64,000 bases of DNA from Actinomycetospora cinnamomea (lineage in GTDB: Bacteria; Actinomycetota; Actinomycetes; Mycobacteriales; Pseudonocardiaceae), in assembly GCF_003096675.1 (NCBI RefSeq), contig NZ_QEKW01000010.1, positions 62,001 to 126,000 on the forward strand. Reading direction: 5' to 3'. Below are positions 1-64,000 of this stretch, in pieces (position 1 is the first letter of the stretch; each line of letters starts with the position of its first letter). The notes below the pieces were generated by a model. The model was given only the letters and a program-made list of their open reading frames with translations. It was not told the DNA's origin and did not search any database. The translations under genes and the position numbers were made by a program.

Positions 1-518
1 GCGAGCTGATCGCGCTGGTCAGCGCGCTGCTGGCCGCGGGCGTGCTGACCGTGCGAAGCGGGCTCGCCGTCGCGGTGATCCAGCTGGTGCACGCGGACGC
101 CGTCGCCGGGCTCGCCGACCGGCCGGCGGCCGAGGTCGAGGGGCTGGTCGAGGAGCTGGTGCGACGCCTCGGCGTCGAGGTCTTCCCGCGGTGGGCGCAG
201 GACGACCTGGAGCTCGGCGGCGTCGCGGTCGCGGCGGGGGAGCGGGTGCTGCTGCGGATCGGGGCGGCCAACCACGACCCGGCGCGGTTCGCCGACCCCG
301 AGCGGCTGTGCCCGGGACGGGCGGGCCCGCACCTCGGCTTCGGCCGCGGCCCGCACCACTGCCTCGGCGCCGCGCTCGCTCGCGTCGAGCTGACCGCGGC
401 ACTCACGGCGCTGTCCCGCCGCGCGCCCGCCCTCCGCCTGGCCGTCCCGCTCGCCGAGGTGCCGTGGCACCGGGGCGAGGTGGACTCGGGCCCGACGGCG
501 CTGTCGGTCCGGGTGTGA
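1..518 (+). CDS. Cytochrome P450, C-terminal part (5' end outside window)
   Basis: The reading frame enters from the left edge (first full codon at base 3) and stops at 516-518. It shows the end of a class I bacterial P450: a K-helix E-x-x-R in VEELVRR, a PERF-like segment (FADPERL), and the haem-binding loop FGRGPHHCLGAALAR with the axial cysteine. These are the hallmarks of a haem-thiolate monooxygenase that takes electrons from a ferredoxin. The segment that should be the I-helix (ALLAAGVLTVRSGL) lacks the usual A/G-G-x-E/D-T-T, so oxygen activation may be atypical. The substrate cannot be told. The stop codon lies inside a perfect hairpin (repeat family C). The next gene is convergent. 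Confidence 0.85.
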   Translation, partial: ELIALVSALLAAGVLTVRSGLAVAVIQLVHADAVAGLADRPAAEVEGLVEELVRRLGVEVFPRWAQDDLELGGVAVAAGERVLLRIGAANHDPARFADPERLCPGRAGPHLGFGRGPHHCLGAALARVELTAALTALSRRAPALRLAVPLAEVPWHRGEVDSGPTALSVRV

Positions 519-568
519 GTGCCTGTCCGTGCCTGGGCACGGACAGGCACTCACGAGACCGGAGGTCA
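515..568. repeat. Dispersed hairpin repeat, family C, copy 1
   Basis: Two 19-bp arms (515-533 and 536-554) are perfect inverted repeats separated by 2 bases; the arms begin GTGAGTGCC and end GGCACTCAC. A tail GAGACCGGAGGTCA follows and is shared with copy 3. The element sits between two convergent genes. It supplies the stop codon of the P450 (516-518) and, at its other end, the stop of the monooxygenase relic (566-568). The long stem would serve as a two-way terminator (inference). Confidence 0.8.
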
Positions 569-1377
569 AACCAGCTCCGAGTCGCGCACCTTCTGGAACC
601 CGCGGGCCATGCGGCGCTTCGCCGCCGGGATGCGGTCGACCAGGCGCATGCCGGTGCGCTGGGCGAACACCGAGAGCGGGCCCACGACCGGGCGGCGGGC
701 GGTGCCGCCGTCGTTCATGAACTCCAGCGACTCGCGCACCGCGAGCGACGCGTAGCGGCGCATGAGGTCCTCGTACTCGCCGACGGCCGCGAGCAGGGAG
801 AGCTCGCCGTCGCGGACCCGCACGAGGCGGTCGCGCAGCTCGCGGGCGTCGCGCAGCGCGGTGTTGGCGCCGGCGCCGCGCCCCGGGGTCATGGTGTGGA
901 TCGCGTCGCCGATCAGCGTCACCGTGCTCGGTGTCCATGGCGGGACGGGGTCGGCGGTGCGGATCGACAGGCCCACCGCGGCCCCCGGGTCGGCGTCGGC
1001 GACCAGCTCCAGCCACCGTGGGTCCCAGTCGGCACAGAGCTCGGCGGCGAGGGCGACGAGGTCGGCGCCCTCGCGCTCCAGGGTGTCGGCCGGCGCGAGG
1101 GTGCGCGAGGTGCTGACGCGGTGCGGTACCGCTCGGTGAGCATTGCGAGGGTGTCGTACGGGGCGGCGGTGGTGGCGACGAGCGTCGCGAAGAGCTCGGG
1201 GTCGAGGCACGCCTTCAGCGCGCGGGCGCCGTTGGGCGAGATGCCGACGCGGTAGCCGTGCAGCCCGGCGGTGCGGCTGCGGTCGCGCTCGTGGACGGCG
1301 GCCTCGATGCCGGCGCGGCGCAGGCTGTGGGCGAGGCACATCCCGCCGGTTCCCGCGCCGACGATCAGGACTTTCAC
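566..1377 (-). pseudogene. FAD-dependent aromatic-type monooxygenase, internally deleted and frameshifted
   Basis: The N-terminus (GTG start at 1377, overlapping the PadR stop by 4 bp) has the Rossmann FAD motif VGAGTGGMCLAHSLRRAG and runs to about LTERYRT. The frame is then lost near 1110-1130. The C-terminal half continues in another frame, with the second FAD motif GDAIHTMTPGRGAGANTAL and an intact C-terminus. The whole locus is 812 bp, whereas family members of about 400 residues need some 1.2 kb. The missing part corresponds to the middle of the protein, including the DG segment and part of the substrate domain. An internal deletion that is not a multiple of three explains both the shortening and the frame change. 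It was probably the target gene of the adjacent PadR regulator. Confidence 0.8.
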
Positions 1378-1988
1378 GGTGGCTCCTCCCCGCCGGACGC
1401 GGCCCGGCGTGCGGTGTCGATGAGGTCCTCGTAGGCCCAGGTCAGGGCGCCGGACTGCAGGTCGTCGACGAGCCCGGCGATCCAGGCGACGTCGGTCTCG
1501 AGGTGGGCCAGCGCGTACTCGGCCTCGACGAGGACGATGCGCGGCAGGTGCTCGCGGACGGCGTCGAGCTCGCGGCGCACGCGCTCCAGCTCGCCGCGGC
1601 GGTCGGACAGGCGCAGCGCCAGCGCGTCCGCCGCGACCTCGGGGGCGAGCAGCGGCAGGTAGGCCAGCGCGGCGGTGAACTCGGCGAACTCGTGGCGCGG
1701 CGCGGTGAGCATGTCGAGTGTCCAGGTCACCGCGAGCTCGCGGCCGGCGTCGGTGGCCGCGTACACGGTGCGTTCCGGGCGCGTCGCCTCCCGCTCGGTG
1801 CCCTGCGCGACGAGCAGCCCGTCGCGCACGAGGCGGTCGACCGTCTTGTAGAGCTGCGAGCGCTGGCCGACGTTGACGACCTGGTCCTTGCCGCGCTCAC
1901 GGATGAGCTGCTGCATCCGGTACGGGTGCATGGGCTCCTCCGCGGCGAGGGCGAGGACGGCGAGGGCGAGTCCGGAGCGTTGGGTCAT
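1374..1988 (-). CDS. PadR family transcriptional regulator
   Basis: A 204-residue protein with an N-terminal winged helix ([25 protein letters not shown], the PadR signature) and an alpha-helical C-terminal dimerisation domain (about residues 95-180). The length fits the long PadR subgroup. PadR proteins are usually autoregulated repressors released by small aromatic ligands. A perfect inverted repeat lies 15 bp upstream of the start and is the likely operator. It overlaps the monooxygenase relic downstream by 4 bp (GTGA), so the two formed one transcription unit. With the enzyme broken, its present target is unclear. Confidence 0.9.
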
Positions 1989-2002
1989 GGTGTCCGGGAA
2001 GT

Positions 2003-2019
2003 TAGTGTCGAGGACACTA
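2003..2019. promoter_or_regulatory. Candidate PadR operator
   Basis: TAGTGTC, 3 bases, GACACTA: a perfect 7-3-7 inverted repeat 15 bp upstream of the padR start codon. Position and symmetry fit an autoregulatory operator. Binding is inferred, not shown. Confidence 0.6.
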
Positions 2020-2033
2020 GGGCGGCAAGGGTT

Positions 2034-2090
2034 GTGCGCGCTTCTCCGTGCCAGGGCACGGACGCGCGCGCACGAGGCCGTAGGCCAAAC
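2034..2090. repeat. Dispersed hairpin repeat, family C, copy 2
   Basis: The arms 2034-2052 and 2055-2073 have the same 19-2-19 geometry as copy 1, with one three-base internal mismatch; the inner stem is TCCGTGCC/GGCACGGA. The tail (GAGGCCGTAGGCCAAAC) matches copies 1 and 3 loosely. It lies between divergent padR and guaA, so here it cannot be a simple end-of-gene terminator for both. It sits in the guaA leader region. Confidence 0.75.
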
Positions 2091-2097
2091 TGGGGGA

Positions 2098-3660
2098 GTG
2101 ACCGGCAGTGGTGACCGCCCCGTCCTCGTCGTCGACTACGGCGCCCAGTACGCGCAGCTCATCGCCCGCCGGGTGCGGGAGGCGCAGGTCTACTCGGAGG
2201 TCGTGCCGCACACGACGCCGGTGGACGAGATGCTCGCCAGGGACCCGTCGGCGATCGTGCTCTCGGGCGGGCCGGCGAGCGTCTACGAGGACGGCGCGCC
2301 GTCGATCGACCCGGCGCTCTTCGACGCGGGCGTGCCGGTGTTCGGCATCTGCTACGGCTTCCAGCTCATGGCGGGCGCGCTCGGCGGCACCGTCGCGCCC
2401 ACCGGCGACCGCGAGTACGGGCGCACCGAGCTGTCGGTCGCCGGCGACGCGGGCCGGCTGCACGACGAGCTCCCCGTCGCCCACCCGGTGTGGATGAGCC
2501 ACGGCGACGGCGTGACGAAGGCGCCGGAGGGCTTCACGGTCACCGCGTCGTCACGGGGCGCACCCGTCGCGGCGTTCGAGGACGTCGAGCGGCGCTTCGC
2601 CGGCGTGCAGTACCACCCCGAGGTCGGGCACTCGCCGCACGGCCAGGAGGTGCTGCGGCGCTTCCTGCGCGACGTCGCCGGCGTCGCGGCCGACTGGAAC
2701 ACCGCGAACATCATCGACGAGACCGTCACCGCGATCCGCGAGCAGATCGGGCCCGAGGGCCGCGCGGTCTGCGGCCTGTCCGGCGGCGTCGACTCCGCGG
2801 TCGCGGCCGCCCTCGTCCAGCGCGCCATCGGCGACCGCCTGACCTGCGTCTTCGTCGACCACGGGCTGCTGCGCGAGGGCGAGCGGGCCCAGGTCGAGCG
2901 CGACTTCGTCGCCGCCACCGGGGTCGACCTCGTCACCGTCGACGCCGCCGGGACGTTCCTGCGCGAGCTCTCGGGCGTGGTCGACCCGGAGGAGAAGCGC
3001 AAGATCATCGGACGGGAGTTCATCCGGGCGTTCGAGGGCGCCGCCCGGGAGGTCGCCGAGGGGAAGGGCGCGGACTTCCTCGTCCAGGGCACGCTCTACC
3101 CCGACGTCGTCGAGTCCGGCGGCGGCTCGGGCGCGGCGACGATCAAGTCGCACCACAACGTCGGCGGTCTGCCCGACGACCTGCAGTTCTCGCTGGTCGA
3201 GCCGCTGCGGGCGCTGTTCAAGGACGAGGTCCGCCGCGTCGGCGCCGAGCTGGGCCTGCCCGAGACGATCGTGCGCCGCCAGCCGTTCCCCGGCCCGGGG
3301 CTCGCGATCCGGGTGATCGGCGCCGTCGACGCCGAACGGCTCGCCACGCTGCGTCGCGCCGACGCGATCGCCCGCGAGGAGCTGACCTCGGCGGGGCTGG
3401 ACGAGGTGATCTGGCAGTGCCCGGTGGTGCTGCTCGCCGACGTCCGCTCGGTCGGCGTGCAGGGCGACGGGCGCACCTACGGGCACCCTGTGGTGCTGCG
3501 GCCGGTGTCCAGCGAGGACGCGATGACCGCGGACTGGACGCGCCTGCCCTACGACGTGCTCGAACGCATCTCCACCCGGATCACCAACGAGTGCGCCGAG
3601 ATCAACCGCGTCGTCCTCGACGTGACCAGCAAGCCGCCGGGGACGATCGAGTGGGAGTAG
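2098..3660 (+). CDS. guaA: GMP synthase (glutamine-hydrolysing)
   Basis: A 520-residue enzyme that converts XMP to GMP using glutamine and ATP, the last step of guanine nucleotide synthesis. The N-terminal class I amidotransferase domain has the nucleophile in GICYGFQ (Cys85) and the His/Glu pair in YHPEV (His173, Glu175). The ATP-pyrophosphatase P-loop is [11 protein letters not shown] (about residues 227-237). The C-terminal dimerisation domain has [12 protein letters not shown] and ends in the typical PPGTIEWE. I chose GTG 2098 because family homology begins a few residues later; the G-run just before it leaves the ribosome binding site unclear. The frame stays open further upstream, but that part is repeat C and the antisense of padR. 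Confidence 0.97.
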
Positions 3661-3675
3661 GCGCGCTGCGCGCAC

Positions 3676-3745
3676 GTGAGCCTCTCGGCGTGCTCCCCTG
3701 GATCTGGTGCCATAGCACGCGAAGGTGCTCACGAGACCGGAGGTC
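3676..3745. repeat. Dispersed hairpin repeat, family C, copy 3, carrying a ribosome binding site
   Basis: The outer arms are GTGAGC (3676-3681) and GCTCAC (3727-3732). The inner arms are GCGTGCT (3688-3694) and AGCACGC (3714-3720), with a symmetrical 6-base internal loop and a longer apical loop. The tail GAGACCGGAGGTCA (3733-3745 region) is the same as in copy 1. It runs straight into the aminotransferase ATG at 3748, so the repeat tail supplies the GGAGG ribosome binding site. It also sits where guaA should be terminated. Confidence 0.75.
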
Positions 3746-3747
3746 AC

Positions 3748-4869
3748 ATGGCCGAGACGATCTTCAGTGAGATGTCCCGGCTGGCGTCGGAGCACGACGC
3801 GATCAACCTCGGCCAGGGCTTCCCGGACACGCCGGGGCCGCGCGAGGTCGTCGACGCCGCCGTCGCCGCGATGCACCGGGGCTGGAACCAGTACCCGCCC
3901 GCCGTCGGCATCCCGTCGCTGCGCACCGCGATCGCCGACCACCAGCGGCGCTGGTACGGCCTCGACGTCGACCCGAACGGTGGCGTCGTCGTGTGCTCCG
4001 GGGCGTCGGAGGCGTTGTCGTCGGCGATGACGTCGCTGCTGCGTCCCGGTGACGAGGTGATCGCGCTCGAGCCGTACTACGACCTCTACGCGGCCACCGC
4101 CGCCCTGCTCGGGGCGCGCCTGGTGCCCGTGCGGATCCACGCGCCGGACTACGCGCTCGACGGCGACGCGCTGCGGGAGGCCGTCACCGGGCGCACGCGG
4201 ATGATCCTGCTCAACACCCCGCACAACCCGACCGGCGCGGTGCTGTCGACCGCGGAGCTGCAGCAGGTCGCGGACGTGGCCATCGCGCACGACCTCGTGG
4301 TACTCGCCGACGAGGTCTACGAGCACCTGGTCTTCGACGACGAGCGCCACGTCCCGATCGCGACCCTGCCGGGCATGTTCGAGCGGACGATCACCGTGGG
4401 CTCGGGCGGCAAGACGTTCTCGGTGACCGGCTGGAAGATCGGCTGGGCGACCGGCCCGGCGGACCTGGTCGCCGGGGTGCTCGGCGTCAAGCAGTGGTTC
4501 TCCTTCGCCGCCGGCACCCCGCTCCAGCACGGGATCGCCGCGGGCCTCACGCTGCCCGACGAGCGGCTCGCGGCCCTCGCCACCGACCTCGCCCGCAAGC
4601 GCGACCTGCTCACCGACGGGCTGCGCGAGCTGGGCCTCGAGGTGTTCCACTCCCGGGCGACGTACTTCGTCACCGCCGACGTCGCCCCGCTGGGTGTCAC
4701 CGACTCGCTGGAGTTCTGCCGGTCCCTGCCCGAGCGCGTGGGCGTGGCCGCCGTCCCGAACCAGGTGTTCCACGCCTCGCCCGAGGGCGTCGAGACCCAG
4801 GTCCGCTTCGCCTGCTGCAAACGCGACGAGATCCTCGCCGACGCCCTCCTGCGGCTGCGCAAGCTCTGA
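3748..4869 (+). CDS. PLP-dependent aminotransferase, class I fold (DapC/KAT/YbdL-like)
   Basis: 373 residues. It has the INLGQGFPD N-terminal signature of the kynurenine/methionine aminotransferase-like group, NTPHNPTG, ADEVYEH, and the PLP-binding lysine in SGGKTFSVTGWKIGW (Lys222). Mycobacterial relatives are annotated as N-succinyldiaminopimelate aminotransferase, but KAT-like or methionine transamination is equally possible. The substrate cannot be decided here. ATG 3748 has GGAGG 5 bases upstream, provided by the family C repeat. Compared with relatives the first 6-8 residues are missing, as if the repeat replaced the original gene start. Confidence 0.88.
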   Translation: MAETIFSEMSRLASEHDAINLGQGFPDTPGPREVVDAAVAAMHRGWNQYPPAVGIPSLRTAIADHQRRWYGLDVDPNGGVVVCSGASEALSSAMTSLLRPGDEVIALEPYYDLYAATAALLGARLVPVRIHAPDYALDGDALREAVTGRTRMILLNTPHNPTGAVLSTAELQQVADVAIAHDLVVLADEVYEHLVFDDERHVPIATLPGMFERTITVGSGGKTFSVTGWKIGWATGPADLVAGVLGVKQWFSFAAGTPLQHGIAAGLTLPDERLAALATDLARKRDLLTDGLRELGLEVFHSRATYFVTADVAPLGVTDSLEFCRSLPERVGVAAVPNQVFHASPEGVETQVRFACCKRDEILADALLRLRKL

Positions 4870-4875
4870 GCTCCG

Positions 4876-4929
4876 TGTCAGCGGTGGGCCATCGCAGACG
4901 TTGAGTGTCCGTATCGCCACACGCTCGCC
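4876..4929. repeat. Dispersed repeat, family A, copy 1
   Basis: This 54-bp element begins TGTCAGCGGTGGGCCATCGC and ends CGTATCGCCACACGCTCGCC. Copies lie at 11541-11594 and 52105-52157. The left part folds on itself (TGTCAGCG / CGCTGACA in copy 3). Here it fills the gap between the convergent aminotransferase and transporter, a terminator-like position. Confidence 0.8.
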
Positions 4930-4950
4930 CACCATGCCGGCGCCTGGTGG

Positions 4951-6282
4951 TCAGGATCGTGGCCGCACCACGCCCTCGGCGCTCAGCTCCGTGTCGGGCG
5001 CGTAGAGCCGTGGCGCGACCAGCCCGCTGACGACGGTGACCAGGGCGATCGCGACCAGCAGCAGCCCCGGAGCCCAGGACGCCCCGCCGGCGGCCGCGAG
5101 CACGGCGGTCGCGACCAGCGGGACGAAGCCGGACGCGATCCCGGCGAGGTTGGCCGAGAGCGCGATGCCGCTGTAGCGCAGCCGCGCGGGGAAGAGCCGG
5201 GCCAGCAGATCACCGGAGACCGCGTAGGGGATCGACAGCATCGCCACCCCCAGCGTCACGCCGAGCACCACCGCCACGGCGTTGCGCGTGTCGAGCAGCC
5301 AGAACATCGGCAGCGCCACGAGGGCGGAGGCGACGCCCCCGGCGACGGTGACCCGGGCGGCGCCGAACCGTTCCGCGAGCCGCCCGCCCAGCACGAGCAC
5401 GCCGATCTCCACGGCGGCGGCGACGAGCGTCGCCCCCAGCACCAGGGGGCGAGGCAGCCCGAGGTCGCCGGTCGCGTAGCTGATGACGAACGTGGTGGCG
5501 AGGTAGAAGCCGCCGACCCCGAGGAACGCGGAACCGGCCCCGACGAGCAGCCCCGGCCACGCCCGGGTCACCACCTCGCGGACGGGGGCCGAGGCGCGCG
5601 CGTCCTCGGCGAGCAGGCGGTCGAACAGCGGCGACTCCTCCACGCGGCGGCGCAGCCACAGGGCCACGGCGAGCAGCGGGAAGGCCGCCAGGAACGGCAG
5701 CCGCCAGCCCCAGGCGTCGAAGTCGTCGGGCGGCAGCAGCGCGACCAGCAGGAACGCCCCGGACGAGAGCAGCGTGCCGACCGGGGAGCCGATCTGCGGC
5801 ATCGCCGCGTAGCGGCCGCGCCGCTCGGGCGGGGCGTGCTCGACCGCGAGGGTGATCGCCCCGCCCCACTCCCCGCCGACCGCGACGCCCTGCAGCAGCC
5901 GCAGCAGGGTCAGCAGGACCGGCGCCGCGATGCCGATGTCGGTGGCGTCGGGCAGCAGGCCGATGAGACCGGTGACCACGCCGATCATCACCACGGTGAT
6001 CAACAGGCAGGTGCGTCGCCCGATGCGGTCGCCGAGGTGACCGAAGATGATCCCGCCCAGCGGGCGGGCGACGAACCCGACCGCGAACGACGCGAACGCG
6101 GCGAGGGTCGCGACGACCGGGTCGCCGGTGGTGAAGTACAGGCGGTTGAACACCAGCGAGGCGGCGGTGCCGTAGAGGAAGAAGTCGTACCACTCCAGCG
6201 CGGTGCCGACGAACGCGCCGACGGCGACCCGTCGGGCGTCGGCCGCGGTGGGTGCGGGGGCCGGTGAGGGGTCGTTGCTCAT
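4951..6282 (-). CDS. MFS transporter, metabolite:H+ symporter (MHS) type
   Basis: A 443-residue integral membrane protein with about 12 hydrophobic segments. The start has the MHS signature (GTALEWYDFFLYGTAASLVF). The first cytoplasmic loop motif is GHLGDRIGRRTCLL, and LLQGVAVGGEWGG occurs in the fourth helix region. Relatives (ShiA, ProP, KgtP, citrate-type) import organic acids or compatible solutes with protons. Its start overlaps the stop of the upstream amidohydrolase by 4 bp (ATGA), so the two are translationally coupled. It most likely imports the substrate of the amidohydrolase/urease-like cluster. The substrate itself is unknown. Confidence 0.9.
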   Translation of the reverse strand: MSNDPSPAPAPTAADARRVAVGAFVGTALEWYDFFLYGTAASLVFNRLYFTTGDPVVATLAAFASFAVGFVARPLGGIIFGHLGDRIGRRTCLLITVVMIGVVTGLIGLLPDATDIGIAAPVLLTLLRLLQGVAVGGEWGGAITLAVEHAPPERRGRYAAMPQIGSPVGTLLSSGAFLLVALLPPDDFDAWGWRLPFLAAFPLLAVALWLRRRVEESPLFDRLLAEDARASAPVREVVTRAWPGLLVGAGSAFLGVGGFYLATTFVISYATGDLGLPRPLVLGATLVAAAVEIGVLVLGGRLAERFGAARVTVAGGVASALVALPMFWLLDTRNAVAVVLGVTLGVAMLSIPYAVSGDLLARLFPARLRYSGIALSANLAGIASGFVPLVATAVLAAAGGASWAPGLLLVAIALVTVVSGLVAPRLYAPDTELSAEGVVRPRS

Positions 6283-7964
6283 GATGGCTCTCCGTCGGGC
6301 GGTAGGCCCAGGACGTCCGCACCGTGGGTGGCGCGTCCGTCCCGGAGGGTGGCGACGACCTCGATGTCGCCGATGCGGTCGTCCTCGACGCGGGTGACGT
6401 CGTCGCCGAGGACGACGAGGTCCGCGACGAGCCCGGGGGCCAGGCGCCCGCGGACGTCCTCGTCACCGGCGACCCAGGCGGCGTCGACGGTGTAGGCGCG
6501 CAGCGCGGTCGCGGCGTCCACCGCCTCGTCGGCGCCGAGGGTGCGCCCGGCGGCCGTGCGCCGTTGCACCATCGACTGCATCCCGCGCAGGGGGTGTCCG
6601 TCGGCGACGCAGGGCCGGTCCGAGCTGGCGGGCACGCGCAGCCCGGCCGCGAGGAACGAGGCGTGCCGGTAGAGCAGGTCGGCCCGGTCGTCGCCGACGG
6701 CCGCGGCCATCGAGTCCCCGATCTCGTGGAGGAACCGGGCCTGCGGGACCGGGGTGACGCCCAGGGCGGCCATCCGGTGCAGGGCGGCGTCGTCGACGAC
6801 CCCGGCGTGCTCGAGACGGTGCCGCGGGGGGCGGGCCCCGGGCCAGGACCGCCGGCCCGCCTCCGCGAAGGCGTCGAGCGCGGCGTCCACGGCGCGGTCA
6901 CCGATGGCGTGCGCGGCGACCGACCAGCCCCCCGCCACGGCCTCGACGAGGGTGCGCCGCAGGGCCTCCGGGTCGTCGCCGAGGTAGCCCGCGTGATCCC
7001 CGCCGTCACCACCGTCGGCGTAGGGCTCCCGCATCGCCGCGGTCCGGGAGCTGAGCGCGCCGTCGAAGAAGATCTTCGCGGGTCCGATCCGCAGGGAGAG
7101 GTCGCCGAGCCCCGGCCGCAGGCCCGTGTCGAGCGCGCGGCCCGGTCCGCCGGGCACCTCGTGCAGCACCGCGGCGGCGGGCATGACGTCGACGCGCACC
7201 GCGAGGTCCCCGCGCTCGCGGGCGAGCTGGTAGGCGGCGAGCTCGCGCGGGGAGCGCCCGATCCACCCACCCGCGATGCCGGCCTCGGTGACGTGGGTGA
7301 GGCCCTGCCGGGCGAACACCGCGGTCGCCGCGGCGATCGCGTCGGCCAGGTCGGTCACCGGGTAGGGCCGCAGGAGGTCGCCGGCCAGCGCCTGGGCGGC
7401 CTCGAGGAGGACGCCGGTGGGGTCGCCCGCGTCGTCGCGGACCACGACGCCGCCCGCGGGCACGGTGGCCGACCCGTCGAGGACCCCGGCGCGCGCCAGC
7501 ACCTCCGTCGAGACCGCGCAGACGTGGGCGGAACGGTGCTTGAGCCAGACCGGCCGCCCGCCGCCGGCGCGGTCGAGCGCGCGCCGGTCCGGCGAGCCGC
7601 CGAGGGCGACGTCGTCGTAGCCGCTGCCGACGACGAACGCGTCGGCGGGGAGCCCTGCGGCCCGCGCGGCCACGGCGTCGTAGAGCGCGTCGAGGTCGCG
7701 CAGCCCGGCCAGCGGGATCTCGGCCAGCGACTGCCCGAACCAGGCGGTGTGCTGGTGGGCGTCGTCGAACCCCGGCACCACGGTGGCGCCTCCCGCGTCG
7801 ACGACGTGCCGGGCGCGGACCCCGGCCGGGAGCTCGTCGTCGTCCAGCACGGCGAGCACGCGGCCGTGGTGCACCGCCACCGCCCGTCCCCGCGGGTGCG
7901 CGCCGTCCAGGGTGTGGACGTCGGCGCCGCGCAGCAGCAGGTCGATCTCCAGGTCGGGCGGCAC
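6279..7964 (-). CDS. YtcJ-type metal-dependent amidohydrolase
   Basis: 561 residues of the amidohydrolase_3 family. Metal-site features are HQH in DDAHQHTAWF (His70, His72), the lysine in IGPAKIFFDGALSS, HAIGDRAVD, RLEHAGVV, and the late acidic region SSDRPCVADGHPLRGMQS. These cytoplasmic enzymes hydrolyse amides, carbamates or formamide-like groups. GTG 7964 is preceded by GAGGAG at 6 bases. Only 8 bp separate it from the ureC-like stop, and it overlaps the transporter start. It therefore lies in a four-gene unit ureAB-ureC-ytcJ-MHS, which suggests the products act in one pathway for a nitrogenous organic compound. The reaction cannot be named from sequence. Confidence 0.88.
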   Translation of the reverse strand: MPPDLEIDLLLRGADVHTLDGAHPRGRAVAVHHGRVLAVLDDDELPAGVRARHVVDAGGATVVPGFDDAHQHTAWFGQSLAEIPLAGLRDLDALYDAVAARAAGLPADAFVVGSGYDDVALGGSPDRRALDRAGGGRPVWLKHRSAHVCAVSTEVLARAGVLDGSATVPAGGVVVRDDAGDPTGVLLEAAQALAGDLLRPYPVTDLADAIAAATAVFARQGLTHVTEAGIAGGWIGRSPRELAAYQLARERGDLAVRVDVMPAAAVLHEVPGGPGRALDTGLRPGLGDLSLRIGPAKIFFDGALSSRTAAMREPYADGGDGGDHAGYLGDDPEALRRTLVEAVAGGWSVAAHAIGDRAVDAALDAFAEAGRRSWPGARPPRHRLEHAGVVDDAALHRMAALGVTPVPQARFLHEIGDSMAAAVGDDRADLLYRHASFLAAGLRVPASSDRPCVADGHPLRGMQSMVQRRTAAGRTLGADEAVDAATALRAYTVDAAWVAGDEDVRGRLAPGLVADLVVLGDDVTRVEDDRIGDIEVVATLRDGRATHGADVLGLPPDGEPS

Positions 7965-7972
7965 GGCTCTCC

Positions 7973-9661
7973 TCACGCCAGGTGGTGCAGACGGGTCAGG
8001 GGCAGCTCGACGGCGTGGTGCAGCGGCACCTCGCGGCCGTCGACGCGCACCGGCGACGGCTCGCCGGGGATCTCGACGCGCGGCGTCGCGGTGTTGAACA
8101 GCATGTCGGCCGCGCCCAGGCCGCGGCTCCCCGCGACGGGGGTGTAGCGCGGCCCGGACGGGAGGGCGGCCCGGGCGGCGGGGTCGTCGAGGCAGGCGGC
8201 GGCCACGAACTGGTGCGAGAGCCGCGCCGGGGCGCCGCCGCGCGCGCCGTGGAAGCCGCGCATCCGGCGGGGCTGGCCGAGCCGCGTCGACCCCGACCCC
8301 GACCCGGCCGCGCCCCACGCGACGAACCCCGACTTGATCACCAGCTCGGGCACGGCGCCGAACCAGGCGGGCGACCAGAGCACGATGTCGGCGACCCGGC
8401 CGGCCCGCAGCGAGCCCACGTGGGCGGCGAGGCCGTGCGCGACCGCCGGGTTGTGCGTGAGCTTGGCCAGGTAGCGCAGCACGCGCGCGTTGTTCGCGAC
8501 GTCCGGGCCGGTCTCGCCCGCGAGGTGGGCCTGGACGTGGGCGAGCTGCCAGGTGCGCCGCACGGTCTCGCCGATGCGGCCCATGCCGAGCGCGTCGGAG
8601 TTGACGATGGCGATCGCGCCGTCGTCGTGGAGCCGGTTCTCCGCGGCGATGGCGTGCTCCCGGATGCGGCTCGCGGCGATGCTGCGGTCGCTGGGCAGGT
8701 CGGGGTGCCCGCGGTGCACGGTCATCGTCATCGGCCCCAGCTCGCGGACGGTCGCCGGGGTCAGCGGCAGCGTGGGCGTGGTGGAGGACGTCAGCACGGA
8801 GTCCCGCCCGACGATCCGCAGCAGGTCTGGGTGCCCGCCGCCGCCCTCGACGTGGTACGCGTGCACGGTCCGGTCGCCGATCGCGTCGAGGGTGTCGTCC
8901 AGGTAGCCCGACTCGTTCAGGGTGTCGGTGTGCAGGGCGACGGGCAGGTCGGCCTGCTCGGCGACGCCCAGGCACGTGTCGACGGCGTCCGGCCCGGCGC
9001 CCCAGTCCTCGTGGACCTTGAACCCGCCCGCGCCGGCGAGCACCGACCGCTCGAGCAGCTCCGCCGAGCCGGACGACCCGCGGGCGAGGAACGCGGCGTT
9101 CACCGGCGCGCCGGTCCAGGACGCCATGAGCGTGTGCAGGTTGGGCGCGGGGTTGGCGCCGACGTCCCACACCCCGCCGATGCCCATGCCGACCACCGTC
9201 GTCACCCCGGCCGAGAGGGCGGCCGGGGCCAGGTCGGCGTTGGAGAGGTGGACGTGGGAGTCGACGGCGCCGGGCGTCGCGACGAGGCCCTCTCCCGGCA
9301 CCATCGCGGTGTGGGCGTCGACGACGAGCTCGACGCCGTCCTGGACGTCCGGGTTGCCGGCGCGCCCCACGCCCACGATCCGCCCGTCGGAGACCCCGAT
9401 CGACGTCTTGCGGATCCCGAGCACGGGGTCGAGCAGCAGGACCCCCAGGACGACGAGGTCGAGGGCGCTGTCGCGGGGCGCCCGGTCGGCCACCAGGGCG
9501 CCCTGGCGGGCGGTCTTGCCGCACCCGCCCAGCATCTCCTCGCCCGGCTCGGTGTCGTCGGCGGCGACCTCCACCCACAGGTCGGTGTCGCCGAGGCGCA
9601 CGCGGTCGCCGGTGGTCGGGCCGTAGAGCCGGGCGTACTCGCCGCGGTCGAGGGCGGTCAC
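7973..9661 (-). CDS. ureC: Urease alpha subunit-like amidohydrolase
   Basis: 562 residues. Aligned by eye to Klebsiella urease, the nickel ligands are present: HVH (His136, His138), the lysine to be carbamylated in GGFKVHEDWG (Lys215), His244 in VALHTDTLNESGY, His270 in AYHVEGGGGH, and Asp356 in NSDALGMGRIGE. The substrate-binding His217 (KVHEDW) and the catalytic flap His316 (VHRGHPDL) also remain. The flap cysteine before it is valine, and the usual SDSQAMGR and THIHFI-type segments are altered. This is a divergent branch rather than a housekeeping UreC. No ureD, E, F or G lies in the window. GTG 9661 overlaps the ureAB stop by 4 bp. Urease activity is plausible but not assured. Confidence 0.82.
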   Translation of the reverse strand: MTALDRGEYARLYGPTTGDRVRLGDTDLWVEVAADDTEPGEEMLGGCGKTARQGALVADRAPRDSALDLVVLGVLLLDPVLGIRKTSIGVSDGRIVGVGRAGNPDVQDGVELVVDAHTAMVPGEGLVATPGAVDSHVHLSNADLAPAALSAGVTTVVGMGIGGVWDVGANPAPNLHTLMASWTGAPVNAAFLARGSSGSAELLERSVLAGAGGFKVHEDWGAGPDAVDTCLGVAEQADLPVALHTDTLNESGYLDDTLDAIGDRTVHAYHVEGGGGHPDLLRIVGRDSVLTSSTTPTLPLTPATVRELGPMTMTVHRGHPDLPSDRSIAASRIREHAIAAENRLHDDGAIAIVNSDALGMGRIGETVRRTWQLAHVQAHLAGETGPDVANNARVLRYLAKLTHNPAVAHGLAAHVGSLRAGRVADIVLWSPAWFGAVPELVIKSGFVAWGAAGSGSGSTRLGQPRRMRGFHGARGGAPARLSHQFVAAACLDDPAARAALPSGPRYTPVAGSRGLGAADMLFNTATPRVEIPGEPSPVRVDGREVPLHHAVELPLTRLHHLA

Positions 9662-10248
9662 CGCGCCGCACCCCCGAGGCGGACCGCGGTCGCCGCCCGC
9701 GTCGCCCCGACCTCCACCCGCAGGGCCGTGCCCGCGGCGATGTCGAGGCGCAGGTGCGCGGGGTCGGTGCCGTCGCCGACCTCGACCCGCAGCCGCCGGT
9801 TGAGCCGGTCGAGCGGGACGTGCGAGGTCACCCAGACCGCCTGGTCGCCGTCGTTGCGCAGGACGACGTCGTGCCGCGCCCGGCCGGGGGCGAGCTCGAT
9901 CGTCCCCGCGGCGGGGCGGACGGCGCCGGGCCCGCCGGGGACGGGCGGGCCGAAGGGCCGGTCCACGTGCACCAGGGTGGTGCCGTGCGGGAAGAGCGCC
10001 TCGACCTGCACCGACGGCACGGCCGCGGCGACGCCGTCGACCAGCCGGTCGGGCGGCACGACCTCGCGGGCGCGGCGCACCACCTCGTCGAGGTCGTGGC
10101 CGTCCCAGGCCAGCTCGCAGACCTCGTCGCAGACCAGGGCGACCGCCTCGGTGGCCCCCAGCCGGGCGCCGCGGGCCAGCCGGCGGCGCGCGAGCTCGGC
10201 CGCACTGTGCAGCAGCACCCTCTCCTGCTCCCGCGGGGTGAGGTGCAC
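9658..10248 (-). CDS. ureAB: Urease gamma/beta subunit fusion
   Basis: 196 residues. Residues 1-100 match the gamma subunit (HLTPREQERVLLHSAAELARR, GATEAVALVCDEV, VPSVQVEALFPHGT). Residues 112-196 match beta (PAAGTIELAPGR, NDGDQAVWVTSHVPL, RLDIAAGTALRVEVG, VRLGG). GTG 10248 has GGAGG 5 bases upstream. The upstream frame is open but lacks homology. Gamma-beta fusions are known in several bacteria, and I recall a second fused urease locus in Streptomyces that also stands apart from accessory genes. In beta, the usual SHYHFFEVN stretch is changed to SHVPLDRLN, consistent with a divergent enzyme. It is the first gene of the four-gene minus-strand unit. Confidence 0.85.
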   Translation of the reverse strand: MHLTPREQERVLLHSAAELARRRLARGARLGATEAVALVCDEVCELAWDGHDLDEVVRRAREVVPPDRLVDGVAAAVPSVQVEALFPHGTTLVHVDRPFGPPVPGGPGAVRPAAGTIELAPGRARHDVVLRNDGDQAVWVTSHVPLDRLNRRLRVEVGDGTDPAHLRLDIAAGTALRVEVGATRAATAVRLGGAAR

Positions 10249-10274
10249 GACGTCCTCCCGGGCCGGGCATCGGT

Positions 10275-10302
10275 GGTCAGTGGCCCCAGCGTGCCCCTGA
10301 CC
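10275..10302. promoter_or_regulatory. Inverted repeat between ureAB and the PucR-type regulator
   Basis: GGTCAG (10275-10280) and CTGACC (10297-10302) are inverted around a 16-bp centre in the 107-bp divergent region. Position fits an operator for the adjacent regulator; no binding data are implied. A TAGCTT -10-like hexamer at 10344-10349, only 6 bp before the regulator ATG, suggests a nearly leaderless message on the plus strand. Confidence 0.35.
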
Positions 10303-10355
10303 GGGGTCCGGGAGTAGACGTGTTCGACGCGTCCTGCTGGCCGTAGCTTGGGCAG

Positions 10356-11579
10356 ATGCACAACCCCGCGGAGTCGTCGGCCGAGCGTGCGCGCCGGTGG
10401 CGGGAGCTCGTGGAGCGGGTGCGCGACGACGCCGACGCGCTGCGCGCGGCGTTCCTCCGGCGCGTGCGCGCGGTCCCGTCCTACGCGCGGGGCCTCGTCC
10501 CCGACGAGCGGCTCGAGGTCGACGCCGACGACACGTTCGCCTACCTGCTCGGGCGCCTCGCGGGACGCACCGTGCCGGAGCGGCTGTGCGAGCTCGGACC
10601 GGCCATCGGCCGGGACCGCGCCCGTCGCGGCGTGCCGCTCGACGACCTGCTGACCGCGGTCCGCCAGGACTTCCAGGTGCTCTGGGAGGCGCTGCGCGCG
10701 CGGGCCGCCCTGGACGAGGCGGCGCTGCTGGTCGATCGTGTCCAGACCGTGTGGGCCGTGGTCGAGGAGTACTCCACGCGCATCCGGCGCGGCTACCAGG
10801 AGGAGGAGGCGGTACTGGCCCGCGAGCGCCAGGGCGAGCGCACGGCTCTCGTCGCGGCCCTCCTCGCGGTCGACGACCCCGCACCGGAGGACGTGGCCCG
10901 GGCCGCGATCGCCCTGGAGCTCGACGCGGACGACGACGTGCTCGTCGCCGCGGCAGCCGGCGGTGACGCCGTGGCGCTGCGCCGGGCGGCGGACCGCCTC
11001 GCGGCCGACGGACGGCCGGTCCACGTGCAGCCGGCCGGGAGGCACAGCGTGCTGCTGGCGCGGTGGGAGGGACCCGAGGGCGCCCCGGTGCGGGCGGCGC
11101 TCGAGGGGGTGCGGTGCGGGGTCGGGCCGACGGCGCACGGCCTCGGGGAGGTTCCGCGCAGCGCCCGGCTGGCCGGCGAGCTCGCCGAGGTCACCGCCGG
11201 CGGGCCGGTCGAGCCGCGGACGCTCGCCTCGGCCTGGCTGCCGCTGGCCGCCGCCCGTCTCGGGGACGTCGGCGCCGACCTGGTGGCCGCCGAGCTCGGC
11301 GGCCTGGACGGCGTGACGCCGGCGGAGCGGGAGCGTCTCGTCGCGACCGTGCTGCGCTACGTCGCCACCGGCTCGGTCGCCGACACCGCCGCGTCGTCGT
11401 TCTGCCACCGCAACACGGTGCTGAACCGCCTGCGCCGCGTCACCGCCCTCACCGGCCGCGACGTCACCGTCCCCGCCGACGCCGCGGTCCTCGTGCTGGC
11501 GCTGACCTGCCGCGACCGACCCGCTCGAGGGCCGCGCGAATGTCAGCGGTGGGCCATCGCTGACGTTGAGTGTCCGTAA
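10356..11579 (+). CDS. PucR/CdaR-type transcriptional regulator
   Basis: 407 residues. The N-terminal half is helical, followed by a GGDEF-like degenerate fold. The C-terminal PucR helix-turn-helix is LRYVATGSVADTAASSFC plus HRNTVLNRLRRVTALTG (about residues 335-370). PucR-type regulators commonly control purine, allantoin or urea catabolism. This one is divergent to the urease-like cluster and is the likely activator or repressor of it. The last 13 residues (ECQRWAIADVECP) and the stop codon come from repeat family A, so the original C-terminus has been replaced. There is no clear ribosome binding site before ATG 10356, in line with a short or absent leader. Confidence 0.85.
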   Translation: MHNPAESSAERARRWRELVERVRDDADALRAAFLRRVRAVPSYARGLVPDERLEVDADDTFAYLLGRLAGRTVPERLCELGPAIGRDRARRGVPLDDLLTAVRQDFQVLWEALRARAALDEAALLVDRVQTVWAVVEEYSTRIRRGYQEEEAVLARERQGERTALVAALLAVDDPAPEDVARAAIALELDADDDVLVAAAAGGDAVALRRAADRLAADGRPVHVQPAGRHSVLLARWEGPEGAPVRAALEGVRCGVGPTAHGLGEVPRSARLAGELAEVTAGGPVEPRTLASAWLPLAAARLGDVGADLVAAELGGLDGVTPAERERLVATVLRYVATGSVADTAASSFCHRNTVLNRLRRVTALTGRDVTVPADAAVLVLALTCRDRPARGPRECQRWAIADVECP

Positions 11580-11594
11580 CGCCACACGCTCGCC
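11541..11594. repeat. Dispersed repeat, family A, copy 2
   Basis: 54 bp, nearly identical to copy 1 (differences at three or four positions). It lies at the junction of convergent pucR-type and marR-type genes and encodes the last 13 codons and stop of the former. Confidence 0.8.
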
Positions 11595-11604
11595 GGCGAT
11601 TCGA

Positions 11605-12081
11605 TCACCACGCCGGCCGCAGCGGCCCGGGGCCGACGACGCGTCGCAGCATCGCGTGCAACGCCCCCAGTGACCCGCCGGGCAGCACCTCGCCCCAGCC
11701 GGCGACGACCTCGGCCGCCGCCTCCTGCGCGGCGCGGGTGCACGCCTCGCCACGCGGGGTCAGGCGCAGCAGCCGGGCGCGGGCGTCCCGGGGGTCGGGC
11801 TCGCGCACCACGTAGCCCCGCGCGACGAGGCCCGCGACGAGCTGGCTCGCGGCCTGCTTGGTCGTCCCGAGGTGCTCGGCGAGGTCGACGACCGTGGTGT
11901 CGGCGGCGGCGATGCGCGCGAAGGCGAAACCGTGGGCGGGGCGCAGGTCGTCGTACCCGCGGGCGGTCATGCCGGCCTGCACGCCGTCGATCACCTCGGT
12001 CGCGGCCCGCAGCACCAGCATGGCCAGGTCGGTGGCGGTGCGGTCGTCCACGAGCAGGAGCTTGACACGGAGGTCAAGCAC
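11605..12081 (-). CDS. MarR family transcriptional regulator
   Basis: 158 residues with the MarR winged helix: a recognition region DLAEHLGTTKQAASQLVAGLVARGYV, then the wing DPRDARARLLRLTPRG. The coding region runs to GTG 12081 at its longest. A GTG a few codons inside is also possible, because 12081 sits inside the putative operator and no ribosome binding site precedes it. It is divergent to a cupin gene and likely represses both. The ligand is unknown; MarR proteins usually sense phenolic or oxidative signals. Confidence 0.88.
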   Translation of the reverse strand: MLDLRVKLLLVDDRTATDLAMLVLRAATEVIDGVQAGMTARGYDDLRPAHGFAFARIAAADTTVVDLAEHLGTTKQAASQLVAGLVARGYVVREPDPRDARARLLRLTPRGEACTRAAQEAAAEVVAGWGEVLPGGSLGALHAMLRRVVGPGPLRPAW

Positions 12082-12112
12082 ATTAACTATTCGGTCAATC
12101 AGCTTGACCGAA
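12062..12112 (+). promoter_or_regulatory. Promoter of the cupin gene with overlapping MarR-type operators
   Basis: TTGACA (12062-12067), 17 bases, AACTAT (12085-12090) forms a sigma-70-like promoter and is one of the few AT-rich patches in the region. A perfect inverted repeat TTCGGTCAA / TTGACCGAA with a 5-base spacer spans 12090-12112, over the expected transcription start. CTTGAC/GTCAAG (12061-12078) overlaps the -35. This is the layout expected for MarR repression. Confidence 0.6.
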
Positions 12113-12125
12113 CAGGAGACCTCCG

Positions 12126-12497
12126 ATGCCCGTCCTCCGTCCCGCCGACGCCGTCCGTCACGAGGCCCACGGCGCCGCCTTCCACGCCCTCGTCGCCCCG
12201 TCGCGCGGCAGCGCCGAGCTGTGCGCCTGGCGCCTCGAGGTCCCGGCCGAGCAGGTCGGGGCCCCTCACCGGCCCAGCCGCGAGGAGGTGCTGCTCGTCC
12301 TCGAGGGCGAGCTGCGCGTCACCCTCGACGGCGAGACGACCTCGGTGGCGGCCGGCGACGTCGTCCTCGTCCCTGCCGGCGCGGAACTGCGCGTGGACGG
12401 GGGCGCCGGAGCCGCGTCGGTGTGGGTGACCACCTCGCCGGGGCTCGAGGCGGAGCTGGCCGACGGCACGCGGCTCGCCCCTCCGTGGGCACGATGA
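12126..12497 (+). CDS. Small cupin-domain protein
   Basis: 123 residues forming a single cupin barrel: PHRPSREEVLLVLEGELRVTLDG corresponds to motif 1 (HRPSREE in place of H-x-H-x-E) and AAGDVVLVPAGAELRV to motif 2. The metal ligands are incomplete, so it may bind a ligand or metal weakly. AGGAG lies 7 bases before ATG 12126. It is followed after 28 bp by a FAD monooxygenase, probably in the same transcript, and both are likely under the divergent MarR protein. The function is not known beyond the fold. Confidence 0.8.
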   Translation: MPVLRPADAVRHEAHGAAFHALVAPSRGSAELCAWRLEVPAEQVGAPHRPSREEVLLVLEGELRVTLDGETTSVAAGDVVLVPAGAELRVDGGAGAASVWVTTSPGLEAELADGTRLAPPWAR

Positions 12498-12525
12498 CTC
12501 CACGATCGAGACGTACGATGATGGA

Positions 12526-13749
12526 GTGACCGGTGTCGTGGTGGTCGGCGGGGGCCCCGCCGGCGTGCTCCTGACCTACCTCCTCGCCCGCGGCGGCGCC
12601 GAGGTGACGCTGCTCGAGTCGCGCCAGGACTTCGCGCGCCGGTTCCGCGGCGACACCCTCGCACCGGGCGTGCTTGAGTACCTCGACACGCTCGGGCTGG
12701 CGCGGCCCCTCCTAGCCGAGGTGCCGCACACCCGCTCCGACGCGTTCCGCTGGCACACCCCCACCCGCACCTGGACGCTCGTCGACTACCGCGGGGCCAG
12801 CCGGCGGTTCCCCTTCTACGCGCTGATCCCGCAGGCCGAGTTCCTGCCCTGGCTCGCCGACCGGGCCCGCGCGCACGGGGCCACGGTGCACATGGGCGCA
12901 CGGTTCTCGGCGCTGCGCCACGACGACGAGGGGCGGGTGTCCGGCGTCGCGTACACCGTCGGCGCGCAGCGGCACGTCCACGACGCGTCCCTGGTCGTCG
13001 GCGCCGACGGGCGCAACTCGAAGGTCCGGACCGCCTCCGGGCTGGCGGCCACCGAGCTGGGCGCGAGCCTCGACATCCTCTGGCACGCCCTGCCCCGCCG
13101 GCCCGAGGACCCCTCGTACTCCGGGCTCGACCTGTTCGGCACCCCGCACGGCAGCGTCGCCCTGCTCGACCAGGGCACCGACTGGCAGCTCGGGTGGACG
13201 ATCCGCGCCGGCTCGCTGCCCGAGGTGCGCGCGCGGGGCGTCGGCGCCCTGCGTGACGCCGCGGTCGGGGTCCTGCCGTGGCTCGAGGGCCGGCTCGACG
13301 ACCTCGCCGACGTCGCCGACCTGACACTGCTGCCGGTGCGGATCACCACCGTCGAACGCTGGACGCGCCCCGGCCTCGTGCTGCTCGGCGACGCCGCTCA
13401 CGTGATCTCGCCGGTGGGCGGAAACGGCATCAACCTCGCCCTCGCGGACGCCGCCGACCTCGCCAACCGCCTCGTCGGCCCGTTGCGCCGCACCCCGCCC
13501 GACCCGCGCCAGCTCGACGCCGCCGCGGAGGGCCTCGAGACCGCCCGGCGCCCCGCGGTGGAGCGGGAGCAGCGGGCCCAGGTGCGCACCGAACGCGCGG
13601 CGGCCGCGCGCACCGGCCGGGGCGACGACGGTCCGCCGACGGCCCTGCGGGTGCTGTCCCGGGTACCGGGGTTCCCGCGGTTCGCGGGGCGGCGGGGGCG
13701 GGTCGAGGTGCCGGCGCCGGTGGACGTGATCGCCGTCGCGGCGCCCTGA
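12526..13749 (+). CDS. FAD-dependent monooxygenase (PHBH-like, group A)
   Basis: 407 residues. Motifs are the dinucleotide-binding GGGPAGVLLTYLLARGG (residues 7-23), the arginine segment FRGDTLAPGVLEYLD, VVGADGRNSKVR (DG motif), and the second FAD motif GLVLLGDAAHVISPVGGNG followed by INLALADAADLAN. All the FAD/NAD(P)H motifs of an aromatic hydroxylase are intact, unlike the relic at 566-1377. It lies in a likely operon with the cupin. It hydroxylates an unknown, probably phenolic or polyketide-like, substrate. Its C-terminal 60 residues are variable and charged. Confidence 0.9.
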   Translation: MTGVVVVGGGPAGVLLTYLLARGGAEVTLLESRQDFARRFRGDTLAPGVLEYLDTLGLARPLLAEVPHTRSDAFRWHTPTRTWTLVDYRGASRRFPFYALIPQAEFLPWLADRARAHGATVHMGARFSALRHDDEGRVSGVAYTVGAQRHVHDASLVVGADGRNSKVRTASGLAATELGASLDILWHALPRRPEDPSYSGLDLFGTPHGSVALLDQGTDWQLGWTIRAGSLPEVRARGVGALRDAAVGVLPWLEGRLDDLADVADLTLLPVRITTVERWTRPGLVLLGDAAHVISPVGGNGINLALADAADLANRLVGPLRRTPPDPRQLDAAAEGLETARRPAVEREQRAQVRTERAAAARTGRGDDGPPTALRVLSRVPGFPRFAGRRGRVEVPAPVDVIAVAAP

Positions 13750-13758
13750 GACGCGCCA

Positions 13759-13791
13759 CCGGCCGGCACCGCGCGGGGCGGTACCGGCCGG
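13759..13791. terminator. Bidirectional terminator-like hairpin
   Basis: Arms 13759-13772 (CCGGCCGGCACCGC) and 13778-13791 (GCGGTACCGGCCGG) pair at 13 of 14 positions. It sits between the convergent monooxygenase and the small membrane protein. Confidence 0.6.
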
Positions 13792-13811
13792 GGGGCGGGT
13801 CAGGGTCGGGG

Positions 13812-14081
13812 TCAGCGTCGGCGCAGCGTCGCGAGGAGGACGCCGATCCCGACGCCGACGGCGCCGAGGGCGAGGACCCATCGCGGGTCGACGCTGACGA
13901 GCGCGCCGGTGAGGGCGAGGACGGCGACGACGATCGCGGTCAGCCCGGCCACGAGGGCCAGCGGGTCGGGCCCCGGCCGGCGGGCCGGGACACCGTCGGT
14001 GTCCGCGTCGAGCGTGTCCACGTCCTGGTGGATCGTGTAGGGCTGGTCGGTGTAGGACTCCCGGGCCGAGCGCTCATCCAC
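13812..14081 (-). CDS. Small two-helix membrane protein
   Basis: 89 residues from GTG 14081, which overlaps the upstream pspC stop by 8 bp. There is a polar N-terminal half (about residues 1-38), then two hydrophobic segments (ALVAGLTAIVVAVLALTGAL and WVLALGAVGVGIGVLLA) ending in TLRRR. It is not a named family to me. The overlap with the PspC/LiaF-like gene suggests a helper in the same envelope-stress module. Confidence 0.7.
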   Translation of the reverse strand: MDERSARESYTDQPYTIHQDVDTLDADTDGVPARRPGPDPLALVAGLTAIVVAVLALTGALVSVDPRWVLALGAVGVGIGVLLATLRRR

Positions 14082-15288
14082 GGCGCACCTCCACGTCTCC
14101 GCCGCCGCTGACGGCCTGCACATCGATGACCGGGCCACCGGGCCCGTCGGGACCGAGGTCGGTCACCGGTCCCGCGCCGAGCCCGAGGCACTCGGCGTCG
14201 CCGCCGCCCGACTCGCACGACGCGGTCACGTCGGCGGTGCGGGGCACGAGCACGGTGACGTCGCCGGCGCCGCTGCGGACCTCGGTGCGCACGGGCGGCG
14301 CGCCCGGCGGGATCGCGGCGAGGCCGCGCAGGTCGAGGGTGGCGTCGCCGAAGGCCGTCTCGTAGACGGGCGCGACGGCGTTCGGCGTGGGCGCCCAGGA
14401 GGCGTCGCCGAGGGTCTGGGCCGATCCCGGGCGGTCGTCCGCCCAGGGCGGCCCCTCCCGCCACGGCCCGCCGTCGTCGTTCGCGGCGGCCACGAGCAGC
14501 AGGCTCAGCGGCACGGCGGCCAGGAGCAGTCCGCGCCCGCGGTGCAGGAACGCGCCGACGACGAGGCCGGCGCCGACCACGGCGAGCGCGGTGCCCGCGA
14601 TCGCCGTCGCGCCGAGCGGCACGAGGCCCAGCAGGCCCAGCCCGGCGACCAGCCCGGCGGCCAGGACGGCCGCCCCGAGGGTCACCGGCACCACCTTCGA
14701 GCGCGGGGGCTTCGGTGCGGGCGGCGCCGCCGGCTCGGGCAGGTCCCACGCGAACGGCGCGGCACCGAGCGGGTCCCACGACGGCGGCTGCGCGGTGTCG
14801 CCGCCCTCGGACCCGGCGGCTCCGGCGGATCCGGACGCGGTCCCGTCCGTGACGGCGGCCGGACGCTGCGGGTCGCGCAGGTGGGCGCGGCTGTGGTGCA
14901 GCAGGTACAGCAGGACCAGGGCGACGACGATCCCGATGACCGTGCCCAGGTCGCCGGAGAACGCCGACCCGATCGCGACGATCCCGAGGATCGCGCCGAG
15001 GACGATCGCCCACACCGGCGTCTCCCGTCGGCCCGCGGCGTCGACCCGCGGCAGCACGAGGATGCCGGCCAGGTACACCAGCAGGCCGACGCCGTAGAAC
15101 AGCGAGACCACGAACGCGACGCGCACCAGCGTCGGGTCGATCGCGTAGCGCCGCGCGATCGCGGCGGCCACGCCCGCGATCTTGCGGTCCTCCTTGAGGC
15201 GGGCGGGGCGCGTCGCCCACATGTCCCGCAGGGTCGCGCCGACGTCGGACCCCGCCGGCGCCCGCGACCCCTGCCCCGGACTGCTCAT
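14074..15288 (-). CDS. PspC-domain membrane protein with LiaF-like C-terminus
   Basis: 404 residues. The N-terminal PspC domain (about residues 15-75) has RPARLKEDRKIAGVAAAIARR followed by a hydrophobic pair. Several more membrane segments follow, then a C-terminal beta-rich soluble domain (about residues 320-404, from FGDATLDLRGLA to SGGGDVEVRRG) like the LiaF/DUF2154 domain. In Firmicutes LiaF restrains the kinase LiaS during cell-envelope stress. Here the divergent neighbours are a PspC-fused kinase and a LuxR regulator, so an analogous sensing complex is likely. ATG 15288 has a GGAGGAGG stretch 9 bases upstream; ATG 15297 is an alternative. Confidence 0.85.
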   Translation of the reverse strand: MSSPGQGSRAPAGSDVGATLRDMWATRPARLKEDRKIAGVAAAIARRYAIDPTLVRVAFVVSLFYGVGLLVYLAGILVLPRVDAAGRRETPVWAIVLGAILGIVAIGSAFSGDLGTVIGIVVALVLLYLLHHSRAHLRDPQRPAAVTDGTASGSAGAAGSEGGDTAQPPSWDPLGAAPFAWDLPEPAAPPAPKPPRSKVVPVTLGAAVLAAGLVAGLGLLGLVPLGATAIAGTALAVVGAGLVVGAFLHRGRGLLLAAVPLSLLLVAAANDDGGPWREGPPWADDRPGSAQTLGDASWAPTPNAVAPVYETAFGDATLDLRGLAAIPPGAPPVRTEVRSGAGDVTVLVPRTADVTASCESGGGDAECLGLGAGPVTDLGPDGPGGPVIDVQAVSGGGDVEVRRG

Positions 15289-15462
15289 CGTCCTCATCCT
15301 CCTCCGATGCGCCGCCCCCGTGGGCGGTGTGCCACCGAGACTGCGTGGCGCGGCGGCCCGAGACCTCCGGGAGCGACCCCGGTCCCGACCCCGAGACGAC
15401 CCCGAGGACCACGGGGGTCGCGACGGCCCCGCCGGGGGTCCGTGACGTGTGACGATGGGTCC

Positions 15463-16824
15463 GTGAGCGAGGTGGACCAGGTGCCGGGCACGCGGGCGGG
15501 CGAGCAGCCCGCGCCGCCCCCGACGCCCGGACCGACGCCGGCCCCGACGCAGGGACCCACCCCGATCCCGCGCATCCGGCGCCGTCGCCAGGGCTCGGTG
15601 GTCGCGGGCGTGGCCGGCGGGGTCGCCGACCACCTCGGTGTCGACGTCTTCCGCGTCCGCCTGGTGTTCGTGGTCCTCGTCGCCGCGGCGGGCGCCGGGT
15701 TCCCGGCCTACGCCGCGCTGTGGCTGTTCTGCCCGATCGAGCCGCGCGGCGTCCGGCGCGACGTCCCGCCCCGCGAGCGCCAGCAGGGCCTCGCGCTCGC
15801 CACGCTCGGCGTGGGCCTCGCGTTCGCGCTCTCCGCGGTCGGCGGGCAGCTCTCGGGCTGGGTGATCGGGCCGCTCGGGGTGGTGCTCGCCGGCGTCGCC
15901 CTGGTCTGGCGCGAGGCCGACACCGGCGCCCCGACCGTCGACGGAGGCCCGCCGCGCCGGGCGCGCTGGCTCGCCGGGCGCCGCCTCGGGCTGCTACGGG
16001 TGCTGGCCGGGTCGCTGCTGGTCGCCGCCGGCCTCGCCGCCGTGCTGCTCGGCAACGTCGACCTCAACCAGGTGCAGTTCGGCCTGCTCGCGGCCCTGGC
16101 CACGCTGGCCGGCGTCGTCGTGCTCACGATCCCGTGGTGGCTGCGCCTCGTTCGCGAGCTCGGCGCCGAGCGCCGCGAGCGCATCCGCGGCCAGGAGCGC
16201 GCGGACATCGCCGCCCACCTGCACGACTCCGTGCTGCAGACGCTCGCCCTCATCCAGAAGCAGGCCGGCGAGGACCCGGCGGGTCGCGAGGTGCGGCGCC
16301 TGGCGCGCAGCCAGGAGCGCGAGCTGCGGGCGTGGCTCTACGGCCCGCCCGGCGGCGACACCGGCCGCGCGACACGGGCCGGCGACGCCACCTTCTCCGT
16401 GGCGCTCGCGGCCGCGGCCGGTGAGGTCGAGGACGACTACGGCGTGCGGGTGGCGCCGGTGGTGGTGGGCGACGCCCCCGCCGACCCCGACACCACCGCG
16501 CTCGTCGCCGCGGCCCGCGAGGCCATGGTCAACGCCGCCAAGCACGCGGGGGTCGACGAGGTCGACGTGTACGCCGAGGTGGAGCCCGAGGCCGTCGAGG
16601 TGTACGTGCGCGACCGCGGCTGCGGGTTCGACCCGGACGCGGTCGGCGAGGACCGGCGCGGTCTGGCGGGCTCGGTCCGCGACCGCATGGGCCGCCACGG
16701 CGGCACGGTGCGGCTGCGCACCGCGCCGGGGGAGGGCACCGAGGTGGGCCTCGTCCTGCCCCGGCGCCGACGGGCGACCGCCCCGGCCGGCGGGCCCGAG
16801 ACCAGCGAGGAGGAGACCCGGTGA
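15463..16824 (+). CDS. Sensor histidine kinase with N-terminal PspC domain
   Basis: 453 residues. A proline-rich head (1-35) is followed by a PspC domain (about 40-95, SVVAGVAGGVADHLGVDVFRVRL), two more pairs of membrane segments (about 108-148 and 175-225), then a HisKA_3 dimerisation domain. The phospho-acceptor is His254 in AAHLHDSVLQTLALIQKQ. The ATPase domain has NAAKHA (N-box, about 358) and DRGCGFD. It is a LiaS/NarL-type kinase that would autophosphorylate and pass phosphate to the next gene, whose GTG start overlaps its stop by 4 bp. It is divergent to the PspC/LiaF-like gene. Confidence 0.92.
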   Translation: MSEVDQVPGTRAGEQPAPPPTPGPTPAPTQGPTPIPRIRRRRQGSVVAGVAGGVADHLGVDVFRVRLVFVVLVAAAGAGFPAYAALWLFCPIEPRGVRRDVPPRERQQGLALATLGVGLAFALSAVGGQLSGWVIGPLGVVLAGVALVWREADTGAPTVDGGPPRRARWLAGRRLGLLRVLAGSLLVAAGLAAVLLGNVDLNQVQFGLLAALATLAGVVVLTIPWWLRLVRELGAERRERIRGQERADIAAHLHDSVLQTLALIQKQAGEDPAGREVRRLARSQERELRAWLYGPPGGDTGRATRAGDATFSVALAAAAGEVEDDYGVRVAPVVVGDAPADPDTTALVAAAREAMVNAAKHAGVDEVDVYAEVEPEAVEVYVRDRGCGFDPDAVGEDRRGLAGSVRDRMGRHGGTVRLRTAPGEGTEVGLVLPRRRRATAPAGGPETSEEETR

Positions 16825-17486
16825 ACGACCAGGACCCGGTGACCGTCGTGGTCGTCGACGACCACGCGCTGTTCCGGCGCGGGGTGCGCGCCGAGCTCGA
16901 GACGACGGCCCGGCACACGGTCAGCGTGGTCGGCGAGGCCGGCTCGGTGGACGAGGCCGTGGCCGTGATCGCCCACCGGAAGCCCGACGTCGTGCTGCTC
17001 GACGTCCACATGCCCGACGGTGGCGGGGCGGCCGTGCTGGCCCGCACCCGGCCCGAGCACCCGGAGGTCGTGTTCCTCGCGCTGTCGGTCTCCGACGCCG
17101 CCGAGGACGTCATCTCGGTCATCCGCGCCGGGGCCCGCGGCTACGTCACCAAGACCATCTCCGGGCGCGAGCTCGCCGATGCGATCGTCCGCGTGCGGGC
17201 GGGCGACGCCGTGTTCTCGCCGCGCCTGGCCGGTTTCGTGCTCGACGCGTTCGCCGACCGTCCGGGTGCCACCGGCGTCGTCGACCCCGAGCTGGACCAG
17301 CTGACCCGCCGGGAGCGCGACGTCCTGCGGCTGCTCGCCCGTGGGTGGTCGTACAAGGAGATCGCCGCCGAGCTCGTGATCTCGGTGAAGACCGTCGAGA
17401 CCCACGTGTCGAGCGTGCTGCGCAAGACCCAGTCGTCGAACCGCCACGAGCTCACCCGGTGGGCGAGCGACCGCCGCCTGGTCTGA
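16821..17486 (+). CDS. LuxR/NarL-family response regulator
   Basis: 221 residues. The receiver domain has the acidic pocket VVDDHALFRRG, phospho-acceptor Asp61 in VVLLDVHMPDG, the T/S switch in LALSVSD and Lys in YVTKTI. The C-terminal LuxR helix-turn-helix is LTRRERDVLRLLARGWSYKEIA then VISVKTVETHVSSVLRK. It is coupled to the PspC-kinase by a 4-bp overlap and is the output of that system. The divergent pspC gene is the most likely target, by analogy with the LiaFSR circuit. Confidence 0.95.
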   Translation: MNDQDPVTVVVVDDHALFRRGVRAELETTARHTVSVVGEAGSVDEAVAVIAHRKPDVVLLDVHMPDGGGAAVLARTRPEHPEVVFLALSVSDAAEDVISVIRAGARGYVTKTISGRELADAIVRVRAGDAVFSPRLAGFVLDAFADRPGATGVVDPELDQLTRRERDVLRLLARGWSYKEIAAELVISVKTVETHVSSVLRKTQSSNRHELTRWASDRRLV

Positions 17487-17500
17487 GCAGGCGGGGGCCG

Positions 17501-19306
17501 TCAGCCGTCGTCGTTCCCGCCACCGCGGTCGCCGTCACCACCGCGGTCGTCGTCGCCGGAGCCGTCGTCGTCGGAGCCGGGCCCGCGCCCGTCGTCCGCG
17601 TCCCGGTCCCCGCCGCGGTCCTGCTCGCGTTCTCGGCCGCGGTCCTGGTCGCGGTCCTGGTCGCGGCCCTGGTCGCGACCGCCGCCCCGGTCGTCGCGGT
17701 TCCCGCCCGGGCCCGCGCCGGACGACGGGGCGGGCCGTGTCGACGGGCCCGACGCGACCGGCTGGTCGAGGCTGAGGCCGGTGGCCGCCGCGCGGGGGCT
17801 GGCCTGGCTGACGCGCTCGTCGGCGTCGATGAGCCAGCGCCCGTCGGGGCCGCGGACCATGCCGAGCTCGTGGACCTCCGTCGTGCGGTCGCGGCCCTCG
17901 GGCGCGAACTCGAGCGTCGCCCGGACGGTGTCGGCGTCCACGGCCTCGGCGTCGACGACACGCACGGAGCTGATCGTGGACCAGAACGCCTCGTAGGCCG
18001 AGAACCCGCCGGTGCGAGCCTGCAGGTTCGGGCCGAGACGCGCCCAGCCGGCGGCCTCGTTGCCGGTGACGACGCCGTAGTAGTCGCGCACCGCGTCCAC
18101 CATCGCCGCCTGCGGGTCGCCGCCCGCCTCCCCCTCGGCGGGCGCGCCGACGGTGGCCCCGGTGCTGCCGGTGCCCGAGGACGACAGCAGCGCGACGCCG
18201 ACCACGCCGCCCGCGAGGAGGGCGACGAGCAGCACCGTGACGACGATCGCCGTCGTCGGGCGGCGGGCCGTGCGACGCCGTGCGGGCGTCTCGACGGGCA
18301 GGCCCTGGCGGGTGGGCGGACCGGCCGGCGCGGGCCCGCTGCCGGGCGCGGGCGACGCGACGGCGCGTTCCGCCACCGGCGGGGCCCAGGCCGGGTCCGG
18401 CGAGCGCCGCGCCTCGGGGACGGGCGACGCCCCGGGGCCCGCGGGGGCGAGCGGGACGAGGTCGGCCAGCGGCGTCTCCGCCCGCCCGCCCGCGTGCGCG
18501 ATCCGTCCCAGCTCCTGGCGGGCCTGCGCGGCCGTCGGGCGCTCGGCGGGGTCGTCACGCAGCAGCCGCATGAGCAGCGCGGTGAGCGGCCCGGCCCGCG
18601 TCGGCGGGACGACCTTGCCGGCGGCCACCGCGTGCAGCAGCGCCAGGGCGTTGTCGTCGGCCCCGAACGGCGGGATGCCCTCGACCGCGGCGTAGAGCGT
18701 GGCGCCCAGCGAGAACACGTCCGACGCGGACGTCGAGTCCTCGCCGCGGGCGACCTCGGGAGCGAGGTAGGCGGGGGTGCCGGCGAGCATCCCGGTGCGG
18801 GTCAGGGTGAGGTCGCCGGTGGCCCGCGAGATGCCGAAGTCGGTGATCTTGACGGTGCCGTCCGCGCCCAGCAGCACGTTGCCGGGCTTGACGTCGCGGT
18901 GGACGATCCCGGCCTGGTGCGCGGCGTCGAGCGCGTCGGCGACCTGGCGACCGATGCGCGCGACCGTGCGCGGCTCGAGGACGCTCTGCTCGCCGAGCAC
19001 GGCGGCGAGGCTGCGCGAGGGTAGGTACTCCATGACCAGCCACGGCTCGTCGCCCTCGATGGAGGCGTCGAACACCGAGATGGCGTGCGGGTGCTGCAGG
19101 CGGGCCGCGATGCGGCCCTCGCGCAGCGTGCGCTGGCGGACCTCGTCGGCCTCGCGGTCGTCGAGCCCGGCGTGCAGGAACACCTGCTTGACGGCGACGA
19201 TCCGGCCGAGCCGCTCGTCGGTGCCCCGCCAGACCACGCCCATGGCCCCCGAGCCGATGCGCTCCTCGAGGCGGTAGCGCCCGGCGACCACGCGGGGAGA
19301 GCTCAC
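17501..19306 (-). CDS. Membrane-anchored Ser/Thr protein kinase with acidic/basic repeat tail
   Basis: 601 residues. The kinase domain (about 8-270) has the G-loop IGSGAMGVVW, Lys40, HRDVKPGN (Asp138), DFG (Asp156) and APE, all intact. A proline/alanine-rich juxtamembrane region precedes one membrane segment (about 352-374). Outside the cell lies an NTF2-like domain (about 395-497, AAMVDAVRDYYGVVTGNEAAGW to RWLIDADE), then a tail (about 535-601) of R, D, Q, E and G repeats. The extracellular domain differs from PASTA kinases such as PknB, so it senses something else. GTG 19306 has GGAG upstream. It is convergent with the response regulator. Confidence 0.93.
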   Translation of the reverse strand: MSSPRVVAGRYRLEERIGSGAMGVVWRGTDERLGRIVAVKQVFLHAGLDDREADEVRQRTLREGRIAARLQHPHAISVFDASIEGDEPWLVMEYLPSRSLAAVLGEQSVLEPRTVARIGRQVADALDAAHQAGIVHRDVKPGNVLLGADGTVKITDFGISRATGDLTLTRTGMLAGTPAYLAPEVARGEDSTSASDVFSLGATLYAAVEGIPPFGADDNALALLHAVAAGKVVPPTRAGPLTALLMRLLRDDPAERPTAAQARQELGRIAHAGGRAETPLADLVPLAPAGPGASPVPEARRSPDPAWAPPVAERAVASPAPGSGPAPAGPPTRQGLPVETPARRRTARRPTTAIVVTVLLVALLAGGVVGVALLSSSGTGSTGATVGAPAEGEAGGDPQAAMVDAVRDYYGVVTGNEAAGWARLGPNLQARTGGFSAYEAFWSTISSVRVVDAEAVDADTVRATLEFAPEGRDRTTEVHELGMVRGPDGRWLIDADERVSQASPRAAATGLSLDQPVASGPSTRPAPSSGAGPGGNRDDRGGGRDQGRDQDRDQDRGREREQDRGGDRDADDGRGPGSDDDGSGDDDRGGDGDRGGGNDDG

Positions 19307-19406
19307 CGGCAGCTCCGGGTCCGCGTGTTCACGGGGGTCACAGTAGAGGTCCCTACCGGGTGACGACCACGTGCCCGCACCCGGGCGCACGGCGTCCGCG
19401 ACCCGG

Positions 19407-20900
19407 TCAGGAGCCGCCCAGCAGGTCGTCGACGGCGTCGTCCAGGGCGCCCGTCGTGTCCTCCACGGCGTCGCCCGCGGAGTCGACGACGTCGCCCACG
19501 CCCTCGACCGTGTCGTCCACCGTGTCGTCCACCGTGTCGGCCGTGTCCTCGACGAGCCGGGACGCCGTGCGGCCCGCCACCGGCACGTCCTCCACCGCGT
19601 CCGCAGCCGTCTCGCCGACGTCCTCGACGGTGTCGGTGACCTCGTCGGTGGTCGGCTCGACGACGTCGTCGGTGGTCGCGCGCAGCGTGCGGTTGGTGGT
19701 CCGGCCGACGCCGTCGACCGTGTCGGTCGCGGCGTCGGCGACGGGCGCGACGACCTCGTCCTCGACGGTGCGCAGGGTCTCCCGCGCGGTGCCGCCGACG
19801 CTGCGCACGGGCGTGCGCACCGGCTCGGGCAGCGCGCCACCGGCCGAGTCGGTGGTGCCGCCGACGACCTCGCCGACGGTCCCGACGAGCCCGGAGCCGC
19901 CGCCGGATCCGCCGCCCGTACCTCCGCCGGTACCTCCGCCCGAGCCGCCCGAGCCGCCCGAGCCGCCCGAGCCGGCCGATCCGCCGGGGAGCAGCGGGCC
20001 GAGGAGGCCACCACCACCACCGCCACTGCCGCCACCACCACTGCCGCCGCCGGTGCCGCCGCCCGTGCCGCCGCCCGTGCCCCCGGCGGGGGCGACCGCG
20101 CCCCCGCCGCCGGCACCGGGGAGGCCCCCCGGCACGCCGGGCGCGGGCGCCGTCGCGAGCCCGGGGACCGCGACCGCGCCCGCCCCGCCGGGGACCCCCG
20201 GCGCCGCGAGGTCCAGGCCGAGGTCGGCGACCGCGGCGCTGAGCGCCACGCCCGCCGTCCCGGGCACGGCGGCCGCGACACCGCCGACCGGCGGGACGTC
20301 GCCGGGCAGCTGACCGGGGACCAGCGGGGGCAGCGCGAGCGGCGCGCCGGGCAGCGGGGCCAGCTCGAGGGGCAGGCGCGGCGCCACCCCCGCGACGCTC
20401 GCCATCGCGCCCGCGACGAGCAGCACGCCGGTGCTCGCCCCGAGGGCACGGCCGCGGCCGCGCCGGAACGGGTTGGTCCGCCGGCGGGCCGAGCGCCCAG
20501 GTGTCGGCGCCGGTCGGGACACGCCGACCGTGGGCGACGAGCCGGCGGGCTCCGCGGCCCGGTCGGCCACGGTCACGCCCTCGTCGGTCGCCCGGCCGGG
20601 GGCGGGCGCGGCCAGCCGGGCGAGGATCTCCGTCACCGAGATGCCGTCGGTGTGGGAGGGGACGTCCCGTGGCGGGACGGCCGTCAGGTCGTCGACCGCG
20701 CGGCGGGGGACGGGGACGAGCTCGATCCACCGCTCGCACGTCGCCGGGTCGTCGGTGATGTCGTCGCCGGTGTCGTCGACGCGGTCGTCATCGGCGTCCG
20801 GGGGCGGACCCGGCGGCGGCACGGTCGGCGGGGCGAGCAGACCACCGGCGCCGGTCTCCGGCCCCTCGACCCACGCGTGCCGCCCCCCACCCTCACCCAT
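19407..20900 (-). CDS. Low-complexity glycine-rich, membrane-anchored protein
   Basis: 497 residues, no recognised family. There is a polar N-terminal third, then RRRTNPFRRGRGRALGASTG leading into one hydrophobic segment (about residues 150-172). Next come a Pro/Leu/Ala-rich stretch, a (GGGS/GGGT)n linker (about 275-345) and a C-terminal Asp/Thr/Val repeat (units like DTVDDTVDD and VGDVVDS) up to LDDAVDDLLGGS. The positive residues before the hydrophobic segment predict a cytoplasmic N-terminus and an exported repetitive tail. Codon use matches its neighbours. ATG 20900 is preceded by GAGGAG. A wall-spanning or adhesive role is conceivable but unproven. Confidence 0.7.
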   Translation of the reverse strand: MGEGGGRHAWVEGPETGAGGLLAPPTVPPPGPPPDADDDRVDDTGDDITDDPATCERWIELVPVPRRAVDDLTAVPPRDVPSHTDGISVTEILARLAAPAPGRATDEGVTVADRAAEPAGSSPTVGVSRPAPTPGRSARRRTNPFRRGRGRALGASTGVLLVAGAMASVAGVAPRLPLELAPLPGAPLALPPLVPGQLPGDVPPVGGVAAAVPGTAGVALSAAVADLGLDLAAPGVPGGAGAVAVPGLATAPAPGVPGGLPGAGGGGAVAPAGGTGGGTGGGTGGGSGGGGSGGGGGGLLGPLLPGGSAGSGGSGGSGGSGGGTGGGTGGGSGGGSGLVGTVGEVVGGTTDSAGGALPEPVRTPVRSVGGTARETLRTVEDEVVAPVADAATDTVDGVGRTTNRTLRATTDDVVEPTTDEVTDTVEDVGETAADAVEDVPVAGRTASRLVEDTADTVDDTVDDTVEGVGDVVDSAGDAVEDTTGALDDAVDDLLGGS

Positions 20901-21156
20901 CTCGCCGCTCCTCAGCTCCCGGGTGCACGTCCCGACCCCCGGGTTCACCGGATCGGGAACGCGCCGTCCACTGCGTGTGGCGACATGGCTACTCGCACGT
21001 CACCCGGACGGGGAGCGTCCGTCCAGGGGAGAGACGCCATCGTCCGGGTCTGGTCGCCCAGCGGGCGTGTCACCCGGCCCTGAGACAGGTCGACGACGGT
21101 TACGACCGGTCGCCGAGGAGCATGCACCGTTCGGCGCCGGTGAACGGTCGTTCGGC

Positions 21157-21480
21157 TCAGCGCGGCGGCGACGCCAGGCGCTTGCGTGCGCCCTGCAGCT
21201 GGTTCACCGAGACGAGGCCCACCCCACCGCCGACGAGCAGCCCGATGACGTCCAGGGGGATGCCGCCGTTCGTGAGGAGCAGCGCCACCAGCGCGCCGAG
21301 GGCGAGCCCCCCGGCGGCCGGGACGCGGCCCCGGGCGTCCGCCGCGAGGTGCGACGCGCCCGGCCGCTTGGAGGCCACCGACGAGATCATGAGCAGGTAC
21401 CCGCCGTACCCGAGCGCGGCGAGCAGCCCCAGCACGGTGACGATCGTGGCGATCAGGTCGATGACCGTTCCCATGGGCAC
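21157..21480 (-). CDS. Small membrane protein, function unknown
   Basis: 107 residues with an N-terminal hydrophobic segment (MGTVIDLIATIVTVLGLLAA), a second (GYGGYLLMIS), a polar loop with SKRPGASHLAADARGRVP, and a further hydrophobic pair (LALGALVALLL and IGLLVGGGVGLVSV). It ends QLQGARKRLASPPR. Starts at ATG 21480 or 21474 are both possible. It sits directly downstream of chorismate mutase (58 bp) on the same strand and may share its transcript. No family recognised. Confidence 0.65.
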   Translation of the reverse strand: MPMGTVIDLIATIVTVLGLLAALGYGGYLLMISSVASKRPGASHLAADARGRVPAAGGLALGALVALLLTNGGIPLDVIGLLVGGGVGLVSVNQLQGARKRLASPPR

Positions 21481-21538
21481 CAGCGTGCCACTCGACGTGT
21501 GTGGTCGCCGCTGGTCGAGGCGCGATCGTGTCCCGACG

Positions 21539-21904
21539 TCAGCTGCGCCCGCCGAGGCGGCCGCGGCCGAGGCGCAGCAGGAGCATCCCCAGCTCCCGGC
21601 CCTCGGCGCCGAGCTCGCGGAAGCGGGCGAGCACCTGCATCTCGCGGTTGTAGACGATGCGCGGCCCGCCGGCGGCCATCCGGGCCAGGCCGATGCGCTG
21701 CGAGATCTCCGAGCGGCGCCGGATCAGGCGCAGCAGCTCCGCGTCGATGGCGTCGATCTCCTCGCGCAGCGCGGGGATCTCGTCGGCGATCGCGGGGGCG
21801 AGCGCGGCGGCCTCGCCCTCGCCGGCGTCGCCGTCGGTCGCGGGGGTGGAGCCGGCGGCGGAGCTTGCGGTGGAGCTTGCGGTGGAGCTGGCGGTGGCAC
21901 TCAC
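21539..21904 (-). CDS. aroQ: Chorismate mutase, AroQ type (mycobacterial intracellular kind)
   Basis: 121 residues. After a Ser/Thr/Ala-rich head (about 1-42), the AroQ core EEIDAIDAELLRLIRRRSEI is followed by QRIGLARMAAGGPRIVYNRE. The C-terminus ELGMLLLRLGRGRLG is the signature of M. tuberculosis Rv0948c, where it contacts DAHP synthase and raises activity. It converts chorismate to prephenate, the entry to Phe and Tyr. GTG 21904 has AGGAGG 8 bases upstream. The gene order to uvrD, M23 peptidase and sucCD is as in mycobacteria. Its 5' region carries an aromatic leader peptide and terminator (see 21972-22099), so Phe/Tyr attenuation is likely. Confidence 0.92.
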   Translation of the reverse strand: MSATASSTASSTASSAAGSTPATDGDAGEGEAAALAPAIADEIPALREEIDAIDAELLRLIRRRSEISQRIGLARMAAGGPRIVYNREMQVLARFRELGAEGRELGMLLLRLGRGRLGGRS

Positions 21905-21971
21905 GGGATCGGCCTCCTGGGTGTGTCCGGATGCTTCCGGGTCGGTGGGCCCACGACCCCGGACACGAGAA

Positions 21972-21999
21972 CGCCCCGGGGTCCGTGGACTCCGGGGCG
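21972..21999 (-). terminator. Attenuator hairpin upstream of chorismate mutase
   Basis: The arms CGCCCCGG and CCGGGGCG (21972-21979, 21992-21999) extend through a G-T pair and GTC/GAC to a 12-bp stem with a 4-base loop. On the minus-strand transcript it is followed by UUCUCG. It lies 67 bp before the chorismate mutase start and after a stop codon of a leader ORF, the position of an attenuator rather than of an end-of-gene terminator. Confidence 0.6.
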
Positions 22000-22024
22000 G
22001 CGTGGGTCGGGCGCGGCGGGCGCG

Positions 22025-22099
22025 TCAGTCGTCCACGGGCACCGGGGTCCGGTACCCGTAGAAAAATCGAACGGCCTGCACGTGCACGCAGGTCATCAT
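22025..22099 (-). CDS. Aromatic leader peptide of chorismate mutase
   Basis: A 24-codon ORF, ATG 22099 to TGA 22025, encoding MMTCVHVQAVRFFYGYRTPV plus PVDD. Four of five consecutive residues at positions 12-16 are aromatic (F, F, Y, G, Y), in a region where TTT and TTC codons are otherwise scarce. It lies between the uvrD promoter region and the chorismate mutase attenuator, and reads in the same direction as chorismate mutase. GAGGGCGGTGG precedes the ATG. A leaderless start at GTG codon 5 is an alternative. Ribosome stalling at the Phe/Tyr codons would control the hairpins that follow. Confidence 0.6.
   Translation of the reverse strand: MMTCVHVQAVRFFYGYRTPVPVDD
22031..22057 (-). promoter_or_regulatory. 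Candidate 1:2 hairpin and antiterminator segment of the attenuator
   Basis: In the minus-strand RNA, GGGUACCGG and CCGGUGCCC (22049-22057 and 22037-22045) form a 9-bp hairpin starting at the Gly-Tyr codons of the leader. The adjacent CCGUGGAC (22031-22038) is perfectly complementary to GUCCACGG in the terminator (21983-21990). The three elements are in classical order: leader codons, 1:2 hairpin, 2:3 antiterminator, terminator. Pairing is deduced by eye. Confidence 0.5.
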
Positions 22100-22197
22100 G
22101 CCACCGCCCTCGCGTGCGGCCAACCGCCCGAGCGTGTGTGGCCCCGAGCGCCTGCGGGCCGCTCGGTGTCGGAGGGCCCCGGTAGCGTGGGACGACG

Positions 22198-24729
22198 ATG
22201 AGCACCGGTCCCGCCACCCGCCCCCTCGAGCCCGACACCCCGTCGGGCCCGCCGGCGCGCTCGGCGGCGTCCGCCCTCTCCCGTCGTCTCGCCGCGGCGG
22301 CCGCCGGGGGTGGTGACGCCGGGGCCGGGGCGGCGGTGCGCCGGGCGGCCGAGCGCCCGGATCCGGAGCACGACCCCCTGCTCGAGGGCATGAACCCGCC
22401 GCAGCGCGAGGCCGTGGTGCACACGGGGTCGCCGCTGCTCATCGTGGCGGGCGCCGGGTCGGGCAAGACCCGGGTGCTCACCCACCGCATCGCCTGGCAG
22501 ATGCGTCACCAGGGCGTGGGGCCGGGCCAGGTCATGGCCATCACGTTCACCAACAAGGCCGCGGCCGAGATGCGGGAGCGGGTGGCCGCGCTGGTCGGGC
22601 GGCGGGCCAACGCGATGTGGGTCTCGACGTTCCACTCGATGTGCGTGCGCATCCTGCGTCGCGAGTACCGCCACCTGGACCTGAGCTCGACGTTCTCGAT
22701 CTACGACGCCGACGACTCGCGGCGGCTCGTCGCGTCGGTGGCCCGGGGGCTCGACCTCGACGCCAAGAAGTACTCGCCCCGCGGGCTGCTGGCGCGCATC
22801 TCGGCGTGGAAGAACGAGCTGGTCCCGCCGGTGGAGGCCGCCGACGCCGCCACCACCGAGGCCGAGAAGCGCACGGCCGAGGTCTACACCGTCTACCAAC
22901 AGCGGCTGCAGCAGTCGAACTCGCTCGACTTCGACGACCTCATCGGCCGCACCGTCGACCTGCTGACCCGCTTCCCCGACGTCGCCGAGTACTACCGGCG
23001 CCGGTTCCGGCACATCCTCGTCGACGAGTACCAGGACACCAACCACGCGCAGTACATGCTGGTCCGGGCCCTGGCGGCGGGCAGCGAGGACGGCGCGGTG
23101 CCGCCCGCCGAGCTGTGCGTCGTCGGCGACGCCGACCAGTCGATCTACGCCTTCCGCGGCGCCACCATCCGCAACATCGTGGAGTTCGAGCGCGACTACC
23201 CCGAGGCGCGCACGATCCTGCTCGAGCAGAACTACCGCTCCACCCAGCGCATCCTCACCGCGGCCAACGCCGTCATCAGCCGCAACCCGGACCGTCGCGA
23301 CAAGCGGCTGTGGACCGACGCGGGCGACGGAGAGCTGGTGGTCGGCTACGTCGCCGACAACGAGCACGACGAGGCCGCGTTCGTGGCCCAGGAGATCGAC
23401 CGGCTCGTCGACGCGGGGGAGTACCGGTTCGGCGAGGTCGCGGTGTTCTACCGGACCAACGGCCAGTCGCGGGTCTTCGAGGACGTCTTCATCCGCCTCG
23501 GGCTGCCCTACAAGATCGTCGGTGGGGTGCGGTTCTACGAGCGCCGCGAGGTCCGCGACGCGCTGGCGTACCTCAAGGTGCTGTCCAACCCCGAGGACAC
23601 GGTGTCGCTGCGCCGCATCCTCAACGTGCCCAAGCGCGGTATCGGCGACCGCGCCGAGACGGTGGTCGCCGACGCCGCCGACCGCGATCGCACCACCTTC
23701 GCCGCCGCGCTGCGCCGCGCGGCCGCAGGCGAGGTCCACGGCCTGGCCACGCGCTCGCAGCGCAACATCGCCGACTTCGTCGAGATGCTCGACGGGCTGG
23801 CCGAGCTCGTGGTGGGCGGGGCGCCGGTGGACGAGGTGCTCGAGGCGATCCTCGAGCGTTCGGGCTACCGCGCCGAGCTCGAGGGCTCGGAGGATCCCCA
23901 GGAGCAGTCCCGCCTGGAGAACCTCCAGGAGCTCGTCAGCGTGGCCCGCGAGTTCGTCCAGGACGCCCGCAACGCGGAGGGCCTGGACGAGGACACGATC
24001 GTCGCGGAGCGGACCGAGGAGCAGGCCGCGAACCAGGACCCGGCCCAGGACGAGGACGGACCGGCCCCCGGCTCGCTGGAGGCATTCCTCGAGCGGGTCT
24101 CGCTGGTCGCCGACGCCGACTCGATCCCCGACGGCGGGGACGGCGTGGTGACGCTGATGACGCTGCACACCGCCAAGGGCCTGGAGTTCCCGGTCGTGTT
24201 CGCGACGGGCTGGGAGGACGGCGTCTTCCCGCACTCGCGGGCGCTGGCCGACCCCGCTGAGCTCAGCGAGGAGCGCCGGCTCGCCTACGTCGGCATCACC
24301 CGCGCCCAGCAGCGCCTCTACCTGTCGCGCGCGGTGATGCGGTCGGCGTTCGGCCAGCCGCAGGCCAATCCGCCGTCACGCTTCCTCGACGAGGTCCCCG
24401 CCGACGTGTGGGACTGGCGGCGCCTCGAGCCCAGCGCGGAACGCTCGTCCCCGGTCGGGCGCACGCGCTTCGGCGCCGGGCGCTGGGCGAGCCCGGGCAC
24501 CGACATCAGCGGGCGCCCCTCCCGCCCGTCGCCGATGCGCCCGGACTGGAAGGAGGCGCCGACGATCTCCCTCGACGTCGGCGACCGCGTCAGCCACGAC
24601 AAGTACGGCCTCGGCACCGTCACCTCGGTCGACGGCGTGGGCTCGCGGGCCACGGCGACCATCGACTTCGGCTCCTCGGGCACCGTGCGGCTCATGCTCA
24701 TCGGCGGCGTGCCGCTCACCAAGCTGTAG
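22198..24729 (+). CDS. pcrA: ATP-dependent DNA helicase UvrD/PcrA (UvrD1 type)
   Basis: 843 residues, superfamily 1A 3'-5' helicase. After a 60-residue Ala/Gly-rich head come the Q-motif NPPQREAV, Walker A AGAGSGKT (Lys90), TFTNKAAAEMRERV (Ia), VDEYQDTNHAQY (II), GDADQSIYAFRGA (III), LEQNYRST (IV), TLHTAKGLEFPVVF (V) and VGITRAQQRLYLS (VI). The C-terminus is a Tudor-like fold (GDRVSHDKYGLGTV), which binds RNA polymerase in relatives. Roles are nucleotide excision repair, replication-fork processing and transcription-coupled repair. A TAGCGT -10-like hexamer lies about 10 bp before ATG 22198, so the message may be leaderless. Confidence 0.96.
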   Translation: MSTGPATRPLEPDTPSGPPARSAASALSRRLAAAAAGGGDAGAGAAVRRAAERPDPEHDPLLEGMNPPQREAVVHTGSPLLIVAGAGSGKTRVLTHRIAWQMRHQGVGPGQVMAITFTNKAAAEMRERVAALVGRRANAMWVSTFHSMCVRILRREYRHLDLSSTFSIYDADDSRRLVASVARGLDLDAKKYSPRGLLARISAWKNELVPPVEAADAATTEAEKRTAEVYTVYQQRLQQSNSLDFDDLIGRTVDLLTRFPDVAEYYRRRFRHILVDEYQDTNHAQYMLVRALAAGSEDGAVPPAELCVVGDADQSIYAFRGATIRNIVEFERDYPEARTILLEQNYRSTQRILTAANAVISRNPDRRDKRLWTDAGDGELVVGYVADNEHDEAAFVAQEIDRLVDAGEYRFGEVAVFYRTNGQSRVFEDVFIRLGLPYKIVGGVRFYERREVRDALAYLKVLSNPEDTVSLRRILNVPKRGIGDRAETVVADAADRDRTTFAAALRRAAAGEVHGLATRSQRNIADFVEMLDGLAELVVGGAPVDEVLEAILERSGYRAELEGSEDPQEQSRLENLQELVSVAREFVQDARNAEGLDEDTIVAERTEEQAANQDPAQDEDGPAPGSLEAFLERVSLVADADSIPDGGDGVVTLMTLHTAKGLEFPVVFATGWEDGVFPHSRALADPAELSEERRLAYVGITRAQQRLYLSRAVMRSAFGQPQANPPSRFLDEVPADVWDWRRLEPSAERSSPVGRTRFGAGRWASPGTDISGRPSRPSPMRPDWKEAPTISLDVGDRVSHDKYGLGTVTSVDGVGSRATATIDFGSSGTVRLMLIGGVPLTKL

Positions 24730-24742
24730 CACCGGCCGCGGG

Positions 24743-24770
24743 CCTCCCGGAGGGAACGCCTCCCGGGAGC
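24743..24770 (+). terminator. Terminator-like hairpin after the helicase gene
   Basis: CCTCCCGGAGG and CCTCCCGGGAG (24743-24753, 24759-24769) pair with one bulge around GAACG, 14 bp after the helicase stop. No U-tract, as usual in such GC-rich genomes. Confidence 0.5.
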
Positions 24771-24835
24771 GAGGGGCACGTTCCGCAGCCCGGGCGGCGT
24801 TCGAGCATGCTCGACGTGCCCCTCGGACACGACGA

Positions 24836-24864
24836 GGGCCCCGGAGCGCGTGGCTCCGGGGCCC
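24836..24864. terminator. Bidirectional terminator hairpin
   Basis: A perfect 12-bp stem GGGCCCCGGAGC / GCTCCGGGGCCC (24836-24847, 24853-24864) with a 5-base loop. It lies between the convergent helicase and M23 peptidase genes, 23 bp from the peptidase stop. Confidence 0.7.
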
Positions 24865-24886
24865 TGGCCGTCCTGCGGGGAGCGGA

Positions 24887-26134
24887 CTAGTCCTGTCGGG
24901 ACCCCAGCGAGATGCCGCGCTCGGCGAGCCACGGCAGCGGGTTGATCTTGTTCTCGCCGTTCTCCCACACCTCGAAGTGCAGGTGCGGGCCGGTCGACCG
25001 GCCGCGGTTGCCGATCTCGGCGATCTCCTCGCCGGCGCGGACCTGCTGGCCCTCGCGGACGTAGGAGCGGTTGACGTGCCCGTAGACGTTGATCGTCCCG
25101 TCCTCGAGCTGGACCTTGACCCACATGCCGAAGCCGCTGGCCGGCCCGGACTCGATCACGGTGCCGTCGCCGACCGAGACGATCGGGGTGCCGATCGGGC
25201 CGGCGATGTCGATGCCGCGGTGCGAGCTGCCCCACCGGGCGCCGAAGCCCGAGGTGAAGCGGCCCTCGGCGGGCTTGACGAAGTCGGGTCGTGCGGCCTC
25301 GGCGGCGGCGCGGGCCTGGGCGGCGGCGCGCTCGGCCGCCTTGTTCAGCGCGCCGACCTGGCCGGCGCGCTCCTCGGACGACGCGGAGGACGACGCGTCC
25401 GAGGAAGCCGTGGAGGACGTGGGGCCGGCCCCCGCGGGCGCGGTGACCGGCAGGACGCCGGAGGTGGCCGCGTCGAGTCCGGACGCCGGGCCCGCGCCGG
25501 CGGCACCGGAGGTCGCGTCGGCGGTGGAGCTGTGGTCGGACGCGAGCGCGAGCTCGGCCGTGGTGGGCGCGTCGCCGAGGGCGTCGAGCCCGGCGAGGCT
25601 GTGCCCCGCCGTGGCGAGCGCGCCGGCGGCCACGGCGGCCACGGCGAGCCGGCCGCGCAGGGCGGAGGGACCACCGGTCTGGCGCCCGGTCGGGGGTGCC
25701 GGGCGGCGCTCACCCCGTACGTCGCGGCGCTGGGGGGCGCGGCGGGGGTCGCGCGGGTCGTGCCGCGGGTCCGGCGGGCGCTGCGGGGCCCGAGGGGCCT
25801 GCGTGCCCTGCCGCTCGACGGGGTGGCCGCCGGTGGGGGGCTCCTCGGGGCGCGGGGGCCGGGGGCCGGGCGGGGTGGGCGCGGGACCGGGGCGTACCCC
25901 GATCGGACGGGCGGGCACCGGGCCCGGGGCGTGCCCGGGACGGCTGACCAGGCCCGCGGCGTCGCCCCCGCGGCGCCCACCGCGGGCGCCGAGCCCGGGC
26001 AGACCGCCGGCGAGGCCGCCGAGGTCGGGGAAGCGCGGCGCCGACGGTCCGCCCGCGAGGGCGGGGGTGAGACCGAAGGAGCCGAAGAGGGGCGCGGACG
26101 GCGGGCGGGGGGAGCTGTGACTCGCCAAGACCAT
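24887..26134 (-). CDS. M23 (LytM) family cell-wall metallopeptidase
   Basis: 415 residues. A long proline/arginine-rich N-terminal region (1-158) precedes one hydrophobic segment (about 161-180) that anchors or exports the protein. A Ser/Ala-rich linker and a helical stretch (about 254-282) follow, then the LytM domain (about 288-400). The zinc ligands are His305 and Asp309 (HRGIDIA) and His386 in HLHFEVW, with His384 catalytic. Such enzymes cut peptidoglycan cross-links or act as amidase activators. It is the Rv0950c counterpart by synteny. ATG 26134 is preceded by GGGAAGG; the frame is open upstream but that part is arginine-rich and lacks homology. Confidence 0.9.
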   Translation of the reverse strand: MVLASHSSPRPPSAPLFGSFGLTPALAGGPSAPRFPDLGGLAGGLPGLGARGGRRGGDAAGLVSRPGHAPGPVPARPIGVRPGPAPTPPGPRPPRPEEPPTGGHPVERQGTQAPRAPQRPPDPRHDPRDPRRAPQRRDVRGERRPAPPTGRQTGGPSALRGRLAVAAVAAGALATAGHSLAGLDALGDAPTTAELALASDHSSTADATSGAAGAGPASGLDAATSGVLPVTAPAGAGPTSSTASSDASSSASSEERAGQVGALNKAAERAAAQARAAAEAARPDFVKPAEGRFTSGFGARWGSSHRGIDIAGPIGTPIVSVGDGTVIESGPASGFGMWVKVQLEDGTINVYGHVNRSYVREGQQVRAGEEIAEIGNRGRSTGPHLHFEVWENGENKINPLPWLAERGISLGSRQD

Positions 26135-26248
26135 CCTTCCCGCTGATCGGGGTCGGTCGCGCCGGCGCGGGCCGGGGAAGCCCTGACGGAACGTTCGGGG
26201 TCGTTCCGTATGCCGTTCGTGACCTGACCGTGATGAGGACGGCGAGAA

Positions 26249-26277
26249 GGTAGCCACGCGCTCACGCTGCGGGCAAA
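26249..26277 (-). promoter_or_regulatory. Possible sigma-70-type promoter of the M23 peptidase
   Basis: On the minus strand, TTTGCC (26272-26277) and GCTACC (26249-26254) are spaced by 17 bp, about 115 bp before the start codon. I looked in this leader for a c-di-AMP riboswitch as seen before some actinobacterial wall hydrolases and could not recognise one. Confidence 0.35.
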
Positions 26278-26418
26278 CGACACGAGTCCCCTGAGTCGGT
26301 CGCTACGCCGTGCGTGCGGGCGTACGCGCCGAGCGGTCGTCACCGGGTCGGGTGACGCGGCCCGGTCCGCGCGGCCGCGGGCACGCCGCTCGTCGCGGCG
26401 TCCCGGGCGGGGCCGTCG

Positions 26419-27408
26419 TCAGCCGGCGAGTGCGCGGTCCCGGGCGCCCTCGGGCACGCAGCGGGCGAGCAGCCGCGTCACCAGGTGGACGACGTCCGGA
26501 TCGATGGTCATCGACAGGTGCCCGACGTGCTCGAGCACGACCTCGGAGACGTCCAGGTCCGGGTGCTCGAGGCGCGCGGCGGACTGCGGGATGATCAGCT
26601 GGTCCTGCTTGCTCCACACCGCGACGACGTGCGTGCGGCACCCGGGCGCCGGCTCGTCGAGCTCGCGGATCAGGTCGGAGCCCGGGCAGAGCTGCTGGGG
26701 CACCCGGGTCGGCGGCAGGAAGTGCGCGATGAGGCTGCCGCGGTGCGGCGTGCCGAGGGTGACGAGCGTGTCGACCCGCGCGTCGCCCCCGAGGCGCTGG
26801 ACGTAGTAGCGGGCCATCAGCCCGCCGAGCGAGTGCCCGACGATGTGGACCTTGTCGGACCCCGTGCTGGCGCAGATGCGCTCGACGTGGTGGCCGATCT
26901 CGCGGGCGGCGACCCGGATGTCGCCGGTGAAGGCGGTGAGGACGCTGAAGTTCACCGCGTGCACGACGCCGAACCCGCGCCGGCGCAGGGCCCGGGCGAG
27001 CAGGGTGAAGATCGAGCGGTTGTCGACGATGCCGTGCACCAGCAGCACCGGCGTCGTCGAGGCGTCCATGTCCGAGACCACGAGGCTGCGCTGCGAGGGG
27101 CTCAGCGCGGCCGTGCGGTGGTGGACGAACGTGCCCGCCGGGCGCAGGACCTCGTCGACCAGACCCCAGGGGTAGAGCGAGAGGTGCACGGCCGTGTAGG
27201 CGATCTCGACGGCCAGCCCGCGGACGCCCGCCGGGACGCCGACCTGGCGCGCGGCGTACAGGGCCCCGCGCCACAGGGCGCCGGCGATGACGCCGAGGGA
27301 GCTCTCCGTGCGTGCGGGGGCGTGCGGCGCGTCCGGCTCCGCTGCCGGGACCACGGGTCCGACTCCGCGCCGCTGCGAGTCCCTCGACATGACGCCCGTC
27401 ACGTCCAT
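26419..27408 (-). CDS. Alpha/beta hydrolase (triacylglycerol lipase/esterase type)
   Basis: 329 residues. The oxyanion strand is [16 protein letters not shown], the nucleophile elbow GHSLGG (serine in [14 protein letters not shown]), a possible acid in VWSKQDQLI, and the catalytic His in [10 protein letters not shown] helical N-terminal region (about 35-90) could contact the membrane. The fold and [12 protein letters not shown] resemble LipA-like lipases. It would hydrolyse acyl esters, perhaps lipids; the substrate is unknown. Starts at ATG 27408 or 27390 are both possible. The 283 bp to sucC hold no clear element beyond a TAGGGT -10-like hexamer near 27586. Confidence 0.85.
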
Positions 27409-27691
27409 GGGGTGGACGTTAGGCGTTGTTCACACCGGTGTCCGCCGGGTGTCGGGTCCAGACCGATCAAGATCGGGTGGCGGGGCCCGGCCGGAGCACG
27501 CCTGGAACGATCCAGCACCTCGCGACCCGGGCACCCTGTGTCCTGGGTCGCCCCCGTACCCACGACCAGGGCCGTCCCGCGTGGATAGGGTCGCCGCGCA
27601 TCCGTCGAGACGTGGCGCCACGGGCGCCGCGCGACCTCGCCCGGACACCGCCGCGCGGCGGCGCCGGCGAGTTGGTGAGGAGAGTTCACGA

Positions 27692-28861
27692 GTGGACCTG
27701 TACGAGTACCAGGCGAAGGACGTCTTCGCCGCCCACGGGGTGCCGGTGCTGCCCGGTCGCACCGTCGACACCGCCGCGGAGGCCGAGCGCGCCGCGCAGG
27801 AGATCGGCACGGCGGTGGTGGTCAAGGCGCAGGTGAAGACGGGCGGGCGCGGCAAGGCGGGCGGCGTCAAGCTCGCGAAGGACCCGGCCGAGGCCAAGGA
27901 GAAGGCCGAGGCGATCCTCGGGCTGGACATCAAGGGCCACGTCGTGCACCGGGTCCTGGTCACCGAGGCCAGCGACATCGCCGAGGAGTACTACTTCTCC
28001 TTCCTGCTCGACCGGTCCAACCGCACGTTCCTCGCGATGTGCTCGGCCGAGGGCGGCATGGAGATCGAGGAGCTCGCGGTCGAGCGGCCCGAGGCGCTGG
28101 CGCGGGTGCCGATCGACCCGATCGCCGGCGTCGACCGCGCGAAGGCCGACGAGATCGTGAAGCAGGGCAAGCTGCCCGCGGAGATCGCCGACGAGGCCGC
28201 GCAGGTGATCGTCAAGCTCTGGGAGACGTTCGTCGGCGAGGACGCGACGCTGGTCGAGGTCAACCCGCTGGTGCGCGACCCGCAGGACCGGGTCATCGCG
28301 CTCGACGGCAAGGTCACCCTCGACGACAACGCCGACTTCCGGCACGCCGAGCACGCCCAGCTGGTCGACGAGCGGACCGCCAACCCGCTCGAGGCCAAGG
28401 CCAAGGAGAAGGGCCTCAACTACGTCAAGCTCGAGGGCGGCCAGGTCGGCATCATCGGCAACGGCGCGGGCCTGGTCATGTCGACCCTCGACGTCGTCGC
28501 CTACGCCGGCGAGGCGCACGGCGGCATGAAGCCCGCCAACTTCCTCGACATCGGCGGCGGCGCCTCGGCCGAGGTGATGGCGGCCGGGATGGACGTCATC
28601 CTCGGTGACGACGACGTCAAGAGCGTCTTCGTCAACGTCTTCGGCGGCATCACCGCGTGCGACGCGGTGGCCAACGGCATCGTCGAGGCGCTGGGGATCC
28701 TGGGCGACGACGCGACCAAGCCGCTCGTCGTCCGCCTGGACGGCAACAACGTCGACGAGGGCCGCCGGATCCTCGCCGAGGCGAACCACCCGCTGGTCAC
28801 GGTGGTGGACACGATGGACGACGCGGCCGCGAAGGCCGCCGAGCTGGCTGCGAGGGCCTGA
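27692..28861 (+). CDS. sucC: Succinyl-CoA synthetase, ADP-forming, beta subunit
   Basis: 389 residues. It starts at GTG 27692 (GAGGAG upstream), giving the typical [19 protein letters not shown]. The ATP-grasp domain has [30 protein letters not shown] and VEVNPL. The CoA-ligase domain has [21 protein letters not shown] and VFVNVFGGI. With SucD it interconverts succinyl-CoA and succinate with substrate-level phosphorylation in the TCA cycle. sucD follows after 1 bp. Length and motifs are normal. Confidence 0.98.
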
Positions 28862-28862
28862 C

Positions 28863-31398
<2,536 letters not shown>

Positions 31399-31463
31399 GC
31401 GGGTCGCCGGGCCACGCGGCGTGGCGGCCCGGGAGCACCGCCGCCGCCTGACAGGCTCGGGTC

Positions 31464-32996
31464 GTGACGGTGCCGACCAGCGAGACCTCTCGGCGTGCCC
31501 GTCGCGGTGACACCGCGCCGGCGCCGGCCGGGTCGCCGGCCTGGGTGCCGGTGCTCGCAAGGGTGGCGCTGCTGCCGCCCGCGGTCTGCTACGCGATCGC
31601 GGTGGTGCTGGCCGGCGTGGTCGCGGCGCTCGCGTCCGGAACGACGCCGGGAGGGGAGCCGGGGCTCGGGCAGGCGCTCGCGGTCGGTGTGCCGCTCTGG
31701 CTGGTCGCCCACCTCGTGCCCCTCCAGGTCACCGGCGCGCCGCTCGGCGTGCTGCCGCTGGCCCCCGCGATGGCGCTGTCGGTGCTGATCGCGGGCACCG
31801 CGCGCGGCGCCGTCCGTCGTCTGGGCCGTCCCGCCGACGCGCGGGGACCGCTGCACGGCGTCCTCGTGCCCGTCGTGGCCACTGCGGCCGCCGCCCACGC
31901 CGTGATCGGGGTGTTGGCCGCGGCGCTGCTGACCCCCGAGGCCGTGGTCGACGCCTCGCCCGGGCTCGCCGGTGTCGTCTGCGGCCTGCTCGGTGGGCTC
32001 GCCGCCCTCGCCGGGGCCGCCCGGCCCTGCGGCCTGGCCCTCGTCCCGCGCCGCCTGCCCGCCTGGGCCCGGCACGGCCTGCGCGGTGCCGGTCTCGCGG
32101 CCACGGCGCTGCTGACCGCCGGGGCGGGTCTGCTGCTCGCGGCCCTGCTGGCCGACGGGGCCGCGGTGCGCGCCGTGTTCGCCGACGTCGCGCCCGAGGC
32201 CGGCAGCGGTGCGGGGCTGGCGCTGGTCTGCGTCGCCTACCTGCCGAACGCGGTGGTCGCGGCCGCCGCCTGGCTGATCGGCCCGGGGGTGTCGATCGGG
32301 CTCGCCGCGGCGACCCCGACCGGGATCAGCTCGGGCCTGCTGCCCCCGATCCCGCTGGCCGCGCTGCTGCCCCAGAGCCCGCCACCGACCTGGGCGGGGC
32401 TCGCCTTCGCGGTGCCGCTCGCCGTCGGGAGCGCCGTGGGCTGGCGCCTCGCGCCGACCGCCCGCGACGCGGCCACCCGCATCCGGGCGACCGTCACGGC
32501 CGCCGTCGGCGCGGGCGCCCTCCTGGGGCTCGCGGCGGCGCTGTCGGGCGGGCGGCTCGGCGCGGGCCCGTTCGACCCCGTGACCGTCCCGGCCCTGCCG
32601 GTGGCCCTGGCGGTGCTCGGCTGGGTGCTCGTCCCCGGCCTCGTCGTCGCCCTGCTCGCGGTGCCCCTGGGCACGCCCACCACGCGCGGACGGCCGCGCC
32701 GCCCGTCCACCCCGGTCGCCGCCACGCAGGCGGCGCGCGACGAGCCCGGGAACGCCGGAGAGGACGCCGCCGAGGCCGCCCGCGCTCAACCCGGGCCCGC
32801 GCCGGACAGGGCAGGCGGGCCGGACGCGACGGACGGGCCGGAGGCGACGGACGACGTCGAGGCCGCGGATGCGACGTCCGGGGCCGACGACAGCGCCGGG
32901 GACGCGCCCGCCCGACCGCGCGCCTCCACCCGCTCCCCCCGCCGCGGCGCCGGCGCGTCGCGCACCCGGAGACGCCGCAGCGGTCGCGGAGCGTGA
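31464..32996 (+). CDS. DUF6350-type polytopic membrane protein
   Basis: 510 residues with roughly ten hydrophobic segments between residues 30 and 405, and a polar tail rich in A, D, E and P that ends in arginines ([12 protein letters not shown]). Its place between the DUF5336-like gene and purN matches Rv0955. The biochemical function is unknown. GTG 31464 gives [11 protein letters not shown]. Conserved-looking stretches are [20 protein letters not shown] and [10 protein letters not shown]. Confidence 0.8.
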
Positions 32997-33074
32997 CGCC
33001 CACGACCGGGGGCGGCGCCGGTCGGAGCAGGCCCCTAACCTGGTGCCGACATCCGCGGCGGCCCGGGAGCAGCG

Positions 33075-33716
33075 CTGACCACCACCGAGCAGCACCGCTT
33101 GCGACTGCCGTCGCCCGCCCGCGTCACCGTCCTCGCGTCGGGCTCGGGCAGCCTGCTGCAGGCGCTGCTCGACGCGGGGGACGACGCGGAGCACCCGGCG
33201 CGCGTCGTCGCGGTCGTCTCCGACCGCGCGGGCGTCGGCGCGCTGGACCGGGCGACGGCCGCGGGCGTGCCCACCGCCGTCGTCCGCCCCGGCGACCACC
33301 CCGACCGCGTCGCCTGGGACGAGGCCCTGGCCGCCACCGTCGCGGGGACCGAGCCGGACCTCGTGGTCTCCGCCGGCTTCGCCCGCCTGCTCGGCCCGGC
33401 GTTCCTCGCCGCCTTCGGCGGGCGGACGATCAACACCCATCCCGCCCTGCTGCCCGCGTTCCCGGGCGCGCAACCGGTCCGCGACACCGTGGCCTACGGC
33501 GTGAAGGTCACCGGCGCGACCGTTCACCTGGTCGACGCGGGCGTGGACACGGGCCCGGTCCTGGCCCAGGAAGCCGTCACCGTCGATCCCGACGACACCG
33601 AGGACACCCTGCACGAGCGCATCAAGGTGGTGGAGCGACGGGTCCTCGTCGAGACCGTCGCGGCGCTGGTCCGCCACGGCGCCACCGTCACCGGACGAGG
33701 AGTGAGAATCCCGTGA
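33075..33716 (+). CDS. purN: Phosphoribosylglycinamide formyltransferase (GART)
   Basis: About 205-213 residues. It transfers a formyl group from 10-formyl-THF to GAR in purine synthesis. It has [14 protein letters not shown] at the substrate loop, [17 protein letters not shown], and the active site [13 protein letters not shown] with the Asn/His pair, plus [13 protein letters not shown] carrying the catalytic Asp. No ATG or GTG lies in frame. CTG 33075 has GGGAG 6 bases upstream and gives a normal-length N-terminus. TTG 33099 is the conventional alternative but lacks a good ribosome binding site. The stop overlaps purH by 4 bp. Confidence 0.93.
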
Positions 33717-35350
33717 CCGCCACCGAACCGCAGGTCGCCGCCCTCGCCGAGGGCCGGCGCCCGCTCCGCCGCGCCCTGGTCAGCGTGTTCGACAAGGCCG
33801 GCCTGCTGGACCTGGCCACCGGGCTGCACGCGGCCGGCGTCGAGATCGTCTCCACCGGCTCCACCGCGGGGCGCATCGCCGACGCCGGCGTCCCGGTCAC
33901 GCGGGTGGAGGAGGTCACGGGGTTCCCCGAGTGCCTCGACGGGCGCGTCAAGACGCTGCACCCGCGGGTGCACGCCGGCCTGCTCGCCGACACGCGCCTG
34001 CCGACGCACACCCAGGCGCTCGAGTCGCTCGACATCGCGCCCTTCGACCTGCTGGTGGTCAACCTCTACCCGTTCACCGCCACCGTGGCCTCCGGCGCGT
34101 CGCCCGACGACTGCGTCGAGCAGATCGACATCGGCGGCCCGGCGATGATCCGCGCGGCGGCGAAGAACCACGAGTCGGTCGCCGTCGTCACCGACCCGAC
34201 GCGCTACCCGTGGCTGCTCGAGCAGGCGCAGGAGGGCGGGGTCGTGCTCGCGGACCGGCGCCTGCTGGCCGCCGAGGCGTTCCGGCACACCGCGTCCTAC
34301 GACGTCGCGGTGGCCTCGTGGATGGGCAACGTGCTGACCTCGGACGCCGAGCCGGGCTCACCGTTCCCGGGCTGGGTCGGCACCACGGCCCGGCGCCGGG
34401 AGGTGCTGCGCTACGGCGAGAACCCGCACCAGGCCGCCGCGCTCTACGGCGACCCGGAGGACGCCACCGGGATCGCCGGCGCCACGCAGCTGCACGGCAA
34501 GGAGATGTCGTACAACAACTACGTCGACACCGACGCGGCCTGGCGCGCGGCCCACGACCACGACGGGGTCTGCGTGGCCATCATCAAGCACGCCAACCCG
34601 TGCGGGATCGCGGTGGCGACCGGTGACGAGCCCGGTGACGACCCCGCTGACGACCCCGCTGACGACGTGGTCGCCGCGGTGCACCGCAAGGCCCACGCCT
34701 GCGACCCGACCAGCGCGTTCGGCGGCGTGATCGCGTCGAACACCGAGGTCAGCACGGCCATGGCCGAGACGGTTTCGGAGATCTTCACCGAGGTCATCGT
34801 CGCCCCGTCGTACGCCGAGGGCGCCGTGGACGTCCTCGCGCGGAAGAAGAACATCCGGGTGCTCACCGCGACCTGGGCGCCCGCGGCGGCCGAGCTGCGC
34901 CCGATCTCCGGGGGCCTGCTGCTCCAGCAGCGCGACGCCGTCGACGCACCCGGCGACGACCCCGCCCACTGGACCCTGGCCTGCGGCGACCCCGCCTCGA
35001 GCGAGCAGCTCGCCGACCTCGCCTTCGCCTGGCGGGCCTGCCGGGCGGTCAAGTCCAACGCCATCCTGCTCGCCCACGGCGGCGCGACGATCGGCGTGGG
35101 CATGGGCCAGGTCAACCGGGTCGACGCCGCGAAGCTGGCCGTGGCCCGCGGCGGCGACCGCGTGGCCGGCTCCGTGGCCGCGTCCGACGCGTTCTTCCCG
35201 TTCCCGGACGGGTTCGAGGTGCTCGCCGACGCCGGCGTCGCCGCGGTCGTCCAGCCCGGCGGGTCGGTGCGTGACGAGCAGGTGATCGAGGCCGCGCAGC
35301 GGGCGGGCGTGACGATGTACCTCACCGGGACGCGCCACTTTGCGCATTAG
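33713..35350 (+). CDS. purH: Bifunctional AICAR transformylase/IMP cyclohydrolase
   Basis: 545 residues. The N-terminal MGS-like IMP cyclohydrolase domain (about 20-165) has [16 protein letters not shown] and [19 protein letters not shown]. The AICAR transformylase domain follows, with the catalytic Lys-His in [11 protein letters not shown] and AFGGVIASN, and [10 protein letters not shown] near the end. It performs the last two steps to IMP. GTG 33713 overlaps the purN stop. A stretch rich in DDP (about residues 303-318, [15 protein letters not shown]) is a local insertion in a loop of the transformylase domain. Confidence 0.97.
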
Positions 35351-35355
35351 CGCTC

Positions 35356-35395
35356 GTGCGCGCTTGCCCGCGCCCTGACACGGGAAAGCGCTCAC
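35356..35395. repeat. Dispersed hairpin repeat, family C, copy 4 (degenerate)
   Basis: Arms 35356-35370 and 35381-35395 (GTGCGCGCTTGCCCG / CGGGAAAGCGCTCAC) pair at 13 of 15 positions. It lies 5 bp after the purH stop and lacks the GAGACCGGAGGTCA tail. A terminator position between convergent genes; the remaining 130 bp before 35528 hold nothing I can support. Confidence 0.6.
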
Positions 35396-35527
35396 ACCCT
35401 CACGCGCCCGGCGCCACGTCCACCCGGCGTTGCCGCAGCCACGCCCCGGCGCGGGCCAGCGCGCGGCCGCGGTGCTGCAGCATCGCGGCGAACCGCCGCG
35501 CCTCGCTTCTGACCATCGTCCCCGCGT

Positions 35528-37471
35528 TCAGGTGGTGGCGGGCGTCACCGCCGTGCGCCGCTGCAGGAAGGCGGGGACGCGCTCGGTCACGTCCCGCTGT
35601 GCTGCGGCGAGCCCGGCCCGGGTGCCGCCGAACGCGATGCCGCCGGTCCAGGGCGCATCGGTGGGGAACGTGCCGAGCCGGATCAGGTGGCCGGCGCCCC
35701 GGTAGTGCAGGTGCTGGTCGTCGTCGCGGTGCCGGCGTGCGAGCAGGGCGTCGGCCATCGGTCCCGACGGCCAGAGCTGGTCGTCGTCACCGGACACGCA
35801 CAGGATCGGGCACGGGACGCGCTCGGACGGGATCGCGGCGGCGCCGACACCGCGCGCGAGCCCGGCCTCGTAGGCCGGCCGCAGGCGCAGCAGCGACGGG
35901 CGGTGGGCGGCGGTGTCGCGCCGGACGCTCCAGTCGTTGCGGACGATCTGGGGCATGAGCGCGCCGCTGGGCAGCGGCTGCCAGGGCAGGGGCGTCCCGC
36001 CGCGGGCCCAGGACGCGGTGTCGGGCACCTCGCCGCCCCCGCCGACGGCCTGCCAGGTCACGCTGCTGGGGCTGACGAGGACGAGGGCCGACAGGCGCGG
36101 TCCCAGCCCCGCGGCCGCGGCTGCCAGCAGCCCCTCCGACCCCCGCGAGACGGCCATGGCCGCGACCCGGGACCGGTCGACCGCGGCGTGCCCGGCGAGC
36201 AGGTCCAGGGCGGTGGCGAAGCGTTCGAGCGGGACCTCCTCGATCGCCTCCCCGATCGACCCCGCGCCCTGCGGCTCGGGGATCCAGGGCGCGGCGAGCG
36301 CCACGAAACCTCGCGAGGCGAGGAGCGCGGCGTGCGCGAACTGCGAGTCCGACCCGCCCTCCGAGCCGCCGAAGCACGCGACCGCGGGCAGCCCGCTGCC
36401 CCCGCCCGGCGGCAGCACCAGCGTCCCGCGCAGGCCGCCGACGTCGACCGAGGTCGGCTCCACCCCGTCCGCGGCCGTCCGCCGGGTCGCTGTGCGGCGC
36501 GCCGACCGCGTCCCCGAGCGGGCGGTCAGCGTCACCCGCCACGGGTCGACGGGCGGGACGAACAGGTCGGGCACGGCGCCCTCGGCGCCGAAGCGCATGG
36601 CCCACAGCGGGGCGGCCGGGTCGGCGGCGTCCCAGTCACCCGAGGTCGGGGCGGTGGCCGCGAGGTCGAGCGCGTCGGCGGCGGGGAACGCGGCCGTCGC
36701 GCGCCAGGGTCGGCCGACGAGGTCCACGCCCTCCGCCGTGAGCTCCACCTCCTGCGTCGCGCCGCGGACGACGACGTCGAACGGCTCGTCGTGGCGGGAG
36801 TCCGCCGGCGCCTCGATCACCAGCCCCTCGGTGACGTCCGGGGCGGGCGCGGGCTGCGGGACGACGGCGGGCGCGCCGGCGGAGCGGCGGTCGACCTCCG
36901 TCGAGCGGGCGGAGAACCAGGGCGGGAACGCCCCCGAGATCACGCCGCCGATCCCCATCAGCGCGAACGGGGCGACCCAGTAGCAGAGGATCGACAGGGT
37001 GTCGTCGGCGTCGAGCAGGGTCGCGTCGCCGTCCACGACCGGCGGGATCGCCGAGAGCACCGTCATCGCGGCGAACAGGCCGGCCCAGAGCCACGTCATC
37101 GCCGTCGTGATCGCCCGGAAGCCGTCGGTGCGCGCGGTGACTGCGTCCACTGAGGCGGTCGCGTAGTCGAGGACGAACGGGCGCCGCAGGGCGAGCCCGG
37201 CCAGCACGATGAGGAGCAGCCCGGCGTTGCCCAGCGGCTGGATCCACCGCTCGAGAACGGTGTCGGGTACGACGAAGGCGACGGCGGTGAGGAGGACGAA
37301 CACCACGACGCTGCCGACGTCGAGGGTCTTCGGACGCTCGTGCCGGAGCCGGCCGACCACCACGGCGAGGGCGGCGACGGCGAGCGCGACGAGCAGCGCG
37401 GTGCGGAACGCGACGTTGCCGACCAGGATCCAGTAGACGATCCACGGGAGGAAGCCGAGGACGTAGCCCAT
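35528..37471 (-). CDS. Fusion of a multi-spanning membrane domain and a BAAT-type acyl hydrolase
   Basis: 647 residues. The N-terminal part (about 1-170) has five or six hydrophobic segments (MGYVLGFLPWIVYWILVGNV onward). A Pro/Ala linker is followed by an N-terminal BAAT-like beta domain (about 215-330), then the alpha/beta hydrolase domain (about 345-640). The latter has VACFGGSEGG, the nucleophile elbow AVSRGSEGL (serine in place of the bile-acid acyltransferase cysteine), SGDDDQLWP (acid) and GAGHLIRL (His). BAAT_C proteins act on acyl-CoA or acyl thioesters. A membrane-anchored version is unusual. ATG 37471 is used; GTG 37492 is possible. Confidence 0.82.
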   Translation of the reverse strand: MGYVLGFLPWIVYWILVGNVAFRTALLVALAVAALAVVVGRLRHERPKTLDVGSVVVFVLLTAVAFVVPDTVLERWIQPLGNAGLLLIVLAGLALRRPFVLDYATASVDAVTARTDGFRAITTAMTWLWAGLFAAMTVLSAIPPVVDGDATLLDADDTLSILCYWVAPFALMGIGGVISGAFPPWFSARSTEVDRRSAGAPAVVPQPAPAPDVTEGLVIEAPADSRHDEPFDVVVRGATQEVELTAEGVDLVGRPWRATAAFPAADALDLAATAPTSGDWDAADPAAPLWAMRFGAEGAVPDLFVPPVDPWRVTLTARSGTRSARRTATRRTAADGVEPTSVDVGGLRGTLVLPPGGGSGLPAVACFGGSEGGSDSQFAHAALLASRGFVALAAPWIPEPQGAGSIGEAIEEVPLERFATALDLLAGHAAVDRSRVAAMAVSRGSEGLLAAAAAGLGPRLSALVLVSPSSVTWQAVGGGGEVPDTASWARGGTPLPWQPLPSGALMPQIVRNDWSVRRDTAAHRPSLLRLRPAYEAGLARGVGAAAIPSERVPCPILCVSGDDDQLWPSGPMADALLARRHRDDDQHLHYRGAGHLIRLGTFPTDAPWTGGIAFGGTRAGLAAAQRDVTERVPAFLQRRTAVTPATT

Positions 37472-37512
37472 CGGGTCATCCTGGCTGGTCACGGGCCCGC
37501 GGCGCGACGGTG

Positions 37513-38328
37513 TCACCTGTCGGGTGGGTACCGGCCCGGTGCCTCGGACCCCGGGCCGCAGAACTCGCCCCCGACGAACCCGTCGGTCTCGGGATCCCCG
37601 TGCTCGCCGACCTCGGCGGCGAACACCTCGGCGTCGTCGCGCGGCCGGTAGCCGAGCTCGTGGGCGCCGGCGAGGGCCCAGCGGCGCCGAATGTTGGCCG
37701 AGACACCCCAGACGATGCGGAAGCCCGGCGACGGGCAGGTCAGGGCCGCCTCGACCAGGCGGCCGCAGTCGTCGGGCGAGAGCCACGTGGCGAGCCCCCG
37801 TCGATCGGTGGGCCGGTCACGGCACGTCCCGATCCGCAGGCACACGACGTCGAGGCCGTGCCGGTCGTGGTAGAGGCTGCCGAGCGCCTCGCCGGCGACC
37901 TTGCTCACCCCGTAGAAGGTGTCGGGCCGGGGCGGCAGGCCGTCGGGCACGGGGTCGGTGCCGGGGTGGAAGCCGACGGCGTGGTTGCTGCTGGCGAACA
38001 CGACGCGGCCGACCCCGGCGCGCCGTGCGGCCTCGAACACGGCGTAGGTGCCGTGGATGTTCACGGCGAGGACGTCGTCCCACGCCTCCTCGCCGGCGTA
38101 CCCGCCGAGGTGGACGACGGCGTCGACGGCTCGACCGTCTCCCGCGCACGCCGCGGTGACCGCGTCGAGGTCGGCGACCGATGCGGTGACGGTCTCCTCG
38201 CCCGGTGCGGGGTCGGGGACGGCGGCGACGTCGAGCAGGCGCAGCGTGCGGGCGGGGCGCGCGAGGCGGGGACGCAGGTAGCCGCCGATGCGCCCGGCGG
38301 CGCCGGTGACGAGGACGCGCTCGGACAT
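37513..38328 (-). CDS. NAD-dependent epimerase/dehydratase, uronate dehydrogenase-like
   Basis: 271 residues of the extended SDR family. The NAD-binding motif is VTGAAGRIGGYLRP, the cofactor acid lies in LLDVAA, and the catalytic Ser/Tyr/Lys are in FASSNHAVG and YGVSKVAGEALG. The stretch YHDRHGLDVVCLRIGTCRDR followed by DRRGLATWLSPDDC is typical of bacterial uronate dehydrogenases, which oxidise glucuronate or galacturonate to the aldaro-lactone. A neighbouring pathway is absent, so the substrate is a family-based guess. ATG 38328 fits the family N-terminus. It is divergent to the imu cassette. Confidence 0.85.
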   Translation of the reverse strand: MSERVLVTGAAGRIGGYLRPRLARPARTLRLLDVAAVPDPAPGEETVTASVADLDAVTAACAGDGRAVDAVVHLGGYAGEEAWDDVLAVNIHGTYAVFEAARRAGVGRVVFASSNHAVGFHPGTDPVPDGLPPRPDTFYGVSKVAGEALGSLYHDRHGLDVVCLRIGTCRDRPTDRRGLATWLSPDDCGRLVEAALTCPSPGFRIVWGVSANIRRRWALAGAHELGYRPRDDAEVFAAEVGEHGDPETDGFVGGEFCGPGSEAPGRYPPDR

Positions 38329-38423
38329 GGGTGCACCCTGCCCGACCGCCCCGACATCGTCGGGGTGACCCACGCCCGCGGGCTCGGCGACTGTCGGGGG
38401 CGTGGGTTAGCGTTCTCCTGAGT

Positions 38424-38439
38424 TCGAACACGTGTTCGA
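38424..38439. promoter_or_regulatory. LexA (SOS) box of the imuA'-imuB-dnaE2 cassette
   Basis: TCGAACACGTGTTCGA is a perfect 16-bp palindrome and an exact match to the actinobacterial/Bacillus-type LexA consensus. It lies 10 bp before the imuA' ATG and just downstream of a TAGCGT -10-like hexamer (38408-38413). LexA bound here would cover the transcription start. Confidence 0.9.
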
Positions 38440-38449
38440 GGAGGCGCTC

Positions 38450-39331
38450 ATGGGTGGTGCGTCGTCGTCGCCCGCCGGGCAGGTCCCGGCGCGGCGGTGG
38501 TCCGACCTGGGGGTCGTGCGGGCCTCCGAGCTGGGGGAGCTGCGGGGGCGGCGGGGTGCGCGCACGGTACCGCCGGCCCCGGTGGTCGAGCCGGCTGCAG
38601 TGGTCGACCCGGCCCGGCCGGAGCCTCCCCCCGACCGCGAGGGTGCGGCGGTGCTGCCGGTGGTCGGCCCGCTGGCGGAGCTCCTGCCCGCCGGCGGGCT
38701 GCGGCGCGGGTCGACGGTCGCGGTGTGCGGGTCGACGTCGCTGCTGCTCGCCGTGCTGGCCGAGGCGTCGCGGGCGGGGTCGTGGTGCGCGCTGGTGGGC
38801 CTGCCCGACCTCGGGGTCCAGGCCGCGGCCGAGGCGGGGCTCGACCTGGCGCGCACGGCGCTGGTGCCCCGCCCCGGGCCACGTCCGGCGGCGGTGGTGG
38901 CGGCGCTGGTCGACGGGGTCGACGTGGTCGTGCTCGACACCACGCTGCCGGGCGTGCGGTGGTCGGCGGGCGACCGGCAGCGGCTCGGGGCCCGGGTGCG
39001 CCAGCGCGGGGCGGTGCTGGTCCCGGTCACGGGGTCGCCGGGCACGTGGCCGGGCGCCGAGGTGGAGCTGCGCGCCGAGGGCGGCGCGTGGGCCGGGCTC
39101 GGCGGTGACGGCGCCGGCCGGTTGCGCTCGCGGCGGGTCCGCGTGCGGTGCGCGGCCCGGGGACGCCCCGGCGAGCGGGAGGCCCCGCTGCTGCTGCCGG
39201 GGCCGGCGGGGACGTGTGCGCCGGACGGGGAGCTCCCGGTCGGGGCGCCGCTCACCGGCCCGCCGGTGCCGCGGGGGCGGCCGGCGCCGGGATCAGCAGA
39301 CGTGCCCGTGCGCATCGGGGTGGCGGGGTGA
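38450..39331 (+). CDS. imuA': ImuA'-like SOS mutasome protein
   Basis: 293 residues from ATG 38450 (AGGAGG 5 bases upstream). A RecA-like core (about 75-215) has AVLPVVGPLAELLPAGGLRR. The Walker A position has degenerated to CGSTSLLL, with no Gly-Lys-Thr/Ser, and VDVVVLDTTLP resembles a Walker B strand. This matches actinobacterial ImuA', which does not need ATP hydrolysis and interacts with ImuB in damage-induced mutagenesis. The stop overlaps the ImuB start by 4 bp. It lies directly behind the LexA box. Confidence 0.85.
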   Translation: MGGASSSPAGQVPARRWSDLGVVRASELGELRGRRGARTVPPAPVVEPAAVVDPARPEPPPDREGAAVLPVVGPLAELLPAGGLRRGSTVAVCGSTSLLLAVLAEASRAGSWCALVGLPDLGVQAAAEAGLDLARTALVPRPGPRPAAVVAALVDGVDVVVLDTTLPGVRWSAGDRQRLGARVRQRGAVLVPVTGSPGTWPGAEVELRAEGGAWAGLGGDGAGRLRSRRVRVRCAARGRPGEREAPLLLPGPAGTCAPDGELPVGAPLTGPPVPRGRPAPGSADVPVRIGVAG

Positions 39332-41067
39332 GCGCGCCGACGCGGGTGCTGGCCCTGTGGTGTCCCGACTGGCCGGTGGTGGCGGGCGCGGCCGAGGCGG
39401 GCCTGCCCGCCGCGCGGCCCGCCGCGGTCCTCGCGTCGCACCGGGTGGTGGCCTGCTCGGCGACGGCGCGGGCGCAGGGCGTGCGCCGGGGGCTGCGCCG
39501 GCGCGAGGCCCAGGCCCGCTGCCCGGACCTGGCGGTGCTCGCCCGCGACCCCGAGCGCGACGCCCGCTGCTTCGAGCCGGTCGCGGCGGCGGTGGAGGAG
39601 CTGGCGCCCGGGGTGGAGGTGGTGCGTCCGGGGCTGGTGGCGCTCTCGGCGCGGGGGCCCGCGCGCTACTTCGGCGGGGAGGAGGTCGTGGCCGAGCGCC
39701 TGGTCGACCACGTCGCGGGACGCACGCGCGTCGAGTGCCAGGTCGGGGTGGCCGACGGGCTGTTCGCGGCCGGCCTGGCCGCGCGCCGGTCGCTGCTGGT
39801 GCCGCCGGGGGAGAGCCCGGCGTTCCTCGCGCCGCTGCCGGTCACCGAGCTCGAGCTCGAGCCGGGCGTCGAGCCGGACACCGCCGGCGCCGACGACGAC
39901 GCGAGCGCCGCGCGCGCCGAGCTCATCGGCCTGCTGCGTCGGCTCGGGCTCACCACGCTGGGTGCCTTCGCCGCCCTGTCGGCCACCGACGTGGCCTCGC
40001 GCTTCGACGCGGCCGCCGTCCGGGCCCACCGGCTGGCCCGGGGGCTCGACGAGCGCCCGCCGTCCCGGCGCCGGATCCCCGACGAGCTCACCGCCGAGCT
40101 GCCGCTCGACCCGCCGGTCGACCGCGTCGACGCCGCCGCCTTCGCCGCCCGCGCGCTGTCCGAGCGGCTGCACGAGGCCCTGGGCCGGGCGGGCCTGGCG
40201 TGCACGCGGCTCGGCGTGCAGGCCCGCACCACCGCCGGCGACGAGCTGGCCCGGGTGTGGCGCTGCGCCGAGCCCCTCACCCCGGCGGGCACGGCCGACC
40301 GCGTCCGCTGGCAGCTCGAGGGCTGGCTCTCCCGGCGCGGGCCCGGGTCGGGGGACGGCCGGGGGGACGGCCGGGGGGACGGCCGGGGGGACGGAGGCCT
40401 GACGGTGCTGCGCCTGGTGCCCGAGGAGGTGGTCGACGCCGGGCGGCTGCAGCTCGGGCTGTGGGGCGAGGTCGGGGTGGCCGACGAGCGGGCCGGGCGC
40501 GCGCTCGTGCGCGTCCAGGGCCTGCTCGGGCCCGGGGAGGTGCTCACGGGGGTGCCGGGTGGCGGGCGCGGCCCCGGCGAGCGGGTTCGGCTGGTGCCCT
40601 GGGGCGACGAGCGTGAGCCGGCGCTCGACCCGGCCGCGCCCTGGCCGGGGGCGCTGCCCGCGCCCTCGCCGGCCCGGGTGCCGCCCGAGCCGCTGCCGGC
40701 GAGGGTGCTCGACGCCGCCGGCGCGCCGGTGCACCGCGCGTCCCGCGGCCGGCTCTCGGCCCCGCCCGCGCACGTGGCGCTCGGCACCGACCCGGCTGCG
40801 CCCACAGCCCCCGTCCGGGCGTGGGGCGGTCCGTGGCCCGACCCCGGCCGCTGGTGGGACCCCCGGGCGGTCCCGGGCGGCAGCGTGCGCATCCAGGTCG
40901 TGTGCGCCACCGACGCCGACGAGATCGCTGCCGGCCGCGTCCCCGAGCCCGACCCGGCCGCCGACCTCGCGCCCGATCCGGTGGCCTCCGGCGCCGACGC
41001 GGTCGGGCGGGCGCTGCTGCTGGTCCACCGCGACGGCCGCTGGGCTGTGGAGGGAATCTATGACTGA
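39328..41067 (+). CDS. imuB: ImuB, catalytically inactive Y-family polymerase homologue
   Basis: 579 residues. The Y-family fold begins RVLALWCPDWPVV, where active DinB has its first catalytic acid motif. The finger/palm segment has ACSATARAQGVRRGLRRREA, and the helix-hairpin region is LLRRLGLTTLGAFAALSATDV. The metal-binding acids of true Y polymerases are not visible, as in other ImuB proteins. RLQLGLWGE (Gln375-Gly380) matches the beta-clamp motif QLPLWG of mycobacterial ImuB. ImuB acts as a hub between ImuA', DnaE2 and the sliding clamp. A 12-bp tandem repeat encoding GDGR units precedes the clamp motif. Confidence 0.9.
   Translation: MSAPTRVLALWCPDWPVVAGAAEAGLPAARPAAVLASHRVVACSATARAQGVRRGLRRREAQARCPDLAVLARDPERDARCFEPVAAAVEELAPGVEVVRPGLVALSARGPARYFGGEEVVAERLVDHVAGRTRVECQVGVADGLFAAGLAARRSLLVPPGESPAFLAPLPVTELELEPGVEPDTAGADDDASAARAELIGLLRRLGLTTLGAFAALSATDVASRFDAAAVRAHRLARGLDERPPSRRRIPDELTAELPLDPPVDRVDAAAFAARALSERLHEALGRAGLACTRLGVQARTTAGDELARVWRCAEPLTPAGTADRVRWQLEGWLSRRGPGSGDGRGDGRGDGRGDGGLTVLRLVPEEVVDAGRLQLGLWGEVGVADERAGRALVRVQGLLGPGEVLTGVPGGGRGPGERVRLVPWGDEREPALDPAAPWPGALPAPSPARVPPEPLPARVLDAAGAPVHRASRGRLSAPPAHVALGTDPAAPTAPVRAWGGPWPDPGRWWDPRAVPGGSVRIQVVCATDADEIAAGRVPEPDPAADLAPDPVASGADAVGRALLLVHRDGRWAVEGIYD
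40350..40394 (+). repeat. 12-bp tandem repeat inside imuB
   Basis: The unit GGGGGACGGCCG occurs three full times plus a partial fourth. It encodes (Gly-Asp-Gly-Arg)n at about residues 342-356, between the little-finger region and the clamp-binding motif. Unit length is a multiple of three, so copy-number changes keep the frame. Confidence 0.85.
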
Positions 41068-41333
41068 GATCGGAGTCAGCCGCGACGGAGCCGGTCGGCC
41101 GAGGCGAGGACCTACGCCCGAGATCGCATCGAGGTCGATGGCGGTGCACCGGGCTCCGACTCCTCCGACTCCTCCGACGACACGGACGCCCCTCGTCCGC
41201 GGCGACGAGAACGACGGCGGGACGACGGCGGGGCGCCGAGCCGGTGACCCGGTGGACGTCGGTCTCGACGCGATCAAGGCCATAGGTCAGTGGTCCCGAT
41301 CCGTCGGGGTCGATCCCGGAGCGGGAGGCGCCG

Positions 41334-44300
41334 ATGGGCTGGGGTAACCCGCCGGTGAGCTGGTCGGAGATGGAGCGCCTGCTGGCCGGGCACCCTTCCG
41401 ACAACCCGAGCATGCAGGGTCGGGGCAACGGGACGCGCAAGGCGATCCAAGGAGAGCCGCGAGCGCGGGGCGAGCCCCACGTCGGCCACGTCGGCCCCTG
41501 GCCCCCCGGGGACGGGGATCCGCCGGACGACTTCGTCCGCGACCCTTTGGCGTTCGACGACAGCGAGCGGACCGACGGTCCCGGCCGGATCCGCCCGCCG
41601 CGGGACGAGCAGTTCCCCGGCGACGGCGGCGACAGCCCGGCGTGGTCGCGCCACCGCACGCCCTACCGGCCGCCGGCGGGGACGCGGACGACGGGCGTCA
41701 CGGTGCCGTACGCCGAGCTGCACGTGCACTCCAACTTCAGCTTCCTCGACGGCGCGTCGCACCCCGAGGAGCTGGTCGAGGAGGCCGCGCGGCTGGGACT
41801 CGAGGCGATCGCGCTCACCGACCACGACGGCGTGTACGGCGTGGTGCGCTTCGCCGAGGCCGCGCAGGAGCTGGGGGTGCCGACGGTCTACGGCGCCGAG
41901 CTCTCGCTGGGCCTGACCGCGCCGCAGAACGGGGTGCCCGACCCCGAAGGCGACCACCTGCTGGTCCTGGCCCGCGACCCCGATGGTTACCGGGCGATCT
42001 CGCGGGCGATCACCGAGGGGCAGATGCACACCCACGGCGAGAAGGGCCGCCCGGTGTACGACCCCGAGCGGGTCGCCTCGACGCTCGGCGGGCACGTCCA
42101 GGTGCTCACGGGGTGCCGCAAGGGATCGGTGCGCCGCGCGCTCGCGACCGGCGGGGCCACCGGAGCCGCAGCCGCCGCCCGCGAGATCGACCGCCTCGTC
42201 GCGCTGTTCGGCGCGGACAACGTCGCGGTTGAGCTCACCGACCAGGGCCTGCCCGACGACACCGAGCGCAACGCGGCCCTGGCCGAGCTCGCCGGGCGCG
42301 CCGACCGCGGGCGCGGGCTGCGCACCGTGGCCACCACGAACGCGCACTACGCCACCCCCGACCGTGCGCGGCTGGCCGCGGCGCTGGGTGCCGTACGGGC
42401 GCGGCGCAGCCTCGACGACGCCGAGGGCTGGCTGCCGCCCGGCGCGGCGCACCTGCGGTCGGGGGCCGAGATGGCCGAGCGGTTCGCGCGCCACCCCGAG
42501 GCGGTCGCCCACGCGGCGCGGCTGGGACGCGAGTGCGCCTTCGGCCTCGAGCTGCTGGCGCCCGAGCTGCCGCCGTTCGCGGTGCCCGAGGGCGAGACCG
42601 AGGCGAGCTGGCTGCGGCGGCTGACGTGGATGGGCGCGGCGGTGCGCTACGGCGACCGGATGCGCTCGCCGCGGGCCTACGAGGTGATCGACCACGAGCT
42701 GGACGTCATCGAGCGGCAGGGTTTCCCCGGCTACTTCCTCATCGTCGCCGACATCGTGCGGTTCTGCGACGACCACGACATCTACTGCCAGGGCCGGGGC
42801 TCGGCGGCCAACTCCGCGGTGTGCTTCGCGCTCGGCATCACCCACGTCGACGCCGTGGCGATGGGCCTGCTGTTCGAGCGGTTCCTCTCCCCGGAGCGCG
42901 ACGGCTACCCCGACATCGACCTCGACATCGAGTCCGACCGCCGCGAGGAGGCCATCCAGTACGTCTACGCCCGCTACGGGCGCGACCGCGCCGCCCAGGT
43001 CGCCAACGTCATCACCTACCGGCCGCGCTCGGCGGTGCGCGACGCGGCGCGGGCGCTGGGGTTCGCCCAGGGCCAGCAGGACGCCTGGAGCAAGCAGATC
43101 GACCGGTGGGGTGGGCCGGGTGGAGGGGCAGCGGAGCTGGCCGGCCAGGTCCCGGGGATGCCGGTCGCCGTCGCGAGCCTCGCCGAGCAGATCGCCGGGT
43201 TCCCGCGCCACCTCGGCATCCACTCCGGCGGCATGGTCATCTGCGACCGCCCCGTCGACCAGGTGGTGCCCGTCGAGTGGGGGCGCATGCCCGGGCGCAG
43301 CGTCATCCAGTGGGACAAGGACGACGCGGCGGCGGTCGGGCTGGTCAAGTTCGACCTGCTCGGGCTGGGAATGCTCTCGGTGCTGCACTACGCGGCCGAC
43401 CTGGTCGCCGAGCACCACGGCGTGCACGTACGCCTGCACGACCTGCAGGCCGTCGACGAGAAGGTGTTCGCGATGCTCGCCGAGGGCGACTCGGTGGGCG
43501 TGTTCCAGGTCGAGTCCCGTGCGCAGATGGCCACGCTGCCCCGCCTCAAACCGCGCGAGTTCTACGACCTCGTCGTCGAGGTGGCGCTCATCCGCCCCGG
43601 GCCCATCCAGGGCGGGTCGGTGCACCCCTACATCCGGCGGCGCAACGGGCTCGAGCGCGTCGTCTTCGACCACCCGCTCTGCGAGCCGGCGCTGGCCAAG
43701 ACGCTGGGGGTGCCGCTGTTCCAGGAGCAGCTCATGCAGCTCGCGGTGGACGTCGCCGGTTTCACGGCGGCCGAGGCCGACGAGCTGCGCCGCGCCCTGT
43801 CGGCCAAGCGCTCCAGCGAGCGGATCGAGCGGATGCGCGAGCGGTTCTACGAGGGCATGGCGGCCAACGGGATCACCGGCGACCTCGCGGACACGATCTT
43901 CAACAAGACCAAGGCGTTCGCGAACTTCGGCTTCCCCGAGAGCCACTCGATCAGCTTCGCGTCGCTGGTCTACGTCAGCGCCTGGTACAAGCTCTACTAC
44001 CCGGCGGCGTTCTGCGCGGCGCTGCTGCGCGCCCAGCCCATGGGCTTCTACTCCCCCCAGTCGCTCACGGCCGACGCCCGCCGCCACGGGGTGGTCGTGC
44101 TCGGCCCGGACGTGCAGGTCGGGGCGGACACCCCGGGCCTCGAACCCCACGCCGACAGCACCGGTGGGGTCGCCGTCCGGCTCGGGCTCGCCGAGGTCCG
44201 CGGGCTGGGCGAGGAGGTGGCCGCCCGGATCGTGGCCTGCCGGGACGGACCACAGGGCGGCACCGAGCACGGTGCCTACCGGGACGTGGCCGACCTCGCC

Positions 44301-44921
44301 CGGCGCGCCGAGCTGACCGCCGCGCAGGTCGAGGCGCTGGCCACCGCCGGGGCGCTCGGGTGCTTCGGGCTCGAGCGGCGCGAGGCGCTGTGGGCGGCCG
44401 GGGCCGCGGCCGCCGGGGTCGGGGTGGTGCGCGACGGTGTGCGCCACGACCGGCTGCCCGACACCGCGGTCGGCCTCGAGGCGCCGACGCTGCCGGGGAT
44501 GAGCGCGGTCGAGCTCACGGTCGCCGACGTGTGGGCCACCGGCCTCACCCCCGACAGCCATCCGGTGACCCACCTGCGGGCCGCCCTCGACGAGCGTGGC
44601 GCGCTGTCGGTGGCCGCGGTCGCCGGCGTCACCGAGGGCGAGCGCATCGAGGTGGGCGGGGTGGTCACCCACCGCCAGCGCCCGGCGACCGCGGGCGGCA
44701 CGACGTTCCTCAACCTCGAGGACGAGACCGGCATGCTCAACGTCGTCTGCTCCGAGGGGCTCTGGGCGCGGCACCGGGTGGTGGCGCGCACCAGCGCCGC
44801 GCTCGTCATCCGAGGCCGCGTCGAGCGGGCGCCCGACGCGTCCACGGTGGTCAACCTCATCGCCGACCGCGTCGAGCGCCTCGAGCTGCGCGTGCCCTCG
44901 AGCTCGCGGGACTTCCGCTGA
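41334..44921 (+). CDS. dnaE2: Error-prone DNA polymerase III alpha subunit DnaE2
   Basis: 1195 residues. It starts MGWGNPPVSWSEMERLL, matching mycobacterial DnaE2. A lineage-specific loop (about 30-120) precedes the PHP domain (YAELHVHSNFSFLDGASHPE, ALTDHDGVYG). The palm has CQGRGSAANSAVCF, then PDIDLDIESDRREE with the catalytic acids. VFQVESRAQMATLP and FGFPESHSISFASLVY follow. The OB-fold C-terminus is VGGVVTHRQRPATAGGTTFL with NLEDETGM. It ends SSSRDFR like M. tuberculosis DnaE2. It performs damage-induced translesion synthesis with ImuA'/ImuB. The 266 bp after imuB hold only an eight- to nine-base CTCCGACTC-type triplication near 41154-41177, with no second LexA box seen. Confidence 0.96.
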   Translation: MGWGNPPVSWSEMERLLAGHPSDNPSMQGRGNGTRKAIQGEPRARGEPHVGHVGPWPPGDGDPPDDFVRDPLAFDDSERTDGPGRIRPPRDEQFPGDGGDSPAWSRHRTPYRPPAGTRTTGVTVPYAELHVHSNFSFLDGASHPEELVEEAARLGLEAIALTDHDGVYGVVRFAEAAQELGVPTVYGAELSLGLTAPQNGVPDPEGDHLLVLARDPDGYRAISRAITEGQMHTHGEKGRPVYDPERVASTLGGHVQVLTGCRKGSVRRALATGGATGAAAAAREIDRLVALFGADNVAVELTDQGLPDDTERNAALAELAGRADRGRGLRTVATTNAHYATPDRARLAAALGAVRARRSLDDAEGWLPPGAAHLRSGAEMAERFARHPEAVAHAARLGRECAFGLELLAPELPPFAVPEGETEASWLRRLTWMGAAVRYGDRMRSPRAYEVIDHELDVIERQGFPGYFLIVADIVRFCDDHDIYCQGRGSAANSAVCFALGITHVDAVAMGLLFERFLSPERDGYPDIDLDIESDRREEAIQYVYARYGRDRAAQVANVITYRPRSAVRDAARALGFAQGQQDAWSKQIDRWGGPGGGAAELAGQVPGMPVAVASLAEQIAGFPRHLGIHSGGMVICDRPVDQVVPVEWGRMPGRSVIQWDKDDAAAVGLVKFDLLGLGMLSVLHYAADLVAEHHGVHVRLHDLQAVDEKVFAMLAEGDSVGVFQVESRAQMATLPRLKPREFYDLVVEVALIRPGPIQGGSVHPYIRRRNGLERVVFDHPLCEPALAKTLGVPLFQEQLMQLAVDVAGFTAAEADELRRALSAKRSSERIERMRERFYEGMAANGITGDLADTIFNKTKAFANFGFPESHSISFASLVYVSAWYKLYYPAAFCAALLRAQPMGFYSPQSLTADARRHGVVVLGPDVQVGADTPGLEPHADSTGGVAVRLGLAEVRGLGEEVAARIVACRDGPQGGTEHGAYRDVADLARRAELTAAQVEALATAGALGCFGLERREALWAAGAAAAGVGVVRDGVRHDRLPDTAVGLEAPTLPGMSAVELTVADVWATGLTPDSHPVTHLRAALDERGALSVAAVAGVTEGERIEVGGVVTHRQRPATAGGTTFLNLEDETGMLNVVCSEGLWARHRVVARTSAALVIRGRVERAPDASTVVNLIADRVERLELRVPSSSRDFR

Positions 44922-44924
44922 GCG

Positions 44925-45593
44925 TCACCCGCCGATGATCGGCTTGCCCATCGGCAGCGGCTTGCCGCCGGTGGCCTGGCCGAGGGCGTCGACGAACAGG
45001 TACACGCCGACGAGGGCGAACGCGAACACCACGACGCCGCCGACGAACAGCAGCCCGGTCGAGCCGCTCGAGGTGCCGAGCAGCACCAGCAGCAGCGCTG
45101 CGTCGATGAGGACGAACAGCAGCGTGAACGCCGCGGGCAGGCGCAGCGAGGCCAGGGTGAGCACGACGATGCCGATCAGCCAGGTCAGCAGGAACGTCTC
45201 CTGGGCCCCGGTGGCCACGGCGGTGTCGGTGGAGGTCGGGCCGAACCAGTCGGCGCCCAACGACGTGGCCAGGACGGCGAAGCTCAGCCAGAACCCCGTG
45301 AAGATGCCGAAGATGGCGGCCGGCGCACCCGCCCCGACGCGGACCGCCCAGACGGTGGCGACGAGCTGCCCGATCCCGGTGCACATGAACAGGATCGGCA
45401 GCATGCCCACCAGCGCCGTGCTCGAGGAGCCGGTGAAGCCGACCAGGTACAGGCCGAGGGCCACCGAGCCGATCACGAACGTGGGCACCCCGACGAGTGC
45501 CGGGTTCGCGCCGGCGGCGGCCGCGTCGTCCGCACCGCTGCCGGTGTCGGGTGCTGCGTGGGCGGCGGTGGACTGCGCGTCGATGGTGGTCAT
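44925..45593 (-). CDS. Acetate uptake transporter, SatP/GPR1/FUN34/YaaH family
   Basis: 222 residues with six hydrophobic segments. The family signature NPA-x-x-G appears as NPALVGV near residue 31, followed by GSVALGLYLVGF and GIFTGFWLSFAVLA. It likely imports acetate or other short monocarboxylates or succinate with protons. It is convergent with dnaE2, with only 3 bp between the stops. The upstream 192 bp contain a direct repeat CTCCTGTGGTC and no clear operator. Confidence 0.9.
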   Translation of the reverse strand: MTTIDAQSTAAHAAPDTGSGADDAAAAGANPALVGVPTFVIGSVALGLYLVGFTGSSSTALVGMLPILFMCTGIGQLVATVWAVRVGAGAPAAIFGIFTGFWLSFAVLATSLGADWFGPTSTDTAVATGAQETFLLTWLIGIVVLTLASLRLPAAFTLLFVLIDAALLLVLLGTSSGSTGLLFVGGVVVFAFALVGVYLFVDALGQATGGKPLPMGKPIIGG

Positions 45594-45785
45594 TCCACTC
45601 CTCCTGTGGTCGACCGGGGCAGTCCCGCGGGCTCCTGTGGTCCCGGCGGGCGCACTGCTTCACCCCGATGTAGGAAGAGTGTGAGTTGAGACACGCCGTG
45701 AGCGCACCGGGCCGGACGGAGGGGGACGACCGGAGGGGGTGCCCGTCCGTCCGCACCGGTGGGCGACCCAGGGCATGCTGCGGTC

Positions 45786-46325
45786 ATGGGCACAGGGCGG
45801 GGGAGACGCAGCGGGACCTCGGCCGTGCTGGGGGAGGCCGCGCGGGGTGTGGTCGGCGGCGCGGTGGGCACGGGGGCCATGGCGTTCGCGGCGCGGCTGC
45901 GGCGTGAGGCGTACGCCCGGCGTCACGGGATCGCGGTCTCGGAGATCGACGAGGTGCTCGACTACGACGACAGCGAGCACGTCGTCGTCGCCGCCTCCAC
46001 CCTCCTCGACGCCGTGGTCGGCTGGGCGCCGCGGAGCGCGCGGGGTCGCCACGCGCTGTACTGGGTCGTGCACTGGGGCTACGGCTCCGTCGTCGGCGCC
46101 ACCCACGTCGTCCTGCAGCGCGCGTTCGGCCGCGAGCCCGCGCCGGGTCTGGTGTTCCTCGCCGGCACCCAGGCGATGGCGCTCGGCCTGTTCCCGGTGC
46201 TCGGCGGCACCCCGCCGCCCTGGCGCTGGCGTCGCGACCTGCTGCGCACCAGCTTCGTGCAGCACGGGATCTACGCCGGGGGCGTCGCTGCGACCAACGC
46301 CCTCACCGCGCGTCGCGCGGTGTGA
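45786..46325 (+). CDS. Conserved hypothetical membrane-associated protein (DUF1440-like)
   Basis: 179 residues from ATG 45786. Weak hydrophobic stretches are GVVGGAVGTGAMAFAARL, ALYWVVHWGYGSVVGATHVV and PGLVFLAGTQAMALGLF. The arrangement (Gly-rich first helix, WVVHWGYG, late Leu/Pro segment) resembles small DUF1440-type membrane proteins. I am not certain of the family. No operon partner is evident; the next gene starts 48 bp downstream on the same strand. Confidence 0.65.
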   Translation: MGTGRGRRSGTSAVLGEAARGVVGGAVGTGAMAFAARLRREAYARRHGIAVSEIDEVLDYDDSEHVVVAASTLLDAVVGWAPRSARGRHALYWVVHWGYGSVVGATHVVLQRAFGREPAPGLVFLAGTQAMALGLFPVLGGTPPPWRWRRDLLRTSFVQHGIYAGGVAATNALTARRAV

Positions 46326-46373
46326 TCCGGTGATCACTCCCGGGGAGCGCCGCGGAGCGTAGGTTCGCCCGGC

Positions 46374-47378
46374 GTGGCTCCACCGCGCTCGCGCACCGCG
46401 CTCGGCCTCGCCGCGGCCTTCGTCACCGGCGGGTTCATCGTCGCGCAGGCCCGGGTGAACGCCGAGCTCGGCACGCAGCTCGGCGACGGCGTGCTCGCCG
46501 CGGTCATCTCGTTCGGTCTGGGGCTCGTGCTGCTCCTCGTGCTCATGGCGCTGGTCCCCGCGGGCCGCCGCGGGCTGCGACGGGTCGGCGCCGCGCGGCG
46601 CCGCGGGTCGCTGCGCCCGTGGCAGCTGCTCGGCGGGCTCGGGGGTGCGATGCTCGTCGCCGGCCAGGGGCTCACGGCGCACGTGCTGGGCACGGCCCTG
46701 TTCACCATCGCGGTGGTCGCGGGGCAGTCCAGCGGCGGGCTGGTCGTCGACCGGGTCGGCCTCGGGCCCGCCGGCCCGCAGGCCACGACCCTGCCCCGGA
46801 TCGTCGGGGCGGTCCTGATGCTCGGGGCGGTCGTGCTCTCGGTCGCTCCGTCGGTGAGCACGGAGGCGCCGGTCGCGCTGGCGCTGCTGCCGCTGGTCGC
46901 CGGCGTGGCCATCGCCACCCAGCAGGGCCTGAACGGGCGCGTCGCGGCGGCCGCCGGCGGCGACCCCGACGACCCGGACGCCGAGCGGGGATCGGTCCTG
47001 ACCTCGGTGCTTCCTGCCGCCACGATCAACTTCATCGTCGGCTTCGCGGCGCTCGTCCTCGCGGGCGTCGTCGCGATCGCCGTGCTCGGCCCGCCGAACC
47101 CCCTGCCGACGGCCTGGTACCTCTACCTCGGCGGCCCGTTCGGTGCGGTCTTCATCGGGCTGAGCGCCTGGGTGGTCGGCCAGATCGGTGTCCTGCTGCT
47201 CTCGCTCGCGGCCGTCGCCGGGCAGGTCGTGTTCGCGCTGCTCCTCGACGTCGTCCTGCCCTCGGCCGCGGGGGCCCCGGGTCTGACCACCGTGCTCGGG
47301 GCCGCCCTGACGCTCGTGGCCGCCGGGGTCGCCGCCGCGCCCTGGCGGGCGCGGCGGCGGGCCCGCGCGGGGCGGTGA
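46374..47378 (+). CDS. DMT-type transporter, duplicated DUF606/YdcZ
   Basis: 334 residues with about ten hydrophobic segments, in two halves that each start with a [19 protein letters not shown] motif ([20 protein letters not shown]; later [20 protein letters not shown]). This is the tandem YdcZ/DUF606 arrangement of drug/metabolite exporters. The substrate is unknown. GTG 46374 follows the previous gene by 48 bp. The short gap (37 bp) before folD suggests possible co-transcription. Confidence 0.8.
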
Positions 47379-47415
47379 GGCGCCCGGGTCCCCGCCCGGT
47401 ACCTGCCATGATGAG

Positions 47416-48267
47416 GTGGTGACCGCGACGAAGCTGGACGGCAAGGCCACGCTCGCGACCATCCTCGAGGACCTGCGGGCGCGGGTGGACGCCCTCACCG
47501 CGGCGGGGCGCACGCCGGGCCTCGGCACGGTGCTGGTGGGCGACGACCCGGGCTCGCACTCCTACGTGCGCGGCAAGCACAACGACTGCGCCAAGGTCGG
47601 TATCGCCTCGATCCGCCGCGACCTGCCCGCCGACGCCACCCAGGCCGACGTCGAGGCCACGATCGACGAGCTCAACGCCGACCCGGCGTGCACCGGTTAC
47701 ATCGTCCAACTGCCCCTGCCGAAGGGCCTCGACGCGGGCGCGGCGCTCGAGCGCATCGACCCGGACAAGGACGCCGACGGCCTGCACCCGACGAACCTCG
47801 GGCGACTGGTGCTGCAGGAGCCGGGCCCGCTGCCGTGCACCCCGCGCGGCGTGGTCGAGCTGCTGCGCCGCTACGACGTCCCGCTGAACGGCGCGAAGGT
47901 CACGGTCCTGGGTCGTGGCGTCACCGTCGGCCGCCCGCTCGGCCTGCTGCTGACGTTGCGTTCGGTGAACGCCACCGTCACCCTCTGCCACACGGGGACC
48001 AAGGACGTCGCCGCCGAGCTGCGCGCCGCCGACGTCATCGTGGCCGCCGCCGGGGTGCCCGGTCTGGTCACCGCCGACATGGTCAAGCCGGGCGCCGCGG
48101 TCCTCGACGTCGGCATCACCCGCGGCGAGCACGGCCTCGTCGGCGACGTCGCCCCCGAGGTCGCCGAGGTCGCTGGCTACCTCGCGCCGGTCCCCGGCGG
48201 GGTCGGCCCGATGACGCGCGGGATGCTGCTGACCAACGTCGTCGAGAGGGCGGAGCGGGCGGGGTGA
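47416..48267 (+). CDS. folD: Methylenetetrahydrofolate dehydrogenase/cyclohydrolase
   Basis: 283 residues. It has [27 protein letters not shown] in the substrate region with the Tyr and catalytic Lys of Y-x3-K, and [10 protein letters not shown]. The NADP site is [16 protein letters not shown], and the C-terminus [14 protein letters not shown]. It interconverts 5,10-methylene-, methenyl- and 10-formyl-THF and so feeds PurN and PurH. Two GTG codons in a row (47416, 47419) are both possible starts. A DUF3017-type gene follows, as in mycobacteria. Confidence 0.96.
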
Positions 48268-48274
48268 TCGCCCG

Positions 48275-48691
48275 GTGACGACCGTGTCCCCCCGGCCGAC
48301 CCCGCCCTCCGGACCCGTGCCGCCCGACGACAGCCCCACCGAGGTGCTCCCGTCGAGCGCGGGGCGCCACGCCCGCCCACCGCGCACGCGGCAGGAGCGC
48401 CGCGCGGAGCTCCTGCGCAAGGTCCGCGCCCACCTGCCGTTCCTCGCGGTCATGCTCGTGGTCGCCGTCGCGTTCGGCCGCATCGCCCTGCAGCACTGGC
48501 GCGAGGGCACCACCGAGCTCGGTCTCGCGCTGCTGCTCGCGGGCGTGCTGCGCGCGAGCCTCACCCGCACCGCCGCGGGCCTGCTCGCCGTGCGCAGCCG
48601 GCGGGTCGACATCGTCACGTACACGCTGTTCGGCCTGGTCGTCATCGCCGTGTCGCTGACGATCACGGGAGGACCGCTCGCGACCCGCTGA
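48275..48691 (+). CDS. DUF3017-like small membrane protein
   Basis: 138 residues with a disordered N-terminal third (Pro/Ser-rich), then RTRQERRAELLRKVRAHLPF and three hydrophobic segments (LAVMLVVAVAFGRIAL, TELGLALLLAGVL, VTYTLFGLVVIAVSL). The position immediately after folD (7 bp) matches the mycobacterial DUF3017 gene. Function unknown. Confidence 0.8.
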   Translation: MTTVSPRPTPPSGPVPPDDSPTEVLPSSAGRHARPPRTRQERRAELLRKVRAHLPFLAVMLVVAVAFGRIALQHWREGTTELGLALLLAGVLRASLTRTAAGLLAVRSRRVDIVTYTLFGLVVIAVSLTITGGPLATR

Positions 48692-48820
48692 CCGCACCGG
48701 CTCCGGTCCGCCACGCCTGGTGTCACACCGCACGCCCGTCGTGGGTACTCCGCCCGTTGATAGCGTGCGGGCAGGTGGACGGCGCCGAGCGTCGGCGCTC
48801 ACGAGGAGGGCTCACGAGTC

Positions 48821-50053
48821 GTGGCGAAGATCAAGGTAGAGGGCACCGTCGTCGAGCTCGACGGTGACGAGATGACGCGGATCATCTGGCAGTTCATCAA
48901 GGACAAGTTGATCCACCCGTACCTCGACATCGATCTCGAGTACTACGACCTGGGCATCGAGCACCGCGACGAGACCGACGACCAGGTCACCGTCGACGCC
49001 GCCAACGCGATCAAGAAGCACGGCGTCGGCGTCAAGTGCGCGACGATCACGCCGGACGAGGCGCGGGTCGAGGAGTTCGGGCTCAAGCGCATGTACCGCT
49101 CGCCCAACGGGACGATCCGCAACATCCTCGGCGGCGTCATCTTCCGCGAGCCGATCGTCTGCCAGAACATCCCGCGCTACGTCCCGCACTGGACCAAGCC
49201 GATCGTCGTCGGCCGTCACGCGCACGGCGACCAGTACCTCGCGCAGGACTTCAAGGTCCCGGGTCCCGGCACGGTCACCATCAGCTACACGCCCGACGAC
49301 AGTGCTGGATCTCCTGGGGTGGAGCCGATGGAGTTCCAGGTCGCGAAGTTCCCCGAGGACGGCGGCGTCGCGCTGGGGATGTACAACTTCAAGGAGTCGA
49401 TCGTCGACTTCGCCCGCGCCTCGCTGCGCTACGGGCTCGACCGGAACTACCCGGTCTACATGTCGACCAAGAACACCATCCTCAAGGCGTACGACGGCAT
49501 GTTCCGCGACACCTTCGAGGAGATCTTCGAGTCCGAGTTCAAGGACGACTTCGAGAAGGCCGGCCTGACCTACGAGCACCGCCTGATCGACGACATGGTC
49601 GCCGCGGCGCTGAAGTGGGAGGGCGGCTACGTCTGGGCCTGCAAGAACTACGACGGCGACGTGCAGTCCGACATCGTGGCGCAGGGCTTCGGCTCGCTGG
49701 GTCTGATGACCTCGGTGCTGATGACCCCCGACGGCACGGTCGAGGCCGAGGCCGCCCACGGCACGGTGACGCGGCACTTCCGCCAGCACCAGCAGGGCAA
49801 GGAGACGTCGACCAACCCGGTCGCGTCGATCTTCGCCTGGAGCCGCGGGCTGTCCCAGCGGGGCAAGCTCGACGGCAACGACGCGCTGGTCGACTTCGCG
49901 CAGAAGATGGAGGACGTCTGCGTGAACACGATCGAGAGCGGCAAGATGACCAAGGACCTGGCGCTGCTCGTCGGCAAGGACGCCGACTACCTCAACACCC
50001 AGGACTTCCTCGACGCGATCGACGAGGGCCTCCAGAAGGCCGTCGCGAACTAG
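48821..50053 (+). CDS. icd: NADP-dependent isocitrate dehydrogenase, homodimeric eukaryotic-like type
   Basis: 410 residues. GTG 48821 gives [20 protein letters not shown], typical of the Icd1 type. Substrate-binding residues are in [19 protein letters not shown], with [20 protein letters not shown] and the NADP site [16 protein letters not shown]. It oxidises isocitrate to 2-oxoglutarate in the TCA cycle. A stretch [16 protein letters not shown] (about residues 161-176) is slightly longer than in relatives. GAGGAGG lies upstream. A -10-like TAGCGT at 48761-48766 is the likely promoter element. A strong terminator follows. Confidence 0.97.
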
Positions 50054-50066
50054 CGGGACCGACCAC

Positions 50067-50101
50067 CGGGCCCCTTCCCCGCCGCGCGGGGGAGGGGCCC
50101 G
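50067..50101 (+). terminator. Strong terminator hairpin after icd
   Basis: The 16-bp arms 50067-50082 (CGGGCCCCTTCCCCGC) and 50086-50101 (GCGGGGGAGGGGCCCG) pair throughout with one G-T, loop CGC, starting 14 bp after the icd stop. Confidence 0.75.
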
Positions 50102-50213
50102 CGTGTGTCCGGGTCACGGTCCGGGTAGCACGCGGCGGGGTTCGGGCAACCCCGCCGCGATCCGAACCCGTCCGCGCGCCCCGGAGGCCCCGATCGCTGA
50201 CAGACTCTCGACC

Positions 50214-51593
50214 ATGGACGAGGCCCCCGCCTCGCGGGACATCGCGCGCGGGCAGGCGCCCACGCGCGGCCACGTCATCGGCGAGGGCCTGGCGTGGGCC
50301 GCGCGGTGGAGCCTGCGCTTCCTCCTGGTCGCCGGCGGCCTGACGCTCTTCGGCCTGCTCGTCATCTGGCTGTGGGCGATCGTCTTCCCGGTGTTCCTCG
50401 GCCTGGTCATCGCGACGGTGCTCGAGCCGCCGGTGACGTGGTTGCGCGCGCACCGGTGGCCCGGCGCCCTGGCGACGGCCGTGGTCCTCCTCCTCGCGCT
50501 GGCCCTCTTCGGGGGGATCATCGCGCTGATCGCCCCGGCCGTGGCCGGGCAGTTCCCCCAGATCATCCAGGGGGCGGTCGGCGGCATCCAGCAGATCCAG
50601 ACCTGGCTGCAGGGCCCGCCGTTCAACCTGGGCGCGAGCCAGATCGGTCAGTACGTCCAGGCCGCCACCGACCGGTTGCAGCAGAGTGCCGGACAGATCG
50701 CCGGCGGCGTCGTCACCGGGCTCACGGCGGTCGCGAACGGGGTCGTCAACGCCGTCCTCGCCCTGGTGCTGGCCTTCCTCTTCGTCAAGGACGGGCCGAA
50801 GTTCCTGCCCTGGCTGCGGCGCATGGCCGGGCCGACATCGGGGGGCCACCTCGCCGAGGTCGGCGGGCGGGCGTGGCTGCGCCTGGGCGGGTTCATCCGC
50901 AGCCAGGCGCTGATCGGGTTCGTCGACGCGGTGTTCATCGGCATCGGCCTGGTGATCTTCGGCGTGCCGTTGGCCCTGCCGCTCGCGGTGCTGACGTTCT
51001 TCGGCGCGTTCATCCCGATCGTCGGCGCCCTCGTGGCCGGGGCGCTCGCGGTGCTCATCGCGCTCGTCGTCCAGGGGTTCGCGACGGCGCTCGGGGTGCT
51101 GATCCTGATCCTCGTCGTGCAGCAGGTCGAGGGGAACCTGCTCCAGCCGCTGGTCCAGGGTCGGGGTCTGGGCCTCAACGCGGCCGTCGTGATCCTCGCG
51201 GTGACCGCCGGGTCGAGCCTCGCCGGCATCGCCGGGGCGTTCCTCGCCGTGCCGGTGGCCGCTGTCCTCGCCGAGATCCTCCGCTACCTCGGCGAGCGGA
51301 TCGACGCGCAGACGGGCGAGGGGGGCGATCCGGAGGAGGCGCCGGGCGAGCCGGAGGCGACGGACGCGGTGGCGGGCGCGGCGACCGTCCCGGCCGGCGG
51401 CCGGCCGGCGGACGCCACGGACGGCTACACCGACGGCGGCACCGAGGACCCCGCCGAGGCCGACGCCGACGGCGGCACCGACGGCCCCACCGACGCCGGT
51501 TCGGGAGCGAGCTCCCGCGCGGGAGACGGGGACGGCGCCGTGCCGACCGCGCGGACCCCGGGCATCGAGGACCGCTCGGTCGGCGGCGGGTAG
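50214..51593 (+). CDS. AI-2E family permease
   Basis: 459 residues with about eight hydrophobic segments between residues 25 and 370. Family features are LGLVIATVLEPPVTWL, the extracytoplasmic helical loop (about 105-165), LVLAFLFVKDGPKF, and the C-terminal QQVEGNLLQPLVQGRGLGLN. Members export diverse small molecules or act as Na+/H+ antiporters; quorum-signal export is only one possibility. An acidic low-complexity tail (about 370-459) rich in D, G, T and A is unusual for the family. ATG 50214 fits the family start. Confidence 0.88.
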   Translation: MDEAPASRDIARGQAPTRGHVIGEGLAWAARWSLRFLLVAGGLTLFGLLVIWLWAIVFPVFLGLVIATVLEPPVTWLRAHRWPGALATAVVLLLALALFGGIIALIAPAVAGQFPQIIQGAVGGIQQIQTWLQGPPFNLGASQIGQYVQAATDRLQQSAGQIAGGVVTGLTAVANGVVNAVLALVLAFLFVKDGPKFLPWLRRMAGPTSGGHLAEVGGRAWLRLGGFIRSQALIGFVDAVFIGIGLVIFGVPLALPLAVLTFFGAFIPIVGALVAGALAVLIALVVQGFATALGVLILILVVQQVEGNLLQPLVQGRGLGLNAAVVILAVTAGSSLAGIAGAFLAVPVAAVLAEILRYLGERIDAQTGEGGDPEEAPGEPEATDAVAGAATVPAGGRPADATDGYTDGGTEDPAEADADGGTDGPTDAGSGASSRAGDGDGAVPTARTPGIEDRSVGGG

Positions 51594-51597
51594 CGCG

Positions 51598-52032
51598 TCA
51601 CGCCCGGCGGGTCGACCAGAGGCGGCGCGGGTCGCGGAGCAGCGCGGCGGTCTCGTGGCGCCGCGCCCAGGCCACCACGGCCACGAGCACGAGCACCACG
51701 GCCGGGACGGGGACCATCGCGACGCCCACCGTCGCGGCGGTGATGACGACGGCGCCGATCATGAGCGCGACGAAGGCGGTTGCGGCGAGCCCGGCGAGGC
51801 GCGGGATCAGCAGCCCGATCGCCCCGAGCAGCTCGAGCACGCCGATGGTCACGGTGCCCGCCGGCCCGATCCCCATGGCCGCGAAGCCGGCGACGACCGT
51901 CGGGTCGAGCCCGACCTTCCCGATCCCCGACGCCACGTAGACCGCGGCGAGCAGCACCTGCAGCACGACCAGGGCGTACCGGCGCGCGCGGGAACGGGTG
52001 GCGGTGGGCGTGGCGATCGTGGTCATGGTCAT
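51598..52032 (-). CDS. DoxX family membrane protein
   Basis: 144 residues with four hydrophobic segments: ALVVLQVLLAAVYVASGIGK (DoxX signature), VTIGVLELLGAIGLLIPRLA, FVALMIGAVVITAATVGVAM and VVLVLVAVVAWARR. DoxX proteins take part in membrane redox or thiol stress pathways in some actinobacteria. The convergent AI-2E gene ends 4 bp away. A start two codons later (ATG 52026) is possible. Confidence 0.85.
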   Translation of the reverse strand: MTMTTIATPTATRSRARRYALVVLQVLLAAVYVASGIGKVGLDPTVVAGFAAMGIGPAGTVTIGVLELLGAIGLLIPRLAGLAATAFVALMIGAVVITAATVGVAMVPVPAVVLVLVAVVAWARRHETAALLRDPRRLWSTRRA

Positions 52033-52104
52033 CGTCCTCTCGGTTGCGCAACTCCTTGGTTGATATGAAAGCAGGACTATGAGGTAGCGTCAAGGGGTGG
52101 GATG

Positions 52105-52157
52105 TGTCAGCGGTGGGCCATCGCTGACACTCGACGTCCGTATCGCCACACGCTCAC
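52105..52157. repeat. Dispersed repeat, family A, copy 3
   Basis: About 53 bp. It shares TGTCAGCGGTGGGCCATCGC and CGTATCGCCACACGCTC with copies 1 and 2; here the left half is a perfect TGTCAGCG/CGCTGACA inverted repeat. It begins 73 bp upstream of doxX and ends at the stop codon of the GNAT gene, so it lies between tandem minus-strand genes. Confidence 0.78.
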
Positions 52158-52645
52158 GTGGGCGTGGTGAGGTCGAGCGCGTACGACTGGCCGACGAGCT
52201 CGGCGCCGAACTCGCGGTGCCGCTCCTCGCCTGTGAGCACGAATCCGGTACCGAGGTAGAGGCGCCGGGCGGCGGCGAGGGGTTCGTTGGTCCAGAGGAC
52301 GAGCCGCTCGTGCCCCGTGGCGCGGGCGAAGTCGACGCAACTCGCAACCAGTCGGCGCCCGACGCCGTGACCCCGGGCGCTGGGGTCGACCAGCAGCAGG
52401 CGAAGCCGCGCGGTGCGGGCGTCCTCGTGCACACACAGCACGCTGCCGACGCGGACACCGTCCAGTTCGGCGATCCAGCCGGCCTCGGCGCCGTCCCGCC
52501 GCACTTCGGCGTGGTCCGCGAGGATCCGCGCGGTCACCGCCTCGACGTCCCAGCCGTACTCCTCGGCGTAGCGCTCGCCGTGGGCCAGGAGCACCCAGCC
52601 CAGATCCCCGGGGCGATCGAGCGCCCGGATCGTCACCTCGCCCAT
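52154..52645 (-). CDS. GNAT family N-acetyltransferase
   Basis: 163 residues. The fold is beta1 VTIRALDRPGD, the acetyl-CoA binding strand-loop LRLLLVDPSARGHGVGRRLV (R-x-x-G-x-G), and LVLWTNEPLAAARRLYLGTGF, typical of MarR-fused or stand-alone GNAT proteins. The acceptor is unknown. ATG 52645 has GAGGAGG upstream. It is divergent to a TetR regulator across a perfect palindrome and is probably its target. Confidence 0.9.
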   Translation of the reverse strand: MGEVTIRALDRPGDLGWVLLAHGERYAEEYGWDVEAVTARILADHAEVRRDGAEAGWIAELDGVRVGSVLCVHEDARTARLRLLLVDPSARGHGVGRRLVASCVDFARATGHERLVLWTNEPLAAARRLYLGTGFVLTGEERHREFGAELVGQSYALDLTTPT

Positions 52646-52656
52646 CGCGACCTCCT

Positions 52657-52678
52657 CACTGAAACGGGCGTTTCAGTG
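52657..52678. promoter_or_regulatory. Candidate TetR operator between GNAT and tetR genes
   Basis: A perfect 22-bp inverted repeat with 10-bp arms CACTGAAACG / CGTTTCAGTG around GG. It is centred in the 48-bp divergent gap, 11 bp from the GNAT start and 15 bp from the tetR start. Confidence 0.75.
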
Positions 52679-52693
52679 AAGCACACTGGGCGG

Positions 52694-53263
52694 GTGGCTG
52701 GCACGGCTCCGGACGGCGGATCGGCGCGGCAGCAGGAGCTGCTCGAGGCGGCGTACGCGTGGGTGCTCGAGCGCGGGTGGGCGGGGATGTCGCTGCGCCC
52801 CCTCGCCGAGGCGATCGGCTCGAGCCCCCGGGTGCTGCTGTTCCTGTTCGGCAGCAAGGACGGGCTGGTGCGCGCGCTGCTGGCCCGCAGTCGGGCCGAC
52901 CAGCTGGCGGTGCTCGACGCGGTCGGCGATTCCGGTGACCTGGCCACGGTCGGCGCGCGCGTGTGGGCCTGGCTCGCCGCTCCGGAGCACCGTGCCCTGC
53001 TGCGGCTGTGGCTCGAGGCCTACACGCGCTCGGTGGGCGACGCCGGTGACGGCCCGTGGGCGGGGTTCGCCGCCCGCACGGTCGCCGACTGGGACGCGCT
53101 GCTCGCCCGCCACCAGCCCCCGGCACACCGTGACACCGCCGCCGGCGTCGCCGAGCGTGCCCTGCTGCTGGCGGTGCTGCGCGGCGCGCTGCTCGACCTG
53201 CTCGCCACGGGCGAGACCGCGCGCCTCGACGCCGCGGTCGGCGCGCACCTCGCGGCGTTGTGA
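52694..53263 (+). CDS. TetR family transcriptional regulator
   Basis: 189 residues from GTG 52694. The N-terminal helix-turn-helix (about 10-60) is RQQELLEAAYAWVLERGWAG followed by LRPLAEAIGSSPRVLLFLFGSKDGLVRAL. The remaining residues form a helical ligand domain. Upstream in-frame codons are the antisense of the GNAT gene and are not coding. It is expected to repress itself and the GNAT gene through the 52657-52678 palindrome. Confidence 0.9.
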   Translation: MAGTAPDGGSARQQELLEAAYAWVLERGWAGMSLRPLAEAIGSSPRVLLFLFGSKDGLVRALLARSRADQLAVLDAVGDSGDLATVGARVWAWLAAPEHRALLRLWLEAYTRSVGDAGDGPWAGFAARTVADWDALLARHQPPAHRDTAAGVAERALLLAVLRGALLDLLATGETARLDAAVGAHLAAL

Positions 53264-53292
53264 ACGTGCCGTGTGCCGTCGCCGCCCGCCCC

Positions 53293-53361
53293 CGGCGTGT
53301 CGCGCGAGCGAGGCTGTGGCGATCCTGGCATCCAGTGCCAGCAAAGCCGCATTGCTCGCAC
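53293..53361. repeat. Dispersed repeat, family B, copy 1
   Basis: 69 bp beginning CGGCGTGTCG and ending GCCGCATTGCTCGCAC, with an internal hairpin CTGGCAT/GTGCCAG. Copy 2 lies inside cofH at 55486-55553. Here it fills the gap between tetR and cofG. It is markedly less GC-rich at GCAAAGCCGCATTGC than the rest. Confidence 0.8.
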
Positions 53362-53440
53362 ACCCCGTGTACCGACCGACAGTCACGGGTGGGGGTCGGG
53401 ACGTGGGCGGTCGGGGGCGTCGCGGCGTACGTTCGGGGCC

Positions 53441-54766
53441 GTGGCCGATCTCCCCGACATCGCGCGACCGCCGCGCGCGCTGGTCGAGCTGCCCGAGCCC
53501 CCGGAGCCGTCGCACACCGCGGTCCGGGAGGCACTGGAGCGTGCCGCCGGCGGTGCACTCGCGGGCGACCCCGAGCACCGGGCCGTCCTCGCCGACGCGA
53601 CGGCGCTGCTCGCGGCGCGGGGCCACGAGCTCGACGCGCTGCTCGGCCTGGCCGCCGCCCGGCGCGACGCGCACCTCGCCGGTGAGGGGCGCCCGGGCGT
53701 CGTCACCTACAGCCCCAAGGTGTTCGTCCCGCTGACCCGCCTGTGCCGGGACCGCTGCCACTACTGCACCTTCGCCACCGTGCCCGGGCGGCTGCCCGCG
53801 GCCTACCTCGAGCGCGACGAGGTCCTCGCGATCGCCCGCGAGGGCGCCGCGCAGGGCTGCACCGAGGTGCTGTTCACCCTCGGTGACCGGCCCGAGGACC
53901 GCTGGGCGGCGGCCCGCGACTGGCTCGGCGCCCGCGGCCTGGGCTCGACGCTCGACCACGTGCACGACTCCGCCGCGGCGGTCCTCCACGAGACCGGCCT
54001 GTTGCCCCACCTCAACCCCGGCGTCATGGACCTCGTCGAGCTCCAGCGGCTCCGGGCGGTCGCTCCGTCGATGGGGATGATGCTCGAGACCACCGCGACG
54101 CGGCTGTGGTCGCAGCCGGGCGGGGCGCACTTCGGCTCGCCGGACAAGGAGCCGGCGCTGCGCCGCCGCGTCGTCGACGACGCGGGCCGGGCGCGTGTGC
54201 CGTTCACCACGGGCATCCTCGTCGGCATCGGCGAGCACCGCGCCGAGCGTGCGCAGTCGCTGCTCGAGCTCGCGGCGTCGGCGCGGCGCGGCGAGCACGT
54301 GCAGGAGGTCATCGTCCAGAACTTCCGCGCCAAGCCCGACACCGCCATGCGCGGTGAGCCCGACGCCGAGTTCGACGCCTTCGTCGCGGCGGTGGCCGTC
54401 GCGCGGCTGATCATGCCACTCGGTGTCAGCGTCCAGGCGCCGCCGAACCTGGCCGGCGAGCTGGACGACACCCAGAGCGCCGCCGCCGAGCAGGCCCTGC
54501 TCCTGCGCGCCGGCATCGACGACTGGGGCGGGGTCTCGCCCGTGACACCCGACCACGTCAACCCCGAGCGGCCCTGGCCCGGGCTCGACGCGCTGCGGGC
54601 CGTCACCGCGGCGGCGGGCTTCACCCTCACCCCGAGGTTGACGATCTACCCGCGCTACGTCCACGACCCGAACCGCTGGCTGCACCCCGACCTCGTCGAC
54701 CCCGTGATCGCGCTGGCCGACGCGCGGGGGCTGGCGCGCGTGCGTCAGCCGGCGGGCGTGGGGTGA
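53441..54766 (+). CDS. cofG: 7,8-didemethyl-8-hydroxy-5-deazariboflavin (FO) synthase subunit CofG
   Basis: 441 residues, radical SAM. The [4Fe-4S] cysteines are Cys102, Cys106 and Cys109 in TRLCRDRCHYCTFATVPGRL. Other conserved segments are EVLFTLGDRPEDRW, STLDHVHDSAAAVLHETGLL, MGMMLETTATRLWS, VQNFRAKPDTAM, VQAPPNLAGEL and GGVSPVTPDHVNPERPWP. With CofH it makes the F420 chromophore FO from tyrosine and the ribityl-diaminouracil. Actinobacteria normally have both halves fused as FbiC. Here CofG is separate and looks intact. GTG 53441 has no ribosome binding site; a TACGTT hexamer 8-13 bp upstream suggests a leaderless message. Confidence 0.9.
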   Translation: MADLPDIARPPRALVELPEPPEPSHTAVREALERAAGGALAGDPEHRAVLADATALLAARGHELDALLGLAAARRDAHLAGEGRPGVVTYSPKVFVPLTRLCRDRCHYCTFATVPGRLPAAYLERDEVLAIAREGAAQGCTEVLFTLGDRPEDRWAAARDWLGARGLGSTLDHVHDSAAAVLHETGLLPHLNPGVMDLVELQRLRAVAPSMGMMLETTATRLWSQPGGAHFGSPDKEPALRRRVVDDAGRARVPFTTGILVGIGEHRAERAQSLLELAASARRGEHVQEVIVQNFRAKPDTAMRGEPDAEFDAFVAAVAVARLIMPLGVSVQAPPNLAGELDDTQSAAAEQALLLRAGIDDWGGVSPVTPDHVNPERPWPGLDALRAVTAAAGFTLTPRLTIYPRYVHDPNRWLHPDLVDPVIALADARGLARVRQPAGVG

Positions 54767-55896
54767 CGGCACCGGTGCGCACCCACCTCGCCCGCGCCGA
54801 GTCCGACCCCGCGGGCCTGCCCGACGACGCCTACGCCGAGCTCCTCACCGCCGACGGGGACGACCTCGAGGCGCTGTGTGCCCTGGCCGACCACCTGCGG
54901 CGCGAGGCGGTGGGCGACCAGCTGACCTTCGTCGCCAACCGCAACCTCGACACCCCCGTCGCGGCCGACCCCGGGCGCGCCGACCCCCTCGTCGACGAGG
55001 CGTGGGCGCTGGGCGCCACCGAGGTCTGCGTGCAGGGGCCGCTGCCCGCCGACGCTCCCACGACGGCCGCGCTCGACCTCGTCGCCCGCATCACCGGCCG
55101 TGCACCGCTGCACCTGCACGCCTTCCGGCCCGCCGAGGTCGCCGACGCGGCGGCGCGCCTGGCGCTGAGCCCGCGCGAGTTCCTGACCGCCGCCCGTGAC
55201 GCCGGCCTCGGGTCGGTGCCCGGCACGGCGGCGCGCATCCTCGACGACGGCATCCGCGCCTGGCTCACCGGCGGCACCGACATCCCCGCCGCGCGCTGGA
55301 CCGAGCTGGTGACCACGGCGCACGAGGTGGGCCTGCGCTCGACGGCGACGATGGTCTACGGCCACGTCGAGACGCCCGCCGAGCAGGTCGCCCACCTGCG
55401 CGCGCTCGCCACGATCCAGGACCGCACGGGCGGGTTCACCGAGTTCATCCCCATGCCGATCCTGCCCGAGGCCCTGCCGACCGCACGGCGTGTCGCCGAC
55501 CGAGGATGTGGCGATCCTGGCGTCGAACGCCAGCAAAGCCGCATTGCTCGCACGCGCAGCGTGCGCTCGAGCACCCGGGAGACGCGCGCGCTGTACGCGG
55601 TGGCGCGGTTGCTGCTGCACGGGCGGATCGATCACGTCCAGGCCGCGTGGCCCAAACTCGGTGCCGAGCTCACGGTCGCCGTCCTGCGCGGGGGTGCCGA
55701 CGACGCGGGCGGGCTGCTGCTCGACGGCGCCCTCGACCCCGCGGCCGGGGCCGAGGCCGGGCGCCGGCTCACCCTCGGTGACGTGGAGCGCCTCGCCGCC
55801 GCGCTGGGCCGCACGCCCCGCCAGCGCACGACCGTCTACGGCGACGCGTCGCCCGAGCGGCAGGCGGTGCTGCGCGAGCTCGCGGCCCCACGATGA
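54763..55896 (+). CDS. cofH: Degenerate CofH homologue lacking the radical SAM cysteines
   Basis: 377 residues overlapping cofG by 4 bp. CofH landmarks remain: VGDQLTFVANRN, GATEVCVQG, HLHAFRPAEV, PGTAARILDD, TTAHEVGLRSTATMVYGHVE, QDRTGGFTEFIPMP and RLLLHGRIDHVQAAWPKLG. Directly after NRN (residues 59-61), where CofH has the C-x3-C-x2-C cluster, about 18 residues are missing; the only cysteines are at 39, 89 and 248. Residues about 242-264 are encoded by repeat B instead of the usual HQN-to-ARPGPT segment. The frame is open throughout. FO synthase activity of this half seems impossible without another CofH or FbiC elsewhere. Confidence 0.85.
   Translation: MTAPVRTHLARAESDPAGLPDDAYAELLTADGDDLEALCALADHLRREAVGDQLTFVANRNLDTPVAADPGRADPLVDEAWALGATEVCVQGPLPADAPTTAALDLVARITGRAPLHLHAFRPAEVADAAARLALSPREFLTAARDAGLGSVPGTAARILDDGIRAWLTGGTDIPAARWTELVTTAHEVGLRSTATMVYGHVETPAEQVAHLRALATIQDRTGGFTEFIPMPILPEALPTARRVADRGCGDPGVERQQSRIARTRSVRSSTRETRALYAVARLLLHGRIDHVQAAWPKLGAELTVAVLRGGADDAGGLLLDGALDPAAGAEAGRRLTLGDVERLAAALGRTPRQRTTVYGDASPERQAVLRELAAPR
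55486..55553. repeat. Dispersed repeat, family B, copy 2, inside cofH
   Basis: 68 bp, close to copy 1, with a perfect inner hairpin CTGGCGT/ACGCCAG around CGA (55517-55533). It is read in frame as residues about 242-264 of CofH, including DRGCGDPGVERQQSRIART. Confidence 0.85.
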
Positions 55897-57353
55897 GCGA
55901 GCCCACCGAGGTCGACGTCGCCGTCGTCGGCGCGGGGTTCGCGGGGATCGGGCTCGGGGTCCGCCTCGCGCGGCGGCGTCGCGAGTCGTTCGTGCTGCTC
56001 GAACGCGCGCACGGGGTCGGCGGCACGTGGCGCGACAACCGCTACCCCGGCGTCGCCTGCGACGTCCCGTCGCACCTCTACTCGTTCTCGTTCCGTCCCA
56101 AGCCGGACTGGTCGCGGGTGTTCGCACCGGGCGCGGAGATCCACTCCTACCTGCGCGACTGCGCCCGCGACGAGGGCCTCGACCCCCACCTGCGCCTGGG
56201 CACCGAGATGCAGCACGCCCGGTGGGACGGGGCGCGGTGGCGGGTCGCGACGTCGGCCGGCACCTACCGGGCCCGCGTGCTCGTCGTGGCCGCCGGACGG
56301 CTCTCCGAGCCGCGGATCCCGGAGATCCCGGGCCTGTCGGGGTTCGACGGTCCGGTGTTCCACTCCGCGCGCTGGGACTCCTCCGCCGACCTCGCCGGGC
56401 GCCGGGTCGGCGTCGTCGGCACCGGGGCGTCGGCGGCCCAGATCGTGCCCGCGCTGGCCGGGACGGCCGCCGAGCTCGTCGTCTTCCAGCGCACGCCCCC
56501 GTGGGTGGTGCCGCGCGGCGACCGCGCCTACTCCGCCGAGGAGCGCCGCGGCTTCGCTCTGGACCCCGGCGCCGAGCGGGCGCTGCGCGAGGAGCTGTTC
56601 GACGACGCCGAGCGCGCCATCGACGCCCGCCGCCGCGTGCGCCCCGACATCGACCGTCTGCGCCGCCGCGCCCTGGACCACCTCGCCGCGCAGGTGCCCG
56701 ACCCGCGGCTGCGGGCCCTGCTCCGGCCCGACTACGAGATCGGTTGCAAGCGCATCGTCATCTCCGACGACCTCTACCCCGCGCTGTCCCGCGACGACGT
56801 CACCCTCGAGCCCAGCGCACTCGCCCGCGTCGAGAAGTCGGCGGCGGTCGCGGCGTCGGGCGCCCACCACCCGCTCGACGCCCTCGTGCTCGCCACCGGC
56901 TTCTGGACCACCCGCCTGCCGTTCGCCCAGCGCATCGAGGGCCGCCACGGGCTGCTGGCCGAGCGGTGGGCCGGCGGCATGACCGCGCACGCCTCCACCG
57001 CGGTGCACGGCTTCCCCAACATGTTCGTGCTCAACGGGCCCAACGCGAGCCTCGGGCACAACTCCGCGGTCTACATGATCGAGACGCAGATCGACCACGT
57101 CCTCGGCGCGCTCGACCACCTCGCCGCGCGGCCCGGCGTGCCGCTGGAGGTCACCGCCGAGGCCGAGGCGGCGTACACCCGCGAGATCGACGCGATGGCC
57201 GCCGACACGGTGTGGCTCCAGGGCGGGTGCCGCAGCTGGTACGTCGACGAGGACAGCGGGCGGCTGACGCTGCTGTGGCCGGGGACGGCGCGGTCGTTCC
57301 GGGCCCGCAACGGGACGTTCGACCCCCGGCCCTACGGCGCGGCCGGCGCGTGA
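55893..57353 (+). CDS. Baeyer-Villiger-type flavin monooxygenase
   Basis: 486 residues. The FAD motif is VVGAGFAGIGLGVRLA (residues 11-26), GVGGTWRDNRYPGVACDVPS is the BVMO GGTW segment, FDGPVFHSARWD matches the F-x-G-x3-H-x3-W fingerprint, and the NADPH motif is VGVVGTGASAAQIVP. The C-terminal VLATGFWTTRLPF and GPNASLGHNS are typical. It oxidises ketones to esters or S/N atoms. ATG 55893 overlaps the cofH stop by 4 bp, so it is translationally coupled to a defunct cofH. A link to F420 is not evident. Confidence 0.9.
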   Translation: MSEPTEVDVAVVGAGFAGIGLGVRLARRRRESFVLLERAHGVGGTWRDNRYPGVACDVPSHLYSFSFRPKPDWSRVFAPGAEIHSYLRDCARDEGLDPHLRLGTEMQHARWDGARWRVATSAGTYRARVLVVAAGRLSEPRIPEIPGLSGFDGPVFHSARWDSSADLAGRRVGVVGTGASAAQIVPALAGTAAELVVFQRTPPWVVPRGDRAYSAEERRGFALDPGAERALREELFDDAERAIDARRRVRPDIDRLRRRALDHLAAQVPDPRLRALLRPDYEIGCKRIVISDDLYPALSRDDVTLEPSALARVEKSAAVAASGAHHPLDALVLATGFWTTRLPFAQRIEGRHGLLAERWAGGMTAHASTAVHGFPNMFVLNGPNASLGHNSAVYMIETQIDHVLGALDHLAARPGVPLEVTAEAEAAYTREIDAMAADTVWLQGGCRSWYVDEDSGRLTLLWPGTARSFRARNGTFDPRPYGAAGA

Positions 57354-57436
57354 CCCTCGGCCACGCGGGGTAGCTACGGGCCGCGCGGGCGGTCCGGTCC
57401 GCGCCCGTCGGGGACCGCGAGAGGACGCCGCCCGCC

Positions 57437-58498
57437 ATGACCAGCGCCAGCACGACCGACACGGACCACGGAGCGGGGTCGAGCGAGCCGACCCGGATGG
57501 AGAAGCTGCGCGCCCGTTATCCGTGGCTCGACCACCTGATCCGCGCGGCGACCCGCTACACCGAGAAGCACGGCGACCACTACGCCGCGGCCATCACCTT
57601 CTTCTCCATCCTCGCCCTCGTCCCGCTGCTGATGGTCGCGTTCGCCGCCGCCGGGTTCGTGCTGGCCAACAACCAGGAGCTGCTCACCCAGCTGCAGCAG
57701 GGCATCACCGCCGCGGTGCCGCCCGGGCTCGGCGATCTGATCAACGGGGTCATCGAGCAGGCGATCGCGCAGCGCAACGCGGTCGGCGTCATCGGCCTCC
57801 TGGGCGCCCTGTTCACCGGGCTCGGGTGGATGGGGAACCTCCGGGAGGCCCTGTCCGAGCAGTGGGACCAGCGCGACGAGCCGCCGTCGATCCTCAAGCG
57901 CTACGGCGGCGACCTGCTCGCCATGATCGGCCTCGGGCTCGCCTTCGCGCTCTCCTTCGCCGTCACCGCGGTCGGGACGGGGCTCTCGAACACCGTCCTC
58001 GAGTTCCTGGGCCTCGGTGACGAGTCCTGGGCGCGGTTCCTGTTCTTCCTCGCCGGCCTCGCGATCACGCTGGCGGCGAACTGGTTGGTGTTCCTCTGGG
58101 TGATCGCCCGGCTGCCCCGCGAGCCGGTCACCCTGCGCTCGGCGGTCCGCGCCGCCCTGCTCGGTGCGGTCGGCTTCGTGATCCTCCAGCAGGTCATGAC
58201 CGTCTACATCGCGAGCGTCACGAGCTCGCCCGCCGGCGCGGCGTTCGGGCCGATCATCGGTCTGCTGGTGTTCACCAACTTCGTCTCGCGCTTCATCCTC
58301 TTCGTCACCGCCTGGGCCGCCACGCTCAAGGAGAACCAGCGCGAGGAGCTGCCCGAGCCCGCGCCGGTGATCGTCCGCCCGGCGGTCACCGTGGGCCGCA
58401 CCCCCGGCCCGCGGGCCACGGCCGGGCTGCTCGGGGCGGGCGCGCTGCTCGGCGTGCTCGGCCTCGGACTCGGGGGCCGGCGCCGCGACCGCGGCTGA
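57437..58498 (+). CDS. YihY/BrkB family inner membrane protein
   Basis: 353 residues with six hydrophobic segments. Family features are YAAAITFFSILALVPLLMVA, NNQELLTQLQQGI, GLGWMGNLREALSEQWD, FLWVIARLPREPVTLRSAVRAA and GPIIGLLVFTNFVSRFILF. The mycobacterial counterpart (YhjD-like) lies in the icd region as here. Transport of a polymer precursor or lipid is suspected in the family but not settled. ATG 57437. Confidence 0.85.
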   Translation: MTSASTTDTDHGAGSSEPTRMEKLRARYPWLDHLIRAATRYTEKHGDHYAAAITFFSILALVPLLMVAFAAAGFVLANNQELLTQLQQGITAAVPPGLGDLINGVIEQAIAQRNAVGVIGLLGALFTGLGWMGNLREALSEQWDQRDEPPSILKRYGGDLLAMIGLGLAFALSFAVTAVGTGLSNTVLEFLGLGDESWARFLFFLAGLAITLAANWLVFLWVIARLPREPVTLRSAVRAALLGAVGFVILQQVMTVYIASVTSSPAGAAFGPIIGLLVFTNFVSRFILFVTAWAATLKENQREELPEPAPVIVRPAVTVGRTPGPRATAGLLGAGALLGVLGLGLGGRRRDRG

Positions 58499-58500
58499 GC

Positions 58501-59790
58501 TCACGGACCGGCGTCGGCCGGCGGCCCCAGCCACGCGCACGCCATCAGCGCGAGCTCGACGTCGAGGCGGTCGCCCCCGAGCGGCCGACCGCGCACCTCG
58601 TGGGCGCGGGCGACCCGGTACTTGACCGTGTTGCGGTGCACCCGCAGCCGGCGGGCCGTGGCCGCGAGGCTCCCGCCCGTCGCCAGGAACGTCCGCAGCG
58701 TCTCGCGCAGCCGGGCGACGGCGGGGTCGGGGTCGGCCAGCGGCCCGAGGACCCGGCGGGTCCAGGCCCACGCGCCGTCGCGGTCGGCGCACAGCAGGGC
58801 CACGGCGCCGACCTCGTCGAACAGCGTCACCCTCGGCGGGTCCACCTCGACGGCGAGGGCGACGTCGTGGGCGCGCCGGGCCTGGTCGTGGGTGGTGCGG
58901 AAGCCCTCGACGCCGGCCATCGGTGCCCCGGCCGCCACCCGCAGGCCCGGTGCGTGGCGGGCGAGCACGGCCTCCACGACCGCGCGGGAGGGGGTGGTGT
59001 CGTCGCGGCACGGCAGCCACGCCCAGGCGCTGTCGCCGTCCCACGGCACCACGAGCGGGCGGCCGGCGGCGTCCAGCGCGGTGCCGAGGTCCAGCGCGAC
59101 CCGCTCGAGCGCGCCGAACGGGGCCTCCGCGCTCGGCGAGGACACGACGAGCCCGAGGTGGACCGCGGAGAACCGGTAGCCCAGCGTCGACTCCACGGCC
59201 AGCCGGTCGTCCGGCCCGGCCGGAGTCCGCCCGGCGAGGACGTCACGCACCCGGGCCACACGCAGCGCGTGCCGGCTGCGGCGCCCGCGGTCACGTTCGG
59301 CCTCGTAGGCCGCCACGACCTGCTGGGTCACGTGGTCGACGTACTCCATGACCACCAGCACGATGCGCTGCGACGCCGCCGCGGCCGCCGCCCCGGGGCG
59401 TCGTGCCGCCTCGGCGAACGCCCACTCCATGAGGTGCGCCTGGCCGACCCGGTAGGCCCGGATCAGCGCGTTGACGGGCACCTCGCGCTGCGCCAGCCGC
59501 CGGGCGTAGGCGACGGCCGCGGCCGGGGGCTCGACGCCGCGCGGGTCCAGGTCGTGGCGCAGCACGTGCAGGATCGTCTCGACGTTTCCCTCGACGCTCG
59601 CGCCGAGCAGGTCGCGCAGGCCGGGGTCGCCGCGCAGCTCGTCGATGCGCGTCGCGAGCACGTCGCTGATGGACGCGCTGACCTCCGTGCGCCGCGGGGC
59701 GAGCGCCGCCGCGACCTCGGCCACCGCGTCGCCGCCGGCGCCGTCGGTCCCGGCGTCGCTGCCGCGACGGTCGGGCTCGATGGTCACCAC
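58501..59790 (-). CDS. PucR/CdaR-type transcriptional regulator
   Basis: 429 residues. The N-terminal helical RsbRD-like domain (about 30-170) has QREVPVNALIRAYRVGQAHL. A GGDEF-like middle follows (about 215-330), then the PucR helix-turn-helix RTFLATGGSLAATARRLRVH with RNTVKYRVARAHEVRG near 380-405. It is divergent to an esterase/monooxygenase pair and probably controls them. It is the second PucR-type regulator in the window. ATG or GTG choice at 59790 follows the family length. Confidence 0.9.
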   Translation of the reverse strand: MVTIEPDRRGSDAGTDGAGGDAVAEVAAALAPRRTEVSASISDVLATRIDELRGDPGLRDLLGASVEGNVETILHVLRHDLDPRGVEPPAAAVAYARRLAQREVPVNALIRAYRVGQAHLMEWAFAEAARRPGAAAAAASQRIVLVVMEYVDHVTQQVVAAYEAERDRGRRSRHALRVARVRDVLAGRTPAGPDDRLAVESTLGYRFSAVHLGLVVSSPSAEAPFGALERVALDLGTALDAAGRPLVVPWDGDSAWAWLPCRDDTTPSRAVVEAVLARHAPGLRVAAGAPMAGVEGFRTTHDQARRAHDVALAVEVDPPRVTLFDEVGAVALLCADRDGAWAWTRRVLGPLADPDPAVARLRETLRTFLATGGSLAATARRLRVHRNTVKYRVARAHEVRGRPLGGDRLDVELALMACAWLGPPADAGP

Positions 59791-59890
59791 CCGCGATCAC
59801 CACCCGAGCGCCCGCCGACGGCCGCCGTCGGCCCTCCGCGCGACCGTAGCTTCCGTCGCGGTCGGCGACCAGCACGCGACCCCCCGTGAC

Positions 59891-59935
59891 GTCCTGGGGA
59901 CAAGGTCGCCCCCGACGTTCGTCCCGGGGGGACGA
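59891..59935. promoter_or_regulatory. Two related inverted repeats in the pucR-esterase divergent region
   Basis: GTCC-TGG-GGAC (59891-59901) and TCGTCCC-GGG-GGGACGA (59919-59935) share a GTCC-n-GGAC core, with centres 31 bp apart (about three helical turns). They lie 63-107 bp upstream of the esterase start. Candidate operator pair; binding is inferred. Confidence 0.4.
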
Positions 59936-59997
59936 GCGCGCACGCTGTGGTGCCGGTCACGGTGAGGGGGACCCGATCCCCGACCCCGGGAGCCCCC

Positions 59998-60945
59998 GTG
60001 CCCGTCCACCCCGAGGCCCAGACCCTGCTCGACGCGCTCGCCGAGCAGGGCATGCCGCCCATCGAGTGCATGACCGTGCCGCAGGCCCGCGAGGCCTGCG
60101 CGGCGTTCATCGACCTGCAGCCGCCGCCCGAGGACGTCGCCGACGTGACCGACCGGACGATCCCCGGCCCCGCGGGCGACATCCCGGTGCGGATCTACAC
60201 GCCGGCGGGCGCCGGGCCCCGCGGCGTGCTCGTCTACTTCCACGGCGGCGGCTGGGTGATCGGCGACCTCGAGACCGTCGACCGGCCCTGCCGCACGTTC
60301 GCCAACGCCGCCGACGTCGTCGTGGTGTCCGTCGACTACCGGCTGGCCCCCGAGCACGTGCAGCCCGCGGCCTTCGACGACTGCTACGCCGCCACCGTGT
60401 GGGTCGCCGAGCACGCCGACGAGCTGGGCGTCGACCCGACCCGGCTGGCGGTCGGCGGGGACTCGGCCGGCGGGCACCTCGCGGCCGCGGTCAGCCTCGC
60501 CGCCCGCGACCGGCGCGGCCCGGAGATCGCGTTCCAGATGCTGCTCTACCCGGTCGTCGACTTCGACTGGACGAGCCCCTCGATCACCGACAACGGCGAG
60601 GGGTACCTGCTCGGACGGGCCACCATGCAGTGGTTCTGGGCGCACTACCTGGGTGCGACGGACCCGGGGGACGACCCGATCGCCTTCCCGCTGCGCGCCG
60701 GGGACGTCTCCGGGCTGCCCCCGGCGTTCGTCGGCACCGCCGAGTACGACCCGCTGCGTGACGAGGGCGAGGCCTACGCCCGCAAGCTCGAGGCGGCCGG
60801 CACCACCGTCACCGCGACCCGCTACGACGGCATGATCCACGGCTTCCTCTGGACGCTGGGCGCCACGCCGTCGGGCACCCGCATGGTCGACGACGCCGTC
60901 GCCGCCCTCCGCCCCGCGCTGCGCTCCACGGCCGCGGCCGCCTGA
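59998..60945 (+). CDS. Alpha/beta hydrolase, hormone-sensitive lipase (esterase IV) type
   Basis: 315 residues from GTG 59998 (GGGAG upstream). HSL signatures are the oxyanion motif HGGGW (YFHGGGWVIGDL), the nucleophile GDSAGG (VGGDSAGGHLAAA), DYRLAPEH, the catalytic acid in AEYDPLRDEG and the His in GMIHGFLW. It is a soluble carboxylesterase for short to medium acyl chains. It is followed after 16 bp by a Baeyer-Villiger monooxygenase. Such pairs commonly cleave ketones: the monooxygenase makes the ester and the esterase opens it. Confidence 0.92.
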   Translation: MPVHPEAQTLLDALAEQGMPPIECMTVPQAREACAAFIDLQPPPEDVADVTDRTIPGPAGDIPVRIYTPAGAGPRGVLVYFHGGGWVIGDLETVDRPCRTFANAADVVVVSVDYRLAPEHVQPAAFDDCYAATVWVAEHADELGVDPTRLAVGGDSAGGHLAAAVSLAARDRRGPEIAFQMLLYPVVDFDWTSPSITDNGEGYLLGRATMQWFWAHYLGATDPGDDPIAFPLRAGDVSGLPPAFVGTAEYDPLRDEGEAYARKLEAAGTTVTATRYDGMIHGFLWTLGATPSGTRMVDDAVAALRPALRSTAAAA

Positions 60946-60961
60946 GACCCGAGGAGGGACC

Positions 60962-62473
60962 ATGACCGTCACCGAGACCCGCCCGTCGAACGCCGGCGAG
61001 GACACCGGCGGCGTCGAGCACGTCGACGTCGTCGTCATCGGGGCCGGCGTGTCCGGCATCGACGCCGGACACCACCTGCGCGAGCGCTTCGGAGACAAGA
61101 CGTTCGCCATCCTCGAGAAGATGCCCGGCCGGGGCGGCACGTGGTGGACCCACCGCTTCCCGGGCGCCCGCTCCGACTCGGATCTGTTCACCTACGGCTA
61201 CGCGCACAAGCCGTGGCGCGGGCCGTCGATCGCCACCTCCGAGGAGATCACCAACTACCTCGACGAGGTGATCGAGGAGGACGACCTCAAGGCGGCGATC
61301 CGCTACCGGCACGAGGTGACCGCGGCGTCCTGGTCGTCGGCCGAGCAGCGCTGGACCCTCGACGTCCACCGCGACGACACCGGCGAGAACCTGCAGATGA
61401 CCTGCGGCTTCCTCTGGATGTGCCAGGGCTACTACAACCACCAGGACCCCTACCGCCCCGACTGGCCCGGCACGGACCGCTACCGGGGTGTCATCGTCCA
61501 CCCGCAGACCTGGCCCGAGGACCTCGACTGGGAGGGCAAGCGCGTCGTCGTCATCGGCAGCGGCGCGACGGCGGCGACGGTCGTCCCGGCGATGGCGGAG
61601 AAGGCCGCGCACGTGACGATGCTGCAGCGCACGCCGACGTTCGTCGCGGCCGTGCCCAAGACCCACGAGCTCGCGGTCCAGCTGCGCGCGCTCGACATCC
61701 CCGAGGAGTGGACCCACGAGATCCTCCGCCGGGCCTACATCGAGCAGTTCAACGAGCTGACCCGCATGTGCCTGGAGACCCCGGAGGAGGCGCGGACCTG
61801 GCTCCTCGACGAGATGCGGCCATACCTTCCCGAGGGCTACGACGTCGAGAAGGACTTCAACCCGGGGTACCGCCCGTGGCAGCAGCGGATCGCGGTGGTG
61901 CCCGACGGCGACATCTTCACCGCCATCAGGGAGGGCCGGGCGTCGGTGGTCACCGACACCATCGACACCTTCACCGAGACCGGGATCCGGACCTCGTCGG
62001 GCGAGGAGCTCGAGGCGGACATCGTCGTGTCCGCCACCGGGTTCAACCTCACCGCCCTCGGCGACATCCCGTTCACCGTGGACGGCGAGCCGGTCGACGT
62101 GTCGCAGCGGATCACCTGGCGCGGGATCATGATCTCGGGTATCCCGAACATGGCCTACGTCTTCGGCTACTTCCGGCACAGCTGGACGCTGCGCGCCGAC
62201 CTCGTCTCCGACCTCGTGTGCCGCCTGCTGGCGCACATGGAGGCCCGGGGCGCGACGACGGTGACCCCGACGCTGCGGCCCGAGGACGCCGACATGGAGA
62301 TCCGGCCGTGGTCGGACCCGGAGAACTTCAACTCCGGCTACGTCATGCGCAGCCAGCACAAGATGTTCAAGCAGGGCGACCGGGCGCCGTGGACGCACAT
62401 GCACGAGTACGCCGAGGAGCGCCACACCCTGCCCGCCGCCGACCTCGACGACGGGACGCTGCAGTACGACTGA
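60962..62473 (+). CDS. EthA-like Baeyer-Villiger monooxygenase
   Basis: 503 residues. The FAD motif is VVIGAGVSGIDAGHHLRERF, EKMPGRGGTWWTHRFPGARS is the BVMO segment of the EthA/HAPMO branch, and YRGVIVHPQTWPE matches the F/Y-x-G-x3-H-x3-W-P fingerprint. The NADPH motif is VVVIGSGATAATVVP. SATGFNLTALGDIPF and PNMAYVFGYFRHSWTLR are typical of EthA. It probably converts a linear or cyclic ketone to an ester that the upstream esterase hydrolyses. GAGGAGG lies 4 bases before ATG 60962. The stop lies in a 14-bp tandem repeat. Confidence 0.93.
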   Translation: MTVTETRPSNAGEDTGGVEHVDVVVIGAGVSGIDAGHHLRERFGDKTFAILEKMPGRGGTWWTHRFPGARSDSDLFTYGYAHKPWRGPSIATSEEITNYLDEVIEEDDLKAAIRYRHEVTAASWSSAEQRWTLDVHRDDTGENLQMTCGFLWMCQGYYNHQDPYRPDWPGTDRYRGVIVHPQTWPEDLDWEGKRVVVIGSGATAATVVPAMAEKAAHVTMLQRTPTFVAAVPKTHELAVQLRALDIPEEWTHEILRRAYIEQFNELTRMCLETPEEARTWLLDEMRPYLPEGYDVEKDFNPGYRPWQQRIAVVPDGDIFTAIREGRASVVTDTIDTFTETGIRTSSGEELEADIVVSATGFNLTALGDIPFTVDGEPVDVSQRITWRGIMISGIPNMAYVFGYFRHSWTLRADLVSDLVCRLLAHMEARGATTVTPTLRPEDADMEIRPWSDPENFNSGYVMRSQHKMFKQGDRAPWTHMHEYAEERHTLPAADLDDGTLQYD

Positions 62474-62510
62474 CCCTCACCGACTGACCCTCACCGACTG
62501 GCCCTCACCG
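62471..62510. repeat. 14-bp tandem repeat at convergent gene ends
   Basis: TGACCCTCACCGAC occurs twice (62471-62484, 62485-62498), followed by a partial third copy with one change. The first copy supplies the TGA of the monooxygenase, and the third contains the stop (62505-62507, minus strand) of the acyl-CoA ligase. Confidence 0.85.
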
Positions 62511-63947
62511 CAGCGACGAGCGACGCACCTTGCCCGCGTCGTCGCGCAGCGGTCCCTCCGAGCGCCGCCACGCCCGTGGCCGCTTGGCCGGGGACAGCCG
62601 CGCGGCGACGTGGGCGTCGAGCTCGGCGTCGGTGACGTCCCGGTCGGTCTGCACCACCGCGTGCGGCACCGAGCCGAGGTCGTCGTCGGGGGCGGGCACC
62701 ACGACGGCCGAGACGACCGCGGGGTGCTCGAGGACCGCGGCCTCGACCTCCGCCGGGTACACGTTCTGGCCGCCGACGACGATCATGTCGGCGGCGCGGT
62801 CGGCCAGGTACAGATAGCCGTGGGCGTCGAACCAGCCCATGTCGCCGAGCGACTCCCAGCCGTCGGGTCGGCGGCGGGGCTCGGCGCCGAGGTATCGGTA
62901 GGTCACCCGGCCCGGCTCGGGGCGCAGCCACACCTCGCCGACCTCGCCGACGGCGCACACCCGGTCGTCGGCAGGGTCGACCGGGCGGACCTCGATCTCG
63001 CCGCCGGTCACGCGACCCACCGAGCCGGGGTGCTCGAGCCACTCCCGGCCCGTGATCGTCGTGCGGGCCTGCGCCTCGGTGCCCGCGTAGCCCTCGAGGA
63101 CGCGGTCGGGCCCCAGCCAGTCGATGACCGCGCGCTTGACCGCCGGCGGGCAGGGCGCGCCGATGTGGAACAGCGTGCGCAGGGCGGGCAGCGCCGGACG
63201 CTCGGCGAGCATCACCATCCGGCGCATCATCGTCGGCACGGCATAGATCCAGGTCGCGGCGTGGGTGGCGGCGAGCTCGACCGCGCGCGCGGCGTCGAAC
63301 CGGCCCATGAGCACGACGTGGTTGCCGGTGAGCAGCCCGAGCAGGGAGAACAGGTACGGCGCGTTGTGGCACAGCGGCGCCGTGCACAGGAACGTGCCGT
63401 CGGGCTCGATCCGGTAGACCGGCGCGCGCGCCGTGACCGTCTCGAACGTGCCCGGCTCGCCGGCGAGGATGACCTTCGGACGCCCCGTCGAGCCACCCGA
63501 CGTCGGCGCCTTCCACGCGGGCGGCGGGGGGACGGGCGGCGGCGGGGTCGCGGGCCCGGTGGGCTCGTGCCCCAGCGGCAGGACGGTGGTGCCCTCGGGA
63601 GCGACCGCCGGATCCGTGCCGGGCGCCAGCCCGGCGACCACCGGCGGGCGCACGACCTCGAGGACCGCGGCCAGCTCGCCCGGCGCCAGCCGGTGCGACA
63701 GCGGCTGCGGCACCGCGCCGAGCTTCCACGCCGCGAGCGTCAGCGCGTAGTGCCCGGCGACGTTGGGCAGCGCGATCGAGACGAGATCCCCGTGCGCGAC
63801 ACCGTGCCCGGCGAGCTCGTGGGCCCAGCGATCGGCGTGGGCGTCGAGCCGCGCGAACGTCCACGTGCTCGTGTCGTCGGTGACGGCGGGACGGTCGGGG
63901 TGCGTCGCCGCGAGGCGCGTGGACGTCTCGCCGAGGGGCTCGGGCAT
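62505..63947 (-). CDS. Acyl-CoA synthetase/AMP-dependent ligase
   Basis: 480 residues of the ANL superfamily. Motifs are the P-loop-like TSGGSTGRPKVIL (A3), CTAPLCHNAPYLFSL, GYAGTEAQ (A5), GDMGWFDAHGYLYLADR (A7), MIVVGGQNVYPAEVEA (A8) and the C-terminal catalytic Lys in RDDAGKVRRSSLR (A10). All are present, so it should adenylate a carboxylic acid and load CoA. It could activate the acid released by the esterase/BVMO pair; it is convergent to them. ATG 63947 fits the family. GTG 63977 in frame is possible; only 53 bases remain to the window edge. Confidence 0.9.
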   Translation of the reverse strand: MPEPLGETSTRLAATHPDRPAVTDDTSTWTFARLDAHADRWAHELAGHGVAHGDLVSIALPNVAGHYALTLAAWKLGAVPQPLSHRLAPGELAAVLEVVRPPVVAGLAPGTDPAVAPEGTTVLPLGHEPTGPATPPPPVPPPPAWKAPTSGGSTGRPKVILAGEPGTFETVTARAPVYRIEPDGTFLCTAPLCHNAPYLFSLLGLLTGNHVVLMGRFDAARAVELAATHAATWIYAVPTMMRRMVMLAERPALPALRTLFHIGAPCPPAVKRAVIDWLGPDRVLEGYAGTEAQARTTITGREWLEHPGSVGRVTGGEIEVRPVDPADDRVCAVGEVGEVWLRPEPGRVTYRYLGAEPRRRPDGWESLGDMGWFDAHGYLYLADRAADMIVVGGQNVYPAEVEAAVLEHPAVVSAVVVPAPDDDLGSVPHAVVQTDRDVTDAELDAHVAARLSPAKRPRAWRRSEGPLRDDAGKVRRSSLR

Positions 63948-64000
63948 GCCCGCGATCCTGCGCCCGGCGGCCGTCACCCGCCGGGTCGGCCGACACCGCC

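Follow-up and report, generated by a model that had tools for sequence, protein, structure and literature searches.

A predicted Phe/Tyr attenuation leader upstream of chorismate mutase in Actinomycetospora cinnamomea and its relatives

The chorismate mutase locus

The window, a 64,000-nucleotide stretch of the Actinomycetospora cinnamomea genome, contains on its minus strand an aroQ gene (21539..21904, GTG start at 21904) that encodes a chorismate mutase (CM) of 121 aa. This identity had been given in a preliminary description of the locus and is borne out by two NCBIfam models, PRK07857 and TIGR01808, both matched above their cut-offs. The Shine-Dalgarno sequence of aroQ, AGGAGG (21913..21918), follows a GC-rich hairpin that may act as a terminator and lies outside it, as had been described. 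The gene on the other side, pcrA (TIGR01073), is on the plus strand from 22198 onward. Measured from a GTG at 22087, the leader between pcrA and CM is about 183 nt long, and it contains a short open reading frame with consecutive Phe, Phe and Tyr codons. These codons precede the gene for a step towards Phe and Tyr, the end products of the pathway.

The 24-codon ORF reported earlier, MMTCVHVQAVRFFYGYRTPVPVDD followed by a stop codon, is present on the minus strand (22099-22025) with FFYGY as residues 12-16. The start codon then assigned to it did not stand: ATGATG overlaps a -10-like hexamer, CATGAT (22095..22100), and a -35-like hexamer, TTGGCC (22118..22123), is found 17 nt upstream of CATGAT. 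Because CATGAT, the next 7 nt and GTG 22087 sit as the matching elements do in relatives, ATGATG is most likely the -10 box and not a start; the start in common with relatives is GTG 22087. The mRNA probably begins with the leader, a leaderless ORF of 20 codons that encodes VHVQAVRFFYGYRTPVPVDD before its stop codon (22025..22087, minus strand). The putative regulatory codons TTT TTC TAC (Phe Phe Tyr) are at 22058..22066, with CGA before them.

Two hairpins follow in order, and both had been described with other dimensions. The first, an anti-antiterminator (1:2) that begins at the Tyr codon (22033..22061, minus strand), has 13 bp and not 9 bp; it has a folding energy of -23.6 kcal/mol alone and 14 bp within the long fold. 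The second, the candidate terminator (3:4, 21972..21999), has 8 and 3 bp around one A.C mismatch in place of the 12 bp reported (-22.0 kcal/mol), and its tail, UUCUCGUG at 21971-21964, is weak. A further pairing, of the 3′ arm of this terminator with the sequence immediately downstream (~21985-21945, minus strand), is possible in the genus of the window and in some members of family f8; it could be compatible with the antiterminator.

Conservation of the leader

We examined a first set of 41 genomes, including that of the window, of which 40 have a CM match. A leader of the same layout is upstream of CM in 36 of the 40, the window included: in all 30 of L001-L030 and in six of the other ten (L081-L086), with L020 and L024 entered into the count by hand. 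Two of the four without a clear leader (L080 and L088) have other short ORFs bearing F/Y; for L087 the CM alignment was not significant and for L089 there was none, and both are outside the 36. In congeners L007 and L014, His-Gly replaces Tyr-Gly, and the second Phe codon is replaced by a codon for Ser, Ala, Arg or Pro in several congeners.

A model built from the leaders was then matched to named CM loci, the best 80 of at least 339, a choice that biases the set to Pseudonocardiaceae and Mycobacteriaceae. The element is on the CM strand just upstream of the gene in 79 of the 80, with scores of 55.6-91.7 bits, and six of the 79 leaders are identical to rows that built the model. The sole miss, L228, has a promoter-like box and a GTG, but its short ORF is devoid of an aromatic run. 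The L228 record (a Bifidobacterium breve MAG) and the L231 record (Candidatus Melainabacteria) contain actinomycete-type CM loci and are probably mislabelled bins. Class-wide, CM exceeds the family cut-off in 54 of 296 genomes; the element lies no more than 290 nt away in at least 42 of the 54, including 16 genomes that contributed rows to the model. Among the matches listed, 12 of the 54 show no element upstream, and eight of these 12 are from the window's own order. Same-order genomes with CM and without an aromatic leader include L047, L048 (g26), L049, L051 (g27), L052-L054 (g28), and L050 (g15); in L047, L048 and L051 a promoter-like box is retained, together with a short ORF from which the aromatic run is absent. 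Same-layout leaders with F-S-Y-G or F-T-Y-G precede CM in three loci of family f33 (L061, L066, and L174).

Outside the class, the best model score in 246 phylum genomes was 32.7 bits, which is at noise level. The window genome has a single strong locus (90.1 bits), the next match elsewhere in it scores 20.6 bits, and no second copy of comparable score was found there. Inspected matches of about 24-33 bits that lie away from CM and DAHP synthase genes resemble gene-end terminators or other GC hairpins, and we rejected them. The pattern TTYTTYTAYGG occurs at six sites in the 5.97-Mb genome, and the reversed control pattern at three; of the six, only the window site starts with TTT. Rfam returned no matches at gathering score, and relaxing the limit to E<=10 gave three sub-threshold matches, all of them to unrelated families; three leader peptides tested against NCBIfam matched no model. 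Four same-genus genomes (L090-L093) encode a second, divergent CM-like gene ~15-17 kb away, for which the motif scan found no aromatic leader. Conservation is the strongest evidence that the leader exceeds chance, and the conserved aromatic ORF and covarying stems that the preliminary description had proposed to seek in relatives were both found.

The 79 named leaders start with GTG in 69 cases, ATG in nine and TTG in one, and the start is nine codons before Tyr in 64, where the start was chosen by a rule placing it 6-10 codons upstream of Tyr where possible. An NANNNT hexamer (mainly CACACT, CATACT or CAGACT) precedes the start in 76 of 79, at a spacing of 6-7 nt in 74, and the conservation of this -10-like hexamer predicts that the leader is transcribed. 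A Shine-Dalgarno-like motif precedes the leader start in only one of the 79, and the leader stop codon is 30-36 nt past Tyr in 75. A strict scan of 21880-22210 for sigma-70 and U-tract consensus called neither promoter nor terminator; we do not treat this outcome as decisive, given a -10 of the CANACT type. Mycobacterial mRNAs that begin with ATG or GTG are reported to need nothing more for translation (PMC4633059). The window genome's own type II DAHP synthase gene (L334), with TAGGCT 7 nt before its GTG, also looks leaderless.

The codons themselves are conserved. Among 55 leaders, position -2 relative to Tyr is Phe in 53 (TTT in 50), position 0 is Tyr in 52 (TAC in 44), and position -3 is CGA in 39; among the 79 named leaders, Phe is at -2 in all 79 (TTT in 77), TAC at 0 in 77, and CGA at -3 in 46. 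The next Phe codon after the near-invariant UUU (CGA UUU at 22069-22064 in the window) is mainly UUC (54 of 79). In three window genes, TTT accounts for 0 of 37 Phe codons; thus, the conserved UUU is not ordinary codon use there. We suggest that UUU may be a slow codon that is sensitive to starvation.

Competing pairings and the proposed attenuator

Two sets of leaders were used to analyze RNA pairing. Removal of two irregular rows (L029 and L043) left 53, and 11 near relatives (L006, L008, L010, L011, L016, L032, L033, L039, L040, L044, and L046) were left out to give alignment A1 with 42 rows. A second alignment contains 70 distinct rows that have no sequence in common with the leader model. 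The shuffle statistics given for both alignments ignore kinship among rows.

The conserved antiterminator (2:3) pairs GGACYCCGG with CCGGAGUCC. In the window, its 5′ strand (segment 2) is GGACCCCGG at 22042..22050 and its 3′ strand (segment 3), at 21987..21995, is also within the 5′ arm of the terminator. On A1, 84.0% of cells are paired and 21 are doubly changed, compared with a shuffled mean of 10.3 (0 of 500 shuffles as high); slides of 1-3 columns give at most 64.7% pairing, with fewer doubly changed cells and a lower score. On the 70 independent rows, 95.2% are paired and 22 are doubly changed (shuffled mean 5.3, 0 of 500), and slides give at most 68.4% pairing, with 14 doubly changed cells at the +3 slide (34.4% paired). 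The antiterminator in the preliminary description, CCGUGGAC (22038-22031) with GUCCACGG (21990-21983), is present in the window and complete in close relatives only. We rejected it as a general antiterminator: all eight pairs form in four of the 42 A1 rows, window included, and three or fewer form in 11 of the 42.

For the terminator (3:4), 91.4% of A1 cells are paired and 30 are doubly changed (shuffled mean 13.1, 0 of 500), with slides at or below 60.8%. On the 70 rows the aligner misregistered the terminator arm (80.0% paired compared with 80.5 for shuffles, no covariation), so the covariation of 3:4 rests on A1. The 1:2 hairpin is 89.6% paired on A1, where four pairs changed on both sides, and 89.8% paired on the 70 rows, with 37 doubly changed cells compared with 16.3 (0 of 500). 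The pair between columns 69 and 84 switches among U-G, A-U, U-A, C-G and G-C, and residue +2 is Tyr, Ile, Asn, Thr or Pro in the named leaders; here pairing is preserved and the peptide is not. Hence 1:2, 2:3 and 3:4 covary (3:4 on A1 only) and are mutually exclusive, with the codons at segment 1.

Given the ORF and its codons, the spacing of promoter and start, these pairings and the linkage to aroQ, we predict with high confidence that the element is a ribosome-mediated transcription attenuator for aroQ that senses Phe (and Tyr). The attenuator reading of the preliminary description holds by conservation and covariation, with its start codon and antiterminator corrected. From the -10 spacing we infer that transcription starts at or beside GTG 22087, so that the mRNA would open with the leader ORF. 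When charged tRNA-Phe/Tyr is ample, the ribosome would reach the UGA at 22027 and sit on segment 2; with segment 2 occupied, the terminator would form and RNA polymerase would halt before aroQ. Under shortage of Phe (or Tyr), the ribosome would stall at UUU-UUC-UAC and cover segment 1. Segment 2 would then be free to pair with segment 3, the terminator would be blocked and aroQ would be transcribed.

The GC hairpin may not be an intrinsic terminator, in which case control would be Rho-dependent or translation-coupled, with the leader ribosome deciding the access of Rho. The weak U-tract, which had been pointed out earlier and holds in most relatives (70 of the 79 named leaders have at most three T among the 10 nt that follow the hairpin), is consistent with this, as are the absence of a terminator call by the scanner and the f8 member L040, left out of A1, which seems to be without the hairpin. 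It is unlikely given the covariation of the terminator arms on A1, their incompatibility with the antiterminator, and the T-runs that follow the hairpin in some distant members (L027, L028, L030, and L084). Row-by-row folding also argues against it, since the hairpin is possible in 79 of 79 named leaders (median -24.1 kcal/mol), a count made without a shuffle control in GC-rich DNA that folds easily. Alternative folds could instead control access to the aroQ ribosome binding site, and sequestor/anti-sequestor leaders of that kind are described in Actinobacteria (PMC1262725). Such translational attenuation is quite improbable here: the Shine-Dalgarno sequence is 53 nt past the terminator, and no conserved pairing that was tested includes it.

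A nascent-chain arrest peptide or a small protein, and not a codon sensor, would account for the conservation of [TS][PA]xPV as amino acids in the C-terminal half at named loci. However, the nucleotides of that half form hairpin strands, residue +2 is variable while its base pair is kept, and the DAHP synthase leaders found elsewhere carry other peptides, and we consider a peptide function highly improbable. Chance is the simplest reading of a short ORF with incidental hairpins in GC-rich DNA, which folds readily; the folding check suggested earlier gave a window fold that beats 197 of 200 dinucleotide shuffles, with a z-score of only -2.7. Set against conservation, covariation and codon invariance across many genera, chance is scarcely credible.

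Aromatic leaders before DAHP synthase and known attenuators

Low-scoring matches of the leader model in family f31 are upstream of a DAHP synthase gene (TIGR01361, above cut-off in the three proteins tested). The 18 f31 loci (L138-L153, L157, and L177) have a TATA[GT]T box 7 nt before the leader ATG; examples of these leaders are MQRNFWRFYGYRPISPVACKALR and MRTAWSFWYGDGPVRTDRLHALR. Antiterminator complementarity in f31, tested per sequence, is mostly no better than in shuffles, and for this reason we claim no antiterminator for these loci.

The phylum sample of DAHP synthase genes comprises 70 loci, the 30 best-scoring and 40 hand-picked for spread. A short ORF with at least four F/W/Y in six codons is found at 20 of the 70, compared with three on the opposite strand and none in shuffles. 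Two of the 20 (L273 and L284) were set aside as likely chance. On visual inspection, each of the other 18, all from the 40 picks (L292-L331), has a promoter-like sequence, followed by a leader and a GC-rich hairpin ahead of the gene, as in MSERFGDWFFYGGPGPA and MRDYFWFYGTSGSPEADAR, and L261 has one further leader of the same kind. Leaders that combine Trp, Phe and Tyr codons with a GC hairpin precede type Ib DAHP synthase in several families of Actinomycetota, the 18 picks and L261 belonging to other classes. Trp is present in every f31 leader (18 of 18) and in 17 of the 18 others (35 of 36 in total). The CM leaders have it in the core in 0 of 79 and at any position in 4 of 79, a contrast between sets that differ in taxonomy and in which the threshold of four aromatics favors Trp-bearing leaders. 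It seems that leader codons vary with the branch point of the pathway.

The search of the window genome yielded no type Ib DAHP synthase. For 30 type II DAHP synthase genes from this genome and its relatives, two of them with less than 500 nt of upstream sequence, no upstream ORF has four aromatics in six codons; three in six codons occur in 1 of 30, whereas the opposite strand has them in 4 of 30. We tentatively propose, at somewhat short of even confidence, that a phylum-wide theme of aromatic attenuation has moved between control points: type Ib DAHP synthase, with Trp/Phe/Tyr codons, and CM, with Phe/Tyr only, in lineages of the class without that enzyme. Codons and placement would have been re-tuned together, on leaderless mRNAs with the rare UUU as main sensor. 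Among the order and class genomes listed, only G031 has a type Ib DAHP synthase; it also bears the CM leader, a combination that is no simple fit to a moved theme.

In Escherichia coli, the pheL-pheA attenuator has a Phe leader before a bifunctional CM-prephenate dehydratase and follows 1:2/2:3/3:4 logic. The window element is similar in having a leader with Phe codons at the CM step, and differs in its monofunctional AroQ CM, its probably leaderless GTG leader, its Phe-Phe-Tyr codons and its weak U-tract. The E. coli attenuator is cited in PMC11802643, and Corynebacterium glutamicum is reported to have a Phe-Tyr-Phe leader (aroR) before the DAHP synthase gene aroF (PMC11802643, PMC4046766). 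The latter is likewise an actinobacterial Phe/Tyr leader for an enzyme of the aromatic pathway, but it precedes DAHP synthase and not CM. Leaderless leader ORFs, several without a typical U-tract terminator, are reported for Streptomyces lividans, leuL, ilvL and trpL among them (PMC8079986); the window element, with its probably leaderless ORF and weak U-tract, is comparable and differs in the amino acids concerned. None of the eight S. lividans leaders listed there is at chorismate mutase. The Mycobacterium tuberculosis ilvB1 attenuator has, as proposed for the window element, a uORF with regulatory codons and a terminator/anti-terminator switch in an actinobacterium, and is described for branched-chain amino acids (PMC13236596). 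The mycobacterial polycysteine short ORFs are leaderless and regulatory, as the window leader probably is (Shell 2015, PMC4633059), but they respond to cysteine by translation attenuation, as cited in PMC13236596.

Seliverstov et al. (2005) report no conserved RNA structures upstream of Phe/Tyr operons in Actinobacteria (PMC1262725). The word "chorismate" is absent from the main text of three papers on S. coelicolor and mycobacterial translation (PMC4895711, PMC4633059, PMC9094748), a survey of premature terminators (PMC2965389) and a paper on leader reinitiation (PMC4833913). We found no description of a CM attenuator in Actinobacteria in the literature searched; subscription literature was outside its scope, and a prior prediction is possible.

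Annotation may overlook such leaders, we suggest, given their mostly GTG starts, their length of about 20 codons and their lack of a Shine-Dalgarno sequence. The genera that bear the leader include Amycolatopsis and Saccharopolyspora, both well-known makers of antibiotics. The DAHP synthase leaders provide a natural test of whether leader codons track the branch point of the pathway. If the proposed attenuator is real, it would place the Phe/Tyr branch under amino-acid control in Actinobacteria, where the 2005 survey saw none.
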